This document shows positions 1-64,000 of a stretch of 64,000 bases of DNA, piece after piece. The DNA lies in NCBI GenBank assembly GCA_023663685.1, contig JAMPHB010000001.1, positions 213,436 to 277,435 of the forward strand, written 5' to 3'. This DNA is from Blautia sp. Lineage in GTDB: Bacteria; Bacillota; Clostridia; Lachnospirales; Lachnospiraceae. The stretch's first letter is position 1, and each line of letters begins with the position of its first letter. A program made the translations under genes and the position numbers. The notes under the pieces were generated by a model. It did not search any database, was not told the origin of the DNA, and worked only from the letters and a program-made list of their open reading frames with translations.

Positions 1-612
1 GAGCTGTTTCACATCAGGGCTTTTTGGATATTATTTGTTATGATGCTGTGTGCCGGGGCAAGCGAGCAGGCGGTGAGCCAGTGGGCTTCTGTATTTGCGG
101 AGAAGGGACTGGGGATTTCCAAGACGGCGGGGGATTTGGCAGGGCCGATGGCGTTCGCAGTGTTTATGGGAACAGCGAGGGCGTTCTATGGAAAATACGG
201 CGGCCGTATCCGTCTGGAGCGTTTTATGATTTATAGCTGTATCCTGTGCATTCTCTCTTATCTGGGAATCTCACTTTTGCCCATTCCGCAGCTTAGTCTG
301 GCGGCCTGCATGGTCTGCGGCCTTTCGGTCGGTATTATGTGGCCGGGCACTTTTAGCAAGGCATCGGCGGCGCTGCCGAGGGGAGGTACGGCTATGTTTG
401 CCCTGCTGGCGTTAGGCGGCGATATTGGCTGTTCCGGGGGACCGACGGTGGTCGGAATGGTGTCAGGTGCCCTGGGGGACAATCTGAAAGCGGGGATTCT
501 GGCGGGAATTGTCTTTCCGGTATTGCTGCTGGCGGGAGTTTATCTGTGCAGGAAAAGTGGGCAGGGGGAGAATAGTAAATTGAAAAAGAGAGAATTTCTA
601 ACGAAACCGTGA
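1..612 (+). CDS. MFS transporter, C-terminal part (5' end outside window)
   Basis: The reading frame is open from base 1, so the N-terminal half lies outside the window. About 203 residues are visible, with several hydrophobic membrane segments separated by short loops (for example LSLAACMVCGLSVGIMWPG and AGILAGIVFPVLLLAGVYL). The segment SEQAVSQWASVFAEKGLGIS followed by a basic loop is typical of sugar/fucose-permease-like major facilitator proteins of Clostridia. The short tail after the last helix is charged. The substrate cannot be inferred. No clear terminator follows; the promoter of the restriction-modification operon begins a few bases after the stop. Confidence 0.75.
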   Translation, partial: ELFHIRAFWILFVMMLCAGASEQAVSQWASVFAEKGLGISKTAGDLAGPMAFAVFMGTARAFYGKYGGRIRLERFMIYSCILCILSYLGISLLPIPQLSLAACMVCGLSVGIMWPGTFSKASAALPRGGTAMFALLALGGDIGCSGGPTVVGMVSGALGDNLKAGILAGIVFPVLLLAGVYLCRKSGQGENSKLKKREFLTKP

Positions 613-618
613 GAACTA

Positions 619-648
619 TTGATTTTTTCGGCAGGAATATGCTATTAT
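619..648 (+). promoter_or_regulatory. Sigma-A promoter of the restriction-modification operon
   Basis: TTGATT at 619-624 and TATTAT at 643-648, spacer 18 bp, with a TG one base upstream of the -10 (extended -10). It lies 53 bp before the GTG start of the methylase gene. Confidence 0.6.
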
Positions 649-700
649 ACAGACAACCCATTTTTGTATTTTATGACTTTGGCAATATGGAGGTAATAAG

Positions 701-1930
701 GTGGCTGTTTGCTATAATAACTTATGGAAACTTCTTATAGATAGAAATATGAATAAAACGGAACTTAAAGAGGCAGCAGGTATCAGTTTCAATGTAATGG
801 CCCGGATGGGTAAGAATGAGACGATTTCATTTGAAAGCATTGAAAAAATTTGTGCTGCACTACAATGTAATGTAGGTGATATTGTAGAAGTTGTTCAGGA
901 AAATCAATCGGTTTCAATACCAAAGCTGTTTACTACAATAGAACTTTTCGCCGGTGCGGGTGGATTGGCTCTTGGAATTGAAAGGGCTGGATTTGATACA
1001 TTGGGTCTTATTGAATTTGACAAGGATGCCGCTGACACTCTGAGATGTAATCGTCCAAATTGGCGTGTTATTAACGATGATATAGCAAATATCTCCTGCC
1101 TTGATTTGAAAGAGTATTTTGGACTTGCCAGGGGCGAGCTTGATTTGCTGTCCGGTGGCGCTCCCTGCCAAAGTTTTTCTTATGCTGGAAAGCGCTTAGG
1201 TTTAGAGGATGCCCGTGGAACTCTTTTTTACCATTACGCAAAGTTTTTGGAGCAGTTACAGCCTAAAATGTTCTTATTTGAAAATGTAAGAGGATTGCTT
1301 ACACACGATAGAGGCCGTACATATAAGACGATTACAGAGATTTTTGAAAGTACGGGATATACCATACAGAAAAAAGTACTGAATGCCTGGGATTATGGAG
1401 TGGCTCAAAAGCGAGAACGACTGATTACGATAGGTATCCGCAATGACTTAAAAGATAAAATAGTTTTTGAATTTCCCGTACCGCATAAATATAAACCTGT
1501 GCTTCGAGATGTTCTGCCTGACTGTCCGAAAAGCGAAGGCACTCCATACTCTGAGTATAAACGAAAAATATTCGAGCTGGTTCCTCCCGGTGGATACTGG
1601 CGTGATATTCCCGAAGATATTGCGAAGGAATATATGAAAAGCTGTTGGTATATGGAGGGGGGAAGAACGGGGATTCTGCGTAGATTAAGCCTTGATGAAC
1701 CTTCGTTAGCTGTGCTGACATCGCCCAGTCAGAAGCAGACAGATCGGTGTCATCCGTTAGAAGCCCGCCCATTTACGGTTCGGGAAAATGCAAGATGTCA
1801 GAGTTTTCCTGATGATTGGCAGTTTTGTGGCAGCGTGGGTCAGCAGTATAAACAGGTCGGAAATGCCGTTCCTGTAAATTTAGCTTATGATATTGCCGTA
1901 AAAATAAAAGAAGCACTGGAGAGTTTGTAA
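701..1930 (+). CDS. DNA (cytosine-5) methyltransferase with N-terminal Cro/C1-type HTH
   Basis: Type II 5-methylcytosine methyltransferase of 409 residues. The first ~66 residues form a small Xre/HTH_26-like helix-turn-helix domain (NKTELKEAAGISFNVMARMG). The methylase domain then shows motif I (FAGAGG), motif IV with the catalytic cysteine (GGAPCQSFS), motif VI (FENVRGL), motif VIII (QKRERLI) and motif X (GNAVP). The start is GTG, supported by GGAGGT seven bases upstream. The stop overlaps the start of the nuclease gene (TAATG), so the two are translationally coupled. The partner family suggests GGNCC-type specificity, which is inference. The fused HTH probably lets the methylase regulate its own operon, as in SsoII-like methylases. 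The genes are visibly more AT-rich than the block from 20 kb on, which suggests horizontal acquisition. Confidence 0.92.
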   Translation: MAVCYNNLWKLLIDRNMNKTELKEAAGISFNVMARMGKNETISFESIEKICAALQCNVGDIVEVVQENQSVSIPKLFTTIELFAGAGGLALGIERAGFDTLGLIEFDKDAADTLRCNRPNWRVINDDIANISCLDLKEYFGLARGELDLLSGGAPCQSFSYAGKRLGLEDARGTLFYHYAKFLEQLQPKMFLFENVRGLLTHDRGRTYKTITEIFESTGYTIQKKVLNAWDYGVAQKRERLITIGIRNDLKDKIVFEFPVPHKYKPVLRDVLPDCPKSEGTPYSEYKRKIFELVPPGGYWRDIPEDIAKEYMKSCWYMEGGRTGILRRLSLDEPSLAVLTSPSQKQTDRCHPLEARPFTVRENARCQSFPDDWQFCGSVGQQYKQVGNAVPVNLAYDIAVKIKEALESL

Positions 1931-2742
1931 TGTGGAACTTATCTTTTATAAGTAAAGAAGATTTTACCAGTCATGTTAAAGCCACGATTGAAAAATATGG
2001 TGAAAAACTGGAGTCTTATGACTTGAAGCGTTTTAACAAAAACATTATTGACCCGATAAAACTGATTTTTGATAAAACTGTTTACCAATCCTCCTGGGAA
2101 GAAATTGTAAGCAATGAAATTTTCCGTCAAAGGGATAAATCGAACAATAACGATATTGGGTATTTTCATCAGCGGATTTTTCAGTACATAAAGAATTGTC
2201 ATGTCCCGCCGAATGGAGAAGAAGGCGGATGGGATGTCATATACGAAAATGTGAACGGAATTGCTATACCTGATGCAGGTAGTGTTCATACGGTTTATGT
2301 AGAAATGAAAAACAAACATAACACTATGAATTCTGCCTCGGCTGGAAAAACCTTTATAAAGATGCAAAATCAGCTTTTGAATGATGATGACTGTGCGTGC
2401 TTCTTAGTAGAAGCTATCGCACAACGCTCTCAAAATATCAAGTGGGAAACGACAGTTGATAAGAAAAAAGTTGGACATAAGCTAATTCGCAGAGTAAGCC
2501 TTGACCAGTTTTATGCACTTGTAACAGGAGAAGACGATGCCTTCTATCAGATGTGTATGGTATTACCGTCTGTAATAGAAAAGGCGGTAAAAGACCTTGA
2601 GGGAGCGATTGTACCTCACGATACCGTTATTGATGAACTAAAGGAAATGGCAGCAAAGCAGAATATCGAATCTGAGAATTTAGCAATCGCAATGGCGGCG
2701 TATATGCTTGGATTTGGAAGTTATAACGGTTTTTTAAGATAG
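1930..2742 (+). CDS. Type II restriction endonuclease, Eco47II/Sau96I-like family
   Basis: A 270-residue protein encoded one base into the methylase stop codon. A PD-(D/E)XK-type core is visible: an aspartate in GGWDVIYENV and the E-x-K pair in YVEMKNKHNTMNS, spaced as expected for a nuclease active site. The segment SWEEIVSNEIFRQRDKSNNN and the MKNKHNTMNS motif match what I know of the Eco47II restriction endonuclease family, whose members recognise GGNCC. The position directly after a cytosine-5 methylase supports a functional type II restriction-modification pair. Specificity is inferred from family resemblance only. Composition is AT-rich like the methylase. Confidence 0.82.
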   Translation: MWNLSFISKEDFTSHVKATIEKYGEKLESYDLKRFNKNIIDPIKLIFDKTVYQSSWEEIVSNEIFRQRDKSNNNDIGYFHQRIFQYIKNCHVPPNGEEGGWDVIYENVNGIAIPDAGSVHTVYVEMKNKHNTMNSASAGKTFIKMQNQLLNDDDCACFLVEAIAQRSQNIKWETTVDKKKVGHKLIRRVSLDQFYALVTGEDDAFYQMCMVLPSVIEKAVKDLEGAIVPHDTVIDELKEMAAKQNIESENLAIAMAAYMLGFGSYNGFLR

Positions 2743-2767
2743 TTTAAGAAATGCTGCGCCATTTCTG

Positions 2768-2796
2768 TTGAAATTCGCAAGAAATGATGGTATTAT
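2768..2796 (+). promoter_or_regulatory. Sigma-A promoter of the ATP-grasp cluster
   Basis: TTGAAA at 2768-2773 and TATTAT at 2791-2796 with an exact 17-bp spacer. Transcription would start near 2803, leaving a leader of about 140 nt before the ATG at 2946. This also rules out the upstream in-frame ATG at 2784 as the translation start. Confidence 0.7.
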
Positions 2797-2824
2797 ATAT
2801 AAATAAAATACAATCAACGACAAA

Positions 2825-2858
2825 GGAGTCGGCAATATTTGTTGCTGTCTCTTTTTTT
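2825..2858 (+). terminator. Terminator-like hairpin in the 5' leader (candidate attenuator)
   Basis: Arm 2825-2835 (GGAGTCGGCAA) pairs with 2842-2852, with one mismatch and two G-U pairs, around a six-base loop, followed by a run of seven T. It sits between the promoter at 2768-2796 and the gene at 2946, so it could act as a transcription attenuator rather than as the terminator of the nuclease gene. The latter reading is not excluded. Confidence 0.5.
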
Positions 2859-2945
2859 ATTTGGAAAACATGGAAGAGCAGATGCATGAGCGGAGTTTTA
2901 TACATAGGGACATCAGTACGGTCAAAAATGTATGGAGGTGTGGAT

Positions 2946-5543
2946 ATGGCGGCATTTGAAAGAATTTTATCAGGAATACCGGAAATGGACAGGGCATTGG
3001 ATTCTATCCGGCTGGGTGACAATGTTGTATGGCAGGTAACAGGTCTGGAGGAGTTTACAGTATTTATGAAGCCTTATGTAAAACAGGCGGTGTGTGACGG
3101 AAGAAATCTGATTTATATTCGTTTTGCGGATCATGCACCTTTGCTGGAAGAGCAGGAGGGGCTTCGCATCATCCATGTTCCGCTTTCGCACAGGTTTGAA
3201 ACATTTACGGTGGAAATCCATAATATTATTGAAAAGGAAGGAAAAGATGCGTTCTATGTCTTTGACTGCCTTTCGGAGTTGCAGACGGCATGGGCAACTG
3301 ACCTTATGATGGGGAATTTTTTCAGCCTTACATGCCCGTTTCTGTTTGAATTGGATACAGTGGCATACTTTCCGGTTATCAGGGGGAAGCATTCTTTTGA
3401 AGCTGTTGCCAAAATACGGGATACGACACAGTTATTCTTGGATGTGTACAGCGGGCAGGAACTGTATTATGTGCGTCCGATGAAGGTGTGGAGACGGTAT
3501 TCTGAAACCATGTTCATGCCTCACAGATATGATGAAAAAAACGGAGCATTTCTGCCTCTTACGGATGGGGTGCAGGTAAGTCATTTTTATCAAACGGTCA
3601 ACAAGGGAAAGAAAATGGACGCAGCCCGGAATATGGACAGCTGGGACCGTTTTTTTGATTTGACAGTGCAGATGCATGAGCAGGGAATGGATGTGGCGAA
3701 AAACTGTGACCGGATATGTAATATTATGATGAGCAGGGATGAAAAGATGCGCATGATGATCAAGAAAAATTTTAAGCCGGAGGATTATTTTGAAATTAAG
3801 GACAGAATGATCGGAACGGGCCTGATCGGAGGAAAAGCCTGTGGAATGCTTCTGGCAAGAAAGATTATCGAAAATACCCGGACAGACCTTTTCCAGAGGT
3901 TAGAGCCGCATGATTCTTTTTATATCGGTTCTGATGTATTCTATACATATATTGTATATAACGGTTTTTGGGATCTTCGGATTAAGCAGAGGACGAAGGA
4001 AGGTTATTTTGCTTATGCGGATGAATTTGCAGGGAAGATTATGGAGGGCAATTTTCCGGCGGCAGAAAAAGAAAGTTTTTGCAGATTATTAGATTATTAT
4101 GGTTCTAATCCAATCATTGTCCGTTCCAGCAGCATATTGGAGGATGGCTTTGGAAATGCTTTTGCCGGAAAATATGAATCCGTATTCTGTGCAAACAGCG
4201 GAACGCTGGAGGAACGTCTTGCAGATTTTGAGCAGGCATGCCGGATTGTCTATGCGAGTACAATGTGCCAGTCTGCCCTTGATTACCGGGCGCGCAGGGG
4301 AATGGATCAAAGGGATGAACAGATGGCGCTTTTAGTACAGCGCGTGTCAGGCTCGTTTTATGGGGATTTTTTCATGCCATGTGCGGCAGGAGTGGGATAT
4401 TCCTACAGCCCTTACAAATTCATTGAGTCCATAGACCAGAGTGCAGGGATGCTGCGCCTTGTCATGGGTCTTGGAACCGGTGCTGTTGACAGGGTGCAGG
4501 GCTCTTATCCAAGACTTGTGGGTATGGACAGGCCGGAGCTCACGGTGTGCCATTCCGCCGGCGAGAAGCATCAATATTCCCAGCGCAAAGTGGATGTGAT
4601 TCATATTCCGGCGAAACAGGTAGAACACTGGGATTTTGAGAAAATCAGGGAGCGGATTCCGGCTTATATGTTAAGACTCTTTCTGGAACATGATTTTGAT
4701 GCGGAGCGTATGTTTCGTGAACGGGGGCAGAACAGAGAGATTTTATTTGTTTCCTGCGAAGGGCTGGTTCGAAATGAAAGCCTGATGGGGATGATGAAGG
4801 ATATTTTATCAGAAATCCAGAAAGAATATGATTATCCTGTGGATATAGAGTATACCATTAACGTAGCTGCGGATGGAGAATTTGTAGTAAATTTATTGCA
4901 GTGCCGCCCGCTGCAGATTGCAGGCAGTTCGGAAAACATATCCCTGCCCGATATCCGCAGAAAAGAAGATATTCTGTTTGAGTGTGTGGATTCTGCGATG
5001 GGACTCTCATGTGAAATTCCCCTGGATCTGATTGTTTTCATTGATCCGGTAAAATATTACGAAATGCCGTATAAGGATAAATACCGGATTGCAGGCGCTG
5101 TCAATAAGATTAACTGGAAATACAGGGAAGAGAAAAAACATATGCTGCTAATGGCGCCGGGAAGAATCGGAACCTCTTCACCAGAGCTTGGCGTACCCAC
5201 ATCTTTTGCCGATATCAGTGAATTTGACGCAATCTGCGAGATTGCAGAAAGCAGGGCGGGGTATATGCCGGAGCTTTCTTTTGGAAGCCATTTTTTTCAG
5301 GATCTGGTGGAAGCGGAGATTACATATATTGCCGTTTTTGGAAATGAGAGGACATTGCTGTTCCAGCCTGAGCTTTTGAATGGATGCGAAAATATTTTTG
5401 GCGGGATTGTAGAAAACGAAGGGGAACTGGAGGAAGTGATTCAGGTATATGATGTTCGCGGTGTCCATGCGCATCTTTACCATGATATCAGCAAAGGAAA
5501 AGTATTGTGCATATTTCATGGTAAACAGAAAATGATTCAATGA
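2946..5543 (+). CDS. PEP-synthase N-domain (PPDK_N ATP-grasp) protein with degenerate KaiC-like N-terminus
   Basis: An 865-residue protein. ATG at 2946 has GGAGG seven bases upstream; more upstream starts lie before the transcription start. Residues 1 to about 230 resemble a RecA/KaiC-like fold (LSGIPEMDRALDSIRLGDNVVWQV) but the P-loop GKT is absent. From about residue 290 comes an ATP-binding domain like that of PEP synthase and pyruvate phosphate dikinase: IGGKACGMLLARKI, IIVRSSSILEDGFGNAFAGKYES and RLVMGLGTGAVDRVQGSYPRL. The phosphohistidine swivelling domain and the PEP/pyruvate-binding barrel are not visible, so it is not a complete PEP synthase. The C-terminal part (PGRIGTSSPELGVP, PELSFGSHFFQDLVEAEITY) is typical of stand-alone members of this family. 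It heads a cluster of ATP-grasp and peptide-processing genes; a kinase or ligase role is inference. Confidence 0.75.
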   Translation: MAAFERILSGIPEMDRALDSIRLGDNVVWQVTGLEEFTVFMKPYVKQAVCDGRNLIYIRFADHAPLLEEQEGLRIIHVPLSHRFETFTVEIHNIIEKEGKDAFYVFDCLSELQTAWATDLMMGNFFSLTCPFLFELDTVAYFPVIRGKHSFEAVAKIRDTTQLFLDVYSGQELYYVRPMKVWRRYSETMFMPHRYDEKNGAFLPLTDGVQVSHFYQTVNKGKKMDAARNMDSWDRFFDLTVQMHEQGMDVAKNCDRICNIMMSRDEKMRMMIKKNFKPEDYFEIKDRMIGTGLIGGKACGMLLARKIIENTRTDLFQRLEPHDSFYIGSDVFYTYIVYNGFWDLRIKQRTKEGYFAYADEFAGKIMEGNFPAAEKESFCRLLDYYGSNPIIVRSSSILEDGFGNAFAGKYESVFCANSGTLEERLADFEQACRIVYASTMCQSALDYRARRGMDQRDEQMALLVQRVSGSFYGDFFMPCAAGVGYSYSPYKFIESIDQSAGMLRLVMGLGTGAVDRVQGSYPRLVGMDRPELTVCHSAGEKHQYSQRKVDVIHIPAKQVEHWDFEKIRERIPAYMLRLFLEHDFDAERMFRERGQNREILFVSCEGLVRNESLMGMMKDILSEIQKEYDYPVDIEYTINVAADGEFVVNLLQCRPLQIAGSSENISLPDIRRKEDILFECVDSAMGLSCEIPLDLIVFIDPVKYYEMPYKDKYRIAGAVNKINWKYREEKKHMLLMAPGRIGTSSPELGVPTSFADISEFDAICEIAESRAGYMPELSFGSHFFQDLVEAEITYIAVFGNERTLLFQPELLNGCENIFGGIVENEGELEEVIQVYDVRGVHAHLYHDISKGKVLCIFHGKQKMIQ

Positions 5544-5555
5544 TAGTAGAAAAAC

Positions 5556-5584
5556 TTGACACCTCATTCAAAAAAGAATATACT
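5556..5584 (+). promoter_or_regulatory. Strong sigma-A promoter before the circularly permuted ATP-grasp gene
   Basis: TTGACA at 5556-5561 and TATACT at 5579-5584, spacer exactly 17 bp. It lies just after the stop of the preceding gene, so the downstream genes have their own transcript. Confidence 0.8.
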
Positions 5585-5606
5585 GTACTTGATTTTAAGG
5601 ACAAAG

Positions 5607-5634
5607 GCGTTCTGCGGTAAGCAGAGCGCTTTTT
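5607..5634 (+). terminator. Terminator-like leader hairpin (candidate attenuator)
   Basis: GCGTTCTGC (5607-5615) pairs with GCAGAGCGC (5621-5629) around GGTAA, with one G-U pair, followed by five T. It lies about 15-20 nt after the predicted transcription start of the promoter at 5556-5584 and before the gene at 5671. It could stop most transcripts early, or end read-through from the upstream gene. Confidence 0.6.
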
Positions 5635-5670
5635 CTATTTTAAAGGACTTACATGAAAGGAGGAACCGCC

Positions 5671-6990
5671 ATGCGGCAGTTGGAATTATTAAGGCATACG
5701 GACAAGATCAACGAACTGTTGGCGCGCTACGGAGTAAAGTTTGGCATTTATAAAGATCATGTTTTCAAAGAACAGCTATTTCCATTTGACTCCATACCGA
5801 GAATTATTAAACATGATGAATTTAGCTTTTTGGAAAAAGGTTTAAAGCAGCGGGTGATGGCTCTGAATTTATTTTTAAAGGATATCTATAGCAGGAAGCA
5901 GATCGTGAAAGACGGGATTATCCCGGAGGATTTTATTTTTGCTTCCAGCGGTTATATGGCAGAGTGCGAAGGGACGGCCCCGCCCCGGGGGATTTATTCC
6001 CATATATCCGGCATTGATCTGGTAAAGGGGAAAGATGAAAACTGGTACATACTGGAAGATAACCTGCGGGTGCCCTCCGGTGCATCCTATCCCATGATTG
6101 CGAGGGATTTGTGCAGGAGAAGTTCCCCGGATACTTTTCGTGATTACCGGCTGGAGGATAATCGGAATTATGCGGATTTGCTGCGAAAAGCAATGGACTA
6201 TGTGAATCCGGGCGGACATACTGTGATTTTGACGCCGGGCAGGTATAACGCCGCATATTTTGAGCATTCTTATCTGGCGGAAAAGACGGGAGCGCATCTG
6301 GCAACCGGTTCGGAGCTGATTGCGGAAAATGATATGCTGTACTATATTTCATCCGGTGGAGCGAAAGAACGGGTGGGGGCTGTATACCGCAGAATATCGG
6401 ATGAATATCTTGATCCGATGAATTTCAATCCGGAATCTCTGATTGGCATTCCGCATATTTACGAAGTGTTTCGCAAGGGAAATGTGGCACTCCTGAATGC
6501 GCCGGGGAATGGCGTGGCAGATGATAAGGGAATTTATTATTTTGTTCCGAAGATGATCCGCTATTATCTGGGTGAGGAACCGATTCTAAGTAATGCGCCG
6601 ACATATCTGCCTTTTTACGAGGGGGATATGAACTATGTTTTGTCCCATTTTGATGATCTGGTTCTGAAAGATGTGGCAGAGGCAGGGGGATATGGTGTTG
6701 TTTTTGGAAATTCCATCACCAAACAGCAAAAGGAGGATTTTATCGCGCTGCTAAAGAAAGAGCCGAGACGCTTCATTGCACAGGAAGTCATTGATTTTCA
6801 GGATCTGGACATTGTAGACGGTGGGGAGATTGTACCAAGGAAAGCAGACCTTCGGGCTTTTGTGTTAATGGCGGAGGAGCCGATGGTGTGGAAGAGCGGT
6901 CTGACACGGTTTTCCAGAAATACGGATTCGTTTATCGTGAATTCATCACAGGGAGGAGGTTTTAAGGACACATGGGTATTATATCAGTAG
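5671..6990 (+). CDS. Circularly permuted ATP-grasp protein (COG2308 type)
   Basis: A 439-residue protein starting at ATG 5671, with AAAGGAGG just upstream; the in-frame ATG at 5653 lies before the ribosome site and is rejected. Recognisable family segments are RVMALNLFLKDIYSRKQIVKDGIIP, the nucleotide-binding NWYILEDNLRVPSGASY, VGAVYRRISDEYLDP and LKDVAEAGGYGVVFG. These place it in the circularly permuted ATP-grasp family that normally travels with alpha-E and transglutaminase genes, as it does here. The family is predicted to form amide or peptide bonds with ATP; the substrate is unknown. Its stop overlaps the start of the alpha-E gene by 19 bases, so the two are translationally coupled. Confidence 0.9.
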   Translation: MRQLELLRHTDKINELLARYGVKFGIYKDHVFKEQLFPFDSIPRIIKHDEFSFLEKGLKQRVMALNLFLKDIYSRKQIVKDGIIPEDFIFASSGYMAECEGTAPPRGIYSHISGIDLVKGKDENWYILEDNLRVPSGASYPMIARDLCRRSSPDTFRDYRLEDNRNYADLLRKAMDYVNPGGHTVILTPGRYNAAYFEHSYLAEKTGAHLATGSELIAENDMLYYISSGGAKERVGAVYRRISDEYLDPMNFNPESLIGIPHIYEVFRKGNVALLNAPGNGVADDKGIYYFVPKMIRYYLGEEPILSNAPTYLPFYEGDMNYVLSHFDDLVLKDVAEAGGYGVVFGNSITKQQKEDFIALLKKEPRRFIAQEVIDFQDLDIVDGGEIVPRKADLRAFVLMAEEPMVWKSGLTRFSRNTDSFIVNSSQGGGFKDTWVLYQ

Positions 6991-7634
6991 AACAGGCAGA
7001 CCATTTATTTTGGCTGGGAAGATATACGGAACGTGTATATACCACGCTCCGCCTCTATTTTCTGAGATTTGACAGCATGATTGATGAAGCCGCTGACAGT
7101 TATCAGGCATTTTGTGAATCCGTTGACATCCCGAATATTTATCTGTCAAAGGAAGATTTTCTGAACCGCTATCCTTTTGATGCACAGAATCCGGATTCTA
7201 TTATCAGTAACCTGAACCGGGCGTATGATAATGCGATTGTACTCAGGGAGAGCATTGGATCTGAAACACTGTCTTATATCCAGCTTGCGGTTTATGATAT
7301 GAATAAGGCGGCAGTCAGCCAGGCGCCCCTGATAGAGCTGCAGTACCTTCTCGACCATATTTTATCATTCTGGGGAGTTGCGGATGATCAGATTGATTCG
7401 GAGCAGGTGCGGAATATGATTAAGGCCGGGAAACGGATTGAGCGCATTGATATGTATGCGCGGCTGAAGAAATCACAGGAGGAGCTGGTACGGGAGGTCT
7501 GCCGTATGATTCCGAGGGTGGAGAGGAGCGGGCTGACGTATGACAGGGACAGGCTCGAAGAAGTGAAAAGACTTGTGGAAAATCCTGATTTGGATTACTA
7601 TAAAATTGTATCAAATGTTGAGGCAATTATATAG
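6972..7634 (+). CDS. Alpha-E domain protein (COG2307 type)
   Basis: A 220-residue, mostly helical protein that begins inside the end of the ATP-grasp gene, preceded by GGGAGGAGG. The N-terminus MGIISVEQADHLFWLGRYTERV is the signature of alpha-E proteins, found as partners of circularly permuted ATP-grasp enzymes. It is shorter than the roughly 310-residue proteobacterial forms. The biochemical role is not known; a scaffold or carrier role with the ATP-grasp partner is inference. Confidence 0.88.
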   Translation: MGIISVEQADHLFWLGRYTERVYTTLRLYFLRFDSMIDEAADSYQAFCESVDIPNIYLSKEDFLNRYPFDAQNPDSIISNLNRAYDNAIVLRESIGSETLSYIQLAVYDMNKAAVSQAPLIELQYLLDHILSFWGVADDQIDSEQVRNMIKAGKRIERIDMYARLKKSQEELVREVCRMIPRVERSGLTYDRDRLEEVKRLVENPDLDYYKIVSNVEAII

Positions 7635-7656
7635 TTTACAGGTTAGGAGTGATTTC

Positions 7657-8442
7657 ATGGCGGTGCTGCATTATGAATATAAGATGGAAATAAAATATGA
7701 GGAATATGTCGGCAGGTGTTATTTTACGATCAAGTGCATCCCAAGGGAAGATGCGAGACAACATTTACTGGAAAAGAAAATTTCACTGTTGCCGGAGACA
7801 GGATATTCATTCGGAGAGGATTCCTTTGGAAACAGCCAGATTTATGGATGTGAGACCAAGCCTCATAAACAGTTTGTTTTCCAGACATCCGGTGAGGTGG
7901 AAATTCTTCAGACAGAGTATGAGGAGGAACTTAAGGATGAACTGACCGGGGTTTTTCGTGTTCCTCATGGAAAATGCATACCGGGTTCCGGGATTTCAGA
8001 ATATTATCAATCCTGTGACTTTACAAAATGCGGCGGCCATTACGATATATGCATGGCATGGATGCATCGGCTGCATCAGGATTTTTCTTATGTGCCGGGT
8101 GCCACGCAGGTACAGACCACGGCAGAGGAAGCGTGGGAGCTTGGCAGGGGCGTCTGTCAGGACTATGCGCATATTTATGTCACCCTGCTCCGTATGGCGG
8201 AAATCCCTGCCCGTTATGTGTGCGGGCTGATTATTGGCGAGGGGGCGAGCCATGCGTGGGCAGAGGCGCTCTGTGATAACCGCTGGGTGGCATTTGACCC
8301 GACGAATGACTGTCTGGTGCTGGATCATTATATAAAGCTTGGACATGGGAGAGATGCAGCAGACTGTGCGATTAACCGCGGGCTTATGTGGAACAGTGGG
8401 GCACAGTCACAAAAGATAGACGTTTTGGTAAAAATGGTTTGA
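7657..8442 (+). CDS. Transglutaminase-like cysteine protease
   Basis: A 261-residue protein starting at ATG 7657, preceded by TTAGGAG. An N-terminal beta-rich region is followed by the transglutaminase core with its catalytic triad: Cys in GRGVCQDYAH, His in GASHAWAEAL and Asp in WVAFDPTND. The TTAEEAWELGRGVCQDYAH segment is typical of the COG1305 proteins that accompany alpha-E and ATP-grasp genes. It has no signal peptide, so it probably acts in the cytoplasm, cleaving or ligating a peptide product. It follows the alpha-E gene by 22 bp in the same operon. Confidence 0.9.
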   Translation: MAVLHYEYKMEIKYEEYVGRCYFTIKCIPREDARQHLLEKKISLLPETGYSFGEDSFGNSQIYGCETKPHKQFVFQTSGEVEILQTEYEEELKDELTGVFRVPHGKCIPGSGISEYYQSCDFTKCGGHYDICMAWMHRLHQDFSYVPGATQVQTTAEEAWELGRGVCQDYAHIYVTLLRMAEIPARYVCGLIIGEGASHAWAEALCDNRWVAFDPTNDCLVLDHYIKLGHGRDAADCAINRGLMWNSGAQSQKIDVLVKMV

Positions 8443-8476
8443 AACTGTTTGTACCGCTGATACAAAGGGCGGTGGA

Positions 8477-9448
8477 ATGGAGAGTAATATGATAAAAACG
8501 ATAGCATCCGTAGGGCTTCCGGTGGATGAAAAGCTTGAGATTAAAAAGAACCGCATTCTCCCTGAAGAAATCACGTCATCCATAGATAGTATGAAACGCA
8601 TCAGTATTGTTACAGGTATTCATGGGGATGAGCTGGAGGGGCAGTATGTCTGTTTTGAGCTCCAGCGCCGTATCGGGCAGAACAGGGAATGTCTTGCGGG
8701 GATTGTGGATATTTACCCGGCAATGAATCCATTAGGGATTGATTCCATTACCAGGGGAATCCCGGCGTTTGATCTGGATATGAACCGCTTGTTTCCCGGA
8801 GATATCAACGGCAGTATGATGGAATATGTGGCAGCCCGGATTATGGAGGATGTGGCAGGCTCTGACTGTGTATTGGATATCCATGCCAGCAATATTTATC
8901 TGACAGAGATACCGCAGATCCGCATCAATGAGCTGCATCAGGATACTCTGGTGCCGGTGGCAGAGGCCGCCAATGTTGATTTTATCTGGGTGCATGGAGC
9001 AAGTACTGTGCTGGAGGCAACCTTTGCGCATAGTTTAAATTCCATGGGGACGCCGGTGTTAGTCGTGGAAATGGGCGTGGGGATGCGGATTACACAGAGC
9101 TACGGAAAGCAGATGGTGGATGGGATTTTCAATTTGATGAAAAAGATGGGAATCTGGACAGGGGAAGTGAATCCGGTCAGAAAACCGATGATTTCCCGAA
9201 ATCCGGAGGATGTCAGCTATTTGAATGCCAGTGTTGGAGGCGTGTTTATTCCGTCTGTGCAGCATGGCGCAAGAATGAAACAGGGTGAACGGATTGGGTG
9301 TATTGTAGATCCGTTATGCGGGGAGGTGCTGGATGAAGTGTGCGCGCCGGAAGACGGTATGCTGTTTACAATAAGGAACTATCCCATTGTTGTCGAGGGT
9401 TCCCTGATGGGACGGCTGCTGAAAAAGGAGGTGTGCGGATATGAATAA
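8477..9448 (+). CDS. M14-type succinylglutamate desuccinylase/aspartoacylase family protein (active-site residues intact)
   Basis: A 323-residue predicted zinc hydrolase. Zinc ligands are visible in GIHGDELEG (His and Glu) and VLDIHAS (second His), and a catalytic Glu candidate in LVVEMGVGMR. DMNRLFPG is the Asn-Arg substrate-binding motif of this family. The C-terminal ~80 residues form the usual beta barrel (GGVFIPSVQHGARMKQGE). The start could also be ATG 8489, which has a better spaced GGAG. It overlaps the next gene by 8 bases. In this neighbourhood it may trim an amide-linked product made by the ATP-grasp proteins (inference). Confidence 0.87.
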   Translation: MESNMIKTIASVGLPVDEKLEIKKNRILPEEITSSIDSMKRISIVTGIHGDELEGQYVCFELQRRIGQNRECLAGIVDIYPAMNPLGIDSITRGIPAFDLDMNRLFPGDINGSMMEYVAARIMEDVAGSDCVLDIHASNIYLTEIPQIRINELHQDTLVPVAEAANVDFIWVHGASTVLEATFAHSLNSMGTPVLVVEMGVGMRITQSYGKQMVDGIFNLMKKMGIWTGEVNPVRKPMISRNPEDVSYLNASVGGVFIPSVQHGARMKQGERIGCIVDPLCGEVLDEVCAPEDGMLFTIRNYPIVVEGSLMGRLLKKEVCGYE

Positions 9449-10370
9449 AAGAAGCATTTATGAACTAAAGGGATTATACCGGGACACTTTCCGCGTGGTC
9501 GGCTATGAATTTGGGACAGGAGATCCGTCTGTCTGTATTGTGGGAAGTACCAGAGGAAATGAGGTACAGCAGATGTATTGCTGCTCTCATCTGGTGCGGA
9601 AAATGAAGCAGCTGGAAGAAGAGGGAAGAATCACAGAAGGCCATAAGATTTTGATTATTCCTTCTGTCAATCCCTACTCCATGAATATACACAAAAGATT
9701 CTGGTCAACCGATAACACAGATATCAACCGGATGTTTCCGGGCTATAATCTGGGGGAAACCACCCAGAGAATTGCGGATGGTGTTTTTAAGGAGATTTCA
9801 GAGTATTCGTTTGGAATACAGTTTACCTCTTTTTATATGCCGGGAGATTTTGTTCCGCATGTGCGGCTGATGGCTGAGGGATACAGCAGCCCTGAAACAG
9901 CGAAGCAGTTTGGCCTGCCCTATGTGATTATCCGCAAAGTAAGGCCTTATGATACGGCAACGTTAAACTATAACTGGCAGGTATGGGATACACAGGCATT
10001 TTCTTTGTATACGACGACTACGGCACGGATTGACAGGAACAGCGCCGGACAGGCAGTTTTGGCAGTTATGAATTTTTTGTCCCGGCAGGGAATGATAAAA
10101 TACAGCATACCGGACAGCTTGGATTCTAAAGTGGTATATGATGACGACATGATTTGCATAAAAACCGCAAAATCAGGGATTTTTGAACCGATGGTAAAGG
10201 CGGGAGAGGAAGTCAGCGTCGGACAGCCTCTTGCCAATATTCTGGATCCTTATGAGGGGAATATAGTAGAAACGATTTATGCCCCCTTTAACAGAGTTGC
10301 CTTTTTTGTGCATAATGAGCCGCTGACCTATGCGAATACAGCCGTGATTAAGCTGATTGAGAAGCTGTGA
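9441..10370 (+). CDS. M14/aspartoacylase-like paralogue with lost zinc ligands (probable pseudoenzyme)
   Basis: A 309-residue paralogue of the preceding gene, overlapping it by 8 bases and preceded by GGAGG. Overall fold markers are kept (VNPYSMNIHKRFWSTDNTDINRMFPGYN, including the Asn-Arg motif, and the C-terminal barrel SGIFEPMVKAGEEVSVGQ). The zinc-binding GxHGxE is GSTRGNE here (His to Arg), the second His region reads FGIQFTS, and the LVVEMG segment with the catalytic Glu has no acidic counterpart (LYTTTTARID). Hydrolytic activity is therefore doubtful; binding or regulation of its partner is possible. The reading frame is intact, so it is under selection rather than decayed. Confidence 0.82.
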   Translation: MNKRSIYELKGLYRDTFRVVGYEFGTGDPSVCIVGSTRGNEVQQMYCCSHLVRKMKQLEEEGRITEGHKILIIPSVNPYSMNIHKRFWSTDNTDINRMFPGYNLGETTQRIADGVFKEISEYSFGIQFTSFYMPGDFVPHVRLMAEGYSSPETAKQFGLPYVIIRKVRPYDTATLNYNWQVWDTQAFSLYTTTTARIDRNSAGQAVLAVMNFLSRQGMIKYSIPDSLDSKVVYDDDMICIKTAKSGIFEPMVKAGEEVSVGQPLANILDPYEGNIVETIYAPFNRVAFFVHNEPLTYANTAVIKLIEKL

Positions 10371-10381
10371 ATGAAAAGCCG

Positions 10382-10425
10382 GCACAATAAAGCAGCTACA
10401 GCCCGCCTTGCGGGATATATTGTGC
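10382..10425. other. Two-level inverted repeat after the ATP-grasp cluster
   Basis: GCACAATA (10382-10389) pairs with TATTGTGC (10418-10425), enclosing CCCGC/GCGGG (10402-10406 with 10410-10414). There is no T-run, so it is not a standard terminator; it may protect the 3' end of the operon transcript. Confidence 0.4.
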
Positions 10426-10468
10426 AGGCAATTGTCAATAATTTTGCGCCCTCCCCGTACAGAAGTAT

Positions 10469-10497
10469 TTGCTATCTCACAGAAAATGGATTATAAT
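10469..10497 (+). promoter_or_regulatory. Sigma-A promoter of the diguanylate cyclase gene
   Basis: TTGCTA at 10469-10474 and TATAAT at 10492-10497 with a 17-bp spacer, 41 bp before ATG 10539. Confidence 0.65.
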
Positions 10498-10538
10498 AGG
10501 AATGATAGAATGCATTTTACGATGTGAGGATAGTACAG

Positions 10539-11639
10539 ATGAAGAAACGATTGCAGATCGGTAAAAAAATTGTAGACGGGGATCTTTCTTTCCATGAGGA
10601 CATAAAATATCTTCTGCTGGTGGCGGCGGCCTCGGTGGTGCACTTTTGTTTTACGCTGATTTTTTTCTGTTGTCATGCGTATGTTTTGGCAGTCTATAAT
10701 ATATTTGCTACATTATTTTATATATACCACAGTGCGGTTTCCGTGAAAAAGAGGCGTTATGTCCTGATGTACCAGTCCTCCCTGCTTGAGATCCTGTTTC
10801 ATTCCGGGTTTGCGACCCTGCTTCTGGGGACGGACTTTGGTTTTATGATCTATACGATTTCCTTAGTTCCACTGGCGTTCTATTTGCCCTACACCATACC
10901 AAAATACCGGAAAAATATCAAAATTCCGGTGATTACCTCAATTTTAATCGTTGTGTACTATTTCGTGATTACCTTTGTGGCGACAATCGTTCCGCATTTC
11001 TATAGTGAAAATTTTGGCGATGCGTTTAAGGGGCTTTTTTATTATGTGAACAGCTTTATCGCCTTTGCCCTGCTGATATTTTTCTCCCTCATTTTTATGA
11101 TTGAGATTTATCAAATGCAGGCGAGGCTTGAGCAGGAGAACCATTCCCTTGGACGGCTTGCCAATTACGACCCGCTCACCCATCTGCTCAACCGCAGGAG
11201 CATGAACAGCTATCTGCAGAGGGCATGGGAGGATTGCCGCGAGCAGTCGGACGTCTTTACACTGATTATGTCGGATATTGATGATTTCAAGCATGTGAAT
11301 GATACCTATGGACATGCCTGCGGCGATGAGGTGCTTAAGGCGGTCAGCCGGGTGGTAAAAAAGGACGTCCGTTCCCATGACAGCATATGCCGCTGGGGAG
11401 GCGAGGAGATTCTGATTTTAGTACATGCGGACAGAGAGGCGGCAGTTTCGATTGCCAGGCACATATGCACAGATGTGGCGGAGAGAGCTGTGCGCTTCAA
11501 TGGTCAGGACGTGAGAGTTACCCTGACCCTCGGCATCGCCTCTTATCACGGACAGCCGGATATCTCCACCATTATTGCGGAGGCAGATGCGAATCTGTAC
11601 AAGGGAAAAACGAATGGAAAGAATCAGGTGGTCTTTTAG
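10539..11639 (+). CDS. Membrane-bound diguanylate cyclase (GGDEF)
   Basis: A 366-residue protein that makes cyclic di-GMP from GTP. The N-terminal half has about six hydrophobic segments (for example YLLLVAAASVVHFCFTLIFF and FIAFALLIFFSLIFMIEIY). The GGDEF domain starts at LANYDPLTHLLNRR and carries the active-site motif as RWGGEEILIL. Five residues before the motif is RSHD, which fits the RxxD inhibitory site for product feedback. ATG 10539 is chosen because GAGG lies upstream at normal spacing; the GTG at 10524 is less likely. It stands alone between its own promoter and the iteron array. Confidence 0.88.
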   Translation: MKKRLQIGKKIVDGDLSFHEDIKYLLLVAAASVVHFCFTLIFFCCHAYVLAVYNIFATLFYIYHSAVSVKKRRYVLMYQSSLLEILFHSGFATLLLGTDFGFMIYTISLVPLAFYLPYTIPKYRKNIKIPVITSILIVVYYFVITFVATIVPHFYSENFGDAFKGLFYYVNSFIAFALLIFFSLIFMIEIYQMQARLEQENHSLGRLANYDPLTHLLNRRSMNSYLQRAWEDCREQSDVFTLIMSDIDDFKHVNDTYGHACGDEVLKAVSRVVKKDVRSHDSICRWGGEEILILVHADREAAVSIARHICTDVAERAVRFNGQDVRVTLTLGIASYHGQPDISTIIAEADANLYKGKTNGKNQVVF

Positions 11640-11683
11640 AAGGCCATCTGTTTTTTTATCATTAGGAAGGCTTTGTCCTGAAC

Positions 11684-11799
11684 AAAAACGGGGATTTTGC
11701 ATGTATACGCAGATATAAAAACGGGGATTTTGTGCAAATATACACAAACAAAAATGGGGATTTTGCGAATATATTGCTTGATAAAAACGGGGATTTTGC
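11684..11799 (+). repeat. Four 33-bp-spaced iterons (AAAAACGGGGATTTTGC)
   Basis: A 17-bp core occurs at 11684, 11717, 11750 and 11783, exactly 33 bp apart, with unrelated 16-bp spacers. Copies 1 and 4 are identical, copy 2 differs at its last base, copy 3 has one T for C. The period equals about three helical turns, so a protein would bind all copies on one DNA face. The last copy overlaps the -35 of the promoter at 11778-11806. Confidence 0.85.
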
Positions 11800-11806
11800 A
11801 TATAAT
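11778..11806 (+). promoter_or_regulatory. Sigma-A promoter overlapping the last iteron
   Basis: TTGATA at 11778-11783 and TATAAT at 11801-11806, spacer 17 bp; the fourth iteron fills the spacer. It drives the DUF4143 ATPase remnant starting at 11830. Confidence 0.7.
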
Positions 11807-11829
11807 AGGTGTGAAAGCGAGGTCTGCGT

Positions 11830-13049
11830 ATGTTTAAGAGGAAGATTTATGACAAGCTCGTACAGTGGAAACTTCCAGCTGCTCCCCGGAGATAAAAAAT
11901 CTGTTCCTGGATATGTCGGATATGAACTATTTCTTTTTACAGTTACAGCTATACTGTCATGTGGATCTGGTGGAGAGGGACTCTCTGATTATTTTCGACG
12001 AGGTGCAGCTGTATCCCCCGGCGCGCCAGGCCATCAAGCATCTGGTGAAGGACGGCAGATATGACTATATCGAGACCGGCTCGCTGATTTCCATTAAGCG
12101 GAATGTGGAGGGAATACTGATTCCCAGCGAGGAACGGCGGCTTTACATGCATCCCATGGATTACGAAGAATTTTTGTGGGCGATGGGAGACGAGGCGACT
12201 CCGGGGCTGCTGCGGCAGCTCTGTGAACATCCAAAGCCTCTTGGGGACGAGGTAAACCGGAAAATGATGAGAACCTTTCGGCTGTATATGCTGATTGGGG
12301 GAATGCCGCAGGCGGTTGACCGCTATCTGCAGTCGAATAATCTAAAGCATGTAGATTTGGTAAAACGGGATATCCTGAATCTCTATGAAGAGGATTTTCA
12401 CAAGCTGGATTCCACCGGGAAAATTTCCCTGCTTTTTGATTCCATTCCGGCGGAGCTTAACAAGAACGCGGCCCGCTATCAGGTGTCGAGCGTGCTTAGG
12501 GGTGTGCGCGCGGAGGGTTCACTTGAGCTCATTGCAGCATTAAAGGATTCCAGAACTGTCAATGTCGCCTACCATGCCAACGACCCGGGGGTGGGAATGG
12601 CGAGTAACCGGGATTTGGGAATGTTCAAGCTGTTTCTCGCGGACACCGGACTGTTTACGACGCTGGTGTTTAAGGATAAGGATTTTACCGAAAACCTGAT
12701 ATACGAAAAGCTGTTAAGTGACAAGCTTTCCGCGAATCTGGGCTATCTGTATGAAAATGTAGTCGCACAGATGCTCACGGCAAGGGGAGACGAACTGTAT
12801 TACCATACCATGAAGAGCGATACCTCGAACCATAATTATGAGGTAGACTTTCTGGTGTCCCGCAAAAATAAGGTCTGTCCGATTGAGGTAAAATCTTCCG
12901 GTTACCGGACTCACAGCTCACTGGACAGGTTTGCCGAAAAATATTCGGCGCGGATATTAAACCAGTATGTGGTGTACACGAGGGACTGGAAAAAGGACGG
13001 GGCAGTTACGCTGCTTCCGGCATATATGCTGCCGTTTGTGGTGTTGTAG
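11830..13049 (+). pseudogene. AAA_14/DUF4143 ATPase, broken: Walker A region deleted and frame shifted
   Basis: The natural start MFKRKIYDKLVQWK at 11830 matches this family's N-terminus but runs into a stop at 11893. The rest continues in another frame from about 11880 (EIKNLFLDMSDMNYFFLQLQ, then Walker B SLIIFDEVQ, RYDYIETGSLISIKRN, HPMDYEEFLWAMGD and the C-terminal nuclease-like YEVDFLVSRKNKVCPIEVKS). The segment that should contain the P-loop, roughly 50-60 residues, is missing at the junction. The remaining 394-codon frame has only a poor start at 11865. Such ATPases are common accessory genes in gut Clostridia with poorly known function. The long downstream frame is undamaged, so the deletion looks recent. 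Confidence 0.8.
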
Positions 13050-13212
13050 AGAAGGGGAACAAGTACCAAAATCAAACAAAATGGGGAAATTTGCGGTCTG
13101 CCTGTGCAGAATTCTTGTAAATTTGTAAAAAGCGGGACTTTGGTACTGTAAAAAATGTATATTTTTTTGCTTGAATTTTCGTAAAGTTTATGCACACTTA
13201 TTCGGCAGTACA

Positions 13213-13224
13213 TGCTATTATAAT
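13213..13224 (+). promoter_or_regulatory. Possible extended -10 promoter of the pseudouridine synthase gene
   Basis: TGC-TATTAT/TATAAT at 13213-13224; no good -35 is visible. It would give a leader of about 115 nt holding two hairpins (13256-13280 and 13292-13320). Confidence 0.35.
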
Positions 13225-13255
13225 GACTGTAAAAACCCCCCAATACATTATATAG

Positions 13256-13280
13256 TTTTTACTATACCCCATAGTAAAAA
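13256..13280. other. Perfect 10-bp inverted repeat in leader
   Basis: TTTTTACTAT (13256-13265) and ATAGTAAAAA (13271-13280) around ACCCC. It lies just before the terminator-like hairpin; it could be an operator or an RNA stem. Confidence 0.5.
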
Positions 13281-13291
13281 TACCTTCTCCT

Positions 13292-13320
13292 AAAAAAGGC
13301 AGCTTGCAGCTGTCTTTTTT
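13292..13320. terminator. Bidirectional terminator-like hairpin
   Basis: GGCAGC/GCTGTC stem around TTGCA, flanked by AAAAAA and TTTTTT. It can end transcription arriving from the DUF4143 locus, or act as an attenuator if the promoter at 13213-13224 is real. Confidence 0.65.
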
Positions 13321-13347
13321 ACATATAGAAAAGTATACGGATGGAAA

Positions 13348-14037
13348 ATGCATATGAGCTGGAATAAAGTATATGAGGACAGCGCGCTGGTTGTCTGCTA
13401 TAAACCGGCGGGTATCCCCACACAGACAAAGCATATAGGCAGGCAGGACATGGTGAGCCTTCTAAAGAATGACCGTGCATTGCACGGCGAAGCTTCTTAT
13501 GTCGGACTGGTGCATCGGCTTGACCAGCCGGTGGAGGGGCTGCTTGTGTTTGGAAAGACGAAGGAGGCGGCTGCCCATTTGTCGGGGCAGGTGCAGGCGG
13601 GGAGCCTTGGCAAATACTATTACGCGCTTGGGCAGGGAAGCGGGCCGGAAGCTTCCGATAGGGAGAAAATATTCTTGATAGATTATATTTTGGCAGACAA
13701 AAAGAAAAATACCGCCGCTGTCGTGCCTGAGGGAACGCGCGGGGCGAAAAAGGCAGTGCTGGAGTACCGGGTCATTGGGAGCGAGGGAAAAAAGACATGC
13801 TTTGACATTACATTGCACAGCGGCCGTCATCACCAGATTCGTCTGCAGATGGCTCATCATGGCTGGCCGCTTTTGGGGGATCAGAAATATGGTGCTGGAA
13901 ATGAGCAGGGACAGCAGCTTGCACTCTGCGCTTACCGTATCGTTTTTGAGCACCCCGTGACGGGAGATACCATGGATTTTTCCATCCAGCCCCAAAATCC
14001 GGCGTTCGCGCCGTTTTGCGCCCGGCCTTTGCAATAA
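13348..14037 (+). CDS. RluA-family RNA pseudouridine synthase
   Basis: A 229-residue pseudouridine synthase. The catalytic aspartate is in VHRLDQPVEGLLVFGKT, the hallmark of the RluA/RluC/RluD family; LVVCYKPAGIPTQ and TGRHHQIRLQMAHHGWPLLGD-like segments (here HSGRHHQIRLQ) complete the fold. There is no S4 domain at the N-terminus, so it is one of the short, single-domain members. The target uridine in rRNA or tRNA cannot be told from the sequence. The start may be ATG 13348 or 13354; the ribosome site is weak. Confidence 0.9.
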   Translation: MHMSWNKVYEDSALVVCYKPAGIPTQTKHIGRQDMVSLLKNDRALHGEASYVGLVHRLDQPVEGLLVFGKTKEAAAHLSGQVQAGSLGKYYYALGQGSGPEASDREKIFLIDYILADKKKNTAAVVPEGTRGAKKAVLEYRVIGSEGKKTCFDITLHSGRHHQIRLQMAHHGWPLLGDQKYGAGNEQGQQLALCAYRIVFEHPVTGDTMDFSIQPQNPAFAPFCARPLQ

Positions 14038-14042
14038 AAAAT

Positions 14043-14075
14043 GGCGCATCATTTTCATATGATGCACCTTTTGCC
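14043..14075. terminator. Terminator between convergent genes
   Basis: GGCGCATCAT pairs with ATGATGCACC (one C/A mismatch) around TTTCAT, with A-tract before and TTTT after; it serves the pseudouridine synthase gene and possibly the opposite strand. Confidence 0.6.
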
Positions 14076-14106
14076 CTGCGATTTTAATATTAGCCGCTTT
14101 CTCCGA

Positions 14107-14400
14107 TTACACTAATTGCATAACCTCGGCTTCAATTTCTTTCAATTCATCAAATGACAGTGAAGAGACACAATCGGCAATTTCTTCAAGCGTCATTTTT
14201 CCCTTTCTGATCAACTGCTCCGCCATTGCCTTTTCTGTATCATGCTTTTCGCTTTTAATATAAGATTTCATTATCTGCTCATCATCAAATAAACTCATCA
14301 TAATCGTTACCACCTCCACTTCCCTGCTGCTTAAATACTGTTTTAATATATTTCTGTCCTTACAAATACGGATTGTTGCTGTAACCGCCTGCCTTGTCAT
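14107..14400 (-). pseudogene. C-terminal remnant of an Rpn/PD-(D/E)XK transposase-like nuclease
   Basis: Ninety-seven codons encoding only the tail of Rpn-family recombination-promoting nucleases: EVVTIMMSLFDDEQIMKSY followed by a charged helix and KGKMTLEEIADCVSSLSFDELKEI. The whole N-terminal nuclease domain is missing and upstream sequence is AT-rich non-coding. It has no good ribosome site. It is best read as a decayed mobile-element gene rather than a functional small protein. Confidence 0.6.
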
Positions 14401-14526
14401 TCCATATTTATTAACTTGTTCGTTAAATACTTTGCAAAAAACAATTTACGTCTGCCTGCCTTTAATTATATATAAAAAAAAATTGTGTTTACAATAAGAT
14501 TGCGTTAAATTTCTTCCTCAAGTCTT

Positions 14527-14835
14527 TTACGGCAGCAGCTCCACGAGAAACACCGCGGCGCAGGCGCAGGCGGCGACCACCGTGAGCCCCATGCCTTTTA
14601 AAGAAAGGACGATTGCGACCACGAGTCCTGCCAGCGCAGACAGCGGATGGCTGGTGGCGTAGAAGATTGCCGGAAGTGTCATTGCGGCAAGCACGGCATA
14701 AGGAATATAGTACAAAAAGGACTGAATAAAGCGGTTTTGGATTTTTTCGCGTATGGCAACAAAGGGTATCACGCGAATCAGGTAGGTAGAGCCGGAAAGA
14801 ACCAGCAGATAGCAAAAAAACTGTGTGTTATCCAT
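14527..14835 (-). CDS. azlD: Branched-chain amino acid exporter small subunit AzlD
   Basis: A 102-residue hydrophobic protein with about four membrane helices and the AzlD N-terminal pattern YLIRVIPFVAI. It overlaps the end of azlC by 8 bases and is the second gene of the azlCD operon. The pair exports branched-chain amino acids or their analogues across the cytoplasmic membrane. Confidence 0.88.
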   Translation of the reverse strand: MDNTQFFCYLLVLSGSTYLIRVIPFVAIREKIQNRFIQSFLYYIPYAVLAAMTLPAIFYATSHPLSALAGLVVAIVLSLKGMGLTVVAACACAAVFLVELLP

Positions 14836-15535
14836 TGCATGTGTCCTCCTTATTTTCGACTGGAAACAGAACCGCAGCCAGCGCGGCGGCGGCCACGGCG
14901 CAGACGGTGATGGCTATGCCGTCCGATACATGCCCAAGAAGCGGAATATAGGTAAATCCACAGCGGCAGAGGGAAGCGATGACCACGGCGAACACGACGG
15001 GGCGTGATTTTTTCATTTCCGGTATCACGATTGCGACAAACATACTGTAGATGGCAATGCCAAGGGCGCTCATCAGGCGATCCGGCAGCACGTTGCCCAG
15101 AAGAGCCCCGACGAGGGTGCCGACAGACCAGCCGAGATACGGCAGTAAAGAAAGTCCTGCGAAAAAGCTCCGGCTTACACGATCCTCCTGACTTGCGACC
15201 GCAAAAATCTCGTCCGTCATCATAAAGCCGAAAATCCAGCGCCAGATTCCGCGAAAGCCGGTATCTGTTTTCTGGGAGAGGGATATCGACATAAAGGAGT
15301 AGCGGATATTGATGGTGATCTGCGCAATCAGCATCTGCACATACTGACCCGGAGAGAGCATGGTCGTAAGTCCGGCAAACTGTCCGGCGGAAGTGACCGT
15401 GCACATGGATACCAGCGTCGCCTGCCACCAGGAAAGCCCGGCAGATACCGCCATAATTCCAAAGGTAAAAGAGACGGACAGATAGCCGAGTCCGATTGGA
15501 AGCCCGGCTGTCACTCCGCGCATAAAATTTTTCAT
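14828..15535 (-). CDS. azlC: Branched-chain amino acid exporter large subunit AzlC
   Basis: A 235-residue membrane protein. GVTAGLPIGLGYLSVSFTFGI and TSAGQFAGLTTM near the N-terminus are typical of AzlC. It starts at 15535 on the minus strand behind a GGGGGAG ribosome site and a clear promoter. It works with AzlD as a transporter in the cytoplasmic membrane. No Lrp-like regulator gene is next to it. Confidence 0.92.
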   Translation of the reverse strand: MKNFMRGVTAGLPIGLGYLSVSFTFGIMAVSAGLSWWQATLVSMCTVTSAGQFAGLTTMLSPGQYVQMLIAQITINIRYSFMSISLSQKTDTGFRGIWRWIFGFMMTDEIFAVASQEDRVSRSFFAGLSLLPYLGWSVGTLVGALLGNVLPDRLMSALGIAIYSMFVAIVIPEMKKSRPVVFAVVIASLCRCGFTYIPLLGHVSDGIAITVCAVAAAALAAVLFPVENKEDTCNG

Positions 15536-15573
15536 AGGTACTCCCCCATTTCTTCTGGATGCCTGCTCTACCT

Positions 15574-15601
15574 ATTATACAACCCTTCCATAAGATGTCA
15601 A
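15574..15601 (-). promoter_or_regulatory. Sigma-A promoter of azlCD
   Basis: On the minus strand TTGACA (15596-15601) and TATAAT (15574-15579) with a 16-bp spacer, 38 bp upstream of azlC. Confidence 0.75.
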
Positions 15602-15705
15602 ACGGGGAATATTACAATATGCCCAAAAAGAATTTTGTGTTTTTCAACAAAAAAAGCACCGCTTTTTGTCCTATTTTTGCCATAGGAATTTCCAGAAAAT
15701 TCAAC

Positions 15706-15711
15706 TATAAT
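15706..15711 (+). promoter_or_regulatory. Probable -10 of the pullulanase promoter
   Basis: TATAAT at 15706-15711, 62 bp before ATG 15774. No consensus -35 at 17 bp; TTGCCA lies 22 bp upstream, so activation by a regulator is possible. Nothing else was recognised in 15602-15773 apart from a short A/T-flanked hairpin near 15650-15668. Confidence 0.4.
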
Positions 15712-15773
15712 AGAAAGTACGAAAAAACACGAAACCAAGTAACTGGAAGTGTGGAAGAAAAGGAGAGGATTGT

Positions 15774-18700
15774 ATGGTCAGGAAACAAAAACTTACGAAC
15801 CGGCAGCATGGGCGGCTAAAGCGATTTCTTAGCGTAATGCTCGCGCTTGCCATGGTACTCACCCTGATTCCGTTTGGGGGGGGTAGCTGCTAAGGCGGCA
15901 GACACGTCGGAGGACACTGTTTATGTAAAGGTCAAATTCATAAACCAGTCCGACACAACATTTGATAATCTGGATATCCACGTTTGGGGAAGCAGTGTGA
16001 TATCAGATGCCGACTTAAAGTTTACTGGAGAAGACAGCGAGGGCAAATATATCATTCTGGCGGCAAAACCAAGTGATGAGCTGGGATTTATTATACGCTG
16101 CTACGGCGATTGGAGTGATGGAAGCAAGTTTGTGGAGGCGGATGTAAAGCCGGATCTTTCAAACGGCAATCTGGAGTATACCGCCACGATTGCGGCAGAT
16201 GGGGAAAGAACGCTTGAGACGCGTGAGCCCAAAGATGCATTTGATTCCGTGACGCTGCGGGTGCATTATGCGCGTCTGGATAACGATTATACCGGCTGGG
16301 ATATCTGGTCATGGCCGGGAACTTCCCCGACAGATTTCAGCGGTACGGATGATTTTGGCGTTTACGGGGATGCCATTGTGGGAGAGCTGGAGTCGGGCAC
16401 ACAGGTGGGAGTTATTGTTCGTAAGAACGACTGGTCGGACAGGGAAGCGACAGACCTTAATGGCGGAGACCGTTTGGTAGACACGTTTTTCTTAGATGCA
16501 GATGGGAATGGTGAGATTTATGTAGTATCCGGCCAGAAAGAAACTTATTTTCTTGAGGCAGATGCTTCCGCCGTTGTGGAGGCTCTGAAAAACCCGCGTG
16601 TGACCTCCGCAGTGATTGATTCCATGACGGAAATCAACTTTGCGACAAACCAGCCGGTTACCCTGGAGGAGGAAAATGCGAATGTTTCCGTTGTGGCTTC
16701 CGACGATACAGTGGCAGAGATTTCTGATGTCGTGCTTGCAGCTGACGGGAAATCAGGAACCATAACGCTGGCAGGCAATCTGGATTTAAGCAAGACCTAT
16801 AGTCTGGCCATTACCGGGCTGGAAGGCGCGCAGCTGTCGTTTGGCAGAATCTATACGAGCGAAGCCTTTGAGCAGCTGTACACATATGATGGCGAGCTGG
16901 GCGCAGTCTATAGCGCCGCAGGTACAAAGTTTGTGCTGTGGTCTCCGTCTGCGACAAGCGTGAAACTTGCATTATATGGTACAGATGGAAGCGATTACAC
17001 CTCCGCCGCGGCGCAGACGCTGAATATGGAGCGCGGGGAGAAGGGCAGCTGGACAGTGACCGTGCCCGGGGACTTAAATGGAACTTTCTACAACTATCTT
17101 GTGACGGTTGGTGGACGTGAGAACGAAGTGGTAGATCCCTATGCGAAAGCGGTCGGCGTCAATGGAGACAGAGGCATGGTCATTGATCTGGACACCACTA
17201 ACCCGCAGGGCTGGGCGGCAGATGTGAAGCCGGCGCTGGCGAATGCTACGGACGCCATCATTTATGAGATGCACATTCGCGATTTTTCCATCGACGACAG
17301 TGCCGGAGTGTCTTCGGCCAATCAGGGAAAATACGCGGGTGTGTGGGAGTCTGGGACAACAATCCCGGGAGAGCAGACAAGCGTATCGACCGGAGTGGAT
17401 CATCTGAAAGAACTGGGCGTCAATGTGGTTCACATTTTACCGTCCTTTGACTATGCGAGCGTGGACGAGACAAATCTGGAGACGCCGCAGTTCAACTGGG
17501 GATATGATCCGAAGAATTACAATGTGCCGGAGGGCTCCTATTCCTCTGATCCCTACGCGGGAGGCGTCAGAATTGAGGAATTTAAGCAGATGGTGATGGA
17601 GCTTCACAAGGCGGGAATCCGCGTCGTGATGGACGTGGTATATAACCATACGGCAGCATCTAACGATTCTAATTTGAATCTGGCTGTTCCGAATTACTAT
17701 TATAGGCAGAATGCCGCAGGCGGATTTTCCAATGGCTCCGGATGTGGAAATGAGATGGCTTCCGACCGTTCCATGTGCGGCCGTCTGATTGAGGATTCCG
17801 TATTATACTGGGCACAGGAATACCATATTGACGGATTCCGTTTTGATTTGATGGCAGTGCATGATATTGATACACTGAAAAGTATCCGTGCCAAACTGGA
17901 CACAGTAGATTCCTCCATACTGATGTATGGAGAGGGCTGGACAGGCGGCGACTGTGCGCTGGATTCTGAATTGCAGGCGACGAAGGCCAACACCGTAAAA
18001 TTTGACAATCTGCAGATTGCCGCGTTCAGTGATGACATTCGCGACGGCATCAAGGGACATGTGTTTAACGCGGAAGGTCAGGGATTTATCAGTGGCGGAG
18101 AGGACTACGAGGAGACTGTCAAGTTTGGAATCGTAGCGTCCACGAGAAATGACCAGATTGATTATTCAAAGGTGAAAAACGGGACACAGCCATGGGCAAA
18201 CCAGCCATACCAGACCATAAGCTATGTGTCGGCGCATGACAACCTTACCCTTTGGGATAAGCTTCATACAAGTAACAAAAGCAACAGCGAGGAAGAGATT
18301 CTTGCCATGAACAAGATGGCCGCGGCGATTGTGTATACCTCTCAGGGTATTCCGTTTATGCAGGCAGGCGAAGAGCTGGCCCGCACCAAGACGAATGCGG
18401 ATGGATCATTTAATGAAAACAGTTACAATTCGCCGGATTCCGTAAATGCAATCGACTGGACGAGAAAAATAACCTACAGTGATCTGTATGAATACTACAA
18501 GGGTCTGATTGCCATGCGAAAAGAGCATAAGGCGTTCCACATGAATTCAACAGCGAATATACAGGCGGGCATTCGCTTTATGGATGCGCCGACGAACGTG
18601 GTTGCTTATACACTGGACGGTTCTGTGGCGGGAGATTCATGGAGAAATATCGTTGTAGCGTTTAATGCCAATCCAACAGCGGCGAGCCTGACGATTCCGG

Positions 18701-19710
18701 CCGGAAGCTGGATTGTCGTTGTAGATGGCGACAGGGCAGGTGTGGAAGAGCTGGCGCGCGTCGAGGGCGGAACAATTGAGATTCCTGCCCGGACATCCTA
18801 TGTTCTTGTTGATAAGAACAGCTTCCGTGCCCCGGCAGCCGGAACCGGTGACAGCAGCAGTACGACAACAAGCTCGAATAATCCTAATAAGGTGACTGTA
18901 GATAACGGAGACGGTACGGTGACAGAGACTGTGACGGAGAAGTCAGTAAATGCTTCCGGCAAGCCGGTGGAAGTATCCACAGCGGTTCAAAAGGATGCCT
19001 CCGGTGCAGTTTTGTCTACCACTGTGACGACAACAATTGCAAAGGCCGCAGAAGATACCTCTGCGACAGTGACGGTCGAAAAGGATGCGGCCGGAACGGT
19101 GACAGAGGCAGAGGCGGATGTCAGCATACAGACGGCTTCGAAAAAGTCGGCGCTCACCTCAGATGTGGTGGCACAGATTGAGGAAGCGGCAGGACAGAAG
19201 AATGTTAAGATTAAGATGACGGCGCTGACAGATGACGGCGAAATCCGGTATACGGTAGAGCTGGAGACAAAGGATCTGACCGCCGGCAACGAGCTTTACA
19301 TTTATAAGCTGGATGCAAAGACGGGCGAATATGTGATGGTCAACGCCAAGACCTATAAAGTAACCGGAAATGGCAGCATGTCCATATCCATTACGAATAA
19401 GGCGGATTATGCCCTTGTGGGCAGCGTGGAAGCGAAGCAGATTAACAATGCAATCAAAAAGACGGTTGCGCCTGCGAAAGCATCTGCTTCTGTGAAGAAG
19501 GGCAAGACAAAGCAGTTTACGCTGAGCAGTGAACTGAACATGAAGAATGTGAAGTCCATCACCTACACCACGACTAAGCCTTCGGTGGCTACCGTGACGA
19601 AAAATGGCAAGATTAAGACCGTGAAAAAAGGAACGGTGACAATTAAGGCAAAGGTGACGCTTAAAAATGGAATGACAAAGACCATCAAGATGAAAATTAC
19701 GGTCAAATAG
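15774..19710 (+). CDS. Secreted type I pullulanase (GH13) with frameshift in the signal peptide
   Basis: An extracellular starch-debranching enzyme of about 1311 residues if read through one frameshift. ATG 15774 follows AGGAGAGG and encodes a signal peptide (basic start, then FLSVMLALAMVLTLIPFGG). After a run of eight G (15876-15883) this frame stops; removing one G joins it to GVAAKAAD, a normal signal-peptidase site, and the long frame. Order: pullanase-type N-terminal beta domains, CBM48-like region (16.9-17.2 kb), GH13 barrel with FNWGYDPKNYNVPEGSY, VVMDVVYNHT, nucleophile Asp in GFRFDLMAVHD, acid Glu in MYGEGWTGG and SAHDN; then a Ser/Thr-rich linker and a C-terminal bacterial Ig-like domain ending in KTIKMKITVK. 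It would feed maltodextrins to the transporter at 37-41 kb. Sequencing error or phase variation could explain the G8. Confidence 0.9.
15876..15883 (+). repeat. G8 homopolymer at the frameshift in the pullulanase signal peptide
   Basis: Eight consecutive G. Seven would put the signal peptide in frame with the enzyme; eight gives a stop (TAA at 15891). Such tracts are prone to slipped-strand change in length. Confidence 0.85.
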
Positions 19711-19730
19711 AGAACTGAAATGCACTCTGA

Positions 19731-19768
19731 AAAAAGCTTCCGGGAACTGTACTCCCGGGAGCTTTTTT
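19731..19768. terminator. Terminator after the pullulanase gene
   Basis: GCTTCCGGGA pairs with TCCCGGGAGC (one wobble), flanked by A6 and T6. Confidence 0.85.
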
Positions 19769-19778
19769 GCAAGCATTC

Positions 19779-19807
19779 TTGACAACTTCCCGTAATTAGA
19801 ATACTAT
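19779..19807 (+). promoter_or_regulatory. Sigma-A promoter of proS
   Basis: TTGACA at 19779-19784 and TACTAT at 19802-19807, spacer 17 bp. The leader is only about 28 nt, so there is no room for a T-box. Confidence 0.8.
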
Positions 19808-19841
19808 GAAAATGACAAATTGTATAGTAAGGAGAATAGAA

Positions 19842-21281
19842 ATGGCGAAGGAGAAAAAGCTTGTAGAGGCAATCACCTCCATGGAGGAAGATTTTGCCCA
19901 ATGGTATACCGATGTGGTGAAAAAGGCGGAGCTGGTCGGCTACTCGTCCGTGAAGGGCTGTATGGTGATAAAGCCTGCCGGGTATGCCATCTGGGAAAAC
20001 ATACAAAAGGAGCTGGATAAGCGGTTTAAGGAGACGGGAGTACAGAATGTATACCTGCCGATGTTTATCCCGGAGAGCCTTTTGCAGAAGGAGAAGGATC
20101 ATGTGGAGGGCTTCGCCCCCGAGGTGGCATGGGTGACGCATGGCGGCGGCAGCCCCCTGACAGAGCGGATCTGTGTCCGTCCCACCTCAGAGACGCTGTT
20201 CTGTGATTTCTATAAAAACGATATTCAGTCTTACCGGGATCTGCCGAAGGTGTACAACCAGTGGTGCTCGGTAGTCCGCTGGGAGAAGGAGACAAGACCC
20301 TTCCTGCGCTCCCGCGAGTTTTTGTGGCAGGAGGGACACACCGCCCACGCCACCGCAGAGGAGGCCGAGGAGCGGACAATCCGGATGCTGAACGTGTACG
20401 CGGACTTCTGCGAGGAGTTTCTGGCGATTCCCGTGGTGCGCGGCCAAAAGACCGAGAAGGAGAAGTTTGCGGGGGCAGTGTCCACCTACACCATCGAGGC
20501 GCTGATGCACGACGGCAAGGCGCTGCAGTCCGGGACAAGCCACAACTTCGGAGACGGCTTCGCAAAGGCATTTGAGATTCAGTTTACGGACAAGGACAAC
20601 CAGCTGCATTATGTACATCAGACCTCATGGGGCGTTTCCACCCGCATGGTCGGCGCGATCATCATGGTGCACGGGGACGACAGCGGGCTGGTGCTTCCGC
20701 CGAGGGTGGCGCCCACGCAGGTTATGATCATACCGGTTCAGATGCATAAAGAGGGAGTGACAGAGAAGGCAAAAGAGCTGGAGGCGCGTCTGAAAAAGCT
20801 GTGCGCTGTGAGCCTTGACGATACGGACAAGAGCCCGGGCTGGAAGTTTGCCGAGCAGGAGATGCGCGGCATACCCTTAAGAGTAGAGCTGGGGCCGAAG
20901 GATATCGAAGCCGGCCAGTGCGTGGTCGTGCGCCGGGACACGGGAGAGAAGCTTTCCGTGCCGCTGGATACCATTGAGGAGAGGATTCCTGCACTTTTAG
21001 AGCAGATGCAGCAGGAGATGCTCGAGCGGGCGAGAGCCCACAGAGACGCGAATATCCGGGACGCCCACAATTACGAAGAGCTTAAGGATACGGCGGAAAA
21101 TAAAGGCGGCTTTATCCGGGGCATGTGGTGTGGGGATCAGGCATGTGAGGATAAGATTAAGGAGGAGCTGGCAGTGACCAGCCGCTGTATGCCGTTTTAC
21201 GATAAAGAGAGGATTTCAGAGACCTGTGTCTGCTGCGGCAGAGAGGCACATAAGCTGGTGTACTGGGGAAAGGCGTACTAG
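19842..21281 (+). CDS. proS: Prolyl-tRNA synthetase (short, class II)
   Basis: A 479-residue enzyme that charges tRNA-Pro with proline. The start at ATG 19842 has AAGGAG at good spacing; the in-frame ATG at 19806 lies in the -10 and is excluded. Class II features are [38 protein letters not shown] (motif 2) and the [21 protein letters not shown] segment near motif 3. It lacks the editing insertion of the long bacterial form and has the C-terminal zinc-like extension [20 protein letters not shown] found in the archaeal/eukaryotic-like type common in Clostridia. Confidence 0.96.
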
Positions 21282-21296
21282 GACTTTGCAGGGGGT

Positions 21297-24200
21297 GTGG
21301 AGATGGTTGAGAACTATTATAACGGAGTGATCGAACAAGTCTACAACAAAGTGGGAAAAGCGGACCGCAACATTGTGATGGCGAGATACAGCAATGAATT
21401 TTCCATTCGTCATCTTGAAAATATTACCCGCTATTCCGAGGAGGAGGGGGATGTATTCTTTGCGTGGAAGGATTTCTGGCACGGCGTCCTGCCCGGAGCC
21501 TATGAGCCGTTTTTAGACACCATCTGCGCCATGTACCGCAAATATGTAAACGGCGACTTCGCGGAGTTTTTGCAGGAGTGCGGCGTGTATGAGCTGCAGC
21601 GGCCGCTGCTTTTAAGCTACTATGAGACCGGTGTGTGCGAGAGGGAGGAGCATGTGCTCCTGAACGAAGTGGAGTACGAGCAGTGGAGCATGACAGAGGC
21701 CATGGCGAATATGCTCTTTCATATCTCCAAAAAGCATCCGGTAATGATCGTAATCAATCGTTTCCAGAGGGCGAGCAGCAGCACCATGAGGCTTGTGCTC
21801 AAGCTGATTGAGCAGCCAAGCTGCAACATCGGCATGGTGCTGGGCGTGAATGAGGCACAGCCGGGGACGGAGGAGGCCGGGCAGATCTATGACAAAATTA
21901 TAGAGCGTCTGGAGGACTGCAGCCAGCTCTGCCATATTGGAAGCGGAGGCAGGAAGCGGGACAACCGCGTGTCCTCCGAGGCCGGGCCAAGAGACTGTGC
22001 CGGTGAGCTGGTGAATGTGCGCAATATGTTTGGCCTGATGGACTATGAGCAGGCGAGATTCTATTTCCAGATGGTGGAGCACCAGATTAAGTTCGAGGAT
22101 ATGCGTATCTGCGATGAGACAAAGCTGGAGATCTATCTTCTCTATGCGAGAACGTCCATTCTGCTGGGCGATATGGCCAAGGCATTAGAGATGGTGGCGG
22201 AGATTAAGAAGCTGCAGATGGAGGAAAAGGTGAAGGGGCTTGCCTCCGAGTGCGCCTACCTTATGGCGACCTGCTACATGTATCAGGGAAAGCTGGAAAA
22301 TGCCATATCCTACGCGCGGATGGGGAAAGAGGAGGCACAGAAGGACGGGGATGAGCGCCAGATTTTCAAATGCGAGCTTCTGATGGCGCAGGCGCAGATG
22401 TCCGGCTGGTACAATATCTTTTTCTGCGTGCAGGATATAATGATCGACGAGGCGCTGATTGAAAAGATGATGCGCTACAATTACCGGAATCATCTGGCGC
22501 ATGTCTATATATATGCCTATGACAACCGGCCGGAGATGGTGGCGAAAGCCTACCGCACAGAGGCGGCGCTGTTCTATTTCAGCAAGGGCGTGGCTCTGGC
22601 GAAGGAGATTGGCAACAACGAGCTGGTGTACGATGCTTATCAGAAAAATACCATGATTGCCGCCACCAACGGCATGAACGAGATTGCCCTGCTCTATCAG
22701 GTGCGCGCCTATCAGTTTGAGTGGTGCAGGAACCGCTACGAGGGCAGGCTGCTCACCGGAATCGGCTACAACTTAAGCGCCATGGGGCATAACGCGCAGG
22801 CGAAGATGTATTACGATCGGGCAATCGAGCTTTTGTACGGGCTTCATATGCCGGAAGAGATCGCCGAAGTGTACTACAACCGCGCGCTGAATGGCATTAT
22901 GCAGGGGGAATTTGCAGGGGCGGAGCACGATCTGCAGATGACCATGAAAGTCGTTGAGAAGCTTCATCTAAATAGTATAAAGGTCTGCAATCTCTCCAAG
23001 CTGTACGCGCTTCTGGCCCTGTCCTGCATCCTGCAGGGGGACCGCTTCGGGTGTGAGCGGTATCTGTTGAGCTGCCGACAGTTTTTGAATTACATTATCG
23101 AGAAGGAGAAGGAGAACCGGGACGCAGAGGTGATCCACGATTACGCCATCTGTGACGACGATATGTTTCTCTACACCTTCTCCACGGCGCTTCTTGAGGA
23201 GCTGAACGGAGAGGACGAAGCGGCTTTCTCCAATATGGAAAAGGCGGAAAAATTCCTCAAAAATTCCGAGGGCAATCAGTTTTTTGTCTACCGGATATAC
23301 AGGCAGAACCGTCTGGAGCTGTTTGAGCGGCTGGGACGCACAGAGCTGTGTGAGTTTGAGAAACACACCTTAGAGCAGAGAGAGGAGCTGGATGAGCAGA
23401 TTAAGGCCGCAGTCTCCATGGACATTCTCGCGGAGGTGGATTTCGGGGATTACGCCGGAGTGTGCCGGGTATCCGAGGAGGAGATCGAGGCGCTGATCAA
23501 GCAGTGCGGCATCACGAAGGATTATTTAAATATTCGCAGCCAGATGGATTTTATTTCCGCGTGGCAGAAACTGATCGACACCAGCGCGGGCGATATTTTC
23601 TCGGTAGTCAACACCGTTATCAGGAGCTTTGCGAACCGTTTCAGTCTCGACAGAACGGTATATGTGCGCTACAGCGGCGGCCGGGCGCAGATTTTGTATA
23701 ACGATACCGGGGTGGATATGGACGGCGGAGTGCCTGCGGACATCGCACAGGCCTTAAAGGAATCCCCGCAGGGCATTGCCGTGTCCAAGATACGGGAGAG
23801 CTTTTTCGAGCATCAGGACATAATCTCCTATTTCGGCGTGGATGATGTGTGCTCCTTCGTAGCGATTCCCTTTATGAAAAACGGGGAGCTGACGAGCTTT
23901 CTTATTACCTATGTCCGCATGAAGGACAACTGGCACGGCTCTATCGAGCGGTATATGCTGGGGGAGGACGACCTGCATATTTACCAGCTTTTGTTCCGCG
24001 AGCTGGAGTACGCCATCAACCGCATGGAGACGAACGAAAAGATTCGGGAGATGAACAGTAAGCTGCAGGCGGCGGCCGTGACCGACGTACTGACCTCCAT
24101 CTACAACCGGGCGGGCATGTACGAGCGGATTCGCCACATGGCGGAGGATCTGGCTCAAACCGGGCAGAGCCGGGCGATGGGGCTGATGTTTGTGGATCTG

Positions 24201-24611
24201 GACAATTTCAAGCATTACAACGACACCTACGGCCATGATATCGGGGATCTGATTTTAAAGGAGATGGCTTCCATCTTCCGGGACGTTTCCGAGGGAAAGG
24301 GCTTCGTCAGCCGTTTCGGAGGAGACGAATTTATTCTTATTTTAGATACCAGCGACCGGGACGAGCTCGAGAGTATCGCAAAGGAGATCTACCGGCAGAT
24401 TCATGCGGCCAACGGCTTTAAGGAGCGGATCGAGGATTATCTGGGACACGGGATTGAGGTGGACGAAAAGCGCCTGATCACCTGCTCCATTGGCATCGCT
24501 GCCATGCCTGCCGTGAGGGAGGAGGAGGACGTCAACAGCCTGATCCGTATGGCGGACGATAAACTCTACTCTGTCAAGACCACAGAAAAGGGGCATTACG
24601 CATTTATATGA
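21297..24611 (+). CDS. Large cytoplasmic diguanylate cyclase with TPR-like and GAF regions
   Basis: A 1104-residue protein with no signal peptide or membrane helix. Residues 1 to about 230 include KKHPVMIVINRFQRASSSTMRL, which resembles a degenerate ATPase core. Residues about 250-700 are helical repeats like TPRs (YLLYARTSILLGDMAKALEM, YNRALNGIMQGEFAGAEHDL). A GAF-like segment follows (SLDRTVYVRYSGGRAQILYN, FVAIPFMKNGELTSFLI), then a GGDEF domain with intact SRFGGDEFILIL. The RxxD inhibitory site is absent. The start is GTG 21297 or, more likely, ATG 21303 behind CAGGGGG. It lies 15 bp after proS and overlaps cca, so all three may be co-transcribed. It probably senses a protein or small ligand and adjusts cyclic di-GMP. 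Confidence 0.85.
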   Translation: MEMVENYYNGVIEQVYNKVGKADRNIVMARYSNEFSIRHLENITRYSEEEGDVFFAWKDFWHGVLPGAYEPFLDTICAMYRKYVNGDFAEFLQECGVYELQRPLLLSYYETGVCEREEHVLLNEVEYEQWSMTEAMANMLFHISKKHPVMIVINRFQRASSSTMRLVLKLIEQPSCNIGMVLGVNEAQPGTEEAGQIYDKIIERLEDCSQLCHIGSGGRKRDNRVSSEAGPRDCAGELVNVRNMFGLMDYEQARFYFQMVEHQIKFEDMRICDETKLEIYLLYARTSILLGDMAKALEMVAEIKKLQMEEKVKGLASECAYLMATCYMYQGKLENAISYARMGKEEAQKDGDERQIFKCELLMAQAQMSGWYNIFFCVQDIMIDEALIEKMMRYNYRNHLAHVYIYAYDNRPEMVAKAYRTEAALFYFSKGVALAKEIGNNELVYDAYQKNTMIAATNGMNEIALLYQVRAYQFEWCRNRYEGRLLTGIGYNLSAMGHNAQAKMYYDRAIELLYGLHMPEEIAEVYYNRALNGIMQGEFAGAEHDLQMTMKVVEKLHLNSIKVCNLSKLYALLALSCILQGDRFGCERYLLSCRQFLNYIIEKEKENRDAEVIHDYAICDDDMFLYTFSTALLEELNGEDEAAFSNMEKAEKFLKNSEGNQFFVYRIYRQNRLELFERLGRTELCEFEKHTLEQREELDEQIKAAVSMDILAEVDFGDYAGVCRVSEEEIEALIKQCGITKDYLNIRSQMDFISAWQKLIDTSAGDIFSVVNTVIRSFANRFSLDRTVYVRYSGGRAQILYNDTGVDMDGGVPADIAQALKESPQGIAVSKIRESFFEHQDIISYFGVDDVCSFVAIPFMKNGELTSFLITYVRMKDNWHGSIERYMLGEDDLHIYQLLFRELEYAINRMETNEKIREMNSKLQAAAVTDVLTSIYNRAGMYERIRHMAEDLAQTGQSRAMGLMFVDLDNFKHYNDTYGHDIGDLILKEMASIFRDVSEGKGFVSRFGGDEFILILDTSDRDELESIAKEIYRQIHAANGFKERIEDYLGHGIEVDEKRLITCSIGIAAMPAVREEEDVNSLIRMADDKLYSVKTTEKGHYAFI

Positions 24612-25945
24612 GAATGAACTTGCCAGCACCAGTCAATCGAGTGATCCACACCCTGCAGGGGGCGGGCTATGATGCCTATGCCGTGGGCGGCTGTGTGCGG
24701 GATACCCTGCTGGGGCGTGAGCCCGGGGACTGGGATATCACCACCTCTGCGGCGCCGGAGGTGGTGAAGTCTTTATTTCCCCACACCATCGACACCGGGA
24801 TACAGCACGGTACAGTTACCGTGATGCTCGAGCACGTCGGCTATGAGGTCACGACCTACCGGATTGACGGAGAATACGAGGACTGCCGCCATCCGAGCGG
24901 GGTCACCTTCACCGACAATCTGCTGGAGGACTTAAAGCGGCGGGATTTCACAATCAATGCGATGGCATACAACGACGACCGGGGGCTGGTGGACGCCTTC
25001 GACGGGGCGGGCGATCTTGCGCGGGGGCGGATCCGCTGTGTCGGTGAGGCAAAGGCGCGCTTCTCGGAGGACGCCCTGCGGATGCTGCGGGCAGTCCGCT
25101 TTGCGGCGCAGCTTGACTTTTCCATCGAGGAGGAGACGGCGGAGGCCGTCAGAGAGCTCGCACCGTCGATCGGGCGGGTCAGTGCGGAGCGGATTCGCAT
25201 GGAGCTCATAAAGCTTCTTGTCTCGGAGCATCCGGATGCGCTCAGGACAGCGTGGGAGCTGGGGCTTACCGCAGTCTTCCTGCCGGAGTTTGACCGCATG
25301 ATGGACACGCCCCAGCACACGAAGCACCATTGCTACAGCGTGGGCGAGCATACCCTGCACACGCTTTCGCATGTCCCGGCGGACAGAGTCCTGCGGCTTG
25401 CAATGCTGCTGCACGATGTGGCGAAACCCGTGTGTATCTCGGAGGATGAGGAGGGCGAACATTTTTACGGGCATCCGCAGCTGGGGGCGGATATGGCAAA
25501 AGATATCCTGCGGAGGCTCAAGCTGGACAATGACTGTATCCGCAGGGTCTGCGGCCTGATTCGCTGGCATGATGAGCGGCCGCCCCTGACAGAGCGCAGC
25601 GTGCGCCGTTTTGTGAGTAAGGTCGGGCCGGAGAATGTGCCGGAGCTTCTCGCGGTCAAGCGGGCAGATATTTTAGGGCAGAGCATGTACCGCAGACAGG
25701 AGAAGCTGGAGTACGTCGGGCAGCTGGAACAGCTCTATGTCCGTATGCAAAAGCAGAACCAGTGCCTGAAAAAGAGTGAACTGGCAGTCAACGGGCGGGA
25801 TCTTATGGCCATAGGCATAGCGCCGGGGCCGGGGCTTGGGGAAGTGCTGGATAAACTGTTTTCGCAGGTGCTGGACGATCCGGCGCTAAACACGCGGGAA
25901 AAGTTGCTTGCTCTTGCACATAATTTCGCAAACCCTTCCATATGA
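24608..25945 (+). CDS. cca: CCA tRNA nucleotidyltransferase with HD domain
   Basis: A 445-residue enzyme that adds or repairs the 3' CCA of tRNA. The nucleotidyltransferase head shows AYAVGGCVRDTLLGREPGDWDITTSA with the catalytic Asp pair, then RRDFTINAMAYN and RFSEDALRMLRAVRFAAQLDF. A C-terminal HD phosphohydrolase-type region (LAMLLHDVAKPVC, HPQLGADMAKDILRRLKLDN) follows. The start overlaps the previous stop (ATGA). Its 3' end forms part of the terminator hairpin that also carries the ribosome site of the next gene. Confidence 0.94.
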   Translation: MRMNLPAPVNRVIHTLQGAGYDAYAVGGCVRDTLLGREPGDWDITTSAAPEVVKSLFPHTIDTGIQHGTVTVMLEHVGYEVTTYRIDGEYEDCRHPSGVTFTDNLLEDLKRRDFTINAMAYNDDRGLVDAFDGAGDLARGRIRCVGEAKARFSEDALRMLRAVRFAAQLDFSIEEETAEAVRELAPSIGRVSAERIRMELIKLLVSEHPDALRTAWELGLTAVFLPEFDRMMDTPQHTKHHCYSVGEHTLHTLSHVPADRVLRLAMLLHDVAKPVCISEDEEGEHFYGHPQLGADMAKDILRRLKLDNDCIRRVCGLIRWHDERPPLTERSVRRFVSKVGPENVPELLAVKRADILGQSMYRRQEKLEYVGQLEQLYVRMQKQNQCLKKSELAVNGRDLMAIGIAPGPGLGEVLDKLFSQVLDDPALNTREKLLALAHNFANPSI

Positions 25946-25980
25946 TTAGATGTAGTCTATTCATATGGGAGGGGTTTTTT
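25928..25980 (+). terminator. Terminator of cca whose 3' arm holds the ribosome site of the cotS-like gene
   Basis: AACCCTTCCATATGA (from 25930) pairs with TCATATGGGAGGGGTT (to 25976) with one bulge, followed by a T-run to 25980. The 3' arm contains GGGAGGGG, the only ribosome site for the TTG start at 25979. Confidence 0.75.
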
Positions 25981-26941
25981 GTATAATCAGCCGGAAGCAA
26001 TATTGGAACAGTATGATCTGGAGATCAATCAGATTACCAGGGGAAGAGGCGCATACATCTGCGATACAGGCTGCGGAATGAAGCTGCTTGTGCCCTTCCG
26101 TGGATCGAAGGAGCGGGCAGCATTTTTGCTCGAAGTTCTGAAAAGACTGGAGGAGGCGGGTTGCGCGGTAGAGCAGATCGTCCCCACGAAAGAGGGGGAG
26201 CCGCTGGCGGAGGACGAGACCGGAGGCCGCTACTGGCTCAAGACCTGTGTGACGGGGAGTGAATGCTCCACCAGCAGGGAGAGCGATATGGTAAAGGCTG
26301 TGCGTCTGCTCGCCGGGCTTCACACGGCAATCGAGGCGTGCGCCTTTGAGGTGCCGGATTTCATGGTGAACGACAGGAACGAGCCGGGACAGATCTACGA
26401 ACGGCATTACAGGGAGCTGGCCAGGCTGAAAAACTATATCAGGGGGCGCAGGAGCAAAAACGCCTTTGAGCGGAGCTTTCAGGAGCAGTATCCCCGCTAT
26501 ATCGAGGAGGCGGCGCGTGCGCTGGAGCTGATGGGACAGCAGGACGTACCCTACCGGCTCTGCCACGGGGATATGAACCAGCACAATGTTGTGCGCACGC
26601 CTGCCGGGCTTCGGATTATTAACTTTGAAAATATGTGCTGGAATCCGGCAGTATCGGATCTTGCGAATTTTTTGCGGAAGCTGCTGGAAAAAAACAACTG
26701 GAACAGCGGGCTTGGAATGCGTCTGCTTGCCGAGTACCGGAGGCTGCGTCCCCTTGCGGGGGAGGAGCTTTTCCATCTTTACCTGACGCTGCTTTTCCCG
26801 GAAAAGTTCTGGAAGATCGCAAACCACTACGCCAATTCCCACAAGGTGCTTTCCGGGAGGGATATGGAAAAGCTGGACAAAGTGATTGCCCAGGAGGGCG
26901 CAAGGAGCATTTTTTTAGAAAAGCTATTTTCAATTGTGTGA
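25979..26941 (+). CDS. CotS-like spore coat kinase / aminoglycoside phosphotransferase-fold protein
   Basis: A 320-residue protein-kinase-like (APH fold) protein. The catalytic loop is LCHGDMNQHNVV and the metal-binding segment is RIINFENMCWNPAVSDLANFLRKL, where the usual IDFD/IDFE Asp is replaced by Asn. The N-terminus ILEQYDLEINQITRGRGAYIC matches CotS/YutH-type spore coat proteins. TTG 25979 is chosen because this conserved N-terminus starts immediately after it and GGGAGGGG precedes it. Probable role is in spore coat assembly or phosphorylation. The replaced Asp may reduce kinase activity. Confidence 0.78.
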   Translation: MYNQPEAILEQYDLEINQITRGRGAYICDTGCGMKLLVPFRGSKERAAFLLEVLKRLEEAGCAVEQIVPTKEGEPLAEDETGGRYWLKTCVTGSECSTSRESDMVKAVRLLAGLHTAIEACAFEVPDFMVNDRNEPGQIYERHYRELARLKNYIRGRRSKNAFERSFQEQYPRYIEEAARALELMGQQDVPYRLCHGDMNQHNVVRTPAGLRIINFENMCWNPAVSDLANFLRKLLEKNNWNSGLGMRLLAEYRRLRPLAGEELFHLYLTLLFPEKFWKIANHYANSHKVLSGRDMEKLDKVIAQEGARSIFLEKLFSIV

Positions 26942-26961
26942 GAATCCTGTATACTAGGGGT

Positions 26962-28266
26962 ATGGAAAAAAAGCTTTGGACACGGTTAATTACATATATG
27001 CTGCTGCTCTCTCTGCTGGGGGGCTCCCTCGCAGGCTGCAGCGCGGCGGATGCGCCTGCGGAGCCCTATTCGCAAAGCTCCCCGGGCGTGCCTGAGAGTG
27101 CGGAGACAGAGACGGATGCGCCTGCGGAGACGGAACAGGCCGCAGAGGGTGAGGAGCTGTATCTGGTTGTGGAAGTTGACCAGATCGAGGAAAGCCTGCG
27201 TCTGTACCGCTACGCCAACGAAATGGAGTACCGCTACTACTACGGGAGCGGTACGCGCTTCCACGACAAGTACGGGAACCGCACGACGATAATGAATTAT
27301 CCGGTGGGCTCCGTGATTACACTGGGAGAGGTGGACGGCGAGGGAATCCTCAGAGAGGCGCAGATCAGCGATGCAGTGTGGGTCTACGACGGGATCACCC
27401 GCTTTTCCGTCGAGGAGGAGCGGAATGTATTTGAGATTGCGGACAGCCGTTACCGGTATGATGAGAGCACCTATGTCTTTTCCGGGGAGGAGCGGGTCTC
27501 CATGGGGGACATCGCAAAGGGGGACACGCTCTCGGTGGTAGGGCTGGACAAGCAGATTCTGTCGGTGAATGTCACCACGGGGCAGGGGGTGCTCGCGCTC
27601 CGGAATACAGAGCTTTTCGAGGGCAGCTATCTCCAGCTCGGCACGCGGATTTTTGCGGAGATCATGCCGGACATGCAGCTTTCCGTGGAGGAGGGCACTT
27701 ACAACCTGATCGTTGCAAACAACGGCTGGGGCGGCAGCCGCGAGGTCACTGTCACCCGGGGAGAGACGGTCACAGTAGATCTGGACGAGCTTAAGGGAGA
27801 CGGGCCGAAGCGGGGAAAGATCCAGTTTCTCATAGACGTGGAGGACGCGGTGCTGATCATAGACGGCGAGGAGCGGGATTACTCGAAGCCATTAGAGCTC
27901 ACCTACGGGGAGCATTCGCTGGGAGTCGTCGCCAGCGGTTACGACGTCTGGGTGCGGAACCTCTTTGTGAACTCGGAGGAGGCCACGATCGTGATTCAGC
28001 TTATGGACGAGGGTGTGGACACGGGCACAGTGACCACGACAGTGCCATCGGACGACGGAGCAAATAGCGGAAACGGCGGAAACAGTGGAAATAACAGCAG
28101 TGGAAACAGCGGCAGCAGTGGCAGCACGGGAGGGAGCGGAAGCGGCGGAAACAGCAGCAGCGGAAGCGACGAAATTGTGGACGCAATCCGCGAGCTGATC
28201 CAGTCCCAGCAGCAGCAGAGCCAGCTCGATGCCATACGGGATTTGCTCACCTCATCCGTGTTTTAA
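26962..28266 (+). CDS. Lipoprotein with PEGA-like domain and Gly/Ser/Asn-rich linker
   Basis: A 434-residue predicted lipoprotein: signal peptide LITYMLLLSLLGGSLAGC with lipobox LAGC. The middle part is beta-rich and acidic; residues about 260-350 (GKIQFLIDVEDAVLIIDGEER, YGEHSLGVVASGYD) resemble a PEGA surface domain. A low-complexity G/S/N linker (about 28060-28170) leads to a short helical tail, EIVDAIRELIQSQQQQ. Function unknown. The -10-like TATACT at 26950-26955 is only seven bases before ATG, so the mRNA may have almost no leader; AGGGG directly abuts the start, too close for a normal ribosome site. Confidence 0.75.
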   Translation: MEKKLWTRLITYMLLLSLLGGSLAGCSAADAPAEPYSQSSPGVPESAETETDAPAETEQAAEGEELYLVVEVDQIEESLRLYRYANEMEYRYYYGSGTRFHDKYGNRTTIMNYPVGSVITLGEVDGEGILREAQISDAVWVYDGITRFSVEEERNVFEIADSRYRYDESTYVFSGEERVSMGDIAKGDTLSVVGLDKQILSVNVTTGQGVLALRNTELFEGSYLQLGTRIFAEIMPDMQLSVEEGTYNLIVANNGWGGSREVTVTRGETVTVDLDELKGDGPKRGKIQFLIDVEDAVLIIDGEERDYSKPLELTYGEHSLGVVASGYDVWVRNLFVNSEEATIVIQLMDEGVDTGTVTTTVPSDDGANSGNGGNSGNNSSGNSGSSGSTGGSGSGGNSSSGSDEIVDAIRELIQSQQQQSQLDAIRDLLTSSVF

Positions 28267-28324
28267 ACCCGTTTCGTGACATATTGACGATTTTCGGGGC
28301 GAAATTTTGGTTGTTTTTAATTAC

Positions 28325-28351
28325 CAAAAACTCCCTAAATATGGGTTTTTA
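28325..28351 (+). terminator. Weak terminator after the lipoprotein gene
   Basis: AAAAA..CCC pairs with GGGTTTTT around TAAATAT; the stem has a two-base bulge. Confidence 0.4.
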
Positions 28352-28353
28352 CC

Positions 28354-28382
28354 TTGACAAACCATAAAAAAACAAGTATAAA
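28354..28382 (+). promoter_or_regulatory. Sigma-A promoter of the HU gene
   Basis: TTGACA at 28354-28359 and TATAAA at 28377-28382, spacer 17 bp; leader of about 65 nt rich in A/T. Confidence 0.8.
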
Positions 28383-28453
28383 TAGATTTGTAATAATTTG
28401 AGAGAAGGACTCAAGTTATAAATTTATGAACAATCCATAGGAGGAATTTGGAC

Positions 28454-28726
28454 ATGAACAAAGCAGAATTAGTTGCAGCAATCGCTGAGAAGGCAGGAAT
28501 TTCCAAGAAGGACGCAGAGGCGGCAGTTAAGGCATTTACCGAAGTGGTTACCGAGGAGCTTAAGAAGGGTGAGAAGATTCAGTTAGTCGGATTCGGTACC
28601 TTTGAGGTATCCGAGAGAGCTGCAAGGGTTGGACGGAACCCGCAGACGAAGGAGGAAATCAAGATTCCGGCTTCTAAGGCGCCGAAGTTTAAGCCCGGCA
28701 AGGCTTTAAAGGATGCCATTAACTAA
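28454..28726 (+). CDS. hup: HU family DNA-binding protein
   Basis: A 90-residue nucleoid protein. [43 protein letters not shown] and the DNA-contacting beta arm with [13 protein letters not shown] are all standard for HU. The start is ATG 28454 after TAGGAGGAATTTGGAC. It has its own promoter and terminator, so it is likely expressed at high level independent of neighbours. It stands at the head of the conserved yabP-divIC-spoIIE block. Confidence 0.97.
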
Positions 28727-28744
28727 TTGATTTCGTTCATTTAA

Positions 28745-28771
28745 GGGAGCGCTGTATGCGCTCTCTTTTTT
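28745..28771 (+). terminator. Terminator after hup
   Basis: GGGAGCGC (28745-28752) pairs with GCGCTCTC around TGTAT, then T6. Confidence 0.85.
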
Positions 28772-28792
28772 GCAGAAAAAGGAGGGAGAGAC

Positions 28793-29032
28793 ATGCGGCT
28801 GGACAAGTTTCTTAAGGTGTCACGGCTCATCAAGCGCCGGACAGTGGCGAACGAGGCGTGCGACGCGGGCAGGGTGATGGTGAACGGCAGATCCGCCAAG
28901 GCGTCCGCTACGGTAAAGGTGGGAGACGAGATCGAGATACTTTTCGGGCAGAAATCCGTGAAGGTGCGGGTGCTTGCGCTTATGGACACGACCAAAAAGG
29001 AGGAGGCGAAGGAGCTCTACGAATATATATAG
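28793..29032 (+). CDS. rqcP: S4-domain RNA-binding protein RqcP (YabO)
   Basis: A 79-residue protein consisting of one S4 domain (MRLDKFLKVSRLIKRRTVANE, VMVNGRSAKASATVKVGDEI). Bacillus RqcP works with RqcH on stalled 50S subunits to add alanine tails during ribosome quality control. Its place between hup and yabP matches the Bacillus yabO locus. Start ATG 28793 follows GGAGGGAGAG. Confidence 0.9.
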   Translation: MRLDKFLKVSRLIKRRTVANEACDAGRVMVNGRSAKASATVKVGDEIEILFGQKSVKVRVLALMDTTKKEEAKELYEYI

Positions 29033-29104
29033 AGTTCTAAATCCTGCCCTTTCCTCATACATTAAAGGTAGCAGAGTATGATAGTGTATAGGAGAGCAGA
29101 GTAT

Positions 29105-29386
29105 ATGGAAGAAAAGACCATCAGCAAGCAGCACAAAGTCGTAATGAATAATCGCAAAACCGGCAGTTTTACGGGGATACTGGACGTTCTGTCCTTCGAT
29201 TTGACAGAAATCCTCCTGGAAACAGAGCTCGGAATGCTTCAAATCCGGGGGAAGGATCTTCATGTGAACCGGCTGAATCTGGAAAAGGGAGAGGTGGATC
29301 TCGACGGCGAGATTGAGTCCCTCACCTACTCGGAGGTGTCGGGTCTCGGAAAAAAGGGCTCGGTGTTCGGGAAGCTGTTTAAGTAG
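29105..29386 (+). CDS. yabP: Sporulation protein YabP
   Basis: A 93-residue protein of the YabP/YqfC family: EKTISKQHKVVMNNRKTGSF, GVLDVLSFD-like ILDVLSFDLTEILLETELG and IRGKDLHVNRLNLEKGEVDLDG. ATG 29105 with GGAG ten bases upstream is preferred over 29078. In Bacillus yabP and yabQ are needed for spore development. The stop overlaps the GTG start of yabQ by one base. Confidence 0.9.
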   Translation: MEEKTISKQHKVVMNNRKTGSFTGILDVLSFDLTEILLETELGMLQIRGKDLHVNRLNLEKGEVDLDGEIESLTYSEVSGLGKKGSVFGKLFK

Positions 29387-29781
29387 TGGAGATTTTTTCG
29401 GCGATCCCTGCGGAGCTTGCGCTGCTGAGGGGGGCGTTTTTCATGGGGGCGGGACTGTTTGTCCTCTATGACTGTCTGCGGGTCTTCCGGCGCATTGTCC
29501 CCCATGGGATTTTCTGGATTTCACTCGAGGACGCCCTGTACTGGATTGCGGCCGCGGGCTGGTTTTTCCTAAGACTCTGTAGGGATAACAATGGGATTAT
29601 CCGTTTTTATGTGCTTTTTGCCATGGCGGTGGGAGCTCTTCTCTATTATGTGCTGCTGGGGCGTCCGGCAATGAAATATATAAGCCTTTTGCTTCTTACA
29701 ATAAAAAAACAATTGAAAAAAGTGAAGAAAGCGATTACAATAGAGCTAGAAAAACGTGGAAAGCACGAGGATGAAGTATGA
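29386..29781 (+). CDS. yabQ: Sporulation membrane protein YabQ
   Basis: A 131-residue protein starting with GTG one base inside the yabP stop. It has three to four hydrophobic helices (LRGAFFMGAGLFVLYDCLRVFRR, LEDALYWIAAAGWFFLRL, FYVLFAMAVGALLYYVLLG) typical of YabQ, which sits in the outer forespore membrane and is needed for cortex formation. It overlaps divIC by four bases. Confidence 0.88.
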   Translation: MEIFSAIPAELALLRGAFFMGAGLFVLYDCLRVFRRIVPHGIFWISLEDALYWIAAAGWFFLRLCRDNNGIIRFYVLFAMAVGALLYYVLLGRPAMKYISLLLLTIKKQLKKVKKAITIELEKRGKHEDEV

Positions 29782-30083
29782 GAGGGAAAAAGCGGAGACG
29801 TAGAAGCGCGGGAACCATCAGCGTTATATTGATTGTGATAGCCTTTATGGCGGTTATGGCAGTGCAGCTGGCCCGCTTAAAGGAAAAGGATGCAAGGTAC
29901 GCGGCCAGGGAGCAGGAGCTTTTGATGGAGGCGGAGCAGGAGAGGCTGCGCAGCACGGAGTTAGATGAGCTTGAGGATACCGTAAAGTCCTCAGAGTATA
30001 TAGAATCTATTGCCAGGAGCAAGCTTGGTCTCACGAAGGATAAAGAGAATGAGATCATCTTTAAGGAGATAGAAGAGGAATAG
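29778..30083 (+). CDS. divIC: Septum formation initiator DivIC/FtsB
   Basis: A 101-residue bitopic protein: basic N-terminus MRGKKRRRRS, one membrane helix (ISVILIVIAFMAVMAVQL), a coiled coil of about 35 residues and the conserved ESIARSKLGLTKDKENEIIF tail. It acts in the cell-division complex with FtsL and DivIB. It is the last gene before the terminator at 30089. Confidence 0.92.
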   Translation: MRGKKRRRRSAGTISVILIVIAFMAVMAVQLARLKEKDARYAAREQELLMEAEQERLRSTELDELEDTVKSSEYIESIARSKLGLTKDKENEIIFKEIEEE

Positions 30084-30088
30084 AAGAG

Positions 30089-30117
30089 GGAGAGCCCGCG
30101 GAAGGGTTCTCCTTTTT
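30089..30117 (+). terminator. Terminator after divIC
   Basis: GGAGAGCCC pairs with GGGTTCTCC around GCGGAA (one G-U), then T5. Confidence 0.85.
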
Positions 30118-30172
30118 GTATAGGCTGTAGGAGACTTATCTAGCTTCCTCGAATCGCGGTGGAAGGAGGTTT

Positions 30173-30237
30173 TGGCGAAAACTTTTTTTGGGCGGGGCGC
30201 GATTTTGACAAGTATTTTTATCCCGCCGTCCTATAAT
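30173..30237 (+). promoter_or_regulatory. Spo0A-type promoter of spoIIE with 21-bp spacer and 0A boxes
   Basis: TTGACA at 30205-30210 and TATAAT at 30232-30237 are separated by 21 bp instead of 17. TTTGACAAG (30204-30212), read on the other strand CTTGTCAAA, fits the 0A box TGTCRAA and covers the -35. A second match TGGCGAA lies at 30173-30179. This is the layout known for Spo0A-activated sigma-A promoters of Bacillus spoIIE and spoIIG. Confidence 0.75.
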
Positions 30238-30292
30238 CCTTGATTGACTACCCCCGGGAGGAGCCCGGAGGGAATAATTGAGGAGGCGAACT

Positions 30293-32164
30293 ATGAACAC
30301 AAAAAGAAACTGGACGGAAATACTGGGAAAAGGGGGCTATGCACTCTTAGGCGCGATGAGCAGCCTGCTGTGCGTGATGGGCTGTTACCCGCTGGTGCCT
30401 GCGTTCTACGCGGCCTGCTGTCTGCAGAGGAGAAGGAGCGTGTTTCTCTACATAGGCCTGTTTGCGGGCATGGGGCTGTGTATGCCGGTGAGCGCAGCTG
30501 TGAAGTATCTGTTTATCATACTGGTGGTGTCTGTGGGAATCCGTTTCTATCTGTGGGCGAACCGCCGCTGCAGCGGCTGGATGGCGGGGATGATTGCAGG
30601 ACTTTCCACCGTTGCGATGAATTGCAGCGGTATGGCGCTCACAAGAATGGACCAAAACGAGCTGATCTTAGGCGTCAGCGAGGGCGTTGTCGTGTTCGGC
30701 ACGGCTGTGCTGTTCTACTATATCCTGCAGATGCTCACTGAGCTGGGGCGCAATTTTGCCGACAGCAGGGACGGGGAGCAGACGCCCCAGCAGGAGTTTT
30801 ATGACAGGGGGCGCATGAGTGCCTTTGCCGAGGCGGTGGACGAGCTGTCGGCAGTGTTTTCCTCCATGGGAAGAAAGCAGGAGCTGACCGGGCACGAGAG
30901 CGTGTCCGCCCTCGAGCGGGAAATCACCGGGAAGCTGTGCGCAGCCTGCGACGGCTGTGCGCTGTGCTGGGAACAGCCGGGCAGTAACCTCTCGGACAAA
31001 ATCCAGAGGATGCTGCAGGCAGTCATCGCCCACAGACCCAAAGAGGATATCCTAAGACAAAACTATATGGAGGAGTGCCCCCGCTACCCGGGGATGGTGG
31101 AGGAGGCCATCTGGGCGTTCTCCCGCATGGAGCTGAACGAGGCGTGGTACAGGAGGCTCCAGAACAACCGCAGGCTGATCGCAGACCAGCTCGACGCCAT
31201 GGCAGACCTCATGCAGGACTGGACGAAAAAACGCCGCTGTCTCGACGGCACGAACCGGATGCTTCTGGCGCGCATCGGCTTCGAGGCAGGGGAGCGGGGA
31301 CTGATCGCGGAGCATGTCCACATCTACGAGGACGAGGGCGGGCACATGCTGATCACAGCGCAGGTCTCGGGAAAATGGGGCGGCGGCATCCCCAGCAAAA
31401 ATTATGTGCGGGCGCTGGAGAAGGCCAGCGGGATGCGCCTGCGGCTGGAAAAGGGAGCGCGGAGCATACTCACAAAGGAGCCGGTGGCAGTGACCGTCTA
31501 TGAGGACAGCCGATATTACGCCATGTCCGGCGTCTCCGGGCAAAAGCAGGACGGCGCATCAGTCAGCGGCGACAATTTCTCACTGTTTACACTGGAGAAC
31601 GGGCAGTATGAGATCTGTCTGTCCGACGGCATGGGCTCCGGCCCCGCAGCCGCCAAGGAGAGCGAGCTGGTGGTGGAGCTGATGGAGAAATTCATGGAGG
31701 CTGGCTTTTCGCAGGAGACGGCAATCCGCATGATGAATTCCGCCATGGTCATGCAGGGGGAGGACGATTCCTTTTCCACCATGGATCTGGCGGCCATTGA
31801 TCTGCACACCGGAAGGCTGACCCTCACAAAAATCGGGGCGGCGGCATCCTTTCTGCGCAGCGGCGGGGAGACGGAATGCTTAAGCTGCCCCTCCCTGCCT
31901 GCGGGATCTGTGACGCAGACCGCGCCGCCGATGGAGAGGCATATGAAAAACGGAGATTTCCTTGTCATGGTGACAGATGGTGTGCTAGAATATCTGCATG
32001 TGAAAAATCCCGAGGAGAAGCTGACCGATATTATCAGCGAGGTGCGGACAGAGAATGCGGGGGCGATGGCGAAGGCCATCTTAGAGCGCGTCATGCTCTT
32101 TACGGGCGGTCACGCCCTTGACGATATGACAGTGATCGTGACGTGCCTCTGGGAGCAGGAATAG
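30293..32164 (+). CDS. spoIIE: Stage II sporulation protein E (PP2C phosphatase)
   Basis: A 623-residue membrane phosphatase that dephosphorylates SpoIIAA to switch on sigma-F in the forespore. ATG 30293 is preceded by GAGGAGG. The N-terminal ~150 residues hold about five or six hydrophobic segments, fewer than the ten of Bacillus SpoIIE (827 residues). The PP2C domain carries the metal-binding aspartates in LSDGMGSGPAAAKES, SFSTMDLAAIDLHTG and MVTDGVLEYL. It is followed 10 bp later by tilS. Confidence 0.94.
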   Translation: MNTKRNWTEILGKGGYALLGAMSSLLCVMGCYPLVPAFYAACCLQRRRSVFLYIGLFAGMGLCMPVSAAVKYLFIILVVSVGIRFYLWANRRCSGWMAGMIAGLSTVAMNCSGMALTRMDQNELILGVSEGVVVFGTAVLFYYILQMLTELGRNFADSRDGEQTPQQEFYDRGRMSAFAEAVDELSAVFSSMGRKQELTGHESVSALEREITGKLCAACDGCALCWEQPGSNLSDKIQRMLQAVIAHRPKEDILRQNYMEECPRYPGMVEEAIWAFSRMELNEAWYRRLQNNRRLIADQLDAMADLMQDWTKKRRCLDGTNRMLLARIGFEAGERGLIAEHVHIYEDEGGHMLITAQVSGKWGGGIPSKNYVRALEKASGMRLRLEKGARSILTKEPVAVTVYEDSRYYAMSGVSGQKQDGASVSGDNFSLFTLENGQYEICLSDGMGSGPAAAKESELVVELMEKFMEAGFSQETAIRMMNSAMVMQGEDDSFSTMDLAAIDLHTGRLTLTKIGAAASFLRSGGETECLSCPSLPAGSVTQTAPPMERHMKNGDFLVMVTDGVLEYLHVKNPEEKLTDIISEVRTENAGAMAKAILERVMLFTGGHALDDMTVIVTCLWEQE

Positions 32165-32174
32165 AGAGGCGGAT

Positions 32175-33596
32175 ATGCAAAAGAAGGTGCGAAGGTTCAT
32201 GGAACAGTGGAATATGGCAGAGCCCGGGGAGAGTCTGCTCGTGGGGCTGTCCGGGGGAGCGGATTCTGTCTGCCTGTGCCTGGTTTTGCAGGAGCTGGCA
32301 GCGTCCATGGGCTATACCGTGTGCGCGGTGCATGTGGAGCACGGCATCCGGGGGGAGGAGAGCCTGCGGGATGAAGCGTTTGTCCGCGCATTCTGCGAGG
32401 CGCAGGGGATTGCGCTTACCGTGCGCCATGTCTGCGTGCCGGAGTATGCCAGGGCTCACCAGCTTGGGACAGAGGAGGCGGCACGCATTCTGCGGTATGG
32501 GATATTTGCGGAGCTTGCGGGGGCAGGTCACCGTGTGGCGCTGGCGCACCACATGGAGGATAACGCAGAGACAATGCTCATGGCGCTGGCGAGGGGCAGT
32601 GGCTTAGACGGGCTGTGCGCCATGCCTCCGGTGCGAAGGGACGGGGAAACCTGCTATATCCGCCCGTTTCTTAGCGTCAGCAGAGGGGAGATAGAAGCGT
32701 TTCTGGCAGAGCGGGGGCAGAAGTATTGTGTGGACTCCACGAACGAGGAGACAAAATACACAAGAAATTACGTCCGCTCGAAGCTTTTGCCGGAGCTTGC
32801 GCATGTGAATCCCCAGGCAGTCGTTCATATGAACCGGACCGCGTTCCGGCTCATGGAGCTCAGGGAGTACATGGAGCAGGAGACAGAGGCGGTGTACGGG
32901 CGGATTGTCCGTGTGGCATCCGGAGGAGGCCTGCGGCTTTCGGCAAAGGAGTTAGGGCAGCTTCCCCGCGCGCTGCAGACGCGCGTCATATACCGTGCCC
33001 TCGGGGAAGCGGCGGGCGCGAGGCGGGATCTTGCGGCCGTCCATGTGGAGGCGGTGCTTGCACTTTTAAAGAGGCAGTCCGGGCGGCGGATCAGGCTGCC
33101 CGGGAACCTGCTGGCGTACCGGGAATACGGGGACATCGTGGTCAGCCCGGCGGCGGACGGCAGGCAGCTTTCCGAGATTATTGTCACGCCGGAGCAGATA
33201 GCGGCGCTTGCCGCAGACGGCGGGACGCTGGTGCTCCCGGCAGGGGAGGAGGGCGGCACGCTCACGCTCACCACCTTTCCCTACGGGGGGAAAAGCGAAG
33301 AAATTTCCACAAAAATGTATACGAAATGGTTTGATTGTGATATGATAAAAGATGGATTTTCCATACGCGGCCGGAGAGCGGGCGATTTTTTCCGGCTGGG
33401 CACAGGGCACCGCAAGAAGCTGAGCGACTATTTTGTGGACGAGAAGCTTCCCGCGGGGCAGAGGGATCAGGTGCCGCTTCTGGCAGCTGGTTCGGAGGTG
33501 CTCTGGCTGATCGGCTGGCGCATGGGAGCAGGCGCGATGGTAACGGAGCGCACGAGGACAGTGCTCTCCGCCACATATGAAAAGGGAGAGACATGA
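32175..33596 (+). CDS. tilS: tRNA(Ile)-lysidine synthetase
   Basis: A 473-residue PP-loop enzyme that makes lysidine at position 34 of tRNA-Ile(CAU). The ATP-binding P-loop is GLSGGADSVCLCLVL, and VHVEHGIRGEES and LAHHMEDNAETMLMALARGSG are standard TilS motifs. The C-terminal domain (SIRGRRAGDFFRLGTGHRKKLSDYF) is present. Its stop overlaps the start of hpt by four bases. Confidence 0.95.
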   Translation: MQKKVRRFMEQWNMAEPGESLLVGLSGGADSVCLCLVLQELAASMGYTVCAVHVEHGIRGEESLRDEAFVRAFCEAQGIALTVRHVCVPEYARAHQLGTEEAARILRYGIFAELAGAGHRVALAHHMEDNAETMLMALARGSGLDGLCAMPPVRRDGETCYIRPFLSVSRGEIEAFLAERGQKYCVDSTNEETKYTRNYVRSKLLPELAHVNPQAVVHMNRTAFRLMELREYMEQETEAVYGRIVRVASGGGLRLSAKELGQLPRALQTRVIYRALGEAAGARRDLAAVHVEAVLALLKRQSGRRIRLPGNLLAYREYGDIVVSPAADGRQLSEIIVTPEQIAALAADGGTLVLPAGEEGGTLTLTTFPYGGKSEEISTKMYTKWFDCDMIKDGFSIRGRRAGDFFRLGTGHRKKLSDYFVDEKLPAGQRDQVPLLAAGSEVLWLIGWRMGAGAMVTERTRTVLSATYEKGET

Positions 33597-34141
33597 TGGA
33601 CGACCGCAGGGAGCATAAGATATCCGTTTATCTGACCGAGGAGCAGCTGAACAAAAGGATCGCGGAGATTGGAGCGGCGATCACGGAGCGTTTTTCGGGG
33701 GAGTCCGTGTATCTGGTGTGCATTTTAAAAGGCTCAGTGTTTTTTGCGACGGAGCTCGCAAAGCGTATAGAGCTGCCGATGACGATGGACTTTATGTTCG
33801 TGGAGAGCTACGGCGCGAGCACCCACTCCAGCGGTGTGGTGAATATCAAAAAGGATCTTGAGCACTCCATCGGGGGAGAGAATGTGATTCTTGTGGAGGA
33901 TATCATTGATTCCGGCAATACCTTGAGCCGCCTGCTGACGCTTTTTTCACACAGAAAGCCCAAAAGCCTCACACTCTGTACGCTTTTGGACAAGCCCGGC
34001 CGGCGCGTGGCGGAGGGCATACATGCAGATTACACCGGATTCGTGGTCCCGGACAGGTTTATCGTAGGCTTCGGTCTGGATTACGATCAGAGATACCGCA
34101 ATCTCCCGTATATCGGGTTTATTGAGGGCGAAGAAGATTAG
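33593..34141 (+). CDS. hpt: Hypoxanthine phosphoribosyltransferase
   Basis: A 182-residue purine-salvage enzyme that converts hypoxanthine or guanine with PRPP to IMP or GMP. The PRPP loop is VILVEDIIDSGNTL, and VCILKGSVFFATELAKRI and FVVPDRFIVGFGLDYDQRYRNLPY are family motifs. The start is ATG 33593 or 33596. The order tilS-hpt-ftsH is conserved in Firmicutes. Confidence 0.96.
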   Translation: MMDDRREHKISVYLTEEQLNKRIAEIGAAITERFSGESVYLVCILKGSVFFATELAKRIELPMTMDFMFVESYGASTHSSGVVNIKKDLEHSIGGENVILVEDIIDSGNTLSRLLTLFSHRKPKSLTLCTLLDKPGRRVAEGIHADYTGFVVPDRFIVGFGLDYDQRYRNLPYIGFIEGEED

Positions 34142-34157
34142 GTAAGGAGAGAACACA

Positions 34158-35981
34158 GTGAACACGAATAATCGTAGTAATTTCAGAGGATTCGGCATCT
34201 ATATTGCGCTGATCCTTATTGTCGTACTGATCTGGTACTGGCTCAGCGAAGGCGGCGTTACAAGCAACTATTCCAGGGCGGAGTTTGTGGAGGATCTAAA
34301 GGCGGGGAATGTCACCTCTGTGACGGTAGTGCAGAACCGGGAGATTCCCACGGGAAGCATTCTGGTGACGCTTAACAGTGGAGCGCAGCAGTCGCTGTAT
34401 ACCTCGGACGTCAATGAATTGCAGAAGCTGATGGAGGAGAACGGCTACACGGATTACATTCTCGAGGATGTGCCGCGGGAGAGCTGGCTTATGACGCTGC
34501 TCCCCTATCTTTTGATCTTCGGAGCCATTTTTATACTTTTTATCATACTGAACAACAATGCGGCGGCGAACAACGGCGGCGGCAAGATGATGAATTTCGG
34601 CAAAAACCGGGCGAGGCTCGCGACCGAGGAGGACAACGATACGCGCTTCGGCAACGTGGCGGGGCTCAAGGAAGAAAAGGAAGAGCTGGAGGAGATCGTG
34701 GATTTTTTGAAGGAGCCGCGCAAGTACACGAAGCTCGGCGCAAGGATTCCCAAGGGCGTGCTTCTCGTGGGGCCTCCCGGAACCGGTAAGACGCTTCTGG
34801 CAAAGGCGGTCGCGGGCGAGGCGGGAGTTCCTTTTTTCAGCATCTCCGGCTCGGATTTCGTAGAGATGTTTGTCGGCGTCGGCGCTTCCCGTGTCAGGGA
34901 TTTGTTTGAGGATGCAAAGAAAAATGCGCCCTGCATTGTCTTTATTGACGAGATCGATGCGGTGGCGAGACGCCGGGGGACCGGCATGGGCGGCGGCCAC
35001 GACGAGAGGGAGCAGACGCTGAACCAGATGCTCGTCGAGATGGACGGCTTTGGCGTGAATGAGGGAATCATCGTCATGGCGGCCACGAACCGGGTAGATA
35101 TCTTAGACCCGGCCATTATGCGTCCGGGTCGGTTCGACCGCAAGATTGTGGTGGGACGTCCCGACGTGGCGGGCAGGGAGGAGATTCTGAATGTGCACGC
35201 GAAGAATAAGCCCATCGGCGAGGACGTGGATCTAAAGCAGGTGGCGCAGACCACCGCAGGCTTCACCGGGGCGGATCTGGAGAACCTTTTGAATGAGGCG
35301 GCGATACTGACCGCAAGGGAGGGCAGGGCGTACATCACGCAGCCGGACGTCCAGAAAGCGTTTATCAAGGTGGGTATCGGCGCGGAGAAGCGGAGCCGCA
35401 TCATCTCCGAGAAGGAGAAGCGGGTCACGGCGTTCCACGAGGCGGGACATGCGATTTTGTTCCATGTGCTTCCCGACGTGGGGCCTGTGCACACGATTTC
35501 CATCATTCCCACAGGCACAGGGGCGGCAGGCTATACCATGCCCCTGCCGGAGAAGGATGAGATGTTCAATTCCAAGGGACGGATGCTGCAGGAGATCGTC
35601 GTGGATCTCGGCGGACGTGTGGCGGAGGAGCTGGTCTTTGACGATATCACGACCGGGGCCTCGCAGGATATCAAGCAGGCGACAAGCCTTGCGCGGGATA
35701 TGGTGACACGCTATGGAATGTCGGAGAACATTGGCCTGATCTGTTATAAAGACGACGATGACGAGGTGTTTATCGGAAGGGATCTTGCCCACGCCAGAGG
35801 CTACAGCGAGGGCGTAGCCTCTGCGATAGATATGGAGGTAAAGAGCATTATCGACCACGCGTATGCAGAGGCAAAGCGCATCATCGGCGAGCACCGGGAT
35901 GTGCTGGATCGCTGCGCTGAGCTTCTTCTGGAGAAGGAGAAAATCACCAGAGAAGAGTTCGAGGCGCTCTTTACCGCTTAA
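34158..35981 (+). CDS. ftsH: ATP-dependent zinc metalloprotease FtsH
   Basis: A 607-residue membrane AAA protease. GTG 34158 follows AAGGAGAG. Two membrane helices ([16 protein letters not shown] and [18 protein letters not shown]) flank an extracytoplasmic domain. The AAA module has Walker A GPPGTGKT, Walker [11 protein letters not shown] and the arginine-finger region [10 protein letters not shown]. The zinc motif HEAGH is in the protease domain. It degrades membrane and short-lived cytoplasmic proteins. Its 3' end overlaps the convergent LacI-type gene by 11 bases. Confidence 0.97.
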
Positions 35982-36966
35982 CCCTTGTGGTGGATTCCCG
36001 CTCAATCAGCCGCGGGCGCAGGAGCGTCCGGCTGATGGAGATATGGTGTATCAGGGAATTCAGGATTACATAGGCGCATTTTCCGAGCTCATTGCGCTCC
36101 TGGCGGATCGTGGTCAGGGGCGGATTGAAGGCGGCGGCGATTGAGATATCGTCAAAGCCGACGACGCTGATGTCCTCCGGAACCTTAAGCCCGCGCCGTG
36201 TGCATTCCTCGATCACGCCCTGCGCAATCAGGTCATTGCCGCAGACGATGGCGGTGGCTCCGGCCTCCAGAAAGCCGGGGACATGGTACTTCGCACTGTC
36301 GGCGACATAATAGCCTCTTGCCATGAGCTTGTCCTCAAGGGGGAGCCCGAGCGCCCAGAGCGCATTCTCAAAGGCGGCCTGCCTCTGGTCAGAGACCATG
36401 GAATACAGAGAACCGTTTAGAAAGGCAATCTTCCGGTGGCCTAAGGTGTGCAGATGGTTCACCGCCATGGAGATGCCCTCGTGGCTGTCGGTGCCAAGAT
36501 AGCAGACCCTGGGGTTGCTGGCAATGTAATTGTCGAAAAGCACGGTGGGCATTGTCGTGTTCTCCAGCTGCTTCATCCACTCGTCATGGAGGGCAAGCCC
36601 CACGAGAAAGGCGCCGCAGTAGCCGTGCTTCAGCAGATATGTATCGTATTTTTCCTCCTCCTGGAATTCGGGCGTGATGGGCATCACGTCTACATCCCAC
36701 TTGTGGCGGAATGCATTCTGCTTAAAGCCCAGCACAATGTCGTAGCCGAATTCGTCGATGGATTTGTAGCTCATATTCTCTACAAAAATGCAGAGCTTGC
36801 GGTTCTCCTCTTTTCTGGAACGCTTCGTGGAATACCCCATTTCCACGGCTGTATCCAGCACGACCTGACGAAGCTCCTCACTGATATCGCTGGCGCCGTT
36901 GAGCCCCTTGGATACTGTGCTGACAGATACCCCCAGCCGGTTCGCAATGTCTTTGATTGTAGCCAT
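35971..36966 (-). CDS. LacI-family transcriptional regulator (likely of the maltodextrin operon)
   Basis: A 331-residue repressor-type protein. The N-terminal helix-turn-helix [22 protein letters not shown] is followed by a periplasmic-binding-protein-like sensor domain ([41 protein letters not shown]). It is divergent from the maltodextrin operon across 400 bp with an operator-like site over the -35, so control of that operon by maltose or maltodextrin is likely (inference). It is read from its own promoter at 37002-37030. Confidence 0.92.
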
Positions 36967-37001
36967 AATACTTCTCCTAAGTTATCTTATTTATTATAAC
37001 C

Positions 37002-37030
37002 ATTATAATCCACCCGGGAGTGAGATGCAA
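37002..37030 (-). promoter_or_regulatory. Promoter of the LacI-type regulator gene
   Basis: On the minus strand TTGCAT (37025-37030) and TATAAT (37002-37007) with a 17-bp spacer; a second TATAAT-like box lies nearer the gene at about 36993-36998. Confidence 0.7.
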
Positions 37031-37135
37031 TTCTTTCCCGATTTTTTTCGAAAAACGTAAGCGAAATTCTTGTAAATATGTACAAACTATGACAGTAAAT
37101 TCCGTATAAAGTGGAAAAAAGCAAGTTTGGGAGGG

Positions 37136-37149
37136 TGAAAACGTTGACA
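37136..37149 (+). promoter_or_regulatory. Catabolite-responsive element (cre) matching the CcpA consensus fully
   Basis: TGAAAACGTTGACA matches TGWAANCGNTNWCA at every position. It lies about 90 bp upstream of the -10 of the maltodextrin operon and about 130 bp upstream of the regulator's -10. Confidence 0.75.
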
Positions 37150-37219
37150 AAGCCTGACGTAAATCTTAAAATCATCTTGTTGATGAAGAAATTGAAAAAA
37201 AGTTGAAAAGAACAACCGA

Positions 37220-37254
37220 TTGCGCTTGCAAAATGCCGAAAAGTGTTATATAAT
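37220..37254 (+). promoter_or_regulatory. Maltodextrin operon promoter with LacI-type operator over the -35
   Basis: TTGCAA (37226-37231), 17-bp spacer, TATAAT (37249-37254). TTGCGCTTGCAA (37220-37231) is an imperfect palindrome (TTGC....GCAA) typical of LacI-family operators and includes the -35. Transcription would start near 37261, giving a leader of about 105 nt. Nothing else was recognised in the rest of the 400-bp divergent region. Confidence 0.65.
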
Positions 37255-37366
37255 ACAAATATGTTTTGGGGATTATGCCAAGTTTACCCCTTGTGTTATG
37301 GTCAAAATTACGATATAAGATGCGGAAGCATTTTATATAAATTATTTAAAAAAGGAGAGGAAAGAG

Positions 37367-38698
37367 ATGAAAAAGAAAGTATTATCAGCGTTACTCGTTG
37401 CGGCGATGACTGCTACCATGTTTGCAGGCTGCGGCAGCGGAGATGACAGTGCATCGACAGGCGGTGGCAGCGATGCAGCAGACTCACAGGCACCGGCAGA
37501 CGACGGGGGGGCAGAAGATGACGGCTCTTCCACACCGGAGGTCATTGACTACGGCTCAGGCAACATCACCATCTGGGTTGCAGAGGAAGTTTCCGAGTTC
37601 ACCCAGCAGAAGGCTGAGGAGTTCCTTAAGTCTGACGAGGCATATTCCGGATACACTGTATCCGTTGAGCCGGTAGGCGAGGGCGATGCTGCCGGAAACA
37701 TGATCACAGACGTTGAGGGCGGCGCAGATATCTACGGTTTCGCGCAGGATCAGCTGACCCGTCTGGTTTCTGCAGGCGCACTTCAGCCGGTAGTTGGCGA
37801 GTATCAGTCATGGATTGCAGAGAACAATGACGAGGGTTCCGTGAGCGCTACACAGGTTGGCGACATGACCTACGCATTCCCGATGACCAGCGACAATGGA
37901 TATTTCCTGTATTATGACAAGAGCGTTATCACAGATCCTACATCTCTTGAGCAGATCGTAGCAGACTGTGAGGCAGCTGGCAAGAACTTCTACTTCGAGA
38001 TCAATTCCGGATGGTATCAGCCGGCATTCTTCTTCGGTACAGGCTGCACGTTTACCTATGACACTGACGCAGACGGCAATTTCACTGCCTGCAACATTGA
38101 TTACAACTCTGACAAGGGTCTTGTAGCTCTTAAGGAGATCATTGAGCTCGCTTCCTCCAAGAGCTTCCAGAACGGCTCTTCCATCGACAAGGCTACCAAT
38201 ATGGCGGCAATCGTTGACGGTACATGGGATTCCGGCGCAGCTAAGTCTGCTTTTGGCGACAACTATGCATGTGCAAAGCTTCCGGGCTTTACCGGCTCTG
38301 ACGGCAGCACTTACCAGCTTGGCGGCTTCGGCGGATTCAAGCTTATCGGTATCAAGCCGCAGACAGAGGAAGGCAAGCTTGCTCTCTGCTACAAGCTGGC
38401 ACAGTATCTGACCAGCGAAGAGGTACAGACCGCACGCTACGAGTCAGTAGGCTGGGGTCCGTCCAACAAGGCGGCTCAGAGCAGCGACGCTGTACAGTCT
38501 GACGAGGCTCTTTCTGCACTGGCAGAGCAGCTTGCAATCTCTATCCCGCAGGGACAGTACCCGGGAGATTACTGGACACTGGCTACATCACTTGGCGATA
38601 CCATTATCTCCGGTGATCTGAGCACCTCTACCAGCGACGACGACCTTATGAAGACTCTGGAAGACTTCCAGAACAGCTGCATAGGTTATGCGCAGTAA
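37367..38698 (+). CDS. malE: Maltose/maltodextrin-binding lipoprotein
   Basis: A 443-residue solute-binding protein. The signal peptide ends in the lipobox FAGCGS and is followed by a disordered S/D/G/A-rich linker of about 45 residues. The binding domain begins at GNITIWVAEEVSEFTQQKAEEF and contains GGADIYGFAQDQLTRLVSAGAL and the transporter-docking region typical of family 1 maltodextrin-binding proteins. It delivers oligosaccharide to the permeases encoded downstream. A strong palindrome separates it from malF, so its mRNA may be more abundant than the permease mRNA. Confidence 0.9.
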   Translation: MKKKVLSALLVAAMTATMFAGCGSGDDSASTGGGSDAADSQAPADDGGAEDDGSSTPEVIDYGSGNITIWVAEEVSEFTQQKAEEFLKSDEAYSGYTVSVEPVGEGDAAGNMITDVEGGADIYGFAQDQLTRLVSAGALQPVVGEYQSWIAENNDEGSVSATQVGDMTYAFPMTSDNGYFLYYDKSVITDPTSLEQIVADCEAAGKNFYFEINSGWYQPAFFFGTGCTFTYDTDADGNFTACNIDYNSDKGLVALKEIIELASSKSFQNGSSIDKATNMAAIVDGTWDSGAAKSAFGDNYACAKLPGFTGSDGSTYQLGGFGGFKLIGIKPQTEEGKLALCYKLAQYLTSEEVQTARYESVGWGPSNKAAQSSDAVQSDEALSALAEQLAISIPQGQYPGDYWTLATSLGDTIISGDLSTSTSDDDLMKTLEDFQNSCIGYAQ

Positions 38699-38724
38699 TT
38701 TCTGAGCGACAATTTTACAGTCAG

Positions 38725-38750
38725 GATAAGGGGAGATATCTCCCCTTATC
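38725..38750. other. Perfect 26-bp palindrome between malE and malF
   Basis: GATAAGGGGAGAT followed by its exact reverse complement, with no T-run after it. It probably forms an RNA stem that protects the malE transcript or partly blocks read-through. Confidence 0.7.
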
Positions 38751-38785
38751 TATTCTGTTAAAAGCTTTGCATATCGGAGGGGACT

Positions 38786-40183
38786 ATGAAAGAAAATAAA
38801 AAAGGGGCTGGCAACCCGGTTGCTCGCTTTTTTAAATGGATTGGGAGAGACATCGCTGACATTGGCGTGACTTTTAAGGAGGGTGACTGGAAGACCAGAG
38901 TATCCTTCCTCATCATGGGGTTTGGTCCCCTGATGAGAAAATTATACGCCAGGGGACTTGCATTTCTTGTCCTGGAGGCTTTATTTATCTATTATATGAT
39001 CGCGTTTGGCGCAGGTTATCTGGCAAAGTTCGGCACGCTGGGCACAGTGGCGACCGGATGGAACGACGCCGGTATCCGTGTATACGGCGACAACAGCTTT
39101 CTGATTCTGCTGTACGGCCTGCTCACCATTATCTTTATTCTTGCTTTTATTCTCTTATGGCGCATGAATGTGCGGGAGAACCGGAAGGAGGAGCTGCGGC
39201 TTAAGGAGGGGCATCCGCTCCCGACCAACCGTCAGGATTTTCATTCCCTTCTGGATTCCAATTTTGACAAGACGCTTTTGGCATTACCCTGCATAGGTAT
39301 CTTTATCTTCATCGTATTGCCGATCATCTTTATGATCTGCGTCGCGTTTACGAATTACGACTATAATCATCAGGCACCGGCAAAGCTCTTTACATGGGTT
39401 GGCTTTGAGAACTTTAAGAACCTGCTTTCCTTCGGAAGTGCAGGCTTCGGCGGAACCTTCTTCAGAGTACTGGGCTGGACCTTGATCTGGGCATTCTTTG
39501 CAACTTTCCTGAACTATTTCGTAGGTATGGCTGTTGCAATCCTGATCAACAAGAAGGGCGTTAAGTCTAAGAAGCTCTGGAGAACAATCCTTGTTATGAC
39601 GATTGCTGTACCGCAGTTCGTTTCCCTGCTGTATGTGTCCAAGATGTTTGCGAACGACGGCCTGCTGAACTCTTATTTTATGAAGTGGGGCTGGATTGAT
39701 TCACCGATTCCGTTCTGGACGAATCCGATGCTCGCGAGAGTTACGATTATCTTGATCAACCTCTGGGTAGGTATCCCCTACGTTATGCTGATCACCACCG
39801 GTATTCTTATGAATATCCCGGAGGATCTCTACGAGAGCGCGAGAATTGACGGGGCGAACGCATGGCAGATGTTCCGCAAGATTACGCTGCCCTATATGCT
39901 GTTTGTCACCGGCCCGTATCTGCTGACCAGCTACACGGGCAACCTGAACAACTTCAATATTATCTATCTGCTGTCGGGAGGCGGCCCGCAGAATATGAAG
40001 CTGACCGGCGGTGCGGGAGGTACCGACCTTCTGGTAACATGGTTGTACAAGATGACGGTCAACGACACGAACTACAATATGGCTGCTGTCATCGGTATCA
40101 TGGTATTCGCTGTGACGGCAGTGGTTTCGCTGGTTGTATATGGTATCTTACCATCAGTTAAAGACGAGGAGGGATTCCAGTAA
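38786..40183 (+). CDS. malF: Maltodextrin ABC transporter permease MalF
   Basis: A 465-residue integral membrane protein. An N-terminal extension with two or three helices precedes the permease core (LLALPCIGIFIFIVLPIIFMICVAF). The EAA loop that contacts the ATPase is YESARIDGANAWQMFRKITLP. Start ATG 38786 follows GGAGGGG. It pairs with MalG. No ATPase gene is in this operon, so a shared MsmX/MalK-type ATPase from elsewhere is presumably used. Confidence 0.94.
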   Translation: MKENKKGAGNPVARFFKWIGRDIADIGVTFKEGDWKTRVSFLIMGFGPLMRKLYARGLAFLVLEALFIYYMIAFGAGYLAKFGTLGTVATGWNDAGIRVYGDNSFLILLYGLLTIIFILAFILLWRMNVRENRKEELRLKEGHPLPTNRQDFHSLLDSNFDKTLLALPCIGIFIFIVLPIIFMICVAFTNYDYNHQAPAKLFTWVGFENFKNLLSFGSAGFGGTFFRVLGWTLIWAFFATFLNYFVGMAVAILINKKGVKSKKLWRTILVMTIAVPQFVSLLYVSKMFANDGLLNSYFMKWGWIDSPIPFWTNPMLARVTIILINLWVGIPYVMLITTGILMNIPEDLYESARIDGANAWQMFRKITLPYMLFVTGPYLLTSYTGNLNNFNIIYLLSGGGPQNMKLTGGAGGTDLLVTWLYKMTVNDTNYNMAAVIGIMVFAVTAVVSLVVYGILPSVKDEEGFQ

Positions 40184-41055
40184 TGGCAGAGGAAAAGAAA
40201 TTACACTATCAGCATAGGACTGCCAGTAATGTGGCGGCATATATTGTGCTAATTCTAATCAGTATTATTTGGCTACTCCCGTTCGTGTTTGTGGTTCTGC
40301 AGAGCTTCCGCTCCTTCGAGCTGGAGGCAGGCGGAATGGTGGAGTACCTTGTACCGAAGACGTTTTCGCTGGACTCTTACAAATGGCTGTTCAGCGGCGA
40401 CAGCCAGTTTTTCCGCTGGTATGGCAACACGCTGATCATCGCGTTCTTTGTTGCCCTTGGCAATACAATCATGGTGCTTATGACCAGCTACGCGCTGTCG
40501 AGAATGCGTTTCAAGGGACGTGAGCTTCTGATGAGAATCTGGCTGATTCTCGGAATGTTCCCGGGATTCCTTACCATGATCTGTCTGTACTTCCTGCTCA
40601 AGAACTTTGGGCTGACGCAGGAGGGTGCAATTCCCGGTTTGATTTTGATCGGTGTTGCAAGCTCCGGTATGGGCTACTATGTATGTAAAGGATTTTTCGA
40701 TACGATTCCGAAGTCTCTGGACGAGGCGGCGAGAATCGACGGAGCTTCCCGCGCGAGAATCTTCCTCACCATGACGATTCCGCTCTCAAAGCCGATTATC
40801 ATTTATACCGCTTTGACGGCATTCATGGGACCGTGGTGTGACTACATTTTCGCATCTTATGTGGCGTTTGGCTACAGTGACAGCTACAATGTGGCGGTCG
40901 CTCTGTACCGTTGGGTAAATACCAACGATTATCAGGGATACTTCACCAGATTCTGTGCTGGCGGTATTCTGGTTGCAGTTCCGGTTACGATTTTGTTCAT
41001 GTGCTTGCAGAAGTACTATGTAGAGGGAGTTACCGGTGGTGCTGTAAAGGGCTAG
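40183..41055 (+). CDS. malG: Maltodextrin ABC transporter permease MalG
   Basis: A 290-residue membrane protein with six helices; its ATG overlaps the malF stop (TAATG). The EAA loop is LDEAARIDGASRARIFLTMTIPLSKP. It forms the translocation pore with MalF. A terminator-like hairpin follows its stop before the amylase gene. Confidence 0.94.
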   Translation: MAEEKKLHYQHRTASNVAAYIVLILISIIWLLPFVFVVLQSFRSFELEAGGMVEYLVPKTFSLDSYKWLFSGDSQFFRWYGNTLIIAFFVALGNTIMVLMTSYALSRMRFKGRELLMRIWLILGMFPGFLTMICLYFLLKNFGLTQEGAIPGLILIGVASSGMGYYVCKGFFDTIPKSLDEAARIDGASRARIFLTMTIPLSKPIIIYTALTAFMGPWCDYIFASYVAFGYSDSYNVAVALYRWVNTNDYQGYFTRFCAGGILVAVPVTILFMCLQKYYVEGVTGGAVKG

Positions 41056-41070
41056 AGATAGCTGATGTTG

Positions 41071-41103
41071 AATCGGCAGCCATGTGCGTGGCTGCCGATT
41101 TTT
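41071..41103 (+). terminator. Terminator-like hairpin between malG and the amylase gene
   Basis: AATCGGCAGCCA pairs perfectly with TGGCTGCCGATT around TGTGCG, followed by a T5 run. It would lower but need not abolish expression of the amylase gene, for which no separate promoter was recognised. Confidence 0.75.
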
Positions 41104-41128
41104 GAAATTTCTTTGGGGAGAGAATGAT

Positions 41129-42748
41129 ATGAGAAAGCGTCTGGTTAGCGCACTGGTGGTGCTTGCTTTACTTGCAGCGCTGTTTCCGGCCTGCGGGATG
41201 CCACAGAAGGGGCAGGGGGACGGCGGGAGCGCCTTTGTGGACTACGAATATGGGCAGGAGCTCAATATTATTGATGATAATTACCGGAATTATTACGAGA
41301 TTTTTGTTTACTCCTTTTATGACTCCGACGGCGATGGAACCGGAGATCTGCAGGGAGTGATTCAGAAGCTGGACTATATTGAGGAGATGGGCTTTAACGG
41401 AATCTGGCTGATGCCAATTATGCCCTCTCCCACTTATCATAAATATGATGTGACGGACTATGAGAATATTGACCCCGTATATGGGGATTTGGAGGATTTT
41501 AAGCAGCTTACAGAGGCTTGCCATGAGCGGGGAATCCGGCTGGTCATTGATCTGGTGATGAACCATTCTTCCTCGGAGCATCCATGGTTTACGCAGGCAT
41601 GTGATTACCTGATTTCCCTCCCGGAAGGGCAGGAGCCGGATCTGTCTGTCTGCCCCTATGTGGACTACTATCATTTTACCACGGAGCAGGTGAACAGCAC
41701 CTATTACGGCGTGCCGGGGGTAAACTGGTGGTACGAGGGAGCCTTCTGGTCGGAGATGCCGGATCTGAACCTTGAGAGTGAGGCGCTGCGCGCGGAGTTT
41801 GAGAAGATTGCGGATTTTTGGATAGAGCTGGGGGTAGACGGCTTCCGCATGGATGCCGCCCTGCACTTTGAAGAAAATGATACGACGGCAAATAATGAGA
41901 TATTACACTGGCTCTACAGCTATTGCCTGGAAAAGAACCCGGACTTTTATATGGTGTCCGAGGTCTGGGCGAATGCCGCGACGATTGCGGACTATTACGG
42001 GAGTGCTACGCCCAGCATGTTCAACTTCGACGCAGGAAGCGCGGAGGGCAAGCTGATTTCTGCCGCGAGAAATGGCAAAATGTCGAGTCTTGTGCAGGCG
42101 ATGCTGGACTATCAGGAAGATTTTTCTGCCGAAAATCCGCAGTATATTGACGCACCCTTCCTCACGAACCACGATATGGGCAGGGTGGCCAACAGCGTGG
42201 TCAGCGACCCGGATAAGCTCAAGCTGGCGGCAGGACTTTTGATGATGATGAACGGAAGTCCCTTTGTGTACTACGGTGAGGAGATTGGAATGAAGAGCTC
42301 CGGCACGGAGGATGAGAACAAGCGTCTTCCCATGTACTGGTCGGATACCGATACCACGGGCATCACGAAGGGACCGGCAGGATCGGTCGGCGCGCCGTTG
42401 TCTTCGCTGCCCTCATGGGAGGAGCAGAGGGCGGATACGGACTCGCTTTTGAACTACTACGAGAGGGCTCTGCGGCTTCGCAATGAGAACCCGGAAATCG
42501 CCAGAGGCACGGTAGAGAAGGTGGAGAGCCTTTGCGATGGAGCGCAGGCGGCGATTACGAAGAACTACATGGACAATACCATAGGAATAGTGTATAATGT
42601 AAGTGGGGAAGAAATTACAATTTCATTGGAGGGGACTGTGCTTTCAGACATGTCGATTCGCGGATATTTGACATTACATCAGGAAAAGGTGTCACTGGAG
42701 GGACAGAAGCTCGTTCTTCCGCCAGGTTCCATCTGTATTTTGAAATAG
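41129..42748 (+). CDS. Surface lipoprotein alpha-amylase (GH13)
   Basis: A 539-residue GH13 enzyme. ATG 41129 has GGGGAG upstream; signal peptide [14 protein letters not shown] ends in a lipobox, so the enzyme is anchored outside the membrane beside the transporter. GH13 regions are [20 protein letters not shown] (nucleophile Asp), MVSEVWAN (acid Glu) and FLTNHDMGR. It probably cuts longer maltodextrins to a size that the binding protein and permeases accept. It may be an alpha-glucosidase or neopullulanase instead. Confidence 0.9.
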
Positions 42749-42792
42749 CAGGATATGAATGCAGGCGTCGGGGAGAGCATAGGAGAACGGAT

Positions 42793-44964
42793 ATGGGTAA
42801 GACGAATAAAGCGGTAAAGCAGAAAGTGAAAAAGGAGCAGGCGCCAAAGCCGAAGAGAGAGCCAAAGCCGAAGAAGAATCCGGCGGCGAAGGGAGAGCCG
42901 AAGCCGAAGCGGTCTGCGCGGGAGGGAGCGGAGGTTCCCTTTTACAAGAGTATATCCATGAAGCTGATTGCCAGCTTTTTAGTGCCGGTGATCTGTATCA
43001 TTGTGCTGGGCGTGACCTCCTACCAGCGGGCGGCGACTGCGGTGGTAGGCAGCTACAGGAGCTCTGTGGAGCAGACGGTCAGCATGATGCAGCAGTATAT
43101 TTCTCTGATTATCAGCAGCGAGAAGGATGAGTTCAAAAATTATCTGACGGACGCCACGCTCAAAAAATATTTCGGCGGTCTGATGTCCGATGTGGAGGTG
43201 GGGCCGGCCAGAGGCGATTATCAGGGAAAGCTCCGCACCAAGATGTCGCTGGACAGGAAGGTGAAGGGCGCATACTTTTTCGCGGACAACAGCATGACGC
43301 TGGACTATTCCGAGTCGGTGACCGCGGGAGATATGTACAGTGCGTATATAGCTACGGCGCAGGGTGAGAAGGCGATGGCCAGCGGCGTCAGCTGGTTTGT
43401 GTTCGGTCAGGATCCGGATGCGGACGCGGCGCTGAATATCGACACGGAGGGATACTGTATCCGTATAGCAAAAAAGTATAACGATTATAAGGTGGCGATG
43501 GTCATTGATATCGATGCGCCGACGGTGCGCAGTGCCATGCAGTCCCTGGATCCGGGAAGCGGCGGCTATGTGTCGCTGATTACGGAGGACGGCGTGGAAT
43601 TTTACTCCGACGAGACGGCGGAGCCGCAGGGGACGCTGATTTACGGCACGGACTTCTACCAGCGCGCGCTGGAGAACGATGAAATCAGCGGCAGTGAGAC
43701 GGTCACAGTGTCGGGGACGGAATACCTGTTCATCTACAGCAAGCTGCAGGTCGGGGACAATACGATGGTGGCGGCGCTGATCCCGCAGGCGCGCCTTCTG
43801 GCACAGACATCCGAGATCAAACGGCTGTGCGTGATTCTGACGATCGTGGCGGCAATCATTGCGCTGGTGCTTGGTATTGCTATCTCTAACAGCATGTCGG
43901 GGACGATACGCTACATTCTCCGCCAGCTCAGAAAGGTGGCGAAGGGAGATCTGACGGTGCATCTGTCCACGAAGCGGAAGGATGAGCTGGGGCTTTTGTG
44001 CGGCGGTGTGAATGACACGGTGGAGCACATCAAGCGGCTGATTGTCAAGGTGAACGAGGTCAGCCAGCAGGTGGGCGAGTCGGCGGCCTATGTGGCGTCG
44101 GCGTCCGGGACATTTATGGAGACCTCGCAGGATATCCAGAGTGCGGTATCTGAGATTGAAGTCGGTGTGAATAAGCTGGATTCCGGATCCGGGGATTGTC
44201 TGAACCAGATGGATTCCCTCTCCGGCAAGATCAATAACGTAAGCTCGAACGCGGGGGAGATTGAGAAGCTGACGAATGCGACCGGAAGCACGATCAATAC
44301 GGGAATCTCCTCGGTGCAGGGACTGACCAAGAGTGCGGAGTCCACGGCCGAGATTACGAGGAACGTCATTGTCTCTATCGAGGAGCTGGAGGCAAAATCC
44401 AAGTCCATCGGCAATATCGTATCCGCAATCAATGAGATTGCAGAGCAGACCAATCTGCTGTCGCTGAATGCTTCTATCGAGGCGGCGCGCGCGGGAGAGG
44501 CCGGAAGAGGCTTTGCCGTGGTGGCGGAGGAGATTCGCAAGCTTGCGGATCAGTGTCTGTTGTCCGCCGGACAGATTGCCCAGATTGTAGAGGAGATTGT
44601 CGCCCAGACAGGAGATGTGGTAGAGATCGCGAAGCAGGCGGAGACAGTGGTATCCTCCCAGTCCGGCGCGGTGGAGGAGACGACTTCCTCCTTCCGGCTG
44701 ATCGACAAGCAGGTGGAGGAGCTGCTGATGGCTCTCCAGACGATTTCCAGCAATGTGCAGGAGATGGGCGGCGCAAGGAACCAGACACTGAGTGCAATCG
44801 AGAGTATCTCGGCAGTGTCTGCGGAGACGGCGGCATGTTCGACCTCCGTGTACGATGCGGCGGGCACACAGCTAAAAGCCATTCAGGATCTGGATCATGC
44901 CTCCCAGCAGCTAGCGGGCAAGGCAGACAGTCTGCTCGAGCTTCTGTCCACCTTCCAGGTGTAA
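42793..44964 (+). CDS. Methyl-accepting chemotaxis protein with Lys/Pro-rich N-terminal tail
   Basis: A 723-residue chemoreceptor. The first ~55 residues are a cytoplasmic tail rich in Lys and Pro with repeated EPKPK units. A membrane helix ([20 protein letters not shown]), an extracytoplasmic dCache-like sensor region (about residues 75-330), a second helix ([21 protein letters not shown]), a HAMP domain and the signalling domain follow. The signalling tip is [37 protein letters not shown]. Its place just after the amylase gene suggests that it may sense sugars, but this is inference. Confidence 0.93.
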
Positions 44965-44978
44965 GATTTTAACACATG

Positions 44979-45007
44979 AAAAACCGCAGCCCCTGCTGCG
45001 GTTTTTT
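44979..45007 (+). terminator. Terminator after the chemoreceptor gene
   Basis: AAACCGCAGC pairs with GCTGCGGTTT around CCCT, followed by T6. Confidence 0.88.
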
Positions 45008-45063
45008 CTGTGTATGGGCTGTGTAAGAAGAATAAGGTATTTTTGGGATGGAGGATGAGAAGT

Positions 45064-46395
45064 ATGGCGGAAAGTCAAAATATAGAATATAAAGAGTCGT
45101 GGAGAGATGAATATCTAAAATGGGTATGCGGTTTTGCTAATGCACAGGGGGGATGCATCTATATTGGAGTAGATGATAATGGGAAGATTGCTGGTGTGGC
45201 TGATTGTAAGAAACTTCTTGAGGACATTCCCAACAAAATTAAAGATACAATGGGCATTATAGCTGACGTAAATTGCTTAGAGCAGAACGGAAAACAATAT
45301 ATTCAGATTATTGTAAATTCAAGTTCGTATCCGGTCAGCTATCGTGGAGAGTATCACTATAGGAGCGGAAGTACAAAGCAACAGCTTCGTGGTTCGGCAC
45401 TGACAGAATTTCTTGTCAGAAAGACAGGATATCGTTGGGATGCGGTTCCAGTAGACAATGTTTCTGTTGCAGATTTAGATACAGAGAGTTTTGAAATTTT
45501 TCGCCGGGAGGCTGTTCGTACAGAACGAATGACGCGTAAAGATTTGGAGTGTACAAATGAGGAATTGCTTAATAAATTGGGGCTGATCGTTGATGGAAAA
45601 CTGAAACGGGCAGCAGTTTTGCTTTTTTATCGTAATCCGCAACGCTTTTTTACTGGCTGTTATGTGAAAATTGGGAAGTTTGGCATAGGTTCTGATCTTC
45701 AATATCAGGATGTAGTTGAGGGATCGCTTATCCTAATTGCAGACAGAGTGGTGGAACTGGTTTATTTAAAATATTTAAGAGCGTCTATATCTTATGATAA
45801 AGAGGTGCGTGTGGAGAGATATCCATATGCAAGGGAAGCCGTGAGAGAGGCGGTATACAATGCATTGATTCATTGCAAATGGGAAGATGGTATCCCGATT
45901 CAGATTCGGATAGAAGATGAGACTATGTATATCAGTAATGCATGTGTATTTCCAAACGACTGGACAACAGAAAATCTTATGAAAACCCATAATTCCAGAC
46001 CATATAACCCGGATTTGGCAAATACTTTTTTCAGAGCCGGGTATATAGAATCCTGGGGGCGCGGAATACAGAAGATTTGTGAGGCGTGCGATTTGATTGG
46101 TGCGCAGGCTCCGGAATATAGCATTCTTGGAGATGATATTACGGTTAAGTTTACTGCCGTTGAAAACAACAAAGCATTTAATAGGACAAATGATGTCCGA
46201 AAAGAAAAAGACATGAATACAAAGGTTTTAGAGCATATAAAAGATCAAACGGACATTTCATTGTCCGAAATAGCTGACCGTTTAGAAGTGTCATATAAAA
46301 CCGTGCAGAGGGCGGTGGCATACTTAAAAAAGATTGGTGCAATCGAAAGAATTGGAGGAAGAAAAAACGGGCATTGGAAGATAAAAGAAAAGTAA
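45064..46395 (+). CDS. AlbA_2 (Schlafen-type) domain protein with HATPase_c_4 and C-terminal winged HTH
   Basis: A 443-residue protein. ATG 45064 follows GGATGAGA. The N-terminal AlbA_2 domain reads QNIEYKESWRDEYLKWVCGFANAQGGCIYIGVDDNGKIAG. The middle part has the HATPase_c_4 pattern (YPYAREAVREAVYNALIHCKW and YNPDLANTFFRAGYIESWGRGIQKI). The C-terminus is a winged helix (ISLSEIADRLEVSYKTVQRAVAYLKKIG). Such proteins are annotated as RecG-like regulators and some act in defence; the role here is unknown. The gene is clearly more AT-rich than its flanks and is bracketed by terminators, which suggests an insertion. Confidence 0.85.
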   Translation: MAESQNIEYKESWRDEYLKWVCGFANAQGGCIYIGVDDNGKIAGVADCKKLLEDIPNKIKDTMGIIADVNCLEQNGKQYIQIIVNSSSYPVSYRGEYHYRSGSTKQQLRGSALTEFLVRKTGYRWDAVPVDNVSVADLDTESFEIFRREAVRTERMTRKDLECTNEELLNKLGLIVDGKLKRAAVLLFYRNPQRFFTGCYVKIGKFGIGSDLQYQDVVEGSLILIADRVVELVYLKYLRASISYDKEVRVERYPYAREAVREAVYNALIHCKWEDGIPIQIRIEDETMYISNACVFPNDWTTENLMKTHNSRPYNPDLANTFFRAGYIESWGRGIQKICEACDLIGAQAPEYSILGDDITVKFTAVENNKAFNRTNDVRKEKDMNTKVLEHIKDQTDISLSEIADRLEVSYKTVQRAVAYLKKIGAIERIGGRKNGHWKIKEK

Positions 46396-46400
46396 AAATA

Positions 46401-46430
46401 AATTGGCTTACAGATGGTAAGCCAATTGTT
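46401..46430. terminator. Hairpin between convergent genes
   Basis: AATTGGCTTAC pairs perfectly with GTAAGCCAATT around AGATG; flanked by A-rich and T-rich sequence, so it may work for both strands. Confidence 0.65.
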
Positions 46431-47173
46431 TAGCTCATATTTTTTAAATGTTCCTTTAACATATCCTGAATTACATTCTGGCAGTATGCGCCGAGATGCT
46501 TCTGGTCATCTTTTTCCAGCTCCTGCACATGTATGGGGCTGCCGTAGATGAGCGTGACATTTGCGCGGCGAATCCATGGGAAATGGTTTTCGAAGACGTC
46601 CGCGGTGCCGAGCAGCGCCATCGGAACGATGGGGCAGCCGGTTTTCTGCGCAATTTTAAAGGTGCCCTCCCGGAAGGGGAGCAGGCTTTCGGGATTTTCC
46701 CTGTCTTTATTTCTTGTGCCCTCCGGAAAGACACAGATGGAGATACCGGATTTGACCTTTTCGATGGCTGTCAGGATAACCTTGAGCCCCTGCTTTAAAT
46801 CATCGCGGTTCAAAAACAGACAGTGGAGGCGGCGCATGACGATGCCAAGGATGGGAACCTTGTTCACGCCGTCCTTGGATATATAGCCGGTCGGCCCCGG
46901 ACATCTGGCATAGGTGAGGATAATGTCGTAAAAGCTGCGGTGGTTTCCGATGTAGAGAACCGCCTGATTCTTCGGCACATTCTCCTCGCCGATTACTGTG
47001 AGCCGGACGCCGGAAAGAAAGCTTACGCAGCGAAAGCCCCACTGTACGATCCGCAGCTGGCAGATATCAGAAAGCTTCGGATTGACCTTGTGGACAAAGT
47101 AGTCCACAATCAGCACCGGGATACCCAGTACAAGAAAAAAGAATACATACAGTACGACGAGTACAGTTCTCAT
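46430..47173 (-). CDS. plsC: 1-acyl-sn-glycerol-3-phosphate acyltransferase
   Basis: A 247-residue membrane-associated enzyme that acylates lysophosphatidic acid to phosphatidic acid. Motif I is GNHRSFYDIIL (HX4D), motif III is CVFPEGTRNKD, and IVPMALLGTADVF follows. An N-terminal helix (VVLYVFFFLVLGIPVLIVDYF) anchors it. Transcribed alone from the promoter at 47258-47285. Confidence 0.93.
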   Translation of the reverse strand: MRTVLVVLYVFFFLVLGIPVLIVDYFVHKVNPKLSDICQLRIVQWGFRCVSFLSGVRLTVIGEENVPKNQAVLYIGNHRSFYDIILTYARCPGPTGYISKDGVNKVPILGIVMRRLHCLFLNRDDLKQGLKVILTAIEKVKSGISICVFPEGTRNKDRENPESLLPFREGTFKIAQKTGCPIVPMALLGTADVFENHFPWIRRANVTLIYGSPIHVQELEKDDQKHLGAYCQNVIQDMLKEHLKNMS

Positions 47174-47257
47174 GGAATTCTCCTTACAATTGTCAGGTTG
47201 ACGGGTAGTGCCTCTCAGAAGTGGGATTGCATCCGCGCTTCCCCGGAGACATTACAT

Positions 47258-47285
47258 ATTATACCAAAACTTAGAATAAAATCAA
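47258..47285 (-). promoter_or_regulatory. Promoter of plsC
   Basis: On the minus strand TTGATT (47280-47285) and TATAAT (47258-47263), spacer 16 bp. Confidence 0.65.
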
Positions 47286-47328
47286 TCACTCCCGCGTAGG
47301 ATAGCATAAGACATATTGGGAGTATGTT

Positions 47329-47787
47329 ATGGGACATATAAAGAAAAACAGGCGCTGGATTGCGGGAATTCTTTTTGTTTTACTCGCATTTGGCGTTAGC
47401 GGCTGCGTGACGCAGAGGAGCACGGAGAAAACGGCGGATCTTGCGTACACGGTGGTAAAACCGGCGGATATTCCGGCCACGCTCGCCGGCCAGATTGAAG
47501 AAAAGAAGGAGGAGGTATTTACACTTACATACAGCGATAACCAGTATCTGTACATCGCCAGAGGCTATGGGGAGCAGGAGACCGGCGGCTACAGCATTCA
47601 GGTGGAGGAGTGTTATCTTGCGGAGGATTCCATCTGCGTGAAAACCGTGCTCACCGGGCCGCAGGCAGGGGAGAGGGTAAACACGGCTCCCAGCTACCCC
47701 TATATCGTTTTAAAGACGGAGCTTCGCGAGGAAAAAGTCACGGTACTTTTGGCCTATTGCCAACAGTTTGCTACTTTGCTATACTAA
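47329..47787 (+). CDS. Lipoprotein with PrcB-like C-terminal domain
   Basis: A 152-residue predicted lipoprotein with signal peptide GILFVLLAFGVSGC. The C-terminal half (YLYIARGYGEQETGGYSIQVEE, then PSYPYIVLKTEL) matches the PrcB C-terminal domain found in protease-complex subunits and other surface proteins. Function unknown. GGGAG seven bases upstream supports the start. The veg promoter lies inside its last codons. Confidence 0.75.
   Translation: MGHIKKNRRWIAGILFVLLAFGVSGCVTQRSTEKTADLAYTVVKPADIPATLAGQIEEKKEEVFTLTYSDNQYLYIARGYGEQETGGYSIQVEECYLAEDSICVKTVLTGPQAGERVNTAPSYPYIVLKTELREEKVTVLLAYCQQFATLLY
47757..47785 (+). promoter_or_regulatory. Strong sigma-A promoter of veg
   Basis: TTGCCA at 47757-47762 and TATACT at 47780-47785 with a 17-bp spacer, inside the 3' end of the preceding gene. 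Confidence 0.7.
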
Positions 47788-47843
47788 AGTTACTAGATAT
47801 TGTATTTTTCTAGAATATACATCGCAAAATAGAGGAGGGTAAT

Positions 47844-48086
47844 ATGGAACAGGCGATCATTAGCAAGGTTCGTGCATCTGTCAACCAGCAGTGTGGAAGC
47901 CGGGTCAAGATTCAGCTCGACCGCGGGCGCAACAAGGTTGATATTCAGGAGGGCGTGATCCAGAAGGCATATCCGAGTGTATTTACAGTGCTTGTTGATG
48001 ACGAGCGCGAGGAAAATCCTCCTCAGTTACTCTCCTTTAGCTATACGGACATTATTACGAAGGATATTCGTATGAAGCTCTGCTAG
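47844..48086 (+). CDS. veg: Veg family protein
   Basis: An 80-residue protein with the family pattern VGSRVKIQLDRGRNKVDIQEG-like (here GSRVKIQLDRGRNKVDIQEG) and YPSVFTVLVDD followed by LSFSYTDIITKDI. Bacillus Veg is abundant and affects biofilm matrix and spore germination. The AGAGGAGGG ribosome site and good promoter point to strong expression. The hairpin at 48113-48167 ends its transcript. Confidence 0.92.
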   Translation: MEQAIISKVRASVNQQCGSRVKIQLDRGRNKVDIQEGVIQKAYPSVFTVLVDDEREENPPQLLSFSYTDIITKDIRMKLC

Positions 48087-48112
48087 GGAGTTTGGACGGA
48101 ATAAGGAATAAT

Positions 48113-48167
48113 AATCCCTGACTTTGCATAAGTATTTCTATACTGAGAGCAAAGTGAGGGATTTTTT
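48113..48167 (+). terminator. Veg terminator whose 3' arm is the ribosome site of the sipL-like gene
   Basis: AATCCCTGACTTTGC (48113-48127) pairs with 48149-48163 (one mismatch), an inner AGTAT/ATACT stem extends it, and a T6 run ends at the GTG start at 48169. GTGAGGG, the ribosome site, is in the 3' arm. Confidence 0.72.
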
Positions 48168-48168
48168 C

Positions 48169-49728
48169 GTGGAATTAGAAAAGCAGCTACTAAGACAGAA
48201 TACGGTAAAAAGCAGGGCGTTCACACAGATTGCCCTGGACGACGACTGTATTGTCAGGGACAATAAGCCGGACGTGATCAAAATCATACACACCAGAGGG
48301 AGCGTGAGCTTTGAGGAGACGAAGGTGACGAACCAGACCGTGTGGGTGACGGGCAAGCTGAAATTCGCGGTGCTCTACCGCAGCGACAGTCAGGCGGGCA
48401 AGCTGGAGAGCCTGGAATCGGTCGTGGATTTCGGGGAGAAGCTGATCATGGAGGACGTGGATGAGCTGGATCATGTGCGGCTCACCGGCCAGCTTGCGGA
48501 TCTTGCCGTGACAGCAATCAACTCCCGGAAGCTTGCGGTGCGCGCACTGGTGGAGATCAGTGCATCGGCGGAGCGCCAGAGCGAGGAGGAACTGATCAGC
48601 GCGATTCTGGAGGAGCCGGACGTACAGCAGAGGCAGGAGGAGAAGGAGATGCTGCTGCTGGCAGCCTCGGGGCACGACATTATCCGCACGCACAATGAGC
48701 TGACGCTGCCGGGAGCAAACCCGAATATCAGCCGGGTCATCTACCGGAATGTAGATATCCGTGGCAGGGAGGCAGTGCCCGCGAAGGGGCGGATACAGCT
48801 CACCGGGGAGGCCTATGTGACGCTGCTCTATGGGGCGGAGGATGGCCAGCTTGTCTGGTACGAGGCGATGGTGCCCTTCTCCGGCGCGATGGAGTGCGAG
48901 GGGGAGGAGCAGTCCCTGTGCTGGGTACGCACGACGCCCGCGGAGATTGAGCTTGAGGCGGTGAATGACTATGACGGGGAGATGCGCGCCCTCTCTCTGG
49001 ATATGGTGTTTGACATGGATATCAAGGTCTGGAATGAGGCGAAGGTGCCGGTGCTGACAGACGCCTACGCGCTGAAACGGAGACTGATTCTAAAACGGCA
49101 GTGGATGAAGGCCTGCTCCCTTCGTATGAAAAATGTTGCGAAGCTTCGCCTTTCGGAGCAGATGACGCTGGAGGGCGGGGAGGAGAAGATTCTGCAGCTG
49201 TCCGGTTACGAGGGAGATCTGCAGGTGGACAGTGTGGAGGCGGTGGACAACGGCCTGCTGGTGGAGGGAATCCTGCTTTTACATATTCTGTATGCCACGG
49301 CGGACGACAGCTGCCCGGTGGGGCATGCCTTTTCGCAGGCGGCTTTCTCCCAGCTCATCGACATTCCGGGACTGGCCGCGGGGGATAAGGACATCACCTA
49401 TGAGCTGGAGCCGGGAATCGACCAGCTGCAGGTGAATCTGTTAGACAACGACCGCTACGAGGTCAAGGCGGCCATCAGTCTGTCGGCGCTTGTGCTGAAC
49501 GAGGAGCGCTTTGAAAAGATTGTGGATGTAGAGACGGCGGAGGAGGATGAACAGCAGCTGCAGAGCCAGCCCGGACTGACCGGCTACATCGCACGGGGAG
49601 AGGTGACGCTGTGGGATATTGCGAAGCGCTATCACACGACGGAGCGGGAGATCATCGAGACGAATGGCCTCAAAAGCCCAAGGCTCAAAGAGGGGGACAA
49701 AATACTCATTGTAAAAAGCGTCGGTTAA
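48169..49728 (+). CDS. SipL-like spore coat morphogenetic protein (DUF3794 repeats + LysM)
   Basis: A 519-residue protein. GTG 48169 is chosen because the family N-terminus (VELEKQLLRQNTVKSRAFTQIALDDD) starts there and GAGGG lies upstream. Two or three DUF3794 domains are visible (around SRAFTQIALDDDCIVRDNKPDVIKI, NISRVIYRNVDIRGREAVPAKGRI and the 49.1-49.5 kb segment). A LysM domain closes it (YIARGEVTLWDIAKRYHTTEREIIETNGL). In Clostridioides difficile SipL binds SpoIVA to tether coat to forespore. No separate promoter was recognised; the gene sits directly behind the veg terminator. Confidence 0.85.
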   Translation: MELEKQLLRQNTVKSRAFTQIALDDDCIVRDNKPDVIKIIHTRGSVSFEETKVTNQTVWVTGKLKFAVLYRSDSQAGKLESLESVVDFGEKLIMEDVDELDHVRLTGQLADLAVTAINSRKLAVRALVEISASAERQSEEELISAILEEPDVQQRQEEKEMLLLAASGHDIIRTHNELTLPGANPNISRVIYRNVDIRGREAVPAKGRIQLTGEAYVTLLYGAEDGQLVWYEAMVPFSGAMECEGEEQSLCWVRTTPAEIELEAVNDYDGEMRALSLDMVFDMDIKVWNEAKVPVLTDAYALKRRLILKRQWMKACSLRMKNVAKLRLSEQMTLEGGEEKILQLSGYEGDLQVDSVEAVDNGLLVEGILLLHILYATADDSCPVGHAFSQAAFSQLIDIPGLAAGDKDITYELEPGIDQLQVNLLDNDRYEVKAAISLSALVLNEERFEKIVDVETAEEDEQQLQSQPGLTGYIARGEVTLWDIAKRYHTTEREIIETNGLKSPRLKEGDKILIVKSVG

Positions 49729-49781
49729 TGCTATGATAAATGGGTAGTGTTATGAAAACGAAAGAATAAGAGGAGAAAAAC

Positions 49782-51209
49782 ATGGATAACAATAATAACC
49801 ATGGTGATTACAAGTCACCCGAGCCGTATAATCCCGATGCACAGTACGGATTTTCTCAGGATAATTCCCGGCAGGGCGGTACGGACTACACGAACGGCGG
49901 AAGCAGTGGAAGCTCATACCAGAACGGTACGGACTACACGAATGGCGGAAGCAGTGGAAGCTCATACCAGAACGGTACGGACTACACGAATGGAGGGAGC
50001 GCTTACCAGAACGGCAGTGGCAGTTATGGCAGCCCGTACCAGAACAGCAGCGGCAGCTATGGAAGCCCGTACCAGAACGGCACGGACTATACGAACGGCG
50101 GGAGCGCCTACCAGAATGGCAGCGGCAGCTACAACAACAGCGGCACCTATGGCAGCTCCTACAATTACGGCGGCGGGAACGCCTACAACCAGTACAATCC
50201 CCAGGGGCCTGCTCCGGTAGATAAGAACGGGCGCACGCTGCCGAATAATTTTGGCATGAAGCTGACATTTGCCATCCTCGAGATTGCGCTGAGCTTAATC
50301 ACCTGCCTGATGGGCTTTTGGTGTTTTATGCTTGCGCCGCTCGTGCTTTCGGTGATTGCCTGCATTATGGTATGTATGCAGAACAGCGCGTACAAGGCGG
50401 GGAACTGGAACAGCTTCGTCTCAAAGAAGAAGGCATCGACCGCGCTGCTGTGGGTTTCCTTTGCCATTGAGCTTTTGATGATCATCCTGCTGGTTGTCCT
50501 TGTGGTGCTGGTGATTCTCGGAGTCGGCGTATTCGGAGAGGCACTGGAAAATATGGGATACGACAACTTCTGGGATTATTTTGAGGCGTATGAGGAGAGT
50601 GGCGGCGAAGGACTCACCGACGAGGAGATGGACCGGCTCATAGAGAATCTCACGGGAGGAGAGTCTTCGGATACAGACGGCGGTTACAACTATAGCCTGC
50701 AGGACGGCGAGCACCTCTATATCGAGGGCTTCAATTCCTTTACGCTGAACGGAGCCGATGTGGAGCTTCCGATGAAGATGAAGGAATTTACCAAGGCGGG
50801 CTTTACACTCTATGAGGAGGATCTGGACACTGTCCTTGCGCCCCGTTCCTATGAGGGATTCTCCTACTATACTTCGGATGGATATTATCTGGGCACGCTG
50901 TTTGTGTACAATGTGTCCGATGAGGAGAAAAAGGTGTCCAAGGGCATTGTAGGAGGTCTGACAATCAACGACAGCGGTGAGGGCGTGGAGCTTTCGATGG
51001 TGAAGGGGATCACGTTTGGCAGCACGCCGGATGAGGCGGTTGCTGTGCTGGGGGATCCCACCGGGATGGATGGCGGAGACAGCTATCTGGATCTGGAGTG
51101 GTATATGTACAATGATTACGGCAGCAGTCTGGAGCTGCAGTATTCACAAAACAGGCTGTACGAGGTATGGATTATGAATGACGCCGAGCTGAAGGCGCAG
51201 ATTTATTAG
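49782..51209 (+). CDS. Membrane protein with Gly/Asn/Tyr-rich tandem-repeat N-terminus
   Basis: A 475-residue protein not recognised as a named family. Residues 1 to about 145 are low complexity with repeats of GTDYTNGGSSGSSYQN. Two or three membrane helices follow (FAILEIALSLITCLMGFWCFMLAPLVLSVIA; LLWVSFAIELLMIILLVVLVVLVILG), resembling DUF4190-like membrane modules. A soluble domain of about 220 residues ends the protein; its VKGITFGSTPDEAVAVLGDPTG segment resembles SmpA/BamE-like domains, but that is uncertain. AGAGGAG precedes the ATG. Likely a surface protein with a cytoplasmic repeat tail, or the reverse topology. Confidence 0.7.
   Translation: MDNNNNHGDYKSPEPYNPDAQYGFSQDNSRQGGTDYTNGGSSGSSYQNGTDYTNGGSSGSSYQNGTDYTNGGSAYQNGSGSYGSPYQNSSGSYGSPYQNGTDYTNGGSAYQNGSGSYNNSGTYGSSYNYGGGNAYNQYNPQGPAPVDKNGRTLPNNFGMKLTFAILEIALSLITCLMGFWCFMLAPLVLSVIACIMVCMQNSAYKAGNWNSFVSKKKASTALLWVSFAIELLMIILLVVLVVLVILGVGVFGEALENMGYDNFWDYFEAYEESGGEGLTDEEMDRLIENLTGGESSDTDGGYNYSLQDGEHLYIEGFNSFTLNGADVELPMKMKEFTKAGFTLYEEDLDTVLAPRSYEGFSYYTSDGYYLGTLFVYNVSDEEKKVSKGIVGGLTINDSGEGVELSMVKGITFGSTPDEAVAVLGDPTGMDGGDSYLDLEWYMYNDYGSSLELQYSQNRLYEVWIMNDAELKAQIY
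49878..50021 (+). repeat. Three 48-bp tandem repeats in the coding sequence
   Basis: Units start at 49878, 49926 and 49974 and encode GTDYTNGGSSGSSYQN. The first two differ by one synonymous base (AAC/AAT); the third diverges after its first half and leads into variant units up to about 50150. Confidence 0.8.
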
Positions 51210-51219
51210 ACGGTAAGGA

Positions 51220-51252
51220 CGAAAGATCCCGGGGAAGCCCGGGGTCTTTTCG
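51220..51252. terminator. Terminator after the repeat-protein gene
   Basis: GAAAGATCCCGGG pairs with CCCGGGGTCTTTTC (one wobble) around GAAG, ending in TTTT. Confidence 0.8.
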
Positions 51253-51308
51253 ATTTTGTGAAAAATCTGTAAATACTAAGAAAAACCAGTAGAAAATCGT
51301 TGGTTTTA

Positions 51309-51317
51309 TGCTAAAAT
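51309..51317 (+). promoter_or_regulatory. Extended -10 promoter of the NlpC/P60 gene
   Basis: TGC-TAAAAT at 51309-51317; the -35 region is weak. It lies 29 bp before the start. Confidence 0.4.
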
Positions 51318-51346
51318 AAAGGAGGATAATCAATAGGGAGGTAATT

Positions 51347-52552
51347 ATGCATATGCGTACATATAAAGTTCACAGGAGACTGTATTCTGCCCTGCTGACC
51401 GCCGCACTGGCAGTATCGCTCGCGGCGGGGGCAGGCAGCCGTCCGGCCTATGCCACGACAGCGGAGGAGATCCGGGATCAGGCGAGGGACGACCTGGAGG
51501 AGACGAACCAGAGGATCGAGCAGATCGAGGGGAATCAGGAGAGCGTGGCCAACGATTTGAAGCAGGCGGCGGCGGATATGAATGCGCTGGTCGCGAAGAT
51601 GGAGCAGCTGAACAGTGACATTGCAGACAAGCAGGCCGAGGTCGAGGAGGCGGCGGATCAGCTCGTGGCCGCCAAGAAGGTGGAGGCGGAGCAGTATGAG
51701 GCGATGAAGCTTCGCATCCAGTACATGTATGAGAACAGTGTGGACACGTCCATCTGGACGGCGATACTGGAATCGGACGGAATCAGCGAGATGTTAAACC
51801 GTCTGGAGTATGCCAACGACCTCTATCAGTCTGACCGCGATATGATGGCCTCCTATCAGGCGGCGGTGCAGGTCGTGGAGGACTGGAGCAGGCAGCTTGC
51901 ACTTGAGATGGAGGAGCTGATGGCTCTGCAGGATACCTATGAGGATCAGAGGGATGAGATGAAGATTCTGATCGCCGCCCTGCAGCAAAAGAAGGCGCAG
52001 TATGCCGAGGAGCTTGCGGGGGCGCAGGCGGCGGCGGACGAATATCAGGACACGATTGACGAGCAGGAGCGCATCATACGGGAGCAGGAGGCGGCGGCGG
52101 CCGCACAGAACCCGGACAGCTATGAGGGAGGCGGCTCCGGCGAGGGCGGCCTTGGGGATGCCGCGTATCTGGAGGATCCGAGCTATGACCCGGCATTCAC
52201 CTCGGGCGTGTCGGGGGACGAGCTGGTGAGCTATGCGATGCAGTTCGTGGGCAATCCTTACCGCTGGGGAGGCAACAGCCTGACGAACGGCTGTGACTGT
52301 TCCGGCTTTGTGCATCTGGTGTATGCGCATTTCGGGATCAGCACGCCGCGCTATTCCCAGTCGTTTAAGACGGTGGGAGAGCCGGTGGCATACGAGAATA
52401 TCAAGGCGGGGGACGTTGTGGTCTACCCCGGGCATGTCGCTATCTATATCGGCAACGGCTGTATCGTGGAGGCACAGTCTACCCATGCGGGAATCACCTG
52501 CAACCGCTCGGTAAACTGTCATACGATCACAGCAATCCGCAGGCTTCTGTAG
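51347..52552 (+). CDS. Secreted NlpC/P60 peptidoglycan endopeptidase with coiled coil (CwlO-like)
   Basis: A 401-residue exported protein. Signal peptide with LLTAALAVSLAAGAGSRPAYA. Residues about 45-255 form a long coiled coil (two heptad-rich stretches) as in CwlO and PcsB. A G/E/S-rich linker leads to the NlpC/P60 domain: catalytic Cys in NGCDCSGFVHLVY and His in YPGHVAIYIGNG. It cuts peptide cross-links in the wall, probably for growth or separation. In CwlO-type enzymes FtsEX activates through the coiled coil. The start may be ATG 51347 or 51353; GGGAGG precedes both. Confidence 0.9.
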   Translation: MHMRTYKVHRRLYSALLTAALAVSLAAGAGSRPAYATTAEEIRDQARDDLEETNQRIEQIEGNQESVANDLKQAAADMNALVAKMEQLNSDIADKQAEVEEAADQLVAAKKVEAEQYEAMKLRIQYMYENSVDTSIWTAILESDGISEMLNRLEYANDLYQSDRDMMASYQAAVQVVEDWSRQLALEMEELMALQDTYEDQRDEMKILIAALQQKKAQYAEELAGAQAAADEYQDTIDEQERIIREQEAAAAAQNPDSYEGGGSGEGGLGDAAYLEDPSYDPAFTSGVSGDELVSYAMQFVGNPYRWGGNSLTNGCDCSGFVHLVYAHFGISTPRYSQSFKTVGEPVAYENIKAGDVVVYPGHVAIYIGNGCIVEAQSTHAGITCNRSVNCHTITAIRRLL

Positions 52553-52565
52553 GGAGTGCCGTAAT

Positions 52566-53252
52566 ATGGGGCAGAGGCTTCGCAATTTTTACAGAGGAAA
52601 AAAATATATGATAACGCTGGTGCTTCTGGCTCTTGCGCTGCTGCTTTTTGTATATGGAGAGCGGGTGTCACAGAGCCGGAGGCCGCTGGATTATGCCGCC
52701 TCGCTGGAGGAGGCGGTGGTTCGTGTGAACGGGACAAGCCTGACGCTGCGGCAGCTGGCCTATTATGTGGCGCTGGAGGAGGCGCAGGTGCAGGAGCAGG
52801 CGATGATCTACGACCCGGAGGAGCCCTCGAAGTACTGGAATGTGCAGGTGGGCGGCGTCTTTGTGCGCAATGCCGCGAGGAATGCGGTCATACAGATGGC
52901 TGTCCATGATGTGATTTTTGCGGAGCTGGCAGAGGCGGAGGGCGTAGAGCTGAGTGAAGAGGAGGAGGAAGCTCTTTTGTCCGCGCAGGAGGCGTTCTGG
53001 GAGGATCTGGTGGAGGATGAAAAAGCTCCGCGGCTGGGGGTATCCTTTGAGGATATCGGCGAAAGCATGAGGCGCGCGGCACTGGCCCAGAAGTATCAGG
53101 CAGTCTATGAGCTGGTTCGGGGCAAGGAGGCGGGAGCCTATGATTTTGGTGAGGAGGCCTTTGAGGAGCTTTTAAAGAAGCAGGAGTATAAAGTAGACAA
53201 GGAACTATGGCGGCGCGTGGACTTTGGCCATGTGACGATCGTGCAGGAATAA
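52566..53252 (+). CDS. Membrane-anchored protein with SurA N-terminal-like helices
   Basis: A 228-residue protein with one N-terminal membrane helix (MITLVLLALALLLFVYG). The outside part is helical: VVRVNGTSLTLRQLAYYVALEE and the EGVELSEEEEEALLSAQEAFW segment resemble the chaperone domain of SurA/PrsA-type foldases, but no PPIase domain follows. Function not known; an extracytoplasmic chaperone is one possibility. It follows the NlpC/P60 gene by 13 bp. Confidence 0.65.
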   Translation: MGQRLRNFYRGKKYMITLVLLALALLLFVYGERVSQSRRPLDYAASLEEAVVRVNGTSLTLRQLAYYVALEEAQVQEQAMIYDPEEPSKYWNVQVGGVFVRNAARNAVIQMAVHDVIFAELAEAEGVELSEEEEEALLSAQEAFWEDLVEDEKAPRLGVSFEDIGESMRRAALAQKYQAVYELVRGKEAGAYDFGEEAFEELLKKQEYKVDKELWRRVDFGHVTIVQE

Positions 53253-53277
53253 GAGGGAATACAGAAAGGCAAGAAAT

Positions 53278-54234
53278 ATGAAAGCAGGAAGACAGTCTGG
53301 CGGCGGCTCTAAGTGGGGATCGGCATCCCGGGTGATGAATGGTATGCAGGCGAGGCCGCCGGTGGTGAAGCTGGGGAGAAATGATCCCTGCTGGTGTGGC
53401 AGTGGGAGGAAGTACAAGACCTGCCACGCCGCGTTTGACGACCGTCTGGCACTTTTAGCCTCGCAGGGACATGTCGTGCCGACGCGGGATCTGATCAAGA
53501 CCCCGGAGCAGGTGGAGAAGATTAAGGAGAGCGCGAAGATCAACATTGCGGTGCTCGACGCCATCGAGAGGCAGATTCATGCGGGAATGAGGCTGTCGGA
53601 GATTGACAGGCTGGTCTATGAGATGACGACAGACATGGGAGGGATTCCCGCGCCGCTGAATTATGAGGGCTATCCCTACAGCGTCTGCACCTCGGTGAAC
53701 GATCAGGTCTGTCATGGCTTTCCCTCCGAGGGAGTGGAGCTTAAGGAGGGGGATATCGTGAATGTGGACTGTTCCACGATACTGAACGGCTTTTTTTCGG
53801 ATTCCTCAAGAATGTTCTGCATCGGGGAGGTCAGCGCGGAGAAAAAGCGCCTGGTGGAGGTCACGAAGGAGTGCGTGCGCAAGGGGCTTGCAGAGGTGAA
53901 GCCGTGGGGCTTTCTCGGCGATATGGGGCAGGCGGTGCACGACCACGCTTACGACAATGGCTACACAGTTGTGCGGGAGATTGGCGGACACGGCGTGGGT
54001 CTGGCCTTCCATGAGGAGCCGTGGGTGGGCTATAACAGTATAAGGGGCACCCAGATGGTGATGGCGCCGGGCATGATATTTACGATCGAGCCGATGGTAA
54101 ATATGGGGGCTGTGAATATCTATGTAGATGATGAGAATGACTGGGAGGTTTACACGGAGGACGGGATGCCCTCCGCCCAGTGGGAGATCATGGTGCTTGT
54201 CACGGAGGACGGGCACGAGGTCTTATGCTGGTAA
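53278..54234 (+). CDS. map: Type I methionine aminopeptidase with N-terminal SEC-C zinc motif
   Basis: A 318-residue enzyme that removes the initiator methionine. Residues about 35-55 hold a SEC-C motif (GRNDPCWCGSGRKYKTCH) known from SecA tails, likely for ribosome or zinc binding. The catalytic domain shows VNVDCSTILNGFFSDSSRMF (two Asp ligands), GGHGVGLAFHEEP (His), IFTIEPM (Glu) and SAQWEIMVLVTEDG (Glu). The His usually found after the last Glu (EHT) is replaced by Ile. SEC-C forms of map are known in Clostridia. Confidence 0.93.
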   Translation: MKAGRQSGGGSKWGSASRVMNGMQARPPVVKLGRNDPCWCGSGRKYKTCHAAFDDRLALLASQGHVVPTRDLIKTPEQVEKIKESAKINIAVLDAIERQIHAGMRLSEIDRLVYEMTTDMGGIPAPLNYEGYPYSVCTSVNDQVCHGFPSEGVELKEGDIVNVDCSTILNGFFSDSSRMFCIGEVSAEKKRLVEVTKECVRKGLAEVKPWGFLGDMGQAVHDHAYDNGYTVVREIGGHGVGLAFHEEPWVGYNSIRGTQMVMAPGMIFTIEPMVNMGAVNIYVDDENDWEVYTEDGMPSAQWEIMVLVTEDGHEVLCW

Positions 54235-54271
54235 AATAAAAGAAGGAGAAGGAGAGGAACATAAAAGCGCC

Positions 54272-54808
54272 ATGAATAATTGCATGACAACCTTCACGAA
54301 GGTACAGTTTAACACATTTGAACCGGAGGAGGAGAAAATTCAGATTGCGGATATCGCCCATGCGCTTTCGATGATGACGAGGGCAAACGGGCATTTCCCG
54401 GAGTTTTTCTCGGTGGGACAGCACTGTATTCAGTGCGCGAGGGAGGCAATCGCCAGAAACTATGTCCCGGAGGTGGTGCTGGCCTGCCTGCTGCATGACG
54501 GGAGCGAGGCGTATCTTGCGGATGTTGCAAGGCCGGTGAAGCGGAATATGACGATGTACATTCAGATTGAGAGCCAGCTGCAGGAGCTCATCTACAAGAA
54601 ATTTTTAGGCTATGTGCCCAAGGGCGAGGAGGCAGTGCTCATCAAGAATATCGACGATGCGTGTCTGTACTACGAGTTTTTGCATTTTATGGGGGAGAAG
54701 GTGTACGCCGCAGAGCCGGTGATGATGAGCGCTCCCACCTATGAGGTGCGGCCGATGAAGGAAGTGGAGGAGGAATTCCTCGGGCTGTTCCGGCAGTTTT
54801 CTACATAG
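54272..54808 (+). CDS. HD-domain phosphohydrolase (YfbR-like)
   Basis: A 178-residue protein. SVGQHCIQCARE, ACLLHDGSEAYLADVARPVKR and IDDACLYYEFLHFM give the His and Asp residues of an HD metal centre, close to YfbR-type 5'-nucleotidases. ATG 54272 is chosen since the conserved part starts soon after; GGAGAGG is about 15 bases upstream, farther than usual. ATG 54284 is an alternative. Confidence 0.75.
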   Translation: MNNCMTTFTKVQFNTFEPEEEKIQIADIAHALSMMTRANGHFPEFFSVGQHCIQCAREAIARNYVPEVVLACLLHDGSEAYLADVARPVKRNMTMYIQIESQLQELIYKKFLGYVPKGEEAVLIKNIDDACLYYEFLHFMGEKVYAAEPVMMSAPTYEVRPMKEVEEEFLGLFRQFST

Positions 54809-54853
54809 ATGTGCTGGCAATCATAGAAGAAGTTAAAGGGAATAAGAGGTACG

Positions 54854-56137
54854 ATGAATAAAAAAGAAATTGCAGAAATTAAAAGAAGATTTAAAAAAGA
54901 ATCCGCCACCTTTACCCGGGTGGCAGGCTGTTATGTGGATGGAAACCACAATAAAGTGTGCAAAATTGGCAGCACCTTTCTGAATCTGGAGGAGGAGGAA
55001 TTCTACAAGTATCTTGAGATTGCGAACAAGGCATTATCCGGCACGATGGGCAACAATCTGCTGGAGCTGCAGTTTCCCCTTGAGGAGGAAGAGGTGGGCG
55101 GCCGCCAGCAGATCCTTATGGCGCTCCGCGAGACGAAGCTTTTGGACGAGGCGCTTCTGGATACCTACTACGATCTGGTCATCGACACCTACGACCATGC
55201 GGGGAACTATCTGATCCTGCTTTTTCACGACAACTATGATGTGATGGTAAAGACCAGCGACCACAACAGTCTGGACGAGTCGGAGGAAGTGTACGAGTAT
55301 CTGATCTGTGCAATCTGCCCGGTGGATCTCTCCAAGCCGGGGCTTGGCTATCTGGAGGAGGAGAAGCGCATCGGGCCGAGAATCCGGGACTGGATTGTGG
55401 GTGCGCCGGACACGGCGTTTTTGTTTCCGGCGTTTAGCGAGCGGAGCACGGATATCCACGCCACGCTCTTTTACACCAAAAATACGAAGGAGCCCCACTC
55501 CGAGTTCATGGCGAATGGTTTAGGCTGCGGCGTGGAGCGGACGGCGACAGAGCAGAAGCTGGCGTTTCACTCGATTGTCCGCAATGTGCTGGGGGCGGAG
55601 GACGAGAGCACCGAGGAGACGCTTTTGGATATGCAGCAGAATTTGAGCGAGATGCTGGACGAGTATGAAGAGACCCATGACGGGGAGGATGTATTTCTGC
55701 TGGACAAGGAGGCTGTGAGCCGGCTTTTGACGGAGAGTAAGATCCCGGAGGAAAAGGCGCAGCGCATTGAAAAATCGGTTGAGGACGCCTTCGGGGATAA
55801 ACCTCCGGCGGCGGAGCATGTGATCGACGCGAAGGCTCTCGCGCAGAATGAGCTCAGGGTGGAGAAGCTTGCGCTGGAGGATCAGGTGGGCGATCTGACC
55901 CTGCAGCTGGGACAGAAGGAGGACGAGCTTAAGGAGCGCACCAACCAGCTTGCCAGAAAGCAGGAGGAGATTGACAATTACGTCGCGGAGACGAAGACTT
56001 ATGATGTGGTGCTGCGGGTGAAGCCGGAGAAGGCGGCGCAGATCAAGTCCCGGGTGATCGACGGGCAGAAATGTCTGGTGATTCCCATGGAGGAGGACGA
56101 GCACGCGGCGATTAACGGAGTGAATACGATCGTGTAG
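54854..56137 (+). CDS. DUF4317 family protein
   Basis: A 427-residue soluble protein common in Clostridia. MNKKEIAEIKRRFKKESATFTR is the family N-terminus. The C-terminal third is a coiled coil (NELRVEKLALEDQVGDLTLQ...) followed by a small beta domain. No function is established. It ends 38 bp before the convergent kinase gene without a clear terminator. Confidence 0.85.
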   Translation: MNKKEIAEIKRRFKKESATFTRVAGCYVDGNHNKVCKIGSTFLNLEEEEFYKYLEIANKALSGTMGNNLLELQFPLEEEEVGGRQQILMALRETKLLDEALLDTYYDLVIDTYDHAGNYLILLFHDNYDVMVKTSDHNSLDESEEVYEYLICAICPVDLSKPGLGYLEEEKRIGPRIRDWIVGAPDTAFLFPAFSERSTDIHATLFYTKNTKEPHSEFMANGLGCGVERTATEQKLAFHSIVRNVLGAEDESTEETLLDMQQNLSEMLDEYEETHDGEDVFLLDKEAVSRLLTESKIPEEKAQRIEKSVEDAFGDKPPAAEHVIDAKALAQNELRVEKLALEDQVGDLTLQLGQKEDELKERTNQLARKQEEIDNYVAETKTYDVVLRVKPEKAAQIKSRVIDGQKCLVIPMEEDEHAAINGVNTIV

Positions 56138-56175
56138 CTTATGTGCGGCGGCGAAGAAGAATACGACCGTGCAGC

Positions 56176-57486
56176 TTATGCGTGTTCGACTGCAAAGGAG
56201 AACACGACGCCGCTGTCTTTTGGAAAGTTCTCCGGCAGAAAAGGACAGTCAGGCAGATCGCAGACCGCGATGCGCCCGTGATGCGCCATTGCAATTTCCT
56301 GCGCGGTGCACAGGCCGAGGCCAAAATGTCCGTGGTCGGTGTGGGCGTCGTCCGCCCGGTAGAAACGCTCGAAGATGCGCGCCTTGTCCTCCTCCGGGAT
56401 GGAAGGGCCGTTGTCGGCGACCGCAAAGACGGTGCGCCCTTTCGACTGCGTGAGAAGAAGCAGAACCCTGCCCCCCGCAGGGGTGTAGGAGATGGCGTTG
56501 TCCACGAGAATCGAGAGGAGCTGCGTGAGGCGTTCTTCATCTGCCGTGATAATCGTATAATCATCGCCAGTCAGTGCGAGCTGCAGGGAAATCTGCTTAG
56601 GCAGAGCCAGCGGCTCGTATTTTTCATAGACAGAGAGCAAAAGCTCGTCGGGCGATAAGTCTGCGGGGTGCAGAAGCATACCCCGGGCGTCGGTGTTTGC
56701 GAGCAGCAGCATGTCAGAGATCAGATGTCCCATCCGCTCCCCCTCCTGCCGGACGAGGGAGAGGAAATGCTGTTTTTCTTCCGGCGCGTCGGCTTTTTCC
56801 ATGGATTCAAGGCCGGAGAACATAACAGTAAGGGGCGAGCGCAGCTCATGGGAGGCGGCGGCAATGAATTGCTGCTGCTTTTTTTGTGCGGTCTCCAGAG
56901 GCATGAGCATCTGTCCGCTAAAGCGCCACGAAAAGAGAAGCAAAAGCGCAAGCGTCAGGATATCAGCACCAAAAATCAGGAGTGCCAGATTTGTGAGCTG
57001 GCGCATCTGGTGGGTTCTGTCATAGAGAATGACGAAGCTGATGCGCCCGCTTCCGCGGGTCAGATAGCCCACGGAGGCATAGTAGCGCGCCCCGCCGTTT
57101 CGGTAGGGAAATTCCTCGTGCAGCAGGTTTAAGCCGTCTTTGCTTTTGAAAATATCAAAGCCCGCCTTTTCGATCACGGCATCTGCCGTCACGCCGGAGC
57201 TCCGGTCTGCCTGCAGGCGTTCGTAGTAGAGGGGCTCGCCGTTGTCGTAGAGAAAAATAGTGAGATGGCGCTCATTCTGCATCTGCCTGAGCCACTGGTG
57301 GGAGATGTAGCCCTGGCTCTGGAGGCTGGTGAGAAGGGAGGCGAGCTCCTTCTGGAAGGATGTGTAGCCGGTCTGGGTCACGGCTTTTGCGGCAAAAAGC
57401 AGGCAGAGTATGCTTAAGCCCAGCAAAATGGCTCCGGTAACGGCGGAACAGAATAAGGTCATCTGTCGGTGTAATTTGTGAAACAT
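56176..57486 (-). CDS. Sensor histidine kinase
   Basis: A 436-residue membrane kinase. Start ATG 57486 has GGGGAGGAC just upstream. Two membrane helices (TGAILLGLSILCLLFAAKAV; LALLIFGADILTLALLLLFSW) flank an extracytoplasmic sensor of about 125 residues. The H-box is AASHELRSPLTVMFSGLESM, the N-box ILVDNAISYTPAGG and the G-boxes VADNGPSIPEEDKARIFERFY and HFGLGLCTAQEIA. It phosphorylates the response regulator encoded 20 bp upstream in the same operon. The signal is unknown. Confidence 0.92.
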   Translation of the reverse strand: MFHKLHRQMTLFCSAVTGAILLGLSILCLLFAAKAVTQTGYTSFQKELASLLTSLQSQGYISHQWLRQMQNERHLTIFLYDNGEPLYYERLQADRSSGVTADAVIEKAGFDIFKSKDGLNLLHEEFPYRNGGARYYASVGYLTRGSGRISFVILYDRTHQMRQLTNLALLIFGADILTLALLLLFSWRFSGQMLMPLETAQKKQQQFIAAASHELRSPLTVMFSGLESMEKADAPEEKQHFLSLVRQEGERMGHLISDMLLLANTDARGMLLHPADLSPDELLLSVYEKYEPLALPKQISLQLALTGDDYTIITADEERLTQLLSILVDNAISYTPAGGRVLLLLTQSKGRTVFAVADNGPSIPEEDKARIFERFYRADDAHTDHGHFGLGLCTAQEIAMAHHGRIAVCDLPDCPFLPENFPKDSGVVFSFAVEHA

Positions 57487-57505
57487 ATGTCCTCCCCGGT
57501 GGCTG

Positions 57506-58186
57506 TCATTGCAGCCGGTATCCGATGCCGCGCACGGTCTCAATGGTGGCGGAGCTTTTTACCTGCTTTAACCGCTTGCGTACAAAGTGCACATAGGTGT
57601 CAAGGTTGCTCTCCTCCACCGGAGCGTCGCTGCCCCAGACCCGGGAGAGAAGCACGAGCCTTGGTAAGACCCTGCCGGGATTTTGCACAAAAATCTCCAG
57701 CAGCCGTCCCTCCCTGCCGGAGAGCTGAATGCTTCCGCCGGGTCCCGTGAGGCTTCTGAGCTGGTTTTCATAGGAGACGTCCGCGTAGGAAAAAAGATTG
57801 TGGTCGTCGTATGCGCGGCTGCGTCTGCCGATGGAGCGTATGCGGGCGGAGAGCTCCTCGTAGGCAAAGGGTTTCACCAGATAGTCGTCGGCGCCGCAGT
57901 CCAGTCCCTCGATGCGGTCGTAGAGCTCGCCGAGTGCCGTGAGTATGATGACCGGAGTTAAAATGCCCTGACTTCTGGCGCGCTGTAAGACCAGCAGGCC
58001 ATTCATGGTCGGCAGCATCCTGTCCAGCAGGACAAGGTCGTAGGCGTCCTGCAAAAACAGATCCAGCCCGTCGCGTCCGTCCCCGCAGACCGTGACACTG
58101 TGGCGTTCCTTTTTAAGCTGAAAGCAGAGCGTATCGCAGAGCTTTTTATCATCTTCAATCAGTAAAATTTTCATGGCATGAAACAT
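57506..58186 (-). CDS. OmpR-family response regulator
   Basis: A 226-residue regulator. The receiver domain has acidic pair LIEDD, phospho-acceptor Asp in DLVLLDRMLPTMNG, Thr in ILTALG and Lys in YLVKPFAYEEL. The C-terminal winged helix includes LSGREGRLLEIFVQNPGRVLPR and the TYVHFVRKRL recognition region ending in ETVRGIGYRLQ. Start 58186 (MFHAMKI) or 58174. Tandem 11-bp repeats before its own promoter and the divergent one are likely its binding sites. Confidence 0.94.
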   Translation of the reverse strand: MFHAMKILLIEDDKKLCDTLCFQLKKERHSVTVCGDGRDGLDLFLQDAYDLVLLDRMLPTMNGLLVLQRARSQGILTPVIILTALGELYDRIEGLDCGADDYLVKPFAYEELSARIRSIGRRSRAYDDHNLFSYADVSYENQLRSLTGPGGSIQLSGREGRLLEIFVQNPGRVLPRLVLLSRVWGSDAPVEESNLDTYVHFVRKRLKQVKSSATIETVRGIGYRLQ

Positions 58187-58210
58187 CCTTCCTCCTGTCC
58201 GGCTGCTAAC

Positions 58211-58244
58211 AGTATAACAGAAATATCTTAAAAGAATCTTTAAA
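58211..58244 (-). promoter_or_regulatory. Response-regulator promoter with two tandem 11-bp repeats
   Basis: On the minus strand TTTAAAGATTC (58234-58244) and TTTTAAGATAT (58223-58233) lie end to end, then 6 bp, then TATACT (58211-58216). No consensus -35 exists, as in promoters activated by OmpR/PhoB-type regulators. Confidence 0.65.
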
Positions 58245-58267
58245 TAAATATGAAAATTAAAGACTCA

Positions 58268-58301
58268 CTTAAAGAAAGCTTAAAGAAAGCTCTGGTAGAA
58301 T
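58268..58301 (+). promoter_or_regulatory. Transport-operon promoter with two identical 11-bp repeats
   Basis: CTTAAAGAAAG at 58268-58278 and again at 58279-58289, then 6 bp, then TAGAAT (58296-58301). The -35 is replaced by the repeats. Geometry matches that of the divergent promoter exactly. Confidence 0.7.
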
Positions 58302-58333
58302 ACTCCTGAAGATATACGAGGGAGGTTTCGGAT

Positions 58334-60625
58334 ATGAGAGTTCATGGAAGATTAAAGAGAATGCTTGCGCTGGTATGCGCCTGTCTGTGTGTAAGCCTGC
58401 TGCCGGGCTGTAGCCGTGCGGCCGGCGGAGGCGCAGGCAGCACGGAGACGGCCGGCGGTGTGGAGAGAGAAAACGGCGGCGCGCAGCAGGAGGACGGCGG
58501 CACGGAAAGCGCAAGGGGGCGTTTTCTGGAGACGGAAATTGCCCTGCCGGAAAAAATCAGTAATGTACTGGGCGTGAAGTGCTGTGAAGACGGCTCTGTG
58601 GTGCTGGTCGGCTACGATGAAAATTATGTCGGGCTGTTCAGGGAATGCTCGAAAAACGGAGGCGAAGACTGGGAGGAAACTGCGCTTAACTCCGGGGATT
58701 TTTTTATTGCGGCAATCGACGGGACGGGGGAGACTGCACTGATCGGCTACCCCTCGGAGGGAGATTTTTCGATCACACTGGCGTCGGCGGACGGAAGTGA
58801 ACGGAAGCTGCCCATAGAGATGCCGGAATATAAGGGCGGTACGGACAGTGTGAATTTTATTATAGGCGCGGGCTATGCGGCAGGGAAGCTGTTTGTGGTG
58901 GACTTAAACCACATGATGTATGAGGTGGATATGGAAAGCGGCACGCTTTCGCCATGCACAAAAATTACGGAGTCCGTCTCCGGCGTGATTTCGCTGGGCA
59001 AGCGTCTTGCGGTTCTGATGAGAAACGGCGTGAGGCTCTGGGATGCTGAACAGGGGGAGCTTCTCCCGGAGGACGCGGGTCTCAGTGAGGCCGTCGGCGT
59101 GCTGGAGAACCATTCCGATACGCCGGTCTATCCCGTGATGCTCGCCGCAGGCGGGAAGGAGGAGGAGCTGTACTATGTCAGCCACGGCGGTATTTTTTTC
59201 CACAGAGAGGGCGCAAGCACCAGCGAGCAGCTTGCCAACGGTGAGCTGATCAGCATTGGAGACGGAAGCATGAACTTCCGGGAGCTTGTGCGGTTTGACG
59301 ATGAGCGGTTTTTAGTTTTTGCGGTGGATTCGTTGGGAAATGAGCGGTGCTACAGCTATGTCTATGATGAGAACGCCTCCGCTGTCCCGGAGAAGCAGCT
59401 GAATGTCTATGCGCTTGAGGATTCCATTATCCTGCAGCAGGCCATCAGCGTGTTCCAGAAAAACAACCCCGATGTATTTGTAAAGAAGAGAATCGGCATG
59501 TCGGGGGACAACGGCGTGACGGCGGAGGATGCCATCAAGACATTAAATACCGAGATTATGGCGGGAAACGGGCCCGATGTGCTGGTGCTGGACGGACTTC
59601 CGGTGGAGAGCTATATCGAAAAGGGCATCCTCTCCGATATCAGCGGCACGGTCGATGCGGTGGAGAAGGAAGAGGGACTTTTTACCAATATTACAGACGC
59701 GTACCGAGAGGATGGCGCGCTGTACCAGGTGCCGCTCCGGTTTTTCTGCACGGCCGTAGAGTGGGAAGAGGGAATGGACGCGCCCGCCGGTGCGCCGGAG
59801 GAGCTGGCGGAATACGCAAAAAGCCTGCAAAACGGGGATACTCCGGTGCTCTCGAATTTTCCTGCGGAAATGCTCCTCTATGCGTTCTACGATGCGTACA
59901 GCCCTTCCTGGAAAACAGAGGACGGCATGGATGCGCAGGCGCTCAGAGGAAGTCTTGAGGCGTTAAAGACGCTGTATGAGCTCGACGGCTATACGGAAAA
60001 TGAGAGATATTCCTACGGCGCAGTGTATTCGGACAGCATCTATCAGAATCAGATTATCTTTGGCACCTTAAATTCGGGAGCCAGCGACCGTCTGACAGGA
60101 CGCGCCCGGATGGGCATTGGAACATTCTGCGGTGTAGGCAGGGCGCGGGATCTGTATGGACTCGAGAGCGCGGCACCGGGGAGTTTTGGTCTGCTTTACG
60201 CCGGGGAGCAGAGGGTCTTTGGCGGGGCGGTCTGCCTTGGCGTGGCAGAGTCGGCGAAGGAGAATGAGACGGCTTATGCCTTTGTACAGTCCGCGCTCTC
60301 TGCGGAGGGACAGCGTCTGATGACGAACTATTTCCCCGTCAACAGAACTGCCTATGAGAGCGAGTGCGACGTGGATCAGGCGTACTCCATCGGGGGGAGC
60401 GATGAGAACGGCGTCATGTTTGGCTATGAGGTTGTCCCCTTAAATGAGGAGCAGAAAAAATCGCTTACCGAAATGCTGGAGAGCCTGAATACGCCCATGT
60501 GGAGCGACCGGGTGGTGGAGGAGCTTTTTATCAGCGAGGGCAAGCGGTATCTGCAGGGGGAACAGTCCTTAGAGGACGCCGTCGCCGCCATTACCAGAAA
60601 GGTACAGCTCCATGTCTCGGAGTAG
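58334..60625 (+). CDS. Large extracellular solute-binding lipoprotein with extra N-terminal beta domain
   Basis: A 763-residue lipoprotein. Signal peptide LALVCACLCVSLLPGC with lipobox. Residues about 60-350 are beta-rich with short repeated strands (SVVLVGYDENYVGLF, KRLAVLMRNGVRLWDAEQGELL), resembling a propeller. Residues about 355-763 are a family 1 sugar-binding protein (KQLNVYALEDSIILQQAISVF, GNGPDVLVLDGLPVESYIEKGIL, RARMGIGTFCGVG). This is nearly twice the usual length. It probably feeds the two permeases, whose first gene overlaps its end. Start ATG 58334 follows GGGAGG. Likely controlled by the adjacent two-component system. Confidence 0.85.
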   Translation: MRVHGRLKRMLALVCACLCVSLLPGCSRAAGGGAGSTETAGGVERENGGAQQEDGGTESARGRFLETEIALPEKISNVLGVKCCEDGSVVLVGYDENYVGLFRECSKNGGEDWEETALNSGDFFIAAIDGTGETALIGYPSEGDFSITLASADGSERKLPIEMPEYKGGTDSVNFIIGAGYAAGKLFVVDLNHMMYEVDMESGTLSPCTKITESVSGVISLGKRLAVLMRNGVRLWDAEQGELLPEDAGLSEAVGVLENHSDTPVYPVMLAAGGKEEELYYVSHGGIFFHREGASTSEQLANGELISIGDGSMNFRELVRFDDERFLVFAVDSLGNERCYSYVYDENASAVPEKQLNVYALEDSIILQQAISVFQKNNPDVFVKKRIGMSGDNGVTAEDAIKTLNTEIMAGNGPDVLVLDGLPVESYIEKGILSDISGTVDAVEKEEGLFTNITDAYREDGALYQVPLRFFCTAVEWEEGMDAPAGAPEELAEYAKSLQNGDTPVLSNFPAEMLLYAFYDAYSPSWKTEDGMDAQALRGSLEALKTLYELDGYTENERYSYGAVYSDSIYQNQIIFGTLNSGASDRLTGRARMGIGTFCGVGRARDLYGLESAAPGSFGLLYAGEQRVFGGAVCLGVAESAKENETAYAFVQSALSAEGQRLMTNYFPVNRTAYESECDVDQAYSIGGSDENGVMFGYEVVPLNEEQKKSLTEMLESLNTPMWSDRVVEELFISEGKRYLQGEQSLEDAVAAITRKVQLHVSE

Positions 60626-61517
60626 AAAAGGGGCGCGCCCTGCGGCTGAGGGCAGAAGGAGGCATAGGGTGTTTGCGGACAGAAGGAGGCGCAGGGCGTT
60701 TGCGGGTCTTGCGTTTCTCGCCCCGGGCTTTCTGGGAATCGCGGTGTTTTATCTGATTCCCTTTGTGGACGTCTGCCGCCGTTCCTTTCTGCAGACGTCC
60801 ACCGGGAGCTTTTGCGGGCTGGAAAATTACAGGCGGGTGCTGGGCAATACAGCGTTTGTGCTTGCGGCAAAAAATACCGCCCGCTTCGTCCTTGTCTGCC
60901 TGCCGCTTCTGCTTTTGCTGTCGCTGTGCCTTGCGCTTTTAGTCAACGGGCTTTCCGTTAAGGCAAAGGCGCTGTTTAAGAGCGCCTTTCTGCTGCCAAT
61001 GGCGATTCCGGCGGCATCCGTCGTGCTTCTTTGGAAGCTTCTGTTTGATGTGCACGGTTTTGTCAACGGGCTTTTGCAGAGGTGGGCTTTGCCCGTGGAC
61101 TGGCTCAATACCCGCGCGGCCTTTGCGGTTCTGGTGTTCAGCTACATATGGAAAAATCTGGGCTACACGCTGGTTCTGTGGCTGGCAGGGCTTTTGTCGG
61201 TGCCGCAGGAGGTCATAGAGGCGGCGCAGATTGACGGGGCGGGAAGAGCTGCCCGTTTTTTTAAAATCACCCTGCCCCTCATAAAGCCGATGATTTTTAC
61301 CATTGTGGTGCTCTCGCTTTTAAACTCTTTTAAGGTGTTCCGGGAGGCGTATCTGGTGTGCGGGAATTATCCGCAGGAGAGCATCTATCTGCTGCAGCAT
61401 CTGTTCAACAACTGGTTTTTAGGGCTTGAGGTGGACAAGCTGGCGGCGGGCTCCGTGCTGCTTGCGCTGGTCATCGGCGGCTTTGTGGGGCTTTTAGCAC
61501 ATTCGTGGGAGCGGTAG
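60612..61517 (+). CDS. Sugar-type ABC transporter permease (MalF/UgpA-like)
   Basis: A 301-residue membrane protein with six helices that overlaps the lipoprotein stop by 14 bases. The EAA loop is EVIEAAQIDGAGRAARFFKITLPLIKP. LAPGFLGIAVFYLIPFVDVCRRSF is the first helix region. Works with the next permease; no ATPase gene is visible before the window ends. Confidence 0.92.
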   Translation: MSRSRKGARPAAEGRRRHRVFADRRRRRAFAGLAFLAPGFLGIAVFYLIPFVDVCRRSFLQTSTGSFCGLENYRRVLGNTAFVLAAKNTARFVLVCLPLLLLLSLCLALLVNGLSVKAKALFKSAFLLPMAIPAASVVLLWKLLFDVHGFVNGLLQRWALPVDWLNTRAAFAVLVFSYIWKNLGYTLVLWLAGLLSVPQEVIEAAQIDGAGRAARFFKITLPLIKPMIFTIVVLSLLNSFKVFREAYLVCGNYPQESIYLLQHLFNNWFLGLEVDKLAAGSVLLALVIGGFVGLLAHSWER

Positions 61518-61527
61518 GAGGAGGGAT

Positions 61528-62367
61528 ATGAGGAGAGCTTTTGCTGTAGTTTTGCTGGCTTTTTTTGCCTTTTTGACGGTGGCTCCGCTCTTTTTTCTGT
61601 TTTGCGGAAGCCTGATGGGAAAGGGAGAGCTGGATGTGTATCTGGGGCCGTTTCTTTTTCATACGCAGGGCTGTGCGCACTGGCGGCTGTTTCCGCTCTA
61701 CCCGACCCTGCGGAATTATGTCCGGCTGGCGCTGGATTCGCCGGAGTTTTTCCGCATGTTCTGGAATACCATGGCGATTACCGCGGGGACGCTTGCAGGC
61801 CAGCTTTTCTTCGGGCTCCCTTCGGCGTGGGGGCTGGCGCGCTACCCTGTCTTTGGAAAGCGAATACTCTATATGCTCTGTATCCTGCTGATGATGCTGC
61901 CCTTTCAGGTGACGATGCTCTCGGAATATCTGGTGTTAGACAGGCTGGGGCTTTTGGACAGTCTTAGGGGAATCATCGCGCCGGGAGCTTTTTCCACTTT
62001 TTCGGTGTTTTTGATGTACCGGTTTTTCTGCGGGATACCGGAGGAGATGCTGGATTCGGCGAGAATCGACGGGGCGGGGGAGCTGCAGATTTTTTTACAG
62101 GTGGGGCTTCCGCTCGGAGCGTCGGGGATTTTTTCCGCGCTGGTGCTGCAGTTTCTGGAGTGCTTTAGTATGATTGAACAGCCCCTTGTATTTTTACAGA
62201 CAAAAAGCCGCTGGCCGCTGGCGCTCTATCTGCCGGAAATCCGGGAGGAGGAGATGGGCTTTGCGCTGTGCTGCTCCTTTGTGGCGCTGCTTCCTTCGCT
62301 TCTGGTGTTTGGCATGGGGCAGCAGTACCTCGAGCAGGGCATTATGGCGGGAGCGGTGAAGGAATAG
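61528..62367 (+). CDS. Sugar-type ABC transporter permease (MalG/UgpE-like)
   Basis: A 279-residue membrane protein with six helices. The EAA loop is MLDSARIDGAGELQIFLQVGLPL. GGAGG precedes the start 10 bp after the previous stop. Second pore subunit of the carbohydrate importer. Confidence 0.92.
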   Translation: MRRAFAVVLLAFFAFLTVAPLFFLFCGSLMGKGELDVYLGPFLFHTQGCAHWRLFPLYPTLRNYVRLALDSPEFFRMFWNTMAITAGTLAGQLFFGLPSAWGLARYPVFGKRILYMLCILLMMLPFQVTMLSEYLVLDRLGLLDSLRGIIAPGAFSTFSVFLMYRFFCGIPEEMLDSARIDGAGELQIFLQVGLPLGASGIFSALVLQFLECFSMIEQPLVFLQTKSRWPLALYLPEIREEEMGFALCCSFVALLPSLLVFGMGQQYLEQGIMAGAVKE

Positions 62368-62385
62368 CGGGATTAGGAGGAAAAC

Positions 62386-64000
62386 ATGGGAAAGCTGGGA
62401 AAAGCGTTTTGTTTTTTGCTTGCGGTCATGCTGCTTTTGACCGCAGTATCGCGGGCGGCGGCGTCCTTTACCGTCGCGCAGGTGCTGACGGAGCAGCCGC
62501 AGGCGCGGAGGATCGTGCACACGGTCACGGGAGAGGGAACGGTGGAAAAAATGGGAGAGAGGCCGGTGTTTGCGGTGGCGGGTGTGCTGGTGGCGGAAAT
62601 TGCGGTGCGGCAGGGGCAGAATGTGAAAACGGGGGATGTGCTGGCGCGGCTGGACATGGACAGTGTGCAGGAAAAAATGGATGCGCTGGCATCCGAAATC
62701 GAGGCGCTGCGCCTGCAGAATCAGGAGCTGGAGGCGAGAGCGCAGAAGGAAGCGCAGAGCCAGAGCCGTGAGGAGGCCAGAGCGAGGGAGGATTACAGCG
62801 GCACGCTTTCCCAGGGCAAAGAGCAGGAGAAGGATGCCGGGAAAAAGGTGGAGGATGCCGGGGCATATCTGGAGGAGGCGAAGGAGGATGCCTACGAGAG
62901 AATAGAAAAGGAGCTTTCCAGGGCCGCGGAGGAAGCGGAGGATGCCTATGCGCTCGCCGTGGAGGAGGCTGAGAGCGCGGTTCTTCTGGCGAAGCGTGCC
63001 GTGGAGGATGCGCAAAAAGCCCCCGCGGAGGATTATGACACGGAGATCCTTGGGATAGAGCTTGCCGAAAAACAGCGGAAACTAAAGGCGCTGTACTATG
63101 ACACATGGATGGGGGATGAAATTTATGAGCAGATCCGCGCGCTGGAGTCCGAGATTGAGATTTTAAAGCTGCAGATTGAGGAGAGAAAGAGCGCGGCAAA
63201 GGCGCAGGAGGAGGAGCGGAAGCAGACGCTTCTGCGGGCGCAGGAGGACTACAATGCCACGGTGAAAAAGCAGGAGCGGCTTGTGGCGGAGGCGAAGGAG
63301 AAATGGGAGGAGGCGAAGGAGGCACTTTCCGATTTTTATGAGGATGCGAACGCGGCGGTTCTGGAGGATGCGCTGGTTTTGGAGGCGGAGGCGGCGCTTG
63401 CGGAGGCGAAGGAGCAGGAGAAGGAGACGAAGCGCGAGCAGGAAAATCTAAGGCAGCAGGCAGAAAGGAGGCTGGAGGACGCCATGGACGGCGGTGTTAC
63501 GGATACGACAGCGGAGATCAACCGGATTGCGATAGAGGAAAAGGAGAGGCAGCTTTTAGAGCTTTCCGCCGTGAAGGAAAAGGAGGGGGAGATTGTGGCA
63601 TACATGGACGGGACGGTGACGCTGGTCTCCCTTGCGGTCGGGCAGAGAACGGTGGAGACAGCGGCATTTTTGATCTCGGACACCTCCGGGGGCATGAGCT
63701 TCACTGCGCAGGTGGACAGTGGGGAGGTAAGGTATGTCATGGCGGGGGATCCGGTAACGCTCAAGGCGGCGGATAAAAGCTGTGAGGCGCTGTCGGTGGT
63801 ATCCGTGGAACCGCTTGCAGATGGAGGCGCGAATGTGACGGTCTTTGTGCCGGAGGGCACGCTGGCGCTGGGGGAGCACGCGGCGATGGAGCTGACGAAG
63901 CAGTCAAAGGAGTACAGCATAACCGTGCCGGTTTCGGCAGTGCATACGGAGAATGAGAGGCATTTTGTGTATATCATGGCGGAAGAGGATACGGTGCTCG
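62386..64000 (+). CDS. HlyD-like membrane fusion/adaptor protein (3' end outside window)
   Basis: ATG 62386 follows TTAGGAGG and the frame stays open to the last base, 538 codons. An N-terminal membrane helix (AFCFLLAVMLLLTAVS) is followed by GVLVAEIAVRQGQNVKTGDVLARLDMD, the first half of the barrel/lipoyl-like hairpin, then about 290 residues of Glu/Ala/Lys-rich coiled coil and the second half (GEIVAYMDGTVTLVSLAVGQRTVE). This is the layout of periplasmic adaptor proteins of ABC exporters such as MacA. Its use next to a sugar importer is unusual; an efflux ABC transporter may follow outside the window. Confidence 0.85.
   Translation, partial: MGKLGKAFCFLLAVMLLLTAVSRAAASFTVAQVLTEQPQARRIVHTVTGEGTVEKMGERPVFAVAGVLVAEIAVRQGQNVKTGDVLARLDMDSVQEKMDALASEIEALRLQNQELEARAQKEAQSQSREEARAREDYSGTLSQGKEQEKDAGKKVEDAGAYLEEAKEDAYERIEKELSRAAEEAEDAYALAVEEAESAVLLAKRAVEDAQKAPAEDYDTEILGIELAEKQRKLKALYYDTWMGDEIYEQIRALESEIEILKLQIEERKSAAKAQEEERKQTLLRAQEDYNATVKKQERLVAEAKEKWEEAKEALSDFYEDANAAVLEDALVLEAEAALAEAKEQEKETKREQENLRQQAERRLEDAMDGGVTDTTAEINRIAIEEKERQLLELSAVKEKEGEIVAYMDGTVTLVSLAVGQRTVETAAFLISDTSGGMSFTAQVDSGEVRYVMAGDPVTLKAADKSCEALSVVSVEPLADGGANVTVFVPEGTLALGEHAAMELTKQSKEYSITVPVSAVHTENERHFVYIMAEEDTVL

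What the first reader, a model, noticed from the sequence alone, without database searches (positions are those of the whole stretch)
2946..10370. Six-gene ATP-grasp / alpha-E / transglutaminase / aspartoacylase cluster, a predicted peptide- or amide-forming system
Seen: a PPDK_N-type ATP-grasp protein, a circularly permuted ATP-grasp, alpha-E, a transglutaminase with intact C-H-D triad, and two M14 desuccinylase/aspartoacylase proteins, most genes overlapping. Known: circularly permuted ATP-grasp, alpha-E and transglutaminase genes travel together and were predicted to make and process peptide-like products, with no product defined. The addition of the KaiC/PPDK_N protein and a paired M14 set differs from the usual neighbourhood and suggests a complete make-and-trim pathway for an unknown small molecule or protein tag. 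The substrate is inference.
Basis: partly seen in the sequence, partly recalled or inferred. Interest (0 to 1): 0.75.

Follow-up and report, generated by a model that had tools for sequence, protein, structure and literature searches.

The report
Nitrogen-controlled amide-bond enzyme gene cluster
A five-gene cassette of unknown product (an ATP-using ligase, a helper protein, a transglutaminase-like enzyme and a zinc hydrolase with a dead twin) and its neighbour gene appear to be switched on by the same RNA switch that gut Lachnospiraceae place before their ammonium-transport and glutamine-making genes, which points to a role in nitrogen shortage.

Summary
The genes are real, but the conserved unit is five genes, not six. 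B (circularly permuted ATP-grasp), C (short alpha-E), D (transglutaminase-like), E and F (AstE/AspA-type M14 pair) keep this order in Lachnospiraceae and some other families: an Anbu-operon core without Anbu. E keeps zinc and catalytic residues; F has lost them in nearly every copy. Gene A (PPDK_N) directly precedes the cassette only in the window genome and two others found, and no KaiC signal was seen. B and A, even where unlinked, often carry the same leader: a mini-hairpin with a G4 hexaloop (mostly AAAGGC) that overlaps an intrinsic terminator, one half of the published ANTAR motif. A model of these leaders gave 49 sites in 18 of 20 chosen genomes: 9 before B, 4 before A, 32 before other genes (glutamine synthetase 8, ammonium transporter 6, glutamate synthase 3, P-II 2, amino-acid transporters and others), 2 unassigned, 2 at 3' ends. 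Twenty of 21 genomes carry exactly one ANTAR gene, next to glutamine synthetase. Best reading: a nitrogen-shortage module that makes and breaks amide bonds. Control is inferred from sequence; the substrate is unknown. Proteobacterial cousins are published as nitrogen-limitation controlled.

The parts
2768..2796 (+). promoter-like site of gene A (TTGAAA-17-TATTAT, 10 of 12)
   Evidence: consensus match only (20 such sites in the region, 17.3 expected)
2818..2854 (+). leader of A: mini-hairpin CGAC[AAAGGA]GTCG (hexaloop A1/G4) overlapping a terminator-like hairpin with T tract
   Evidence: not found by model R1 at E<=1
2946..5543 (+). gene A: PPDK_N-type ATP-binding protein, 865 aa; separate transcription unit, same predicted regulon; not part of the conserved cassette
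5556..5584 (+). promoter-like site before B (TTGACA-17-TATACT, 11 of 12)
   Evidence: consensus match only
5598..5613 (+). mini-hairpin P2, AGGAC[AAAGGC]GTTCT, hexaloop with A1 and G4, exclusive with the terminator
5603..5633 (+). terminator-like hairpin (13 bp) with T tract in the B leader
5671..6990 (+). gene B: circularly permuted ATP-grasp (first ATG of the frame at 5653; 5671 preferred, AAAGGAGG before it)
   Evidence: (3n6x, E=8e-113)
6972..7634 (+). gene C: short alpha-E protein, 220 aa
7657..8442 (+). gene D: transglutaminase-like protein, Cys-His-Asp triad intact
8477..9448 (+). gene E: AstE/AspA-type M14 amidohydrolase with H49, E52, H136, E198
9441..10370 (+). gene F: degenerate AstE/AspA-type M14 protein (R for the first zinc His, no second His, Y for the catalytic Glu)

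Best explanation
BCDEF is a nitrogen-limitation module that makes and breaks amide bonds, a variant of the Anbu-operon core in which an M14 active/inactive pair occurs in place of the Anbu hydrolase. Shown by sequence: conserved cassette; intact D and E sites; degenerate F; a leader shared with nitrogen genes. Inferred control: an RNA polymerase starting just upstream meets a terminator in the leader. When nitrogen is short, the ANTAR protein encoded next to glutamine synthetase holds the small hairpin, which excludes the terminator, and B-F are transcribed along with ammonium transporter, glutamine synthetase, glutamate synthase, P-II, amino-acid uptake genes and gene A. Inferred chemistry (least certain): B, with C, uses ATP to join a carboxylate, probably of glutamate or aspartate type, to an amine; D (thiol) and E (zinc, with F as non-catalytic partner) act on that amide or isopeptide and release amino acid or ammonia. 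The net effect would be recovery of nitrogen from compounds not otherwise usable, in the logic of gamma-glutamylation routes.
For: Cassette. Leader: a terminator-type hairpin lies in the upstream gap of 48 of 76 first-gene-like B starts against 95 of 609 other starts; within 60 nt 33 of 76 against 30 of 609, A 7 of 31; with a divergent upstream gene B 6 of 14 against 13 of 242. Mini-hairpin (A or G at loop 1, G at 4) in 67 of 95 A/B leaders that have a terminator hairpin, 55 of them with A, against 6.7% of mononucleotide shuffles. Covariation in 42 chosen leaders: mini-hairpin 95.8% of cells paired, 23 two-sided cells against 7.9 in shuffles. Regulon: the model gave 51 rows, 49 sites, in 18 of 20 genomes: 9 before B, 4 before A, 32 before other genes, 2 unassigned, 2 at 3' ends (the A site G039:C106 and the B site G071:C57 by position). 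The 32: glutamine synthetase 8, ammonium transporter 6, glutamate synthase 3, SBP_bac_3 3, ABC ATPase 3, P-II 2, asparagine synthase 2, GATase/PurF-like 2, CTP synthase, class-III aminotransferase, serine dehydratase 1 each. The mini-hairpin is in 32 of 32, 30 with A at loop 1. Own genome: sites before B, type III glutamine synthetase and an SBP_bac_3 gene, plus one 3' terminator that outscores the last two. ANTAR: exactly one in 20 of 21 genomes, beside a glutamine synthetase gene in 20 of 20. Papers: Burkholderia cluster with table values -6.0 to -9.4 in an ntrC mutant (PMC5491218, passages); P. putida PP_2685 and PP_2688 log2 4.44 and 3.99, nitrate against ammonium (PMC8050072, passages).
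Against: No experiment on these genes; no substrate known. The published ANTAR RNA has two hairpins; the first was not found (upstream A1/G4 hexaloop with 4 or more bp in 8 of 79 B and 0 of 16 A leaders), and in the window the promoter-like site leaves no room for it. About a third of B starts show no such hairpin (28 of 76); for A the total is no higher than background (8 of 31, p=0.11), only the close and AAGGCG-type counts are. The window's own A leader is not found by the model at E<=1. G081 has an ANTAR gene but no model hit; G114 has neither. The model was trained on A/B leaders, the 20 genomes were chosen for carrying them, only 150 first-look candidates per genome were scored, and it also finds plain 3' terminators. 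One covariation measure of the mini-hairpin, pairs with a change on both sides, is not unusual (3; 64 of 500 shuffles as high). In the neighbour count the ABC ATPase is no commoner near BCDEF (24 of 98) than near A (11 of 43), families were picked after looking, and related genomes are not independent. E/F also occur without B-D.
Confidence: 0.6

Rival explanations
1. A protein- or peptide-tagging system as proposed for the Anbu operon: B adds residues to a protein or peptide, D cross-links or cleaves, E trims the tag. Nitrogen control would reflect protein turnover.
For: This is the published reading of the core (Iyer 2009, not held; cited in passages of PMC6376114 and PMC5666114).
Against: No small ORF conserved beside the cassette (20-75 aa within 1.2 kb; at most 3 of 98 loci share one) and the gaps inside it are short (medians -19 to 13.5 nt, though 11 of 98 D-E gaps exceed 100 nt), so no encoded peptide substrate is visible. 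E and F fall with small-molecule deacylases (DoeB, CphZ) in fold searches. Metabolic genes recur as neighbours.
Confidence: 0.15
2. Nitrogen storage or peptide synthesis: B makes an isopeptide-rich product that E takes apart, as CphZ does with cyanophycin dipeptides.
For: E's family profile matches CphZ (8ein, E=1.2e-9); [quoted passage not shown]
Against: A storage product would be made when nitrogen is plentiful, whereas the predicted control is the opposite. DoeB and 3cdx are nearer to E than CphZ. I did not search for cyanophycin synthetase.
Confidence: 0.1
3. E/F serve a separate, perhaps nucleotide-linked pathway and merely sit next to BCD.
For: E/F occur without BCD; 14 of 22 such loci have a PurL-like gene downstream on the same strand.
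Against: The order B-C-D-E-F is kept in same-class genomes G525 and G482 and in G436, and an M14 pair also follows BCD in G491 and G513. The E/F-only forms make one clade (21 of its 23 tips, support 1.0) nested among BCDEF forms in a midpoint-rooted FastTree, as expected if BCD was lost.
Confidence: 0.1
4. The hairpins are ordinary terminators of upstream genes and say nothing about nitrogen.
For: The model also hits 3' ends (L289, L320, L322), and many leader hits have a co-directional gene ending within 150 nt upstream.
Against: Hairpins stand before B even with a divergent upstream gene (6 of 14 against 13 of 242); 32 of 74 B hairpins end 9-39 nt before the homology-defined start, which leaves no room for a promoter; the mini-hairpin is in 32 of 32 leaders of other genes and in none of the three 3'-end sites.
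Confidence: 0.04

Closest known systems
Anbu operon (ATP-grasp, alpha-E, transglutaminase, Anbu)
   Same: B, C and D in the same order; published nitrogen-limitation control in Proteobacteria
   Different: no proteasome-fold gene in any of 20 order-level BCDEF genomes searched; an M14 active/inactive pair present instead; short alpha-E; attenuator-type leader, where sigma54/NtrC acts in Burkholderia
ANTAR antitermination leaders (eut, nas, ami; dual-hairpin RNA, PMC3369931, passages)
   Same: hexaloop with A1 and G4, overlapping intrinsic terminator, nitrogen genes, ANTAR protein in the genome
   Different: only the second hairpin found; very short 5' leader in the window if the promoter-like site is right
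AstE/AspA M14 enzymes DoeB/EutE (6twm), 3cdx, CphZ (8ein)
   Same: fold; E has the same kind of metal and catalytic residues
   Different: about 15-23% identity in the structural matches; a fixed non-catalytic twin F
Putative glutathionylspermidine synthase 3n6x
   Same: B aligns over nearly its full length (E=8e-113)
   Different: its function was not established in anything read here
Gamma-glutamylation routes with PuuD-type peptidase C26
   Same: C26 genes lie near BCDEF in 10 of 98 loci, in several within 50 nt; ligate-then-hydrolyse logic
   Different: the PuuA-type ligase belongs to another family (recalled); C26 absent from most loci

Membership tests
Anbu operon | CP ATP-grasp, alpha-E, transglutaminase in this order | tested here: met
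Anbu operon | Anbu (proteasome-fold) gene in the operon | tested here: not met
   0 of 20 order-level BCDEF genomes have a PF00227 match at E<=0.001 (several incomplete); the other 8 have one match each, 7 above cut-off, away from the cassette; HslV or Anbu not told apart
ANTAR-controlled leader | mini-hairpin with hexaloop A1/G4 overlapping an intrinsic terminator | tested here: met
   (some loops have G at position 1)
ANTAR-controlled leader | a second, upstream A1/G4 hairpin | tested here: not met
   8 of 79 B leaders and 0 of 16 A leaders
ANTAR-controlled leader | ANTAR protein encoded in the genome | tested here: met
   own genome, one gene, directly after a glutamine synthetase gene; ANTAR domain only, no receiver domain in the 4 proteins scanned
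ANTAR-controlled leader | binding and antitermination | not testable with these tools
   needs biochemistry
M14 AstE/AspA catalytic family (E) | two His and one Glu zinc ligands plus catalytic Glu | tested here: met
   of 103 in the BCDEF class, H49 100, E52 101, H136 101, E198 101; exceptions are L226 and L264 (wrong frame called) and truncated L256
M14 AstE/AspA catalytic family (F) | the same residues | tested here: not met
   R at H49 in 100 of 103, Y at E198 in 100 of 103; no His at H136 in 59 of 59
PPDK/PEP synthase (A) | PPDK_N with the central and PEP-binding domains | tested here: not met
   PPDK_N only; NCBIfam matches far below cut-off
KaiC (A) | KaiC/RecA domain | tested here: not met
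   sequence level only, fold not tested

The most novel reading that the evidence does not exclude
A new nitrogen-salvage route: an ATP-grasp ligase with alpha-E tags amines or amino acids, and a transglutaminase-like enzyme plus an obligate M14 active/pseudoenzyme pair release the nitrogen. It is switched on by a single-hairpin form of ANTAR antitermination that defines a Lachnospiraceae nitrogen regulon including gene A, and it shows that the unexplained Anbu-operon core is generally a nitrogen-shortage system under unrelated regulators in different phyla.
Probability: 0.3. Interest if true: 0.82.

Novelty: new variant of a known kind. Interest (0 to 1): 0.68.

Why it matters
The circularly permuted ATP-grasp, alpha-E and transglutaminase set has no defined product in anything read here. 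A regulon-level clue found in Clostridia, independent of NtrC, says when the system is used and in which company, so the open question becomes a direct growth and metabolite test. It also proposes a compact attenuator as a nitrogen switch of common gut bacteria, and a conserved active/inactive M14 pair.

Tried and rejected
KaiC domain in A: no match. A as a cassette member: rejected on neighbourhoods, then partly reinstated as a co-regulated gene. Encoded precursor peptide beside the cassette: no conserved small ORF. Known riboswitch: in 10 loci one Rfam match at gathering score, a T-box far from B in L121; in the window only matches below gathering score. The first hairpin searches used loose patterns and mixed leaders with 3' terminators. 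The own-genome site L290 was first taken for a terminator because the ORF listing leaves out frames running off the end; one search showed a start 49 nt downstream and a type III glutamine synthetase. The first control for the leader used genes inside operons and was unfair; one search replaced it with first-gene-like ORFs. Own-genome C10:5058 (L289) is a 3' terminator and was set aside although it outscores the glutamine synthetase site. An E-F complex model was not made (the two structure jobs went to the monomers). Print: looked for the M14 pair with this ligase; 51 gave no paper, 88 one on another protein (PMC4000134, passages), 89 only PMC3597751. One search listed 25 papers, judged by titles and abstract starts, with passages read in four; two searches gave only PMC3597751. 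Iyer 2009 is not held. Of PMC3369931 (12 of 32 places), PMC6376114, PMC5666114, PMC5491218, PMC8050072, PMC8407117, PMC10206079, PMC4000134 and PMC3597751 I saw passages only. Of the ANTAR paper the supplements were not read, so a Lachnospiraceae hit there cannot be excluded. Trees are FastTree only. Covariation was counted on 42 leaders chosen by hand from 95; terminator pairing there (98.2%) is partly by construction, since leaders were picked for that hairpin.
Full report
What is there. The window lies in a 2.3-Mb, 82% complete genome. The closest named matches to gene F are Lachnospiraceae, many of them gut genomes, some with odd bin labels. Six same-strand genes lie at 2946-10370: A (PPDK_N), B (circularly permuted ATP-grasp), C (alpha-E), D (transglutaminase-like), E and F (AstE/AspA-type M14). 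Upstream are a cytosine methylase and an Eco47II-type endonuclease; downstream is a GGDEF protein. A and B are separated by about 127 nt (109 if B starts at 5653) holding a promoter-like site and a terminator-like hairpin.

The conserved unit is B-C-D-E-F. In 150 family genomes B is found in 23 and F in 41. After 5 weak F hits are dropped, 21 of the 23 B genomes also have F (Fisher p=5e-14). Of the 68 with at least 4.2 kb upstream of F, 64 are BCDEF, 3 the same with C split into two matches, and 1 (L256) a truncated remnant. The order is also kept outside the family. In G491 and G513 a BCD set with long alpha-E is followed by two M14 genes, whereas G210, G407 and G357 have BCD with no M14 match beside it. 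In G357 alpha-E and the transglutaminase form one 633-aa frame. Median gaps in 98 loci are -19 (B-C), 13 (C-D), 13.5 (D-E) and -5.5 nt (E-F). Alpha-E itself is rare: 9 of 348 phylum genomes and 13 of 196 order genomes.

A is a separate gene. A homologue is present in 40 of 150 family genomes. In 40 loci, covering 41 of its 46 places, only one has B-F beside it, a C-terminal fragment in G036. In the genus sample 7 of 40 genomes have A and 7 of 40 have B; three have both, one of them (G168) only a 60-aa A fragment. A lies directly before BCDEF in the window, in G186 (95% identical A over 862 residues, one in-frame TAG reported) and in L284, where a peptidase C26 gene lies between. Co-occurrence of A and B is weak. 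No KaiC relationship appeared at the sequence level.

The M14 pair. In the BCDEF class of 103 loci E keeps H49, E52, H136 and E198 in 100-101; the exceptions are two miscalled frames (L226, L264) and truncated L256. F has Arg for the first His and Tyr for the catalytic Glu in 100 of 103, and no His for the second zinc ligand in 59 of 59. In G491 and G513 the second M14 protein keeps the metal ligands but has Met for the catalytic Glu. AlphaFold models are confident (E pLDDT 90.1; F 91.8). Both match DoeB/EutE 6twm and 3cdx first and CphZ 8ein/8eip further down. A profile of E matches CphZ at E=1.2e-9 and 3cdx at 1.2e-19. E/F without B-D occur at 21 loci after two cut by contig ends are left out; 14 of 22 (one cut) have a PurL-like gene downstream. 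They make one clade of 23 tips with two BCDEF loci inside it, so E/F can serve without this ligase.

Relation to the Anbu operon. Passages of PMC6376114 and PMC5666114 describe the operon as ATP-grasp, alpha-E, transglutaminase, Anbu. [quoted passage not shown] No proteasome-fold match was found in 20 of 20 order-level BCDEF genomes; the 8 others searched have one match each, 7 above the cut-off, away from the cassette. M14 therefore occurs where Anbu would be. Calling it a replacement is inference.

A leader shared with nitrogen genes. Upstream of B lies a 13-bp terminator-like hairpin, in the window 37 nt before the preferred start codon, with the promoter-like site ahead of it. Among first-gene-like ORFs, B has such a hairpin in its upstream gap in 48 of 76 cases (95 of 609 others), within 60 nt in 33 of 76 (30 of 609), and of the AAGGCG type in 26 of 76 (9 of 609). 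A has 8, 7 and 5 of 31; its total does not differ from background (p=0.11), but the close and AAGGCG-type counts do (p=0.001 and 0.0003). With a divergent upstream gene B still has 6 of 14 against 13 of 242. At the base of the 5' arm lies a second, smaller hairpin, typically GAAC[AAAGGC]GTTC: 67 of 95 A/B leaders (55 with A at loop position 1, the rest G) against 6.7% of mononucleotide shuffles. It uses the same bases as the terminator, so the two exclude each other. Its helix covaries in 42 leaders on four of five measures (95.8% paired; 23 two-sided cells against 7.9). A hexaloop with A at 1 and G at 4 is the signature described for ANTAR RNA (PMC3369931, passages). The first of the two published hairpins was not found.

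The regulon. A covariance model of 42 A/B leaders gives five rows, four sites, in the own genome at E<=1: the B leader (53 bits), a 3' terminator without the mini-hairpin (43 bits, L289), a site 49 nt before a type III glutamine synthetase (34 bits, L290) and a weak site (22 bits, E=0.6) before an SBP_bac_3 gene (L292). The window's A leader is not among them. In 20 other genomes, chosen because they carry A or B and with only 150 first-look candidates each scored, it gives 51 rows in 18 genomes. Two sites appear on both strands, so there are 49 sites. I read all of them: 30 loci handed out, 17 fetched later, and two placed by position on leaders already seen (an A site in G039, a B site in G071). 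Nine precede B, 4 precede A, 32 precede other genes, 2 are unassigned (L306, L314) and 2 lie at 3' ends (L320, L322). Pfam names the 32 as glutamine synthetase 8, ammonium transporter 6 (one with a fused P-II domain), glutamate synthase 3, SBP_bac_3 3, ABC ATPase 3, P-II 2, asparagine synthase 2, glutamine amidotransferase domain 2 (PurF-like by N-terminus, recalled), CTP synthase 1, class-III aminotransferase 1, serine dehydratase beta 1. All 32 have the mini-hairpin, 30 with A at loop position 1; the two 3'-end sites and own-genome L289 do not. A tight pattern scan of the fetched loci also found copies before P-II in L282 and before FUSC-HAD and an ABC ATPase in L106; ten of its 48 distinct hits had no gene within 200 nt. 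An ANTAR gene is present exactly once in 20 of 21 genomes, beside a glutamine synthetase gene in 20 of 20. G114 lacks it and has no leader hit; G081 has it and no hit. No set of genomes chosen without regard to A or B was tested.

Neighbours. Around 98 BCDEF loci (105 before removing duplicates; 1064 kb of flank) same-strand genes recur: SBP 12, permease 15, cytidylate-kinase-like 16, FUSC-HAD 13, peptidase C26 10, citrate synthase 5, isocitrate dehydrogenase 4, several within 50 nt of the cassette. In 43 A loci (514 kb) these are 0, 0, 0, 0, 0, 1 and 0. The ABC ATPase does not differ (24 of 98 against 11 of 43), nor clearly CysK (6 against 3). The SBP representative best matches an Asp/Glu-binding model, below its cut-off. 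The families were chosen after seeing BCDEF loci, and A loci are themselves predicted regulon members, so these counts are descriptive.

How it most likely works. A nitrogen-shortage module: control by ANTAR attenuation (inferred from anatomy), ATP-driven amide formation by B with C (inferred from family), hydrolysis or transfer by D and E with F as a non-catalytic partner (inferred from residues). Two literatures fit: NtrC/sigma54 control of the core in Burkholderia (PMC5491218), and induction of PP_2685 (proteasome-type) and PP_2688 (the ATP-grasp) in P. putida on nitrate (PMC8050072). Induction under shortage favours recovery of nitrogen over storage. The substrate is unknown.

Noticed in passing
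L114, L117, L118, L256: Remnants of the cassette in which the 5' part of B stands next to the 3' part of F (or of E), the middle missing, in separate genomes; decay of the unit or assembly collapse.
   Followed up: partly
L122-L144 (E/F-only loci): The M14 pair without BCD lies upstream of a PurL-like gene in 14 of 22 loci; in 6 of 21 such E proteins the Arg at 104 is changed and in 3 the His at 49.
   Followed up: partly
L176:7561-9462: Alpha-E and transglutaminase in one 633-aa frame in G357.
   Followed up: no
L070, L071, L068: C-terminal fragments of A (about 215-300 aa; L068 starts at a contig end) in genomes that also carry B or B remnants.
   Followed up: no
L101, L106, L245-L251, L270: A cytidylate-kinase-like gene sits near BCDEF or its ABC transporter in 16 of 98 loci, 0 of 43 A loci; role unknown.
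   Followed up: no
L326: In G041 the ANTAR gene is followed directly by a peptidase C26 gene of the kind found near BCDEF.
   Followed up: no
L359:867-2630: An ammonium transporter with a fused P-II domain, itself behind the leader hairpin.
   Followed up: no
window:701-2742: Cytosine methylase with HTH and Eco47II-type restriction endonuclease directly upstream.
   Followed up: no
window:60951-60999: A weak match (20.4 bits) to the leader model, apparently inside a coding stretch.
   Followed up: no
L289:1501-1557: A 3'-end hairpin with almost the same stem as the B leader but without the mini-hairpin; leader and terminator may share an origin.
   Followed up: no
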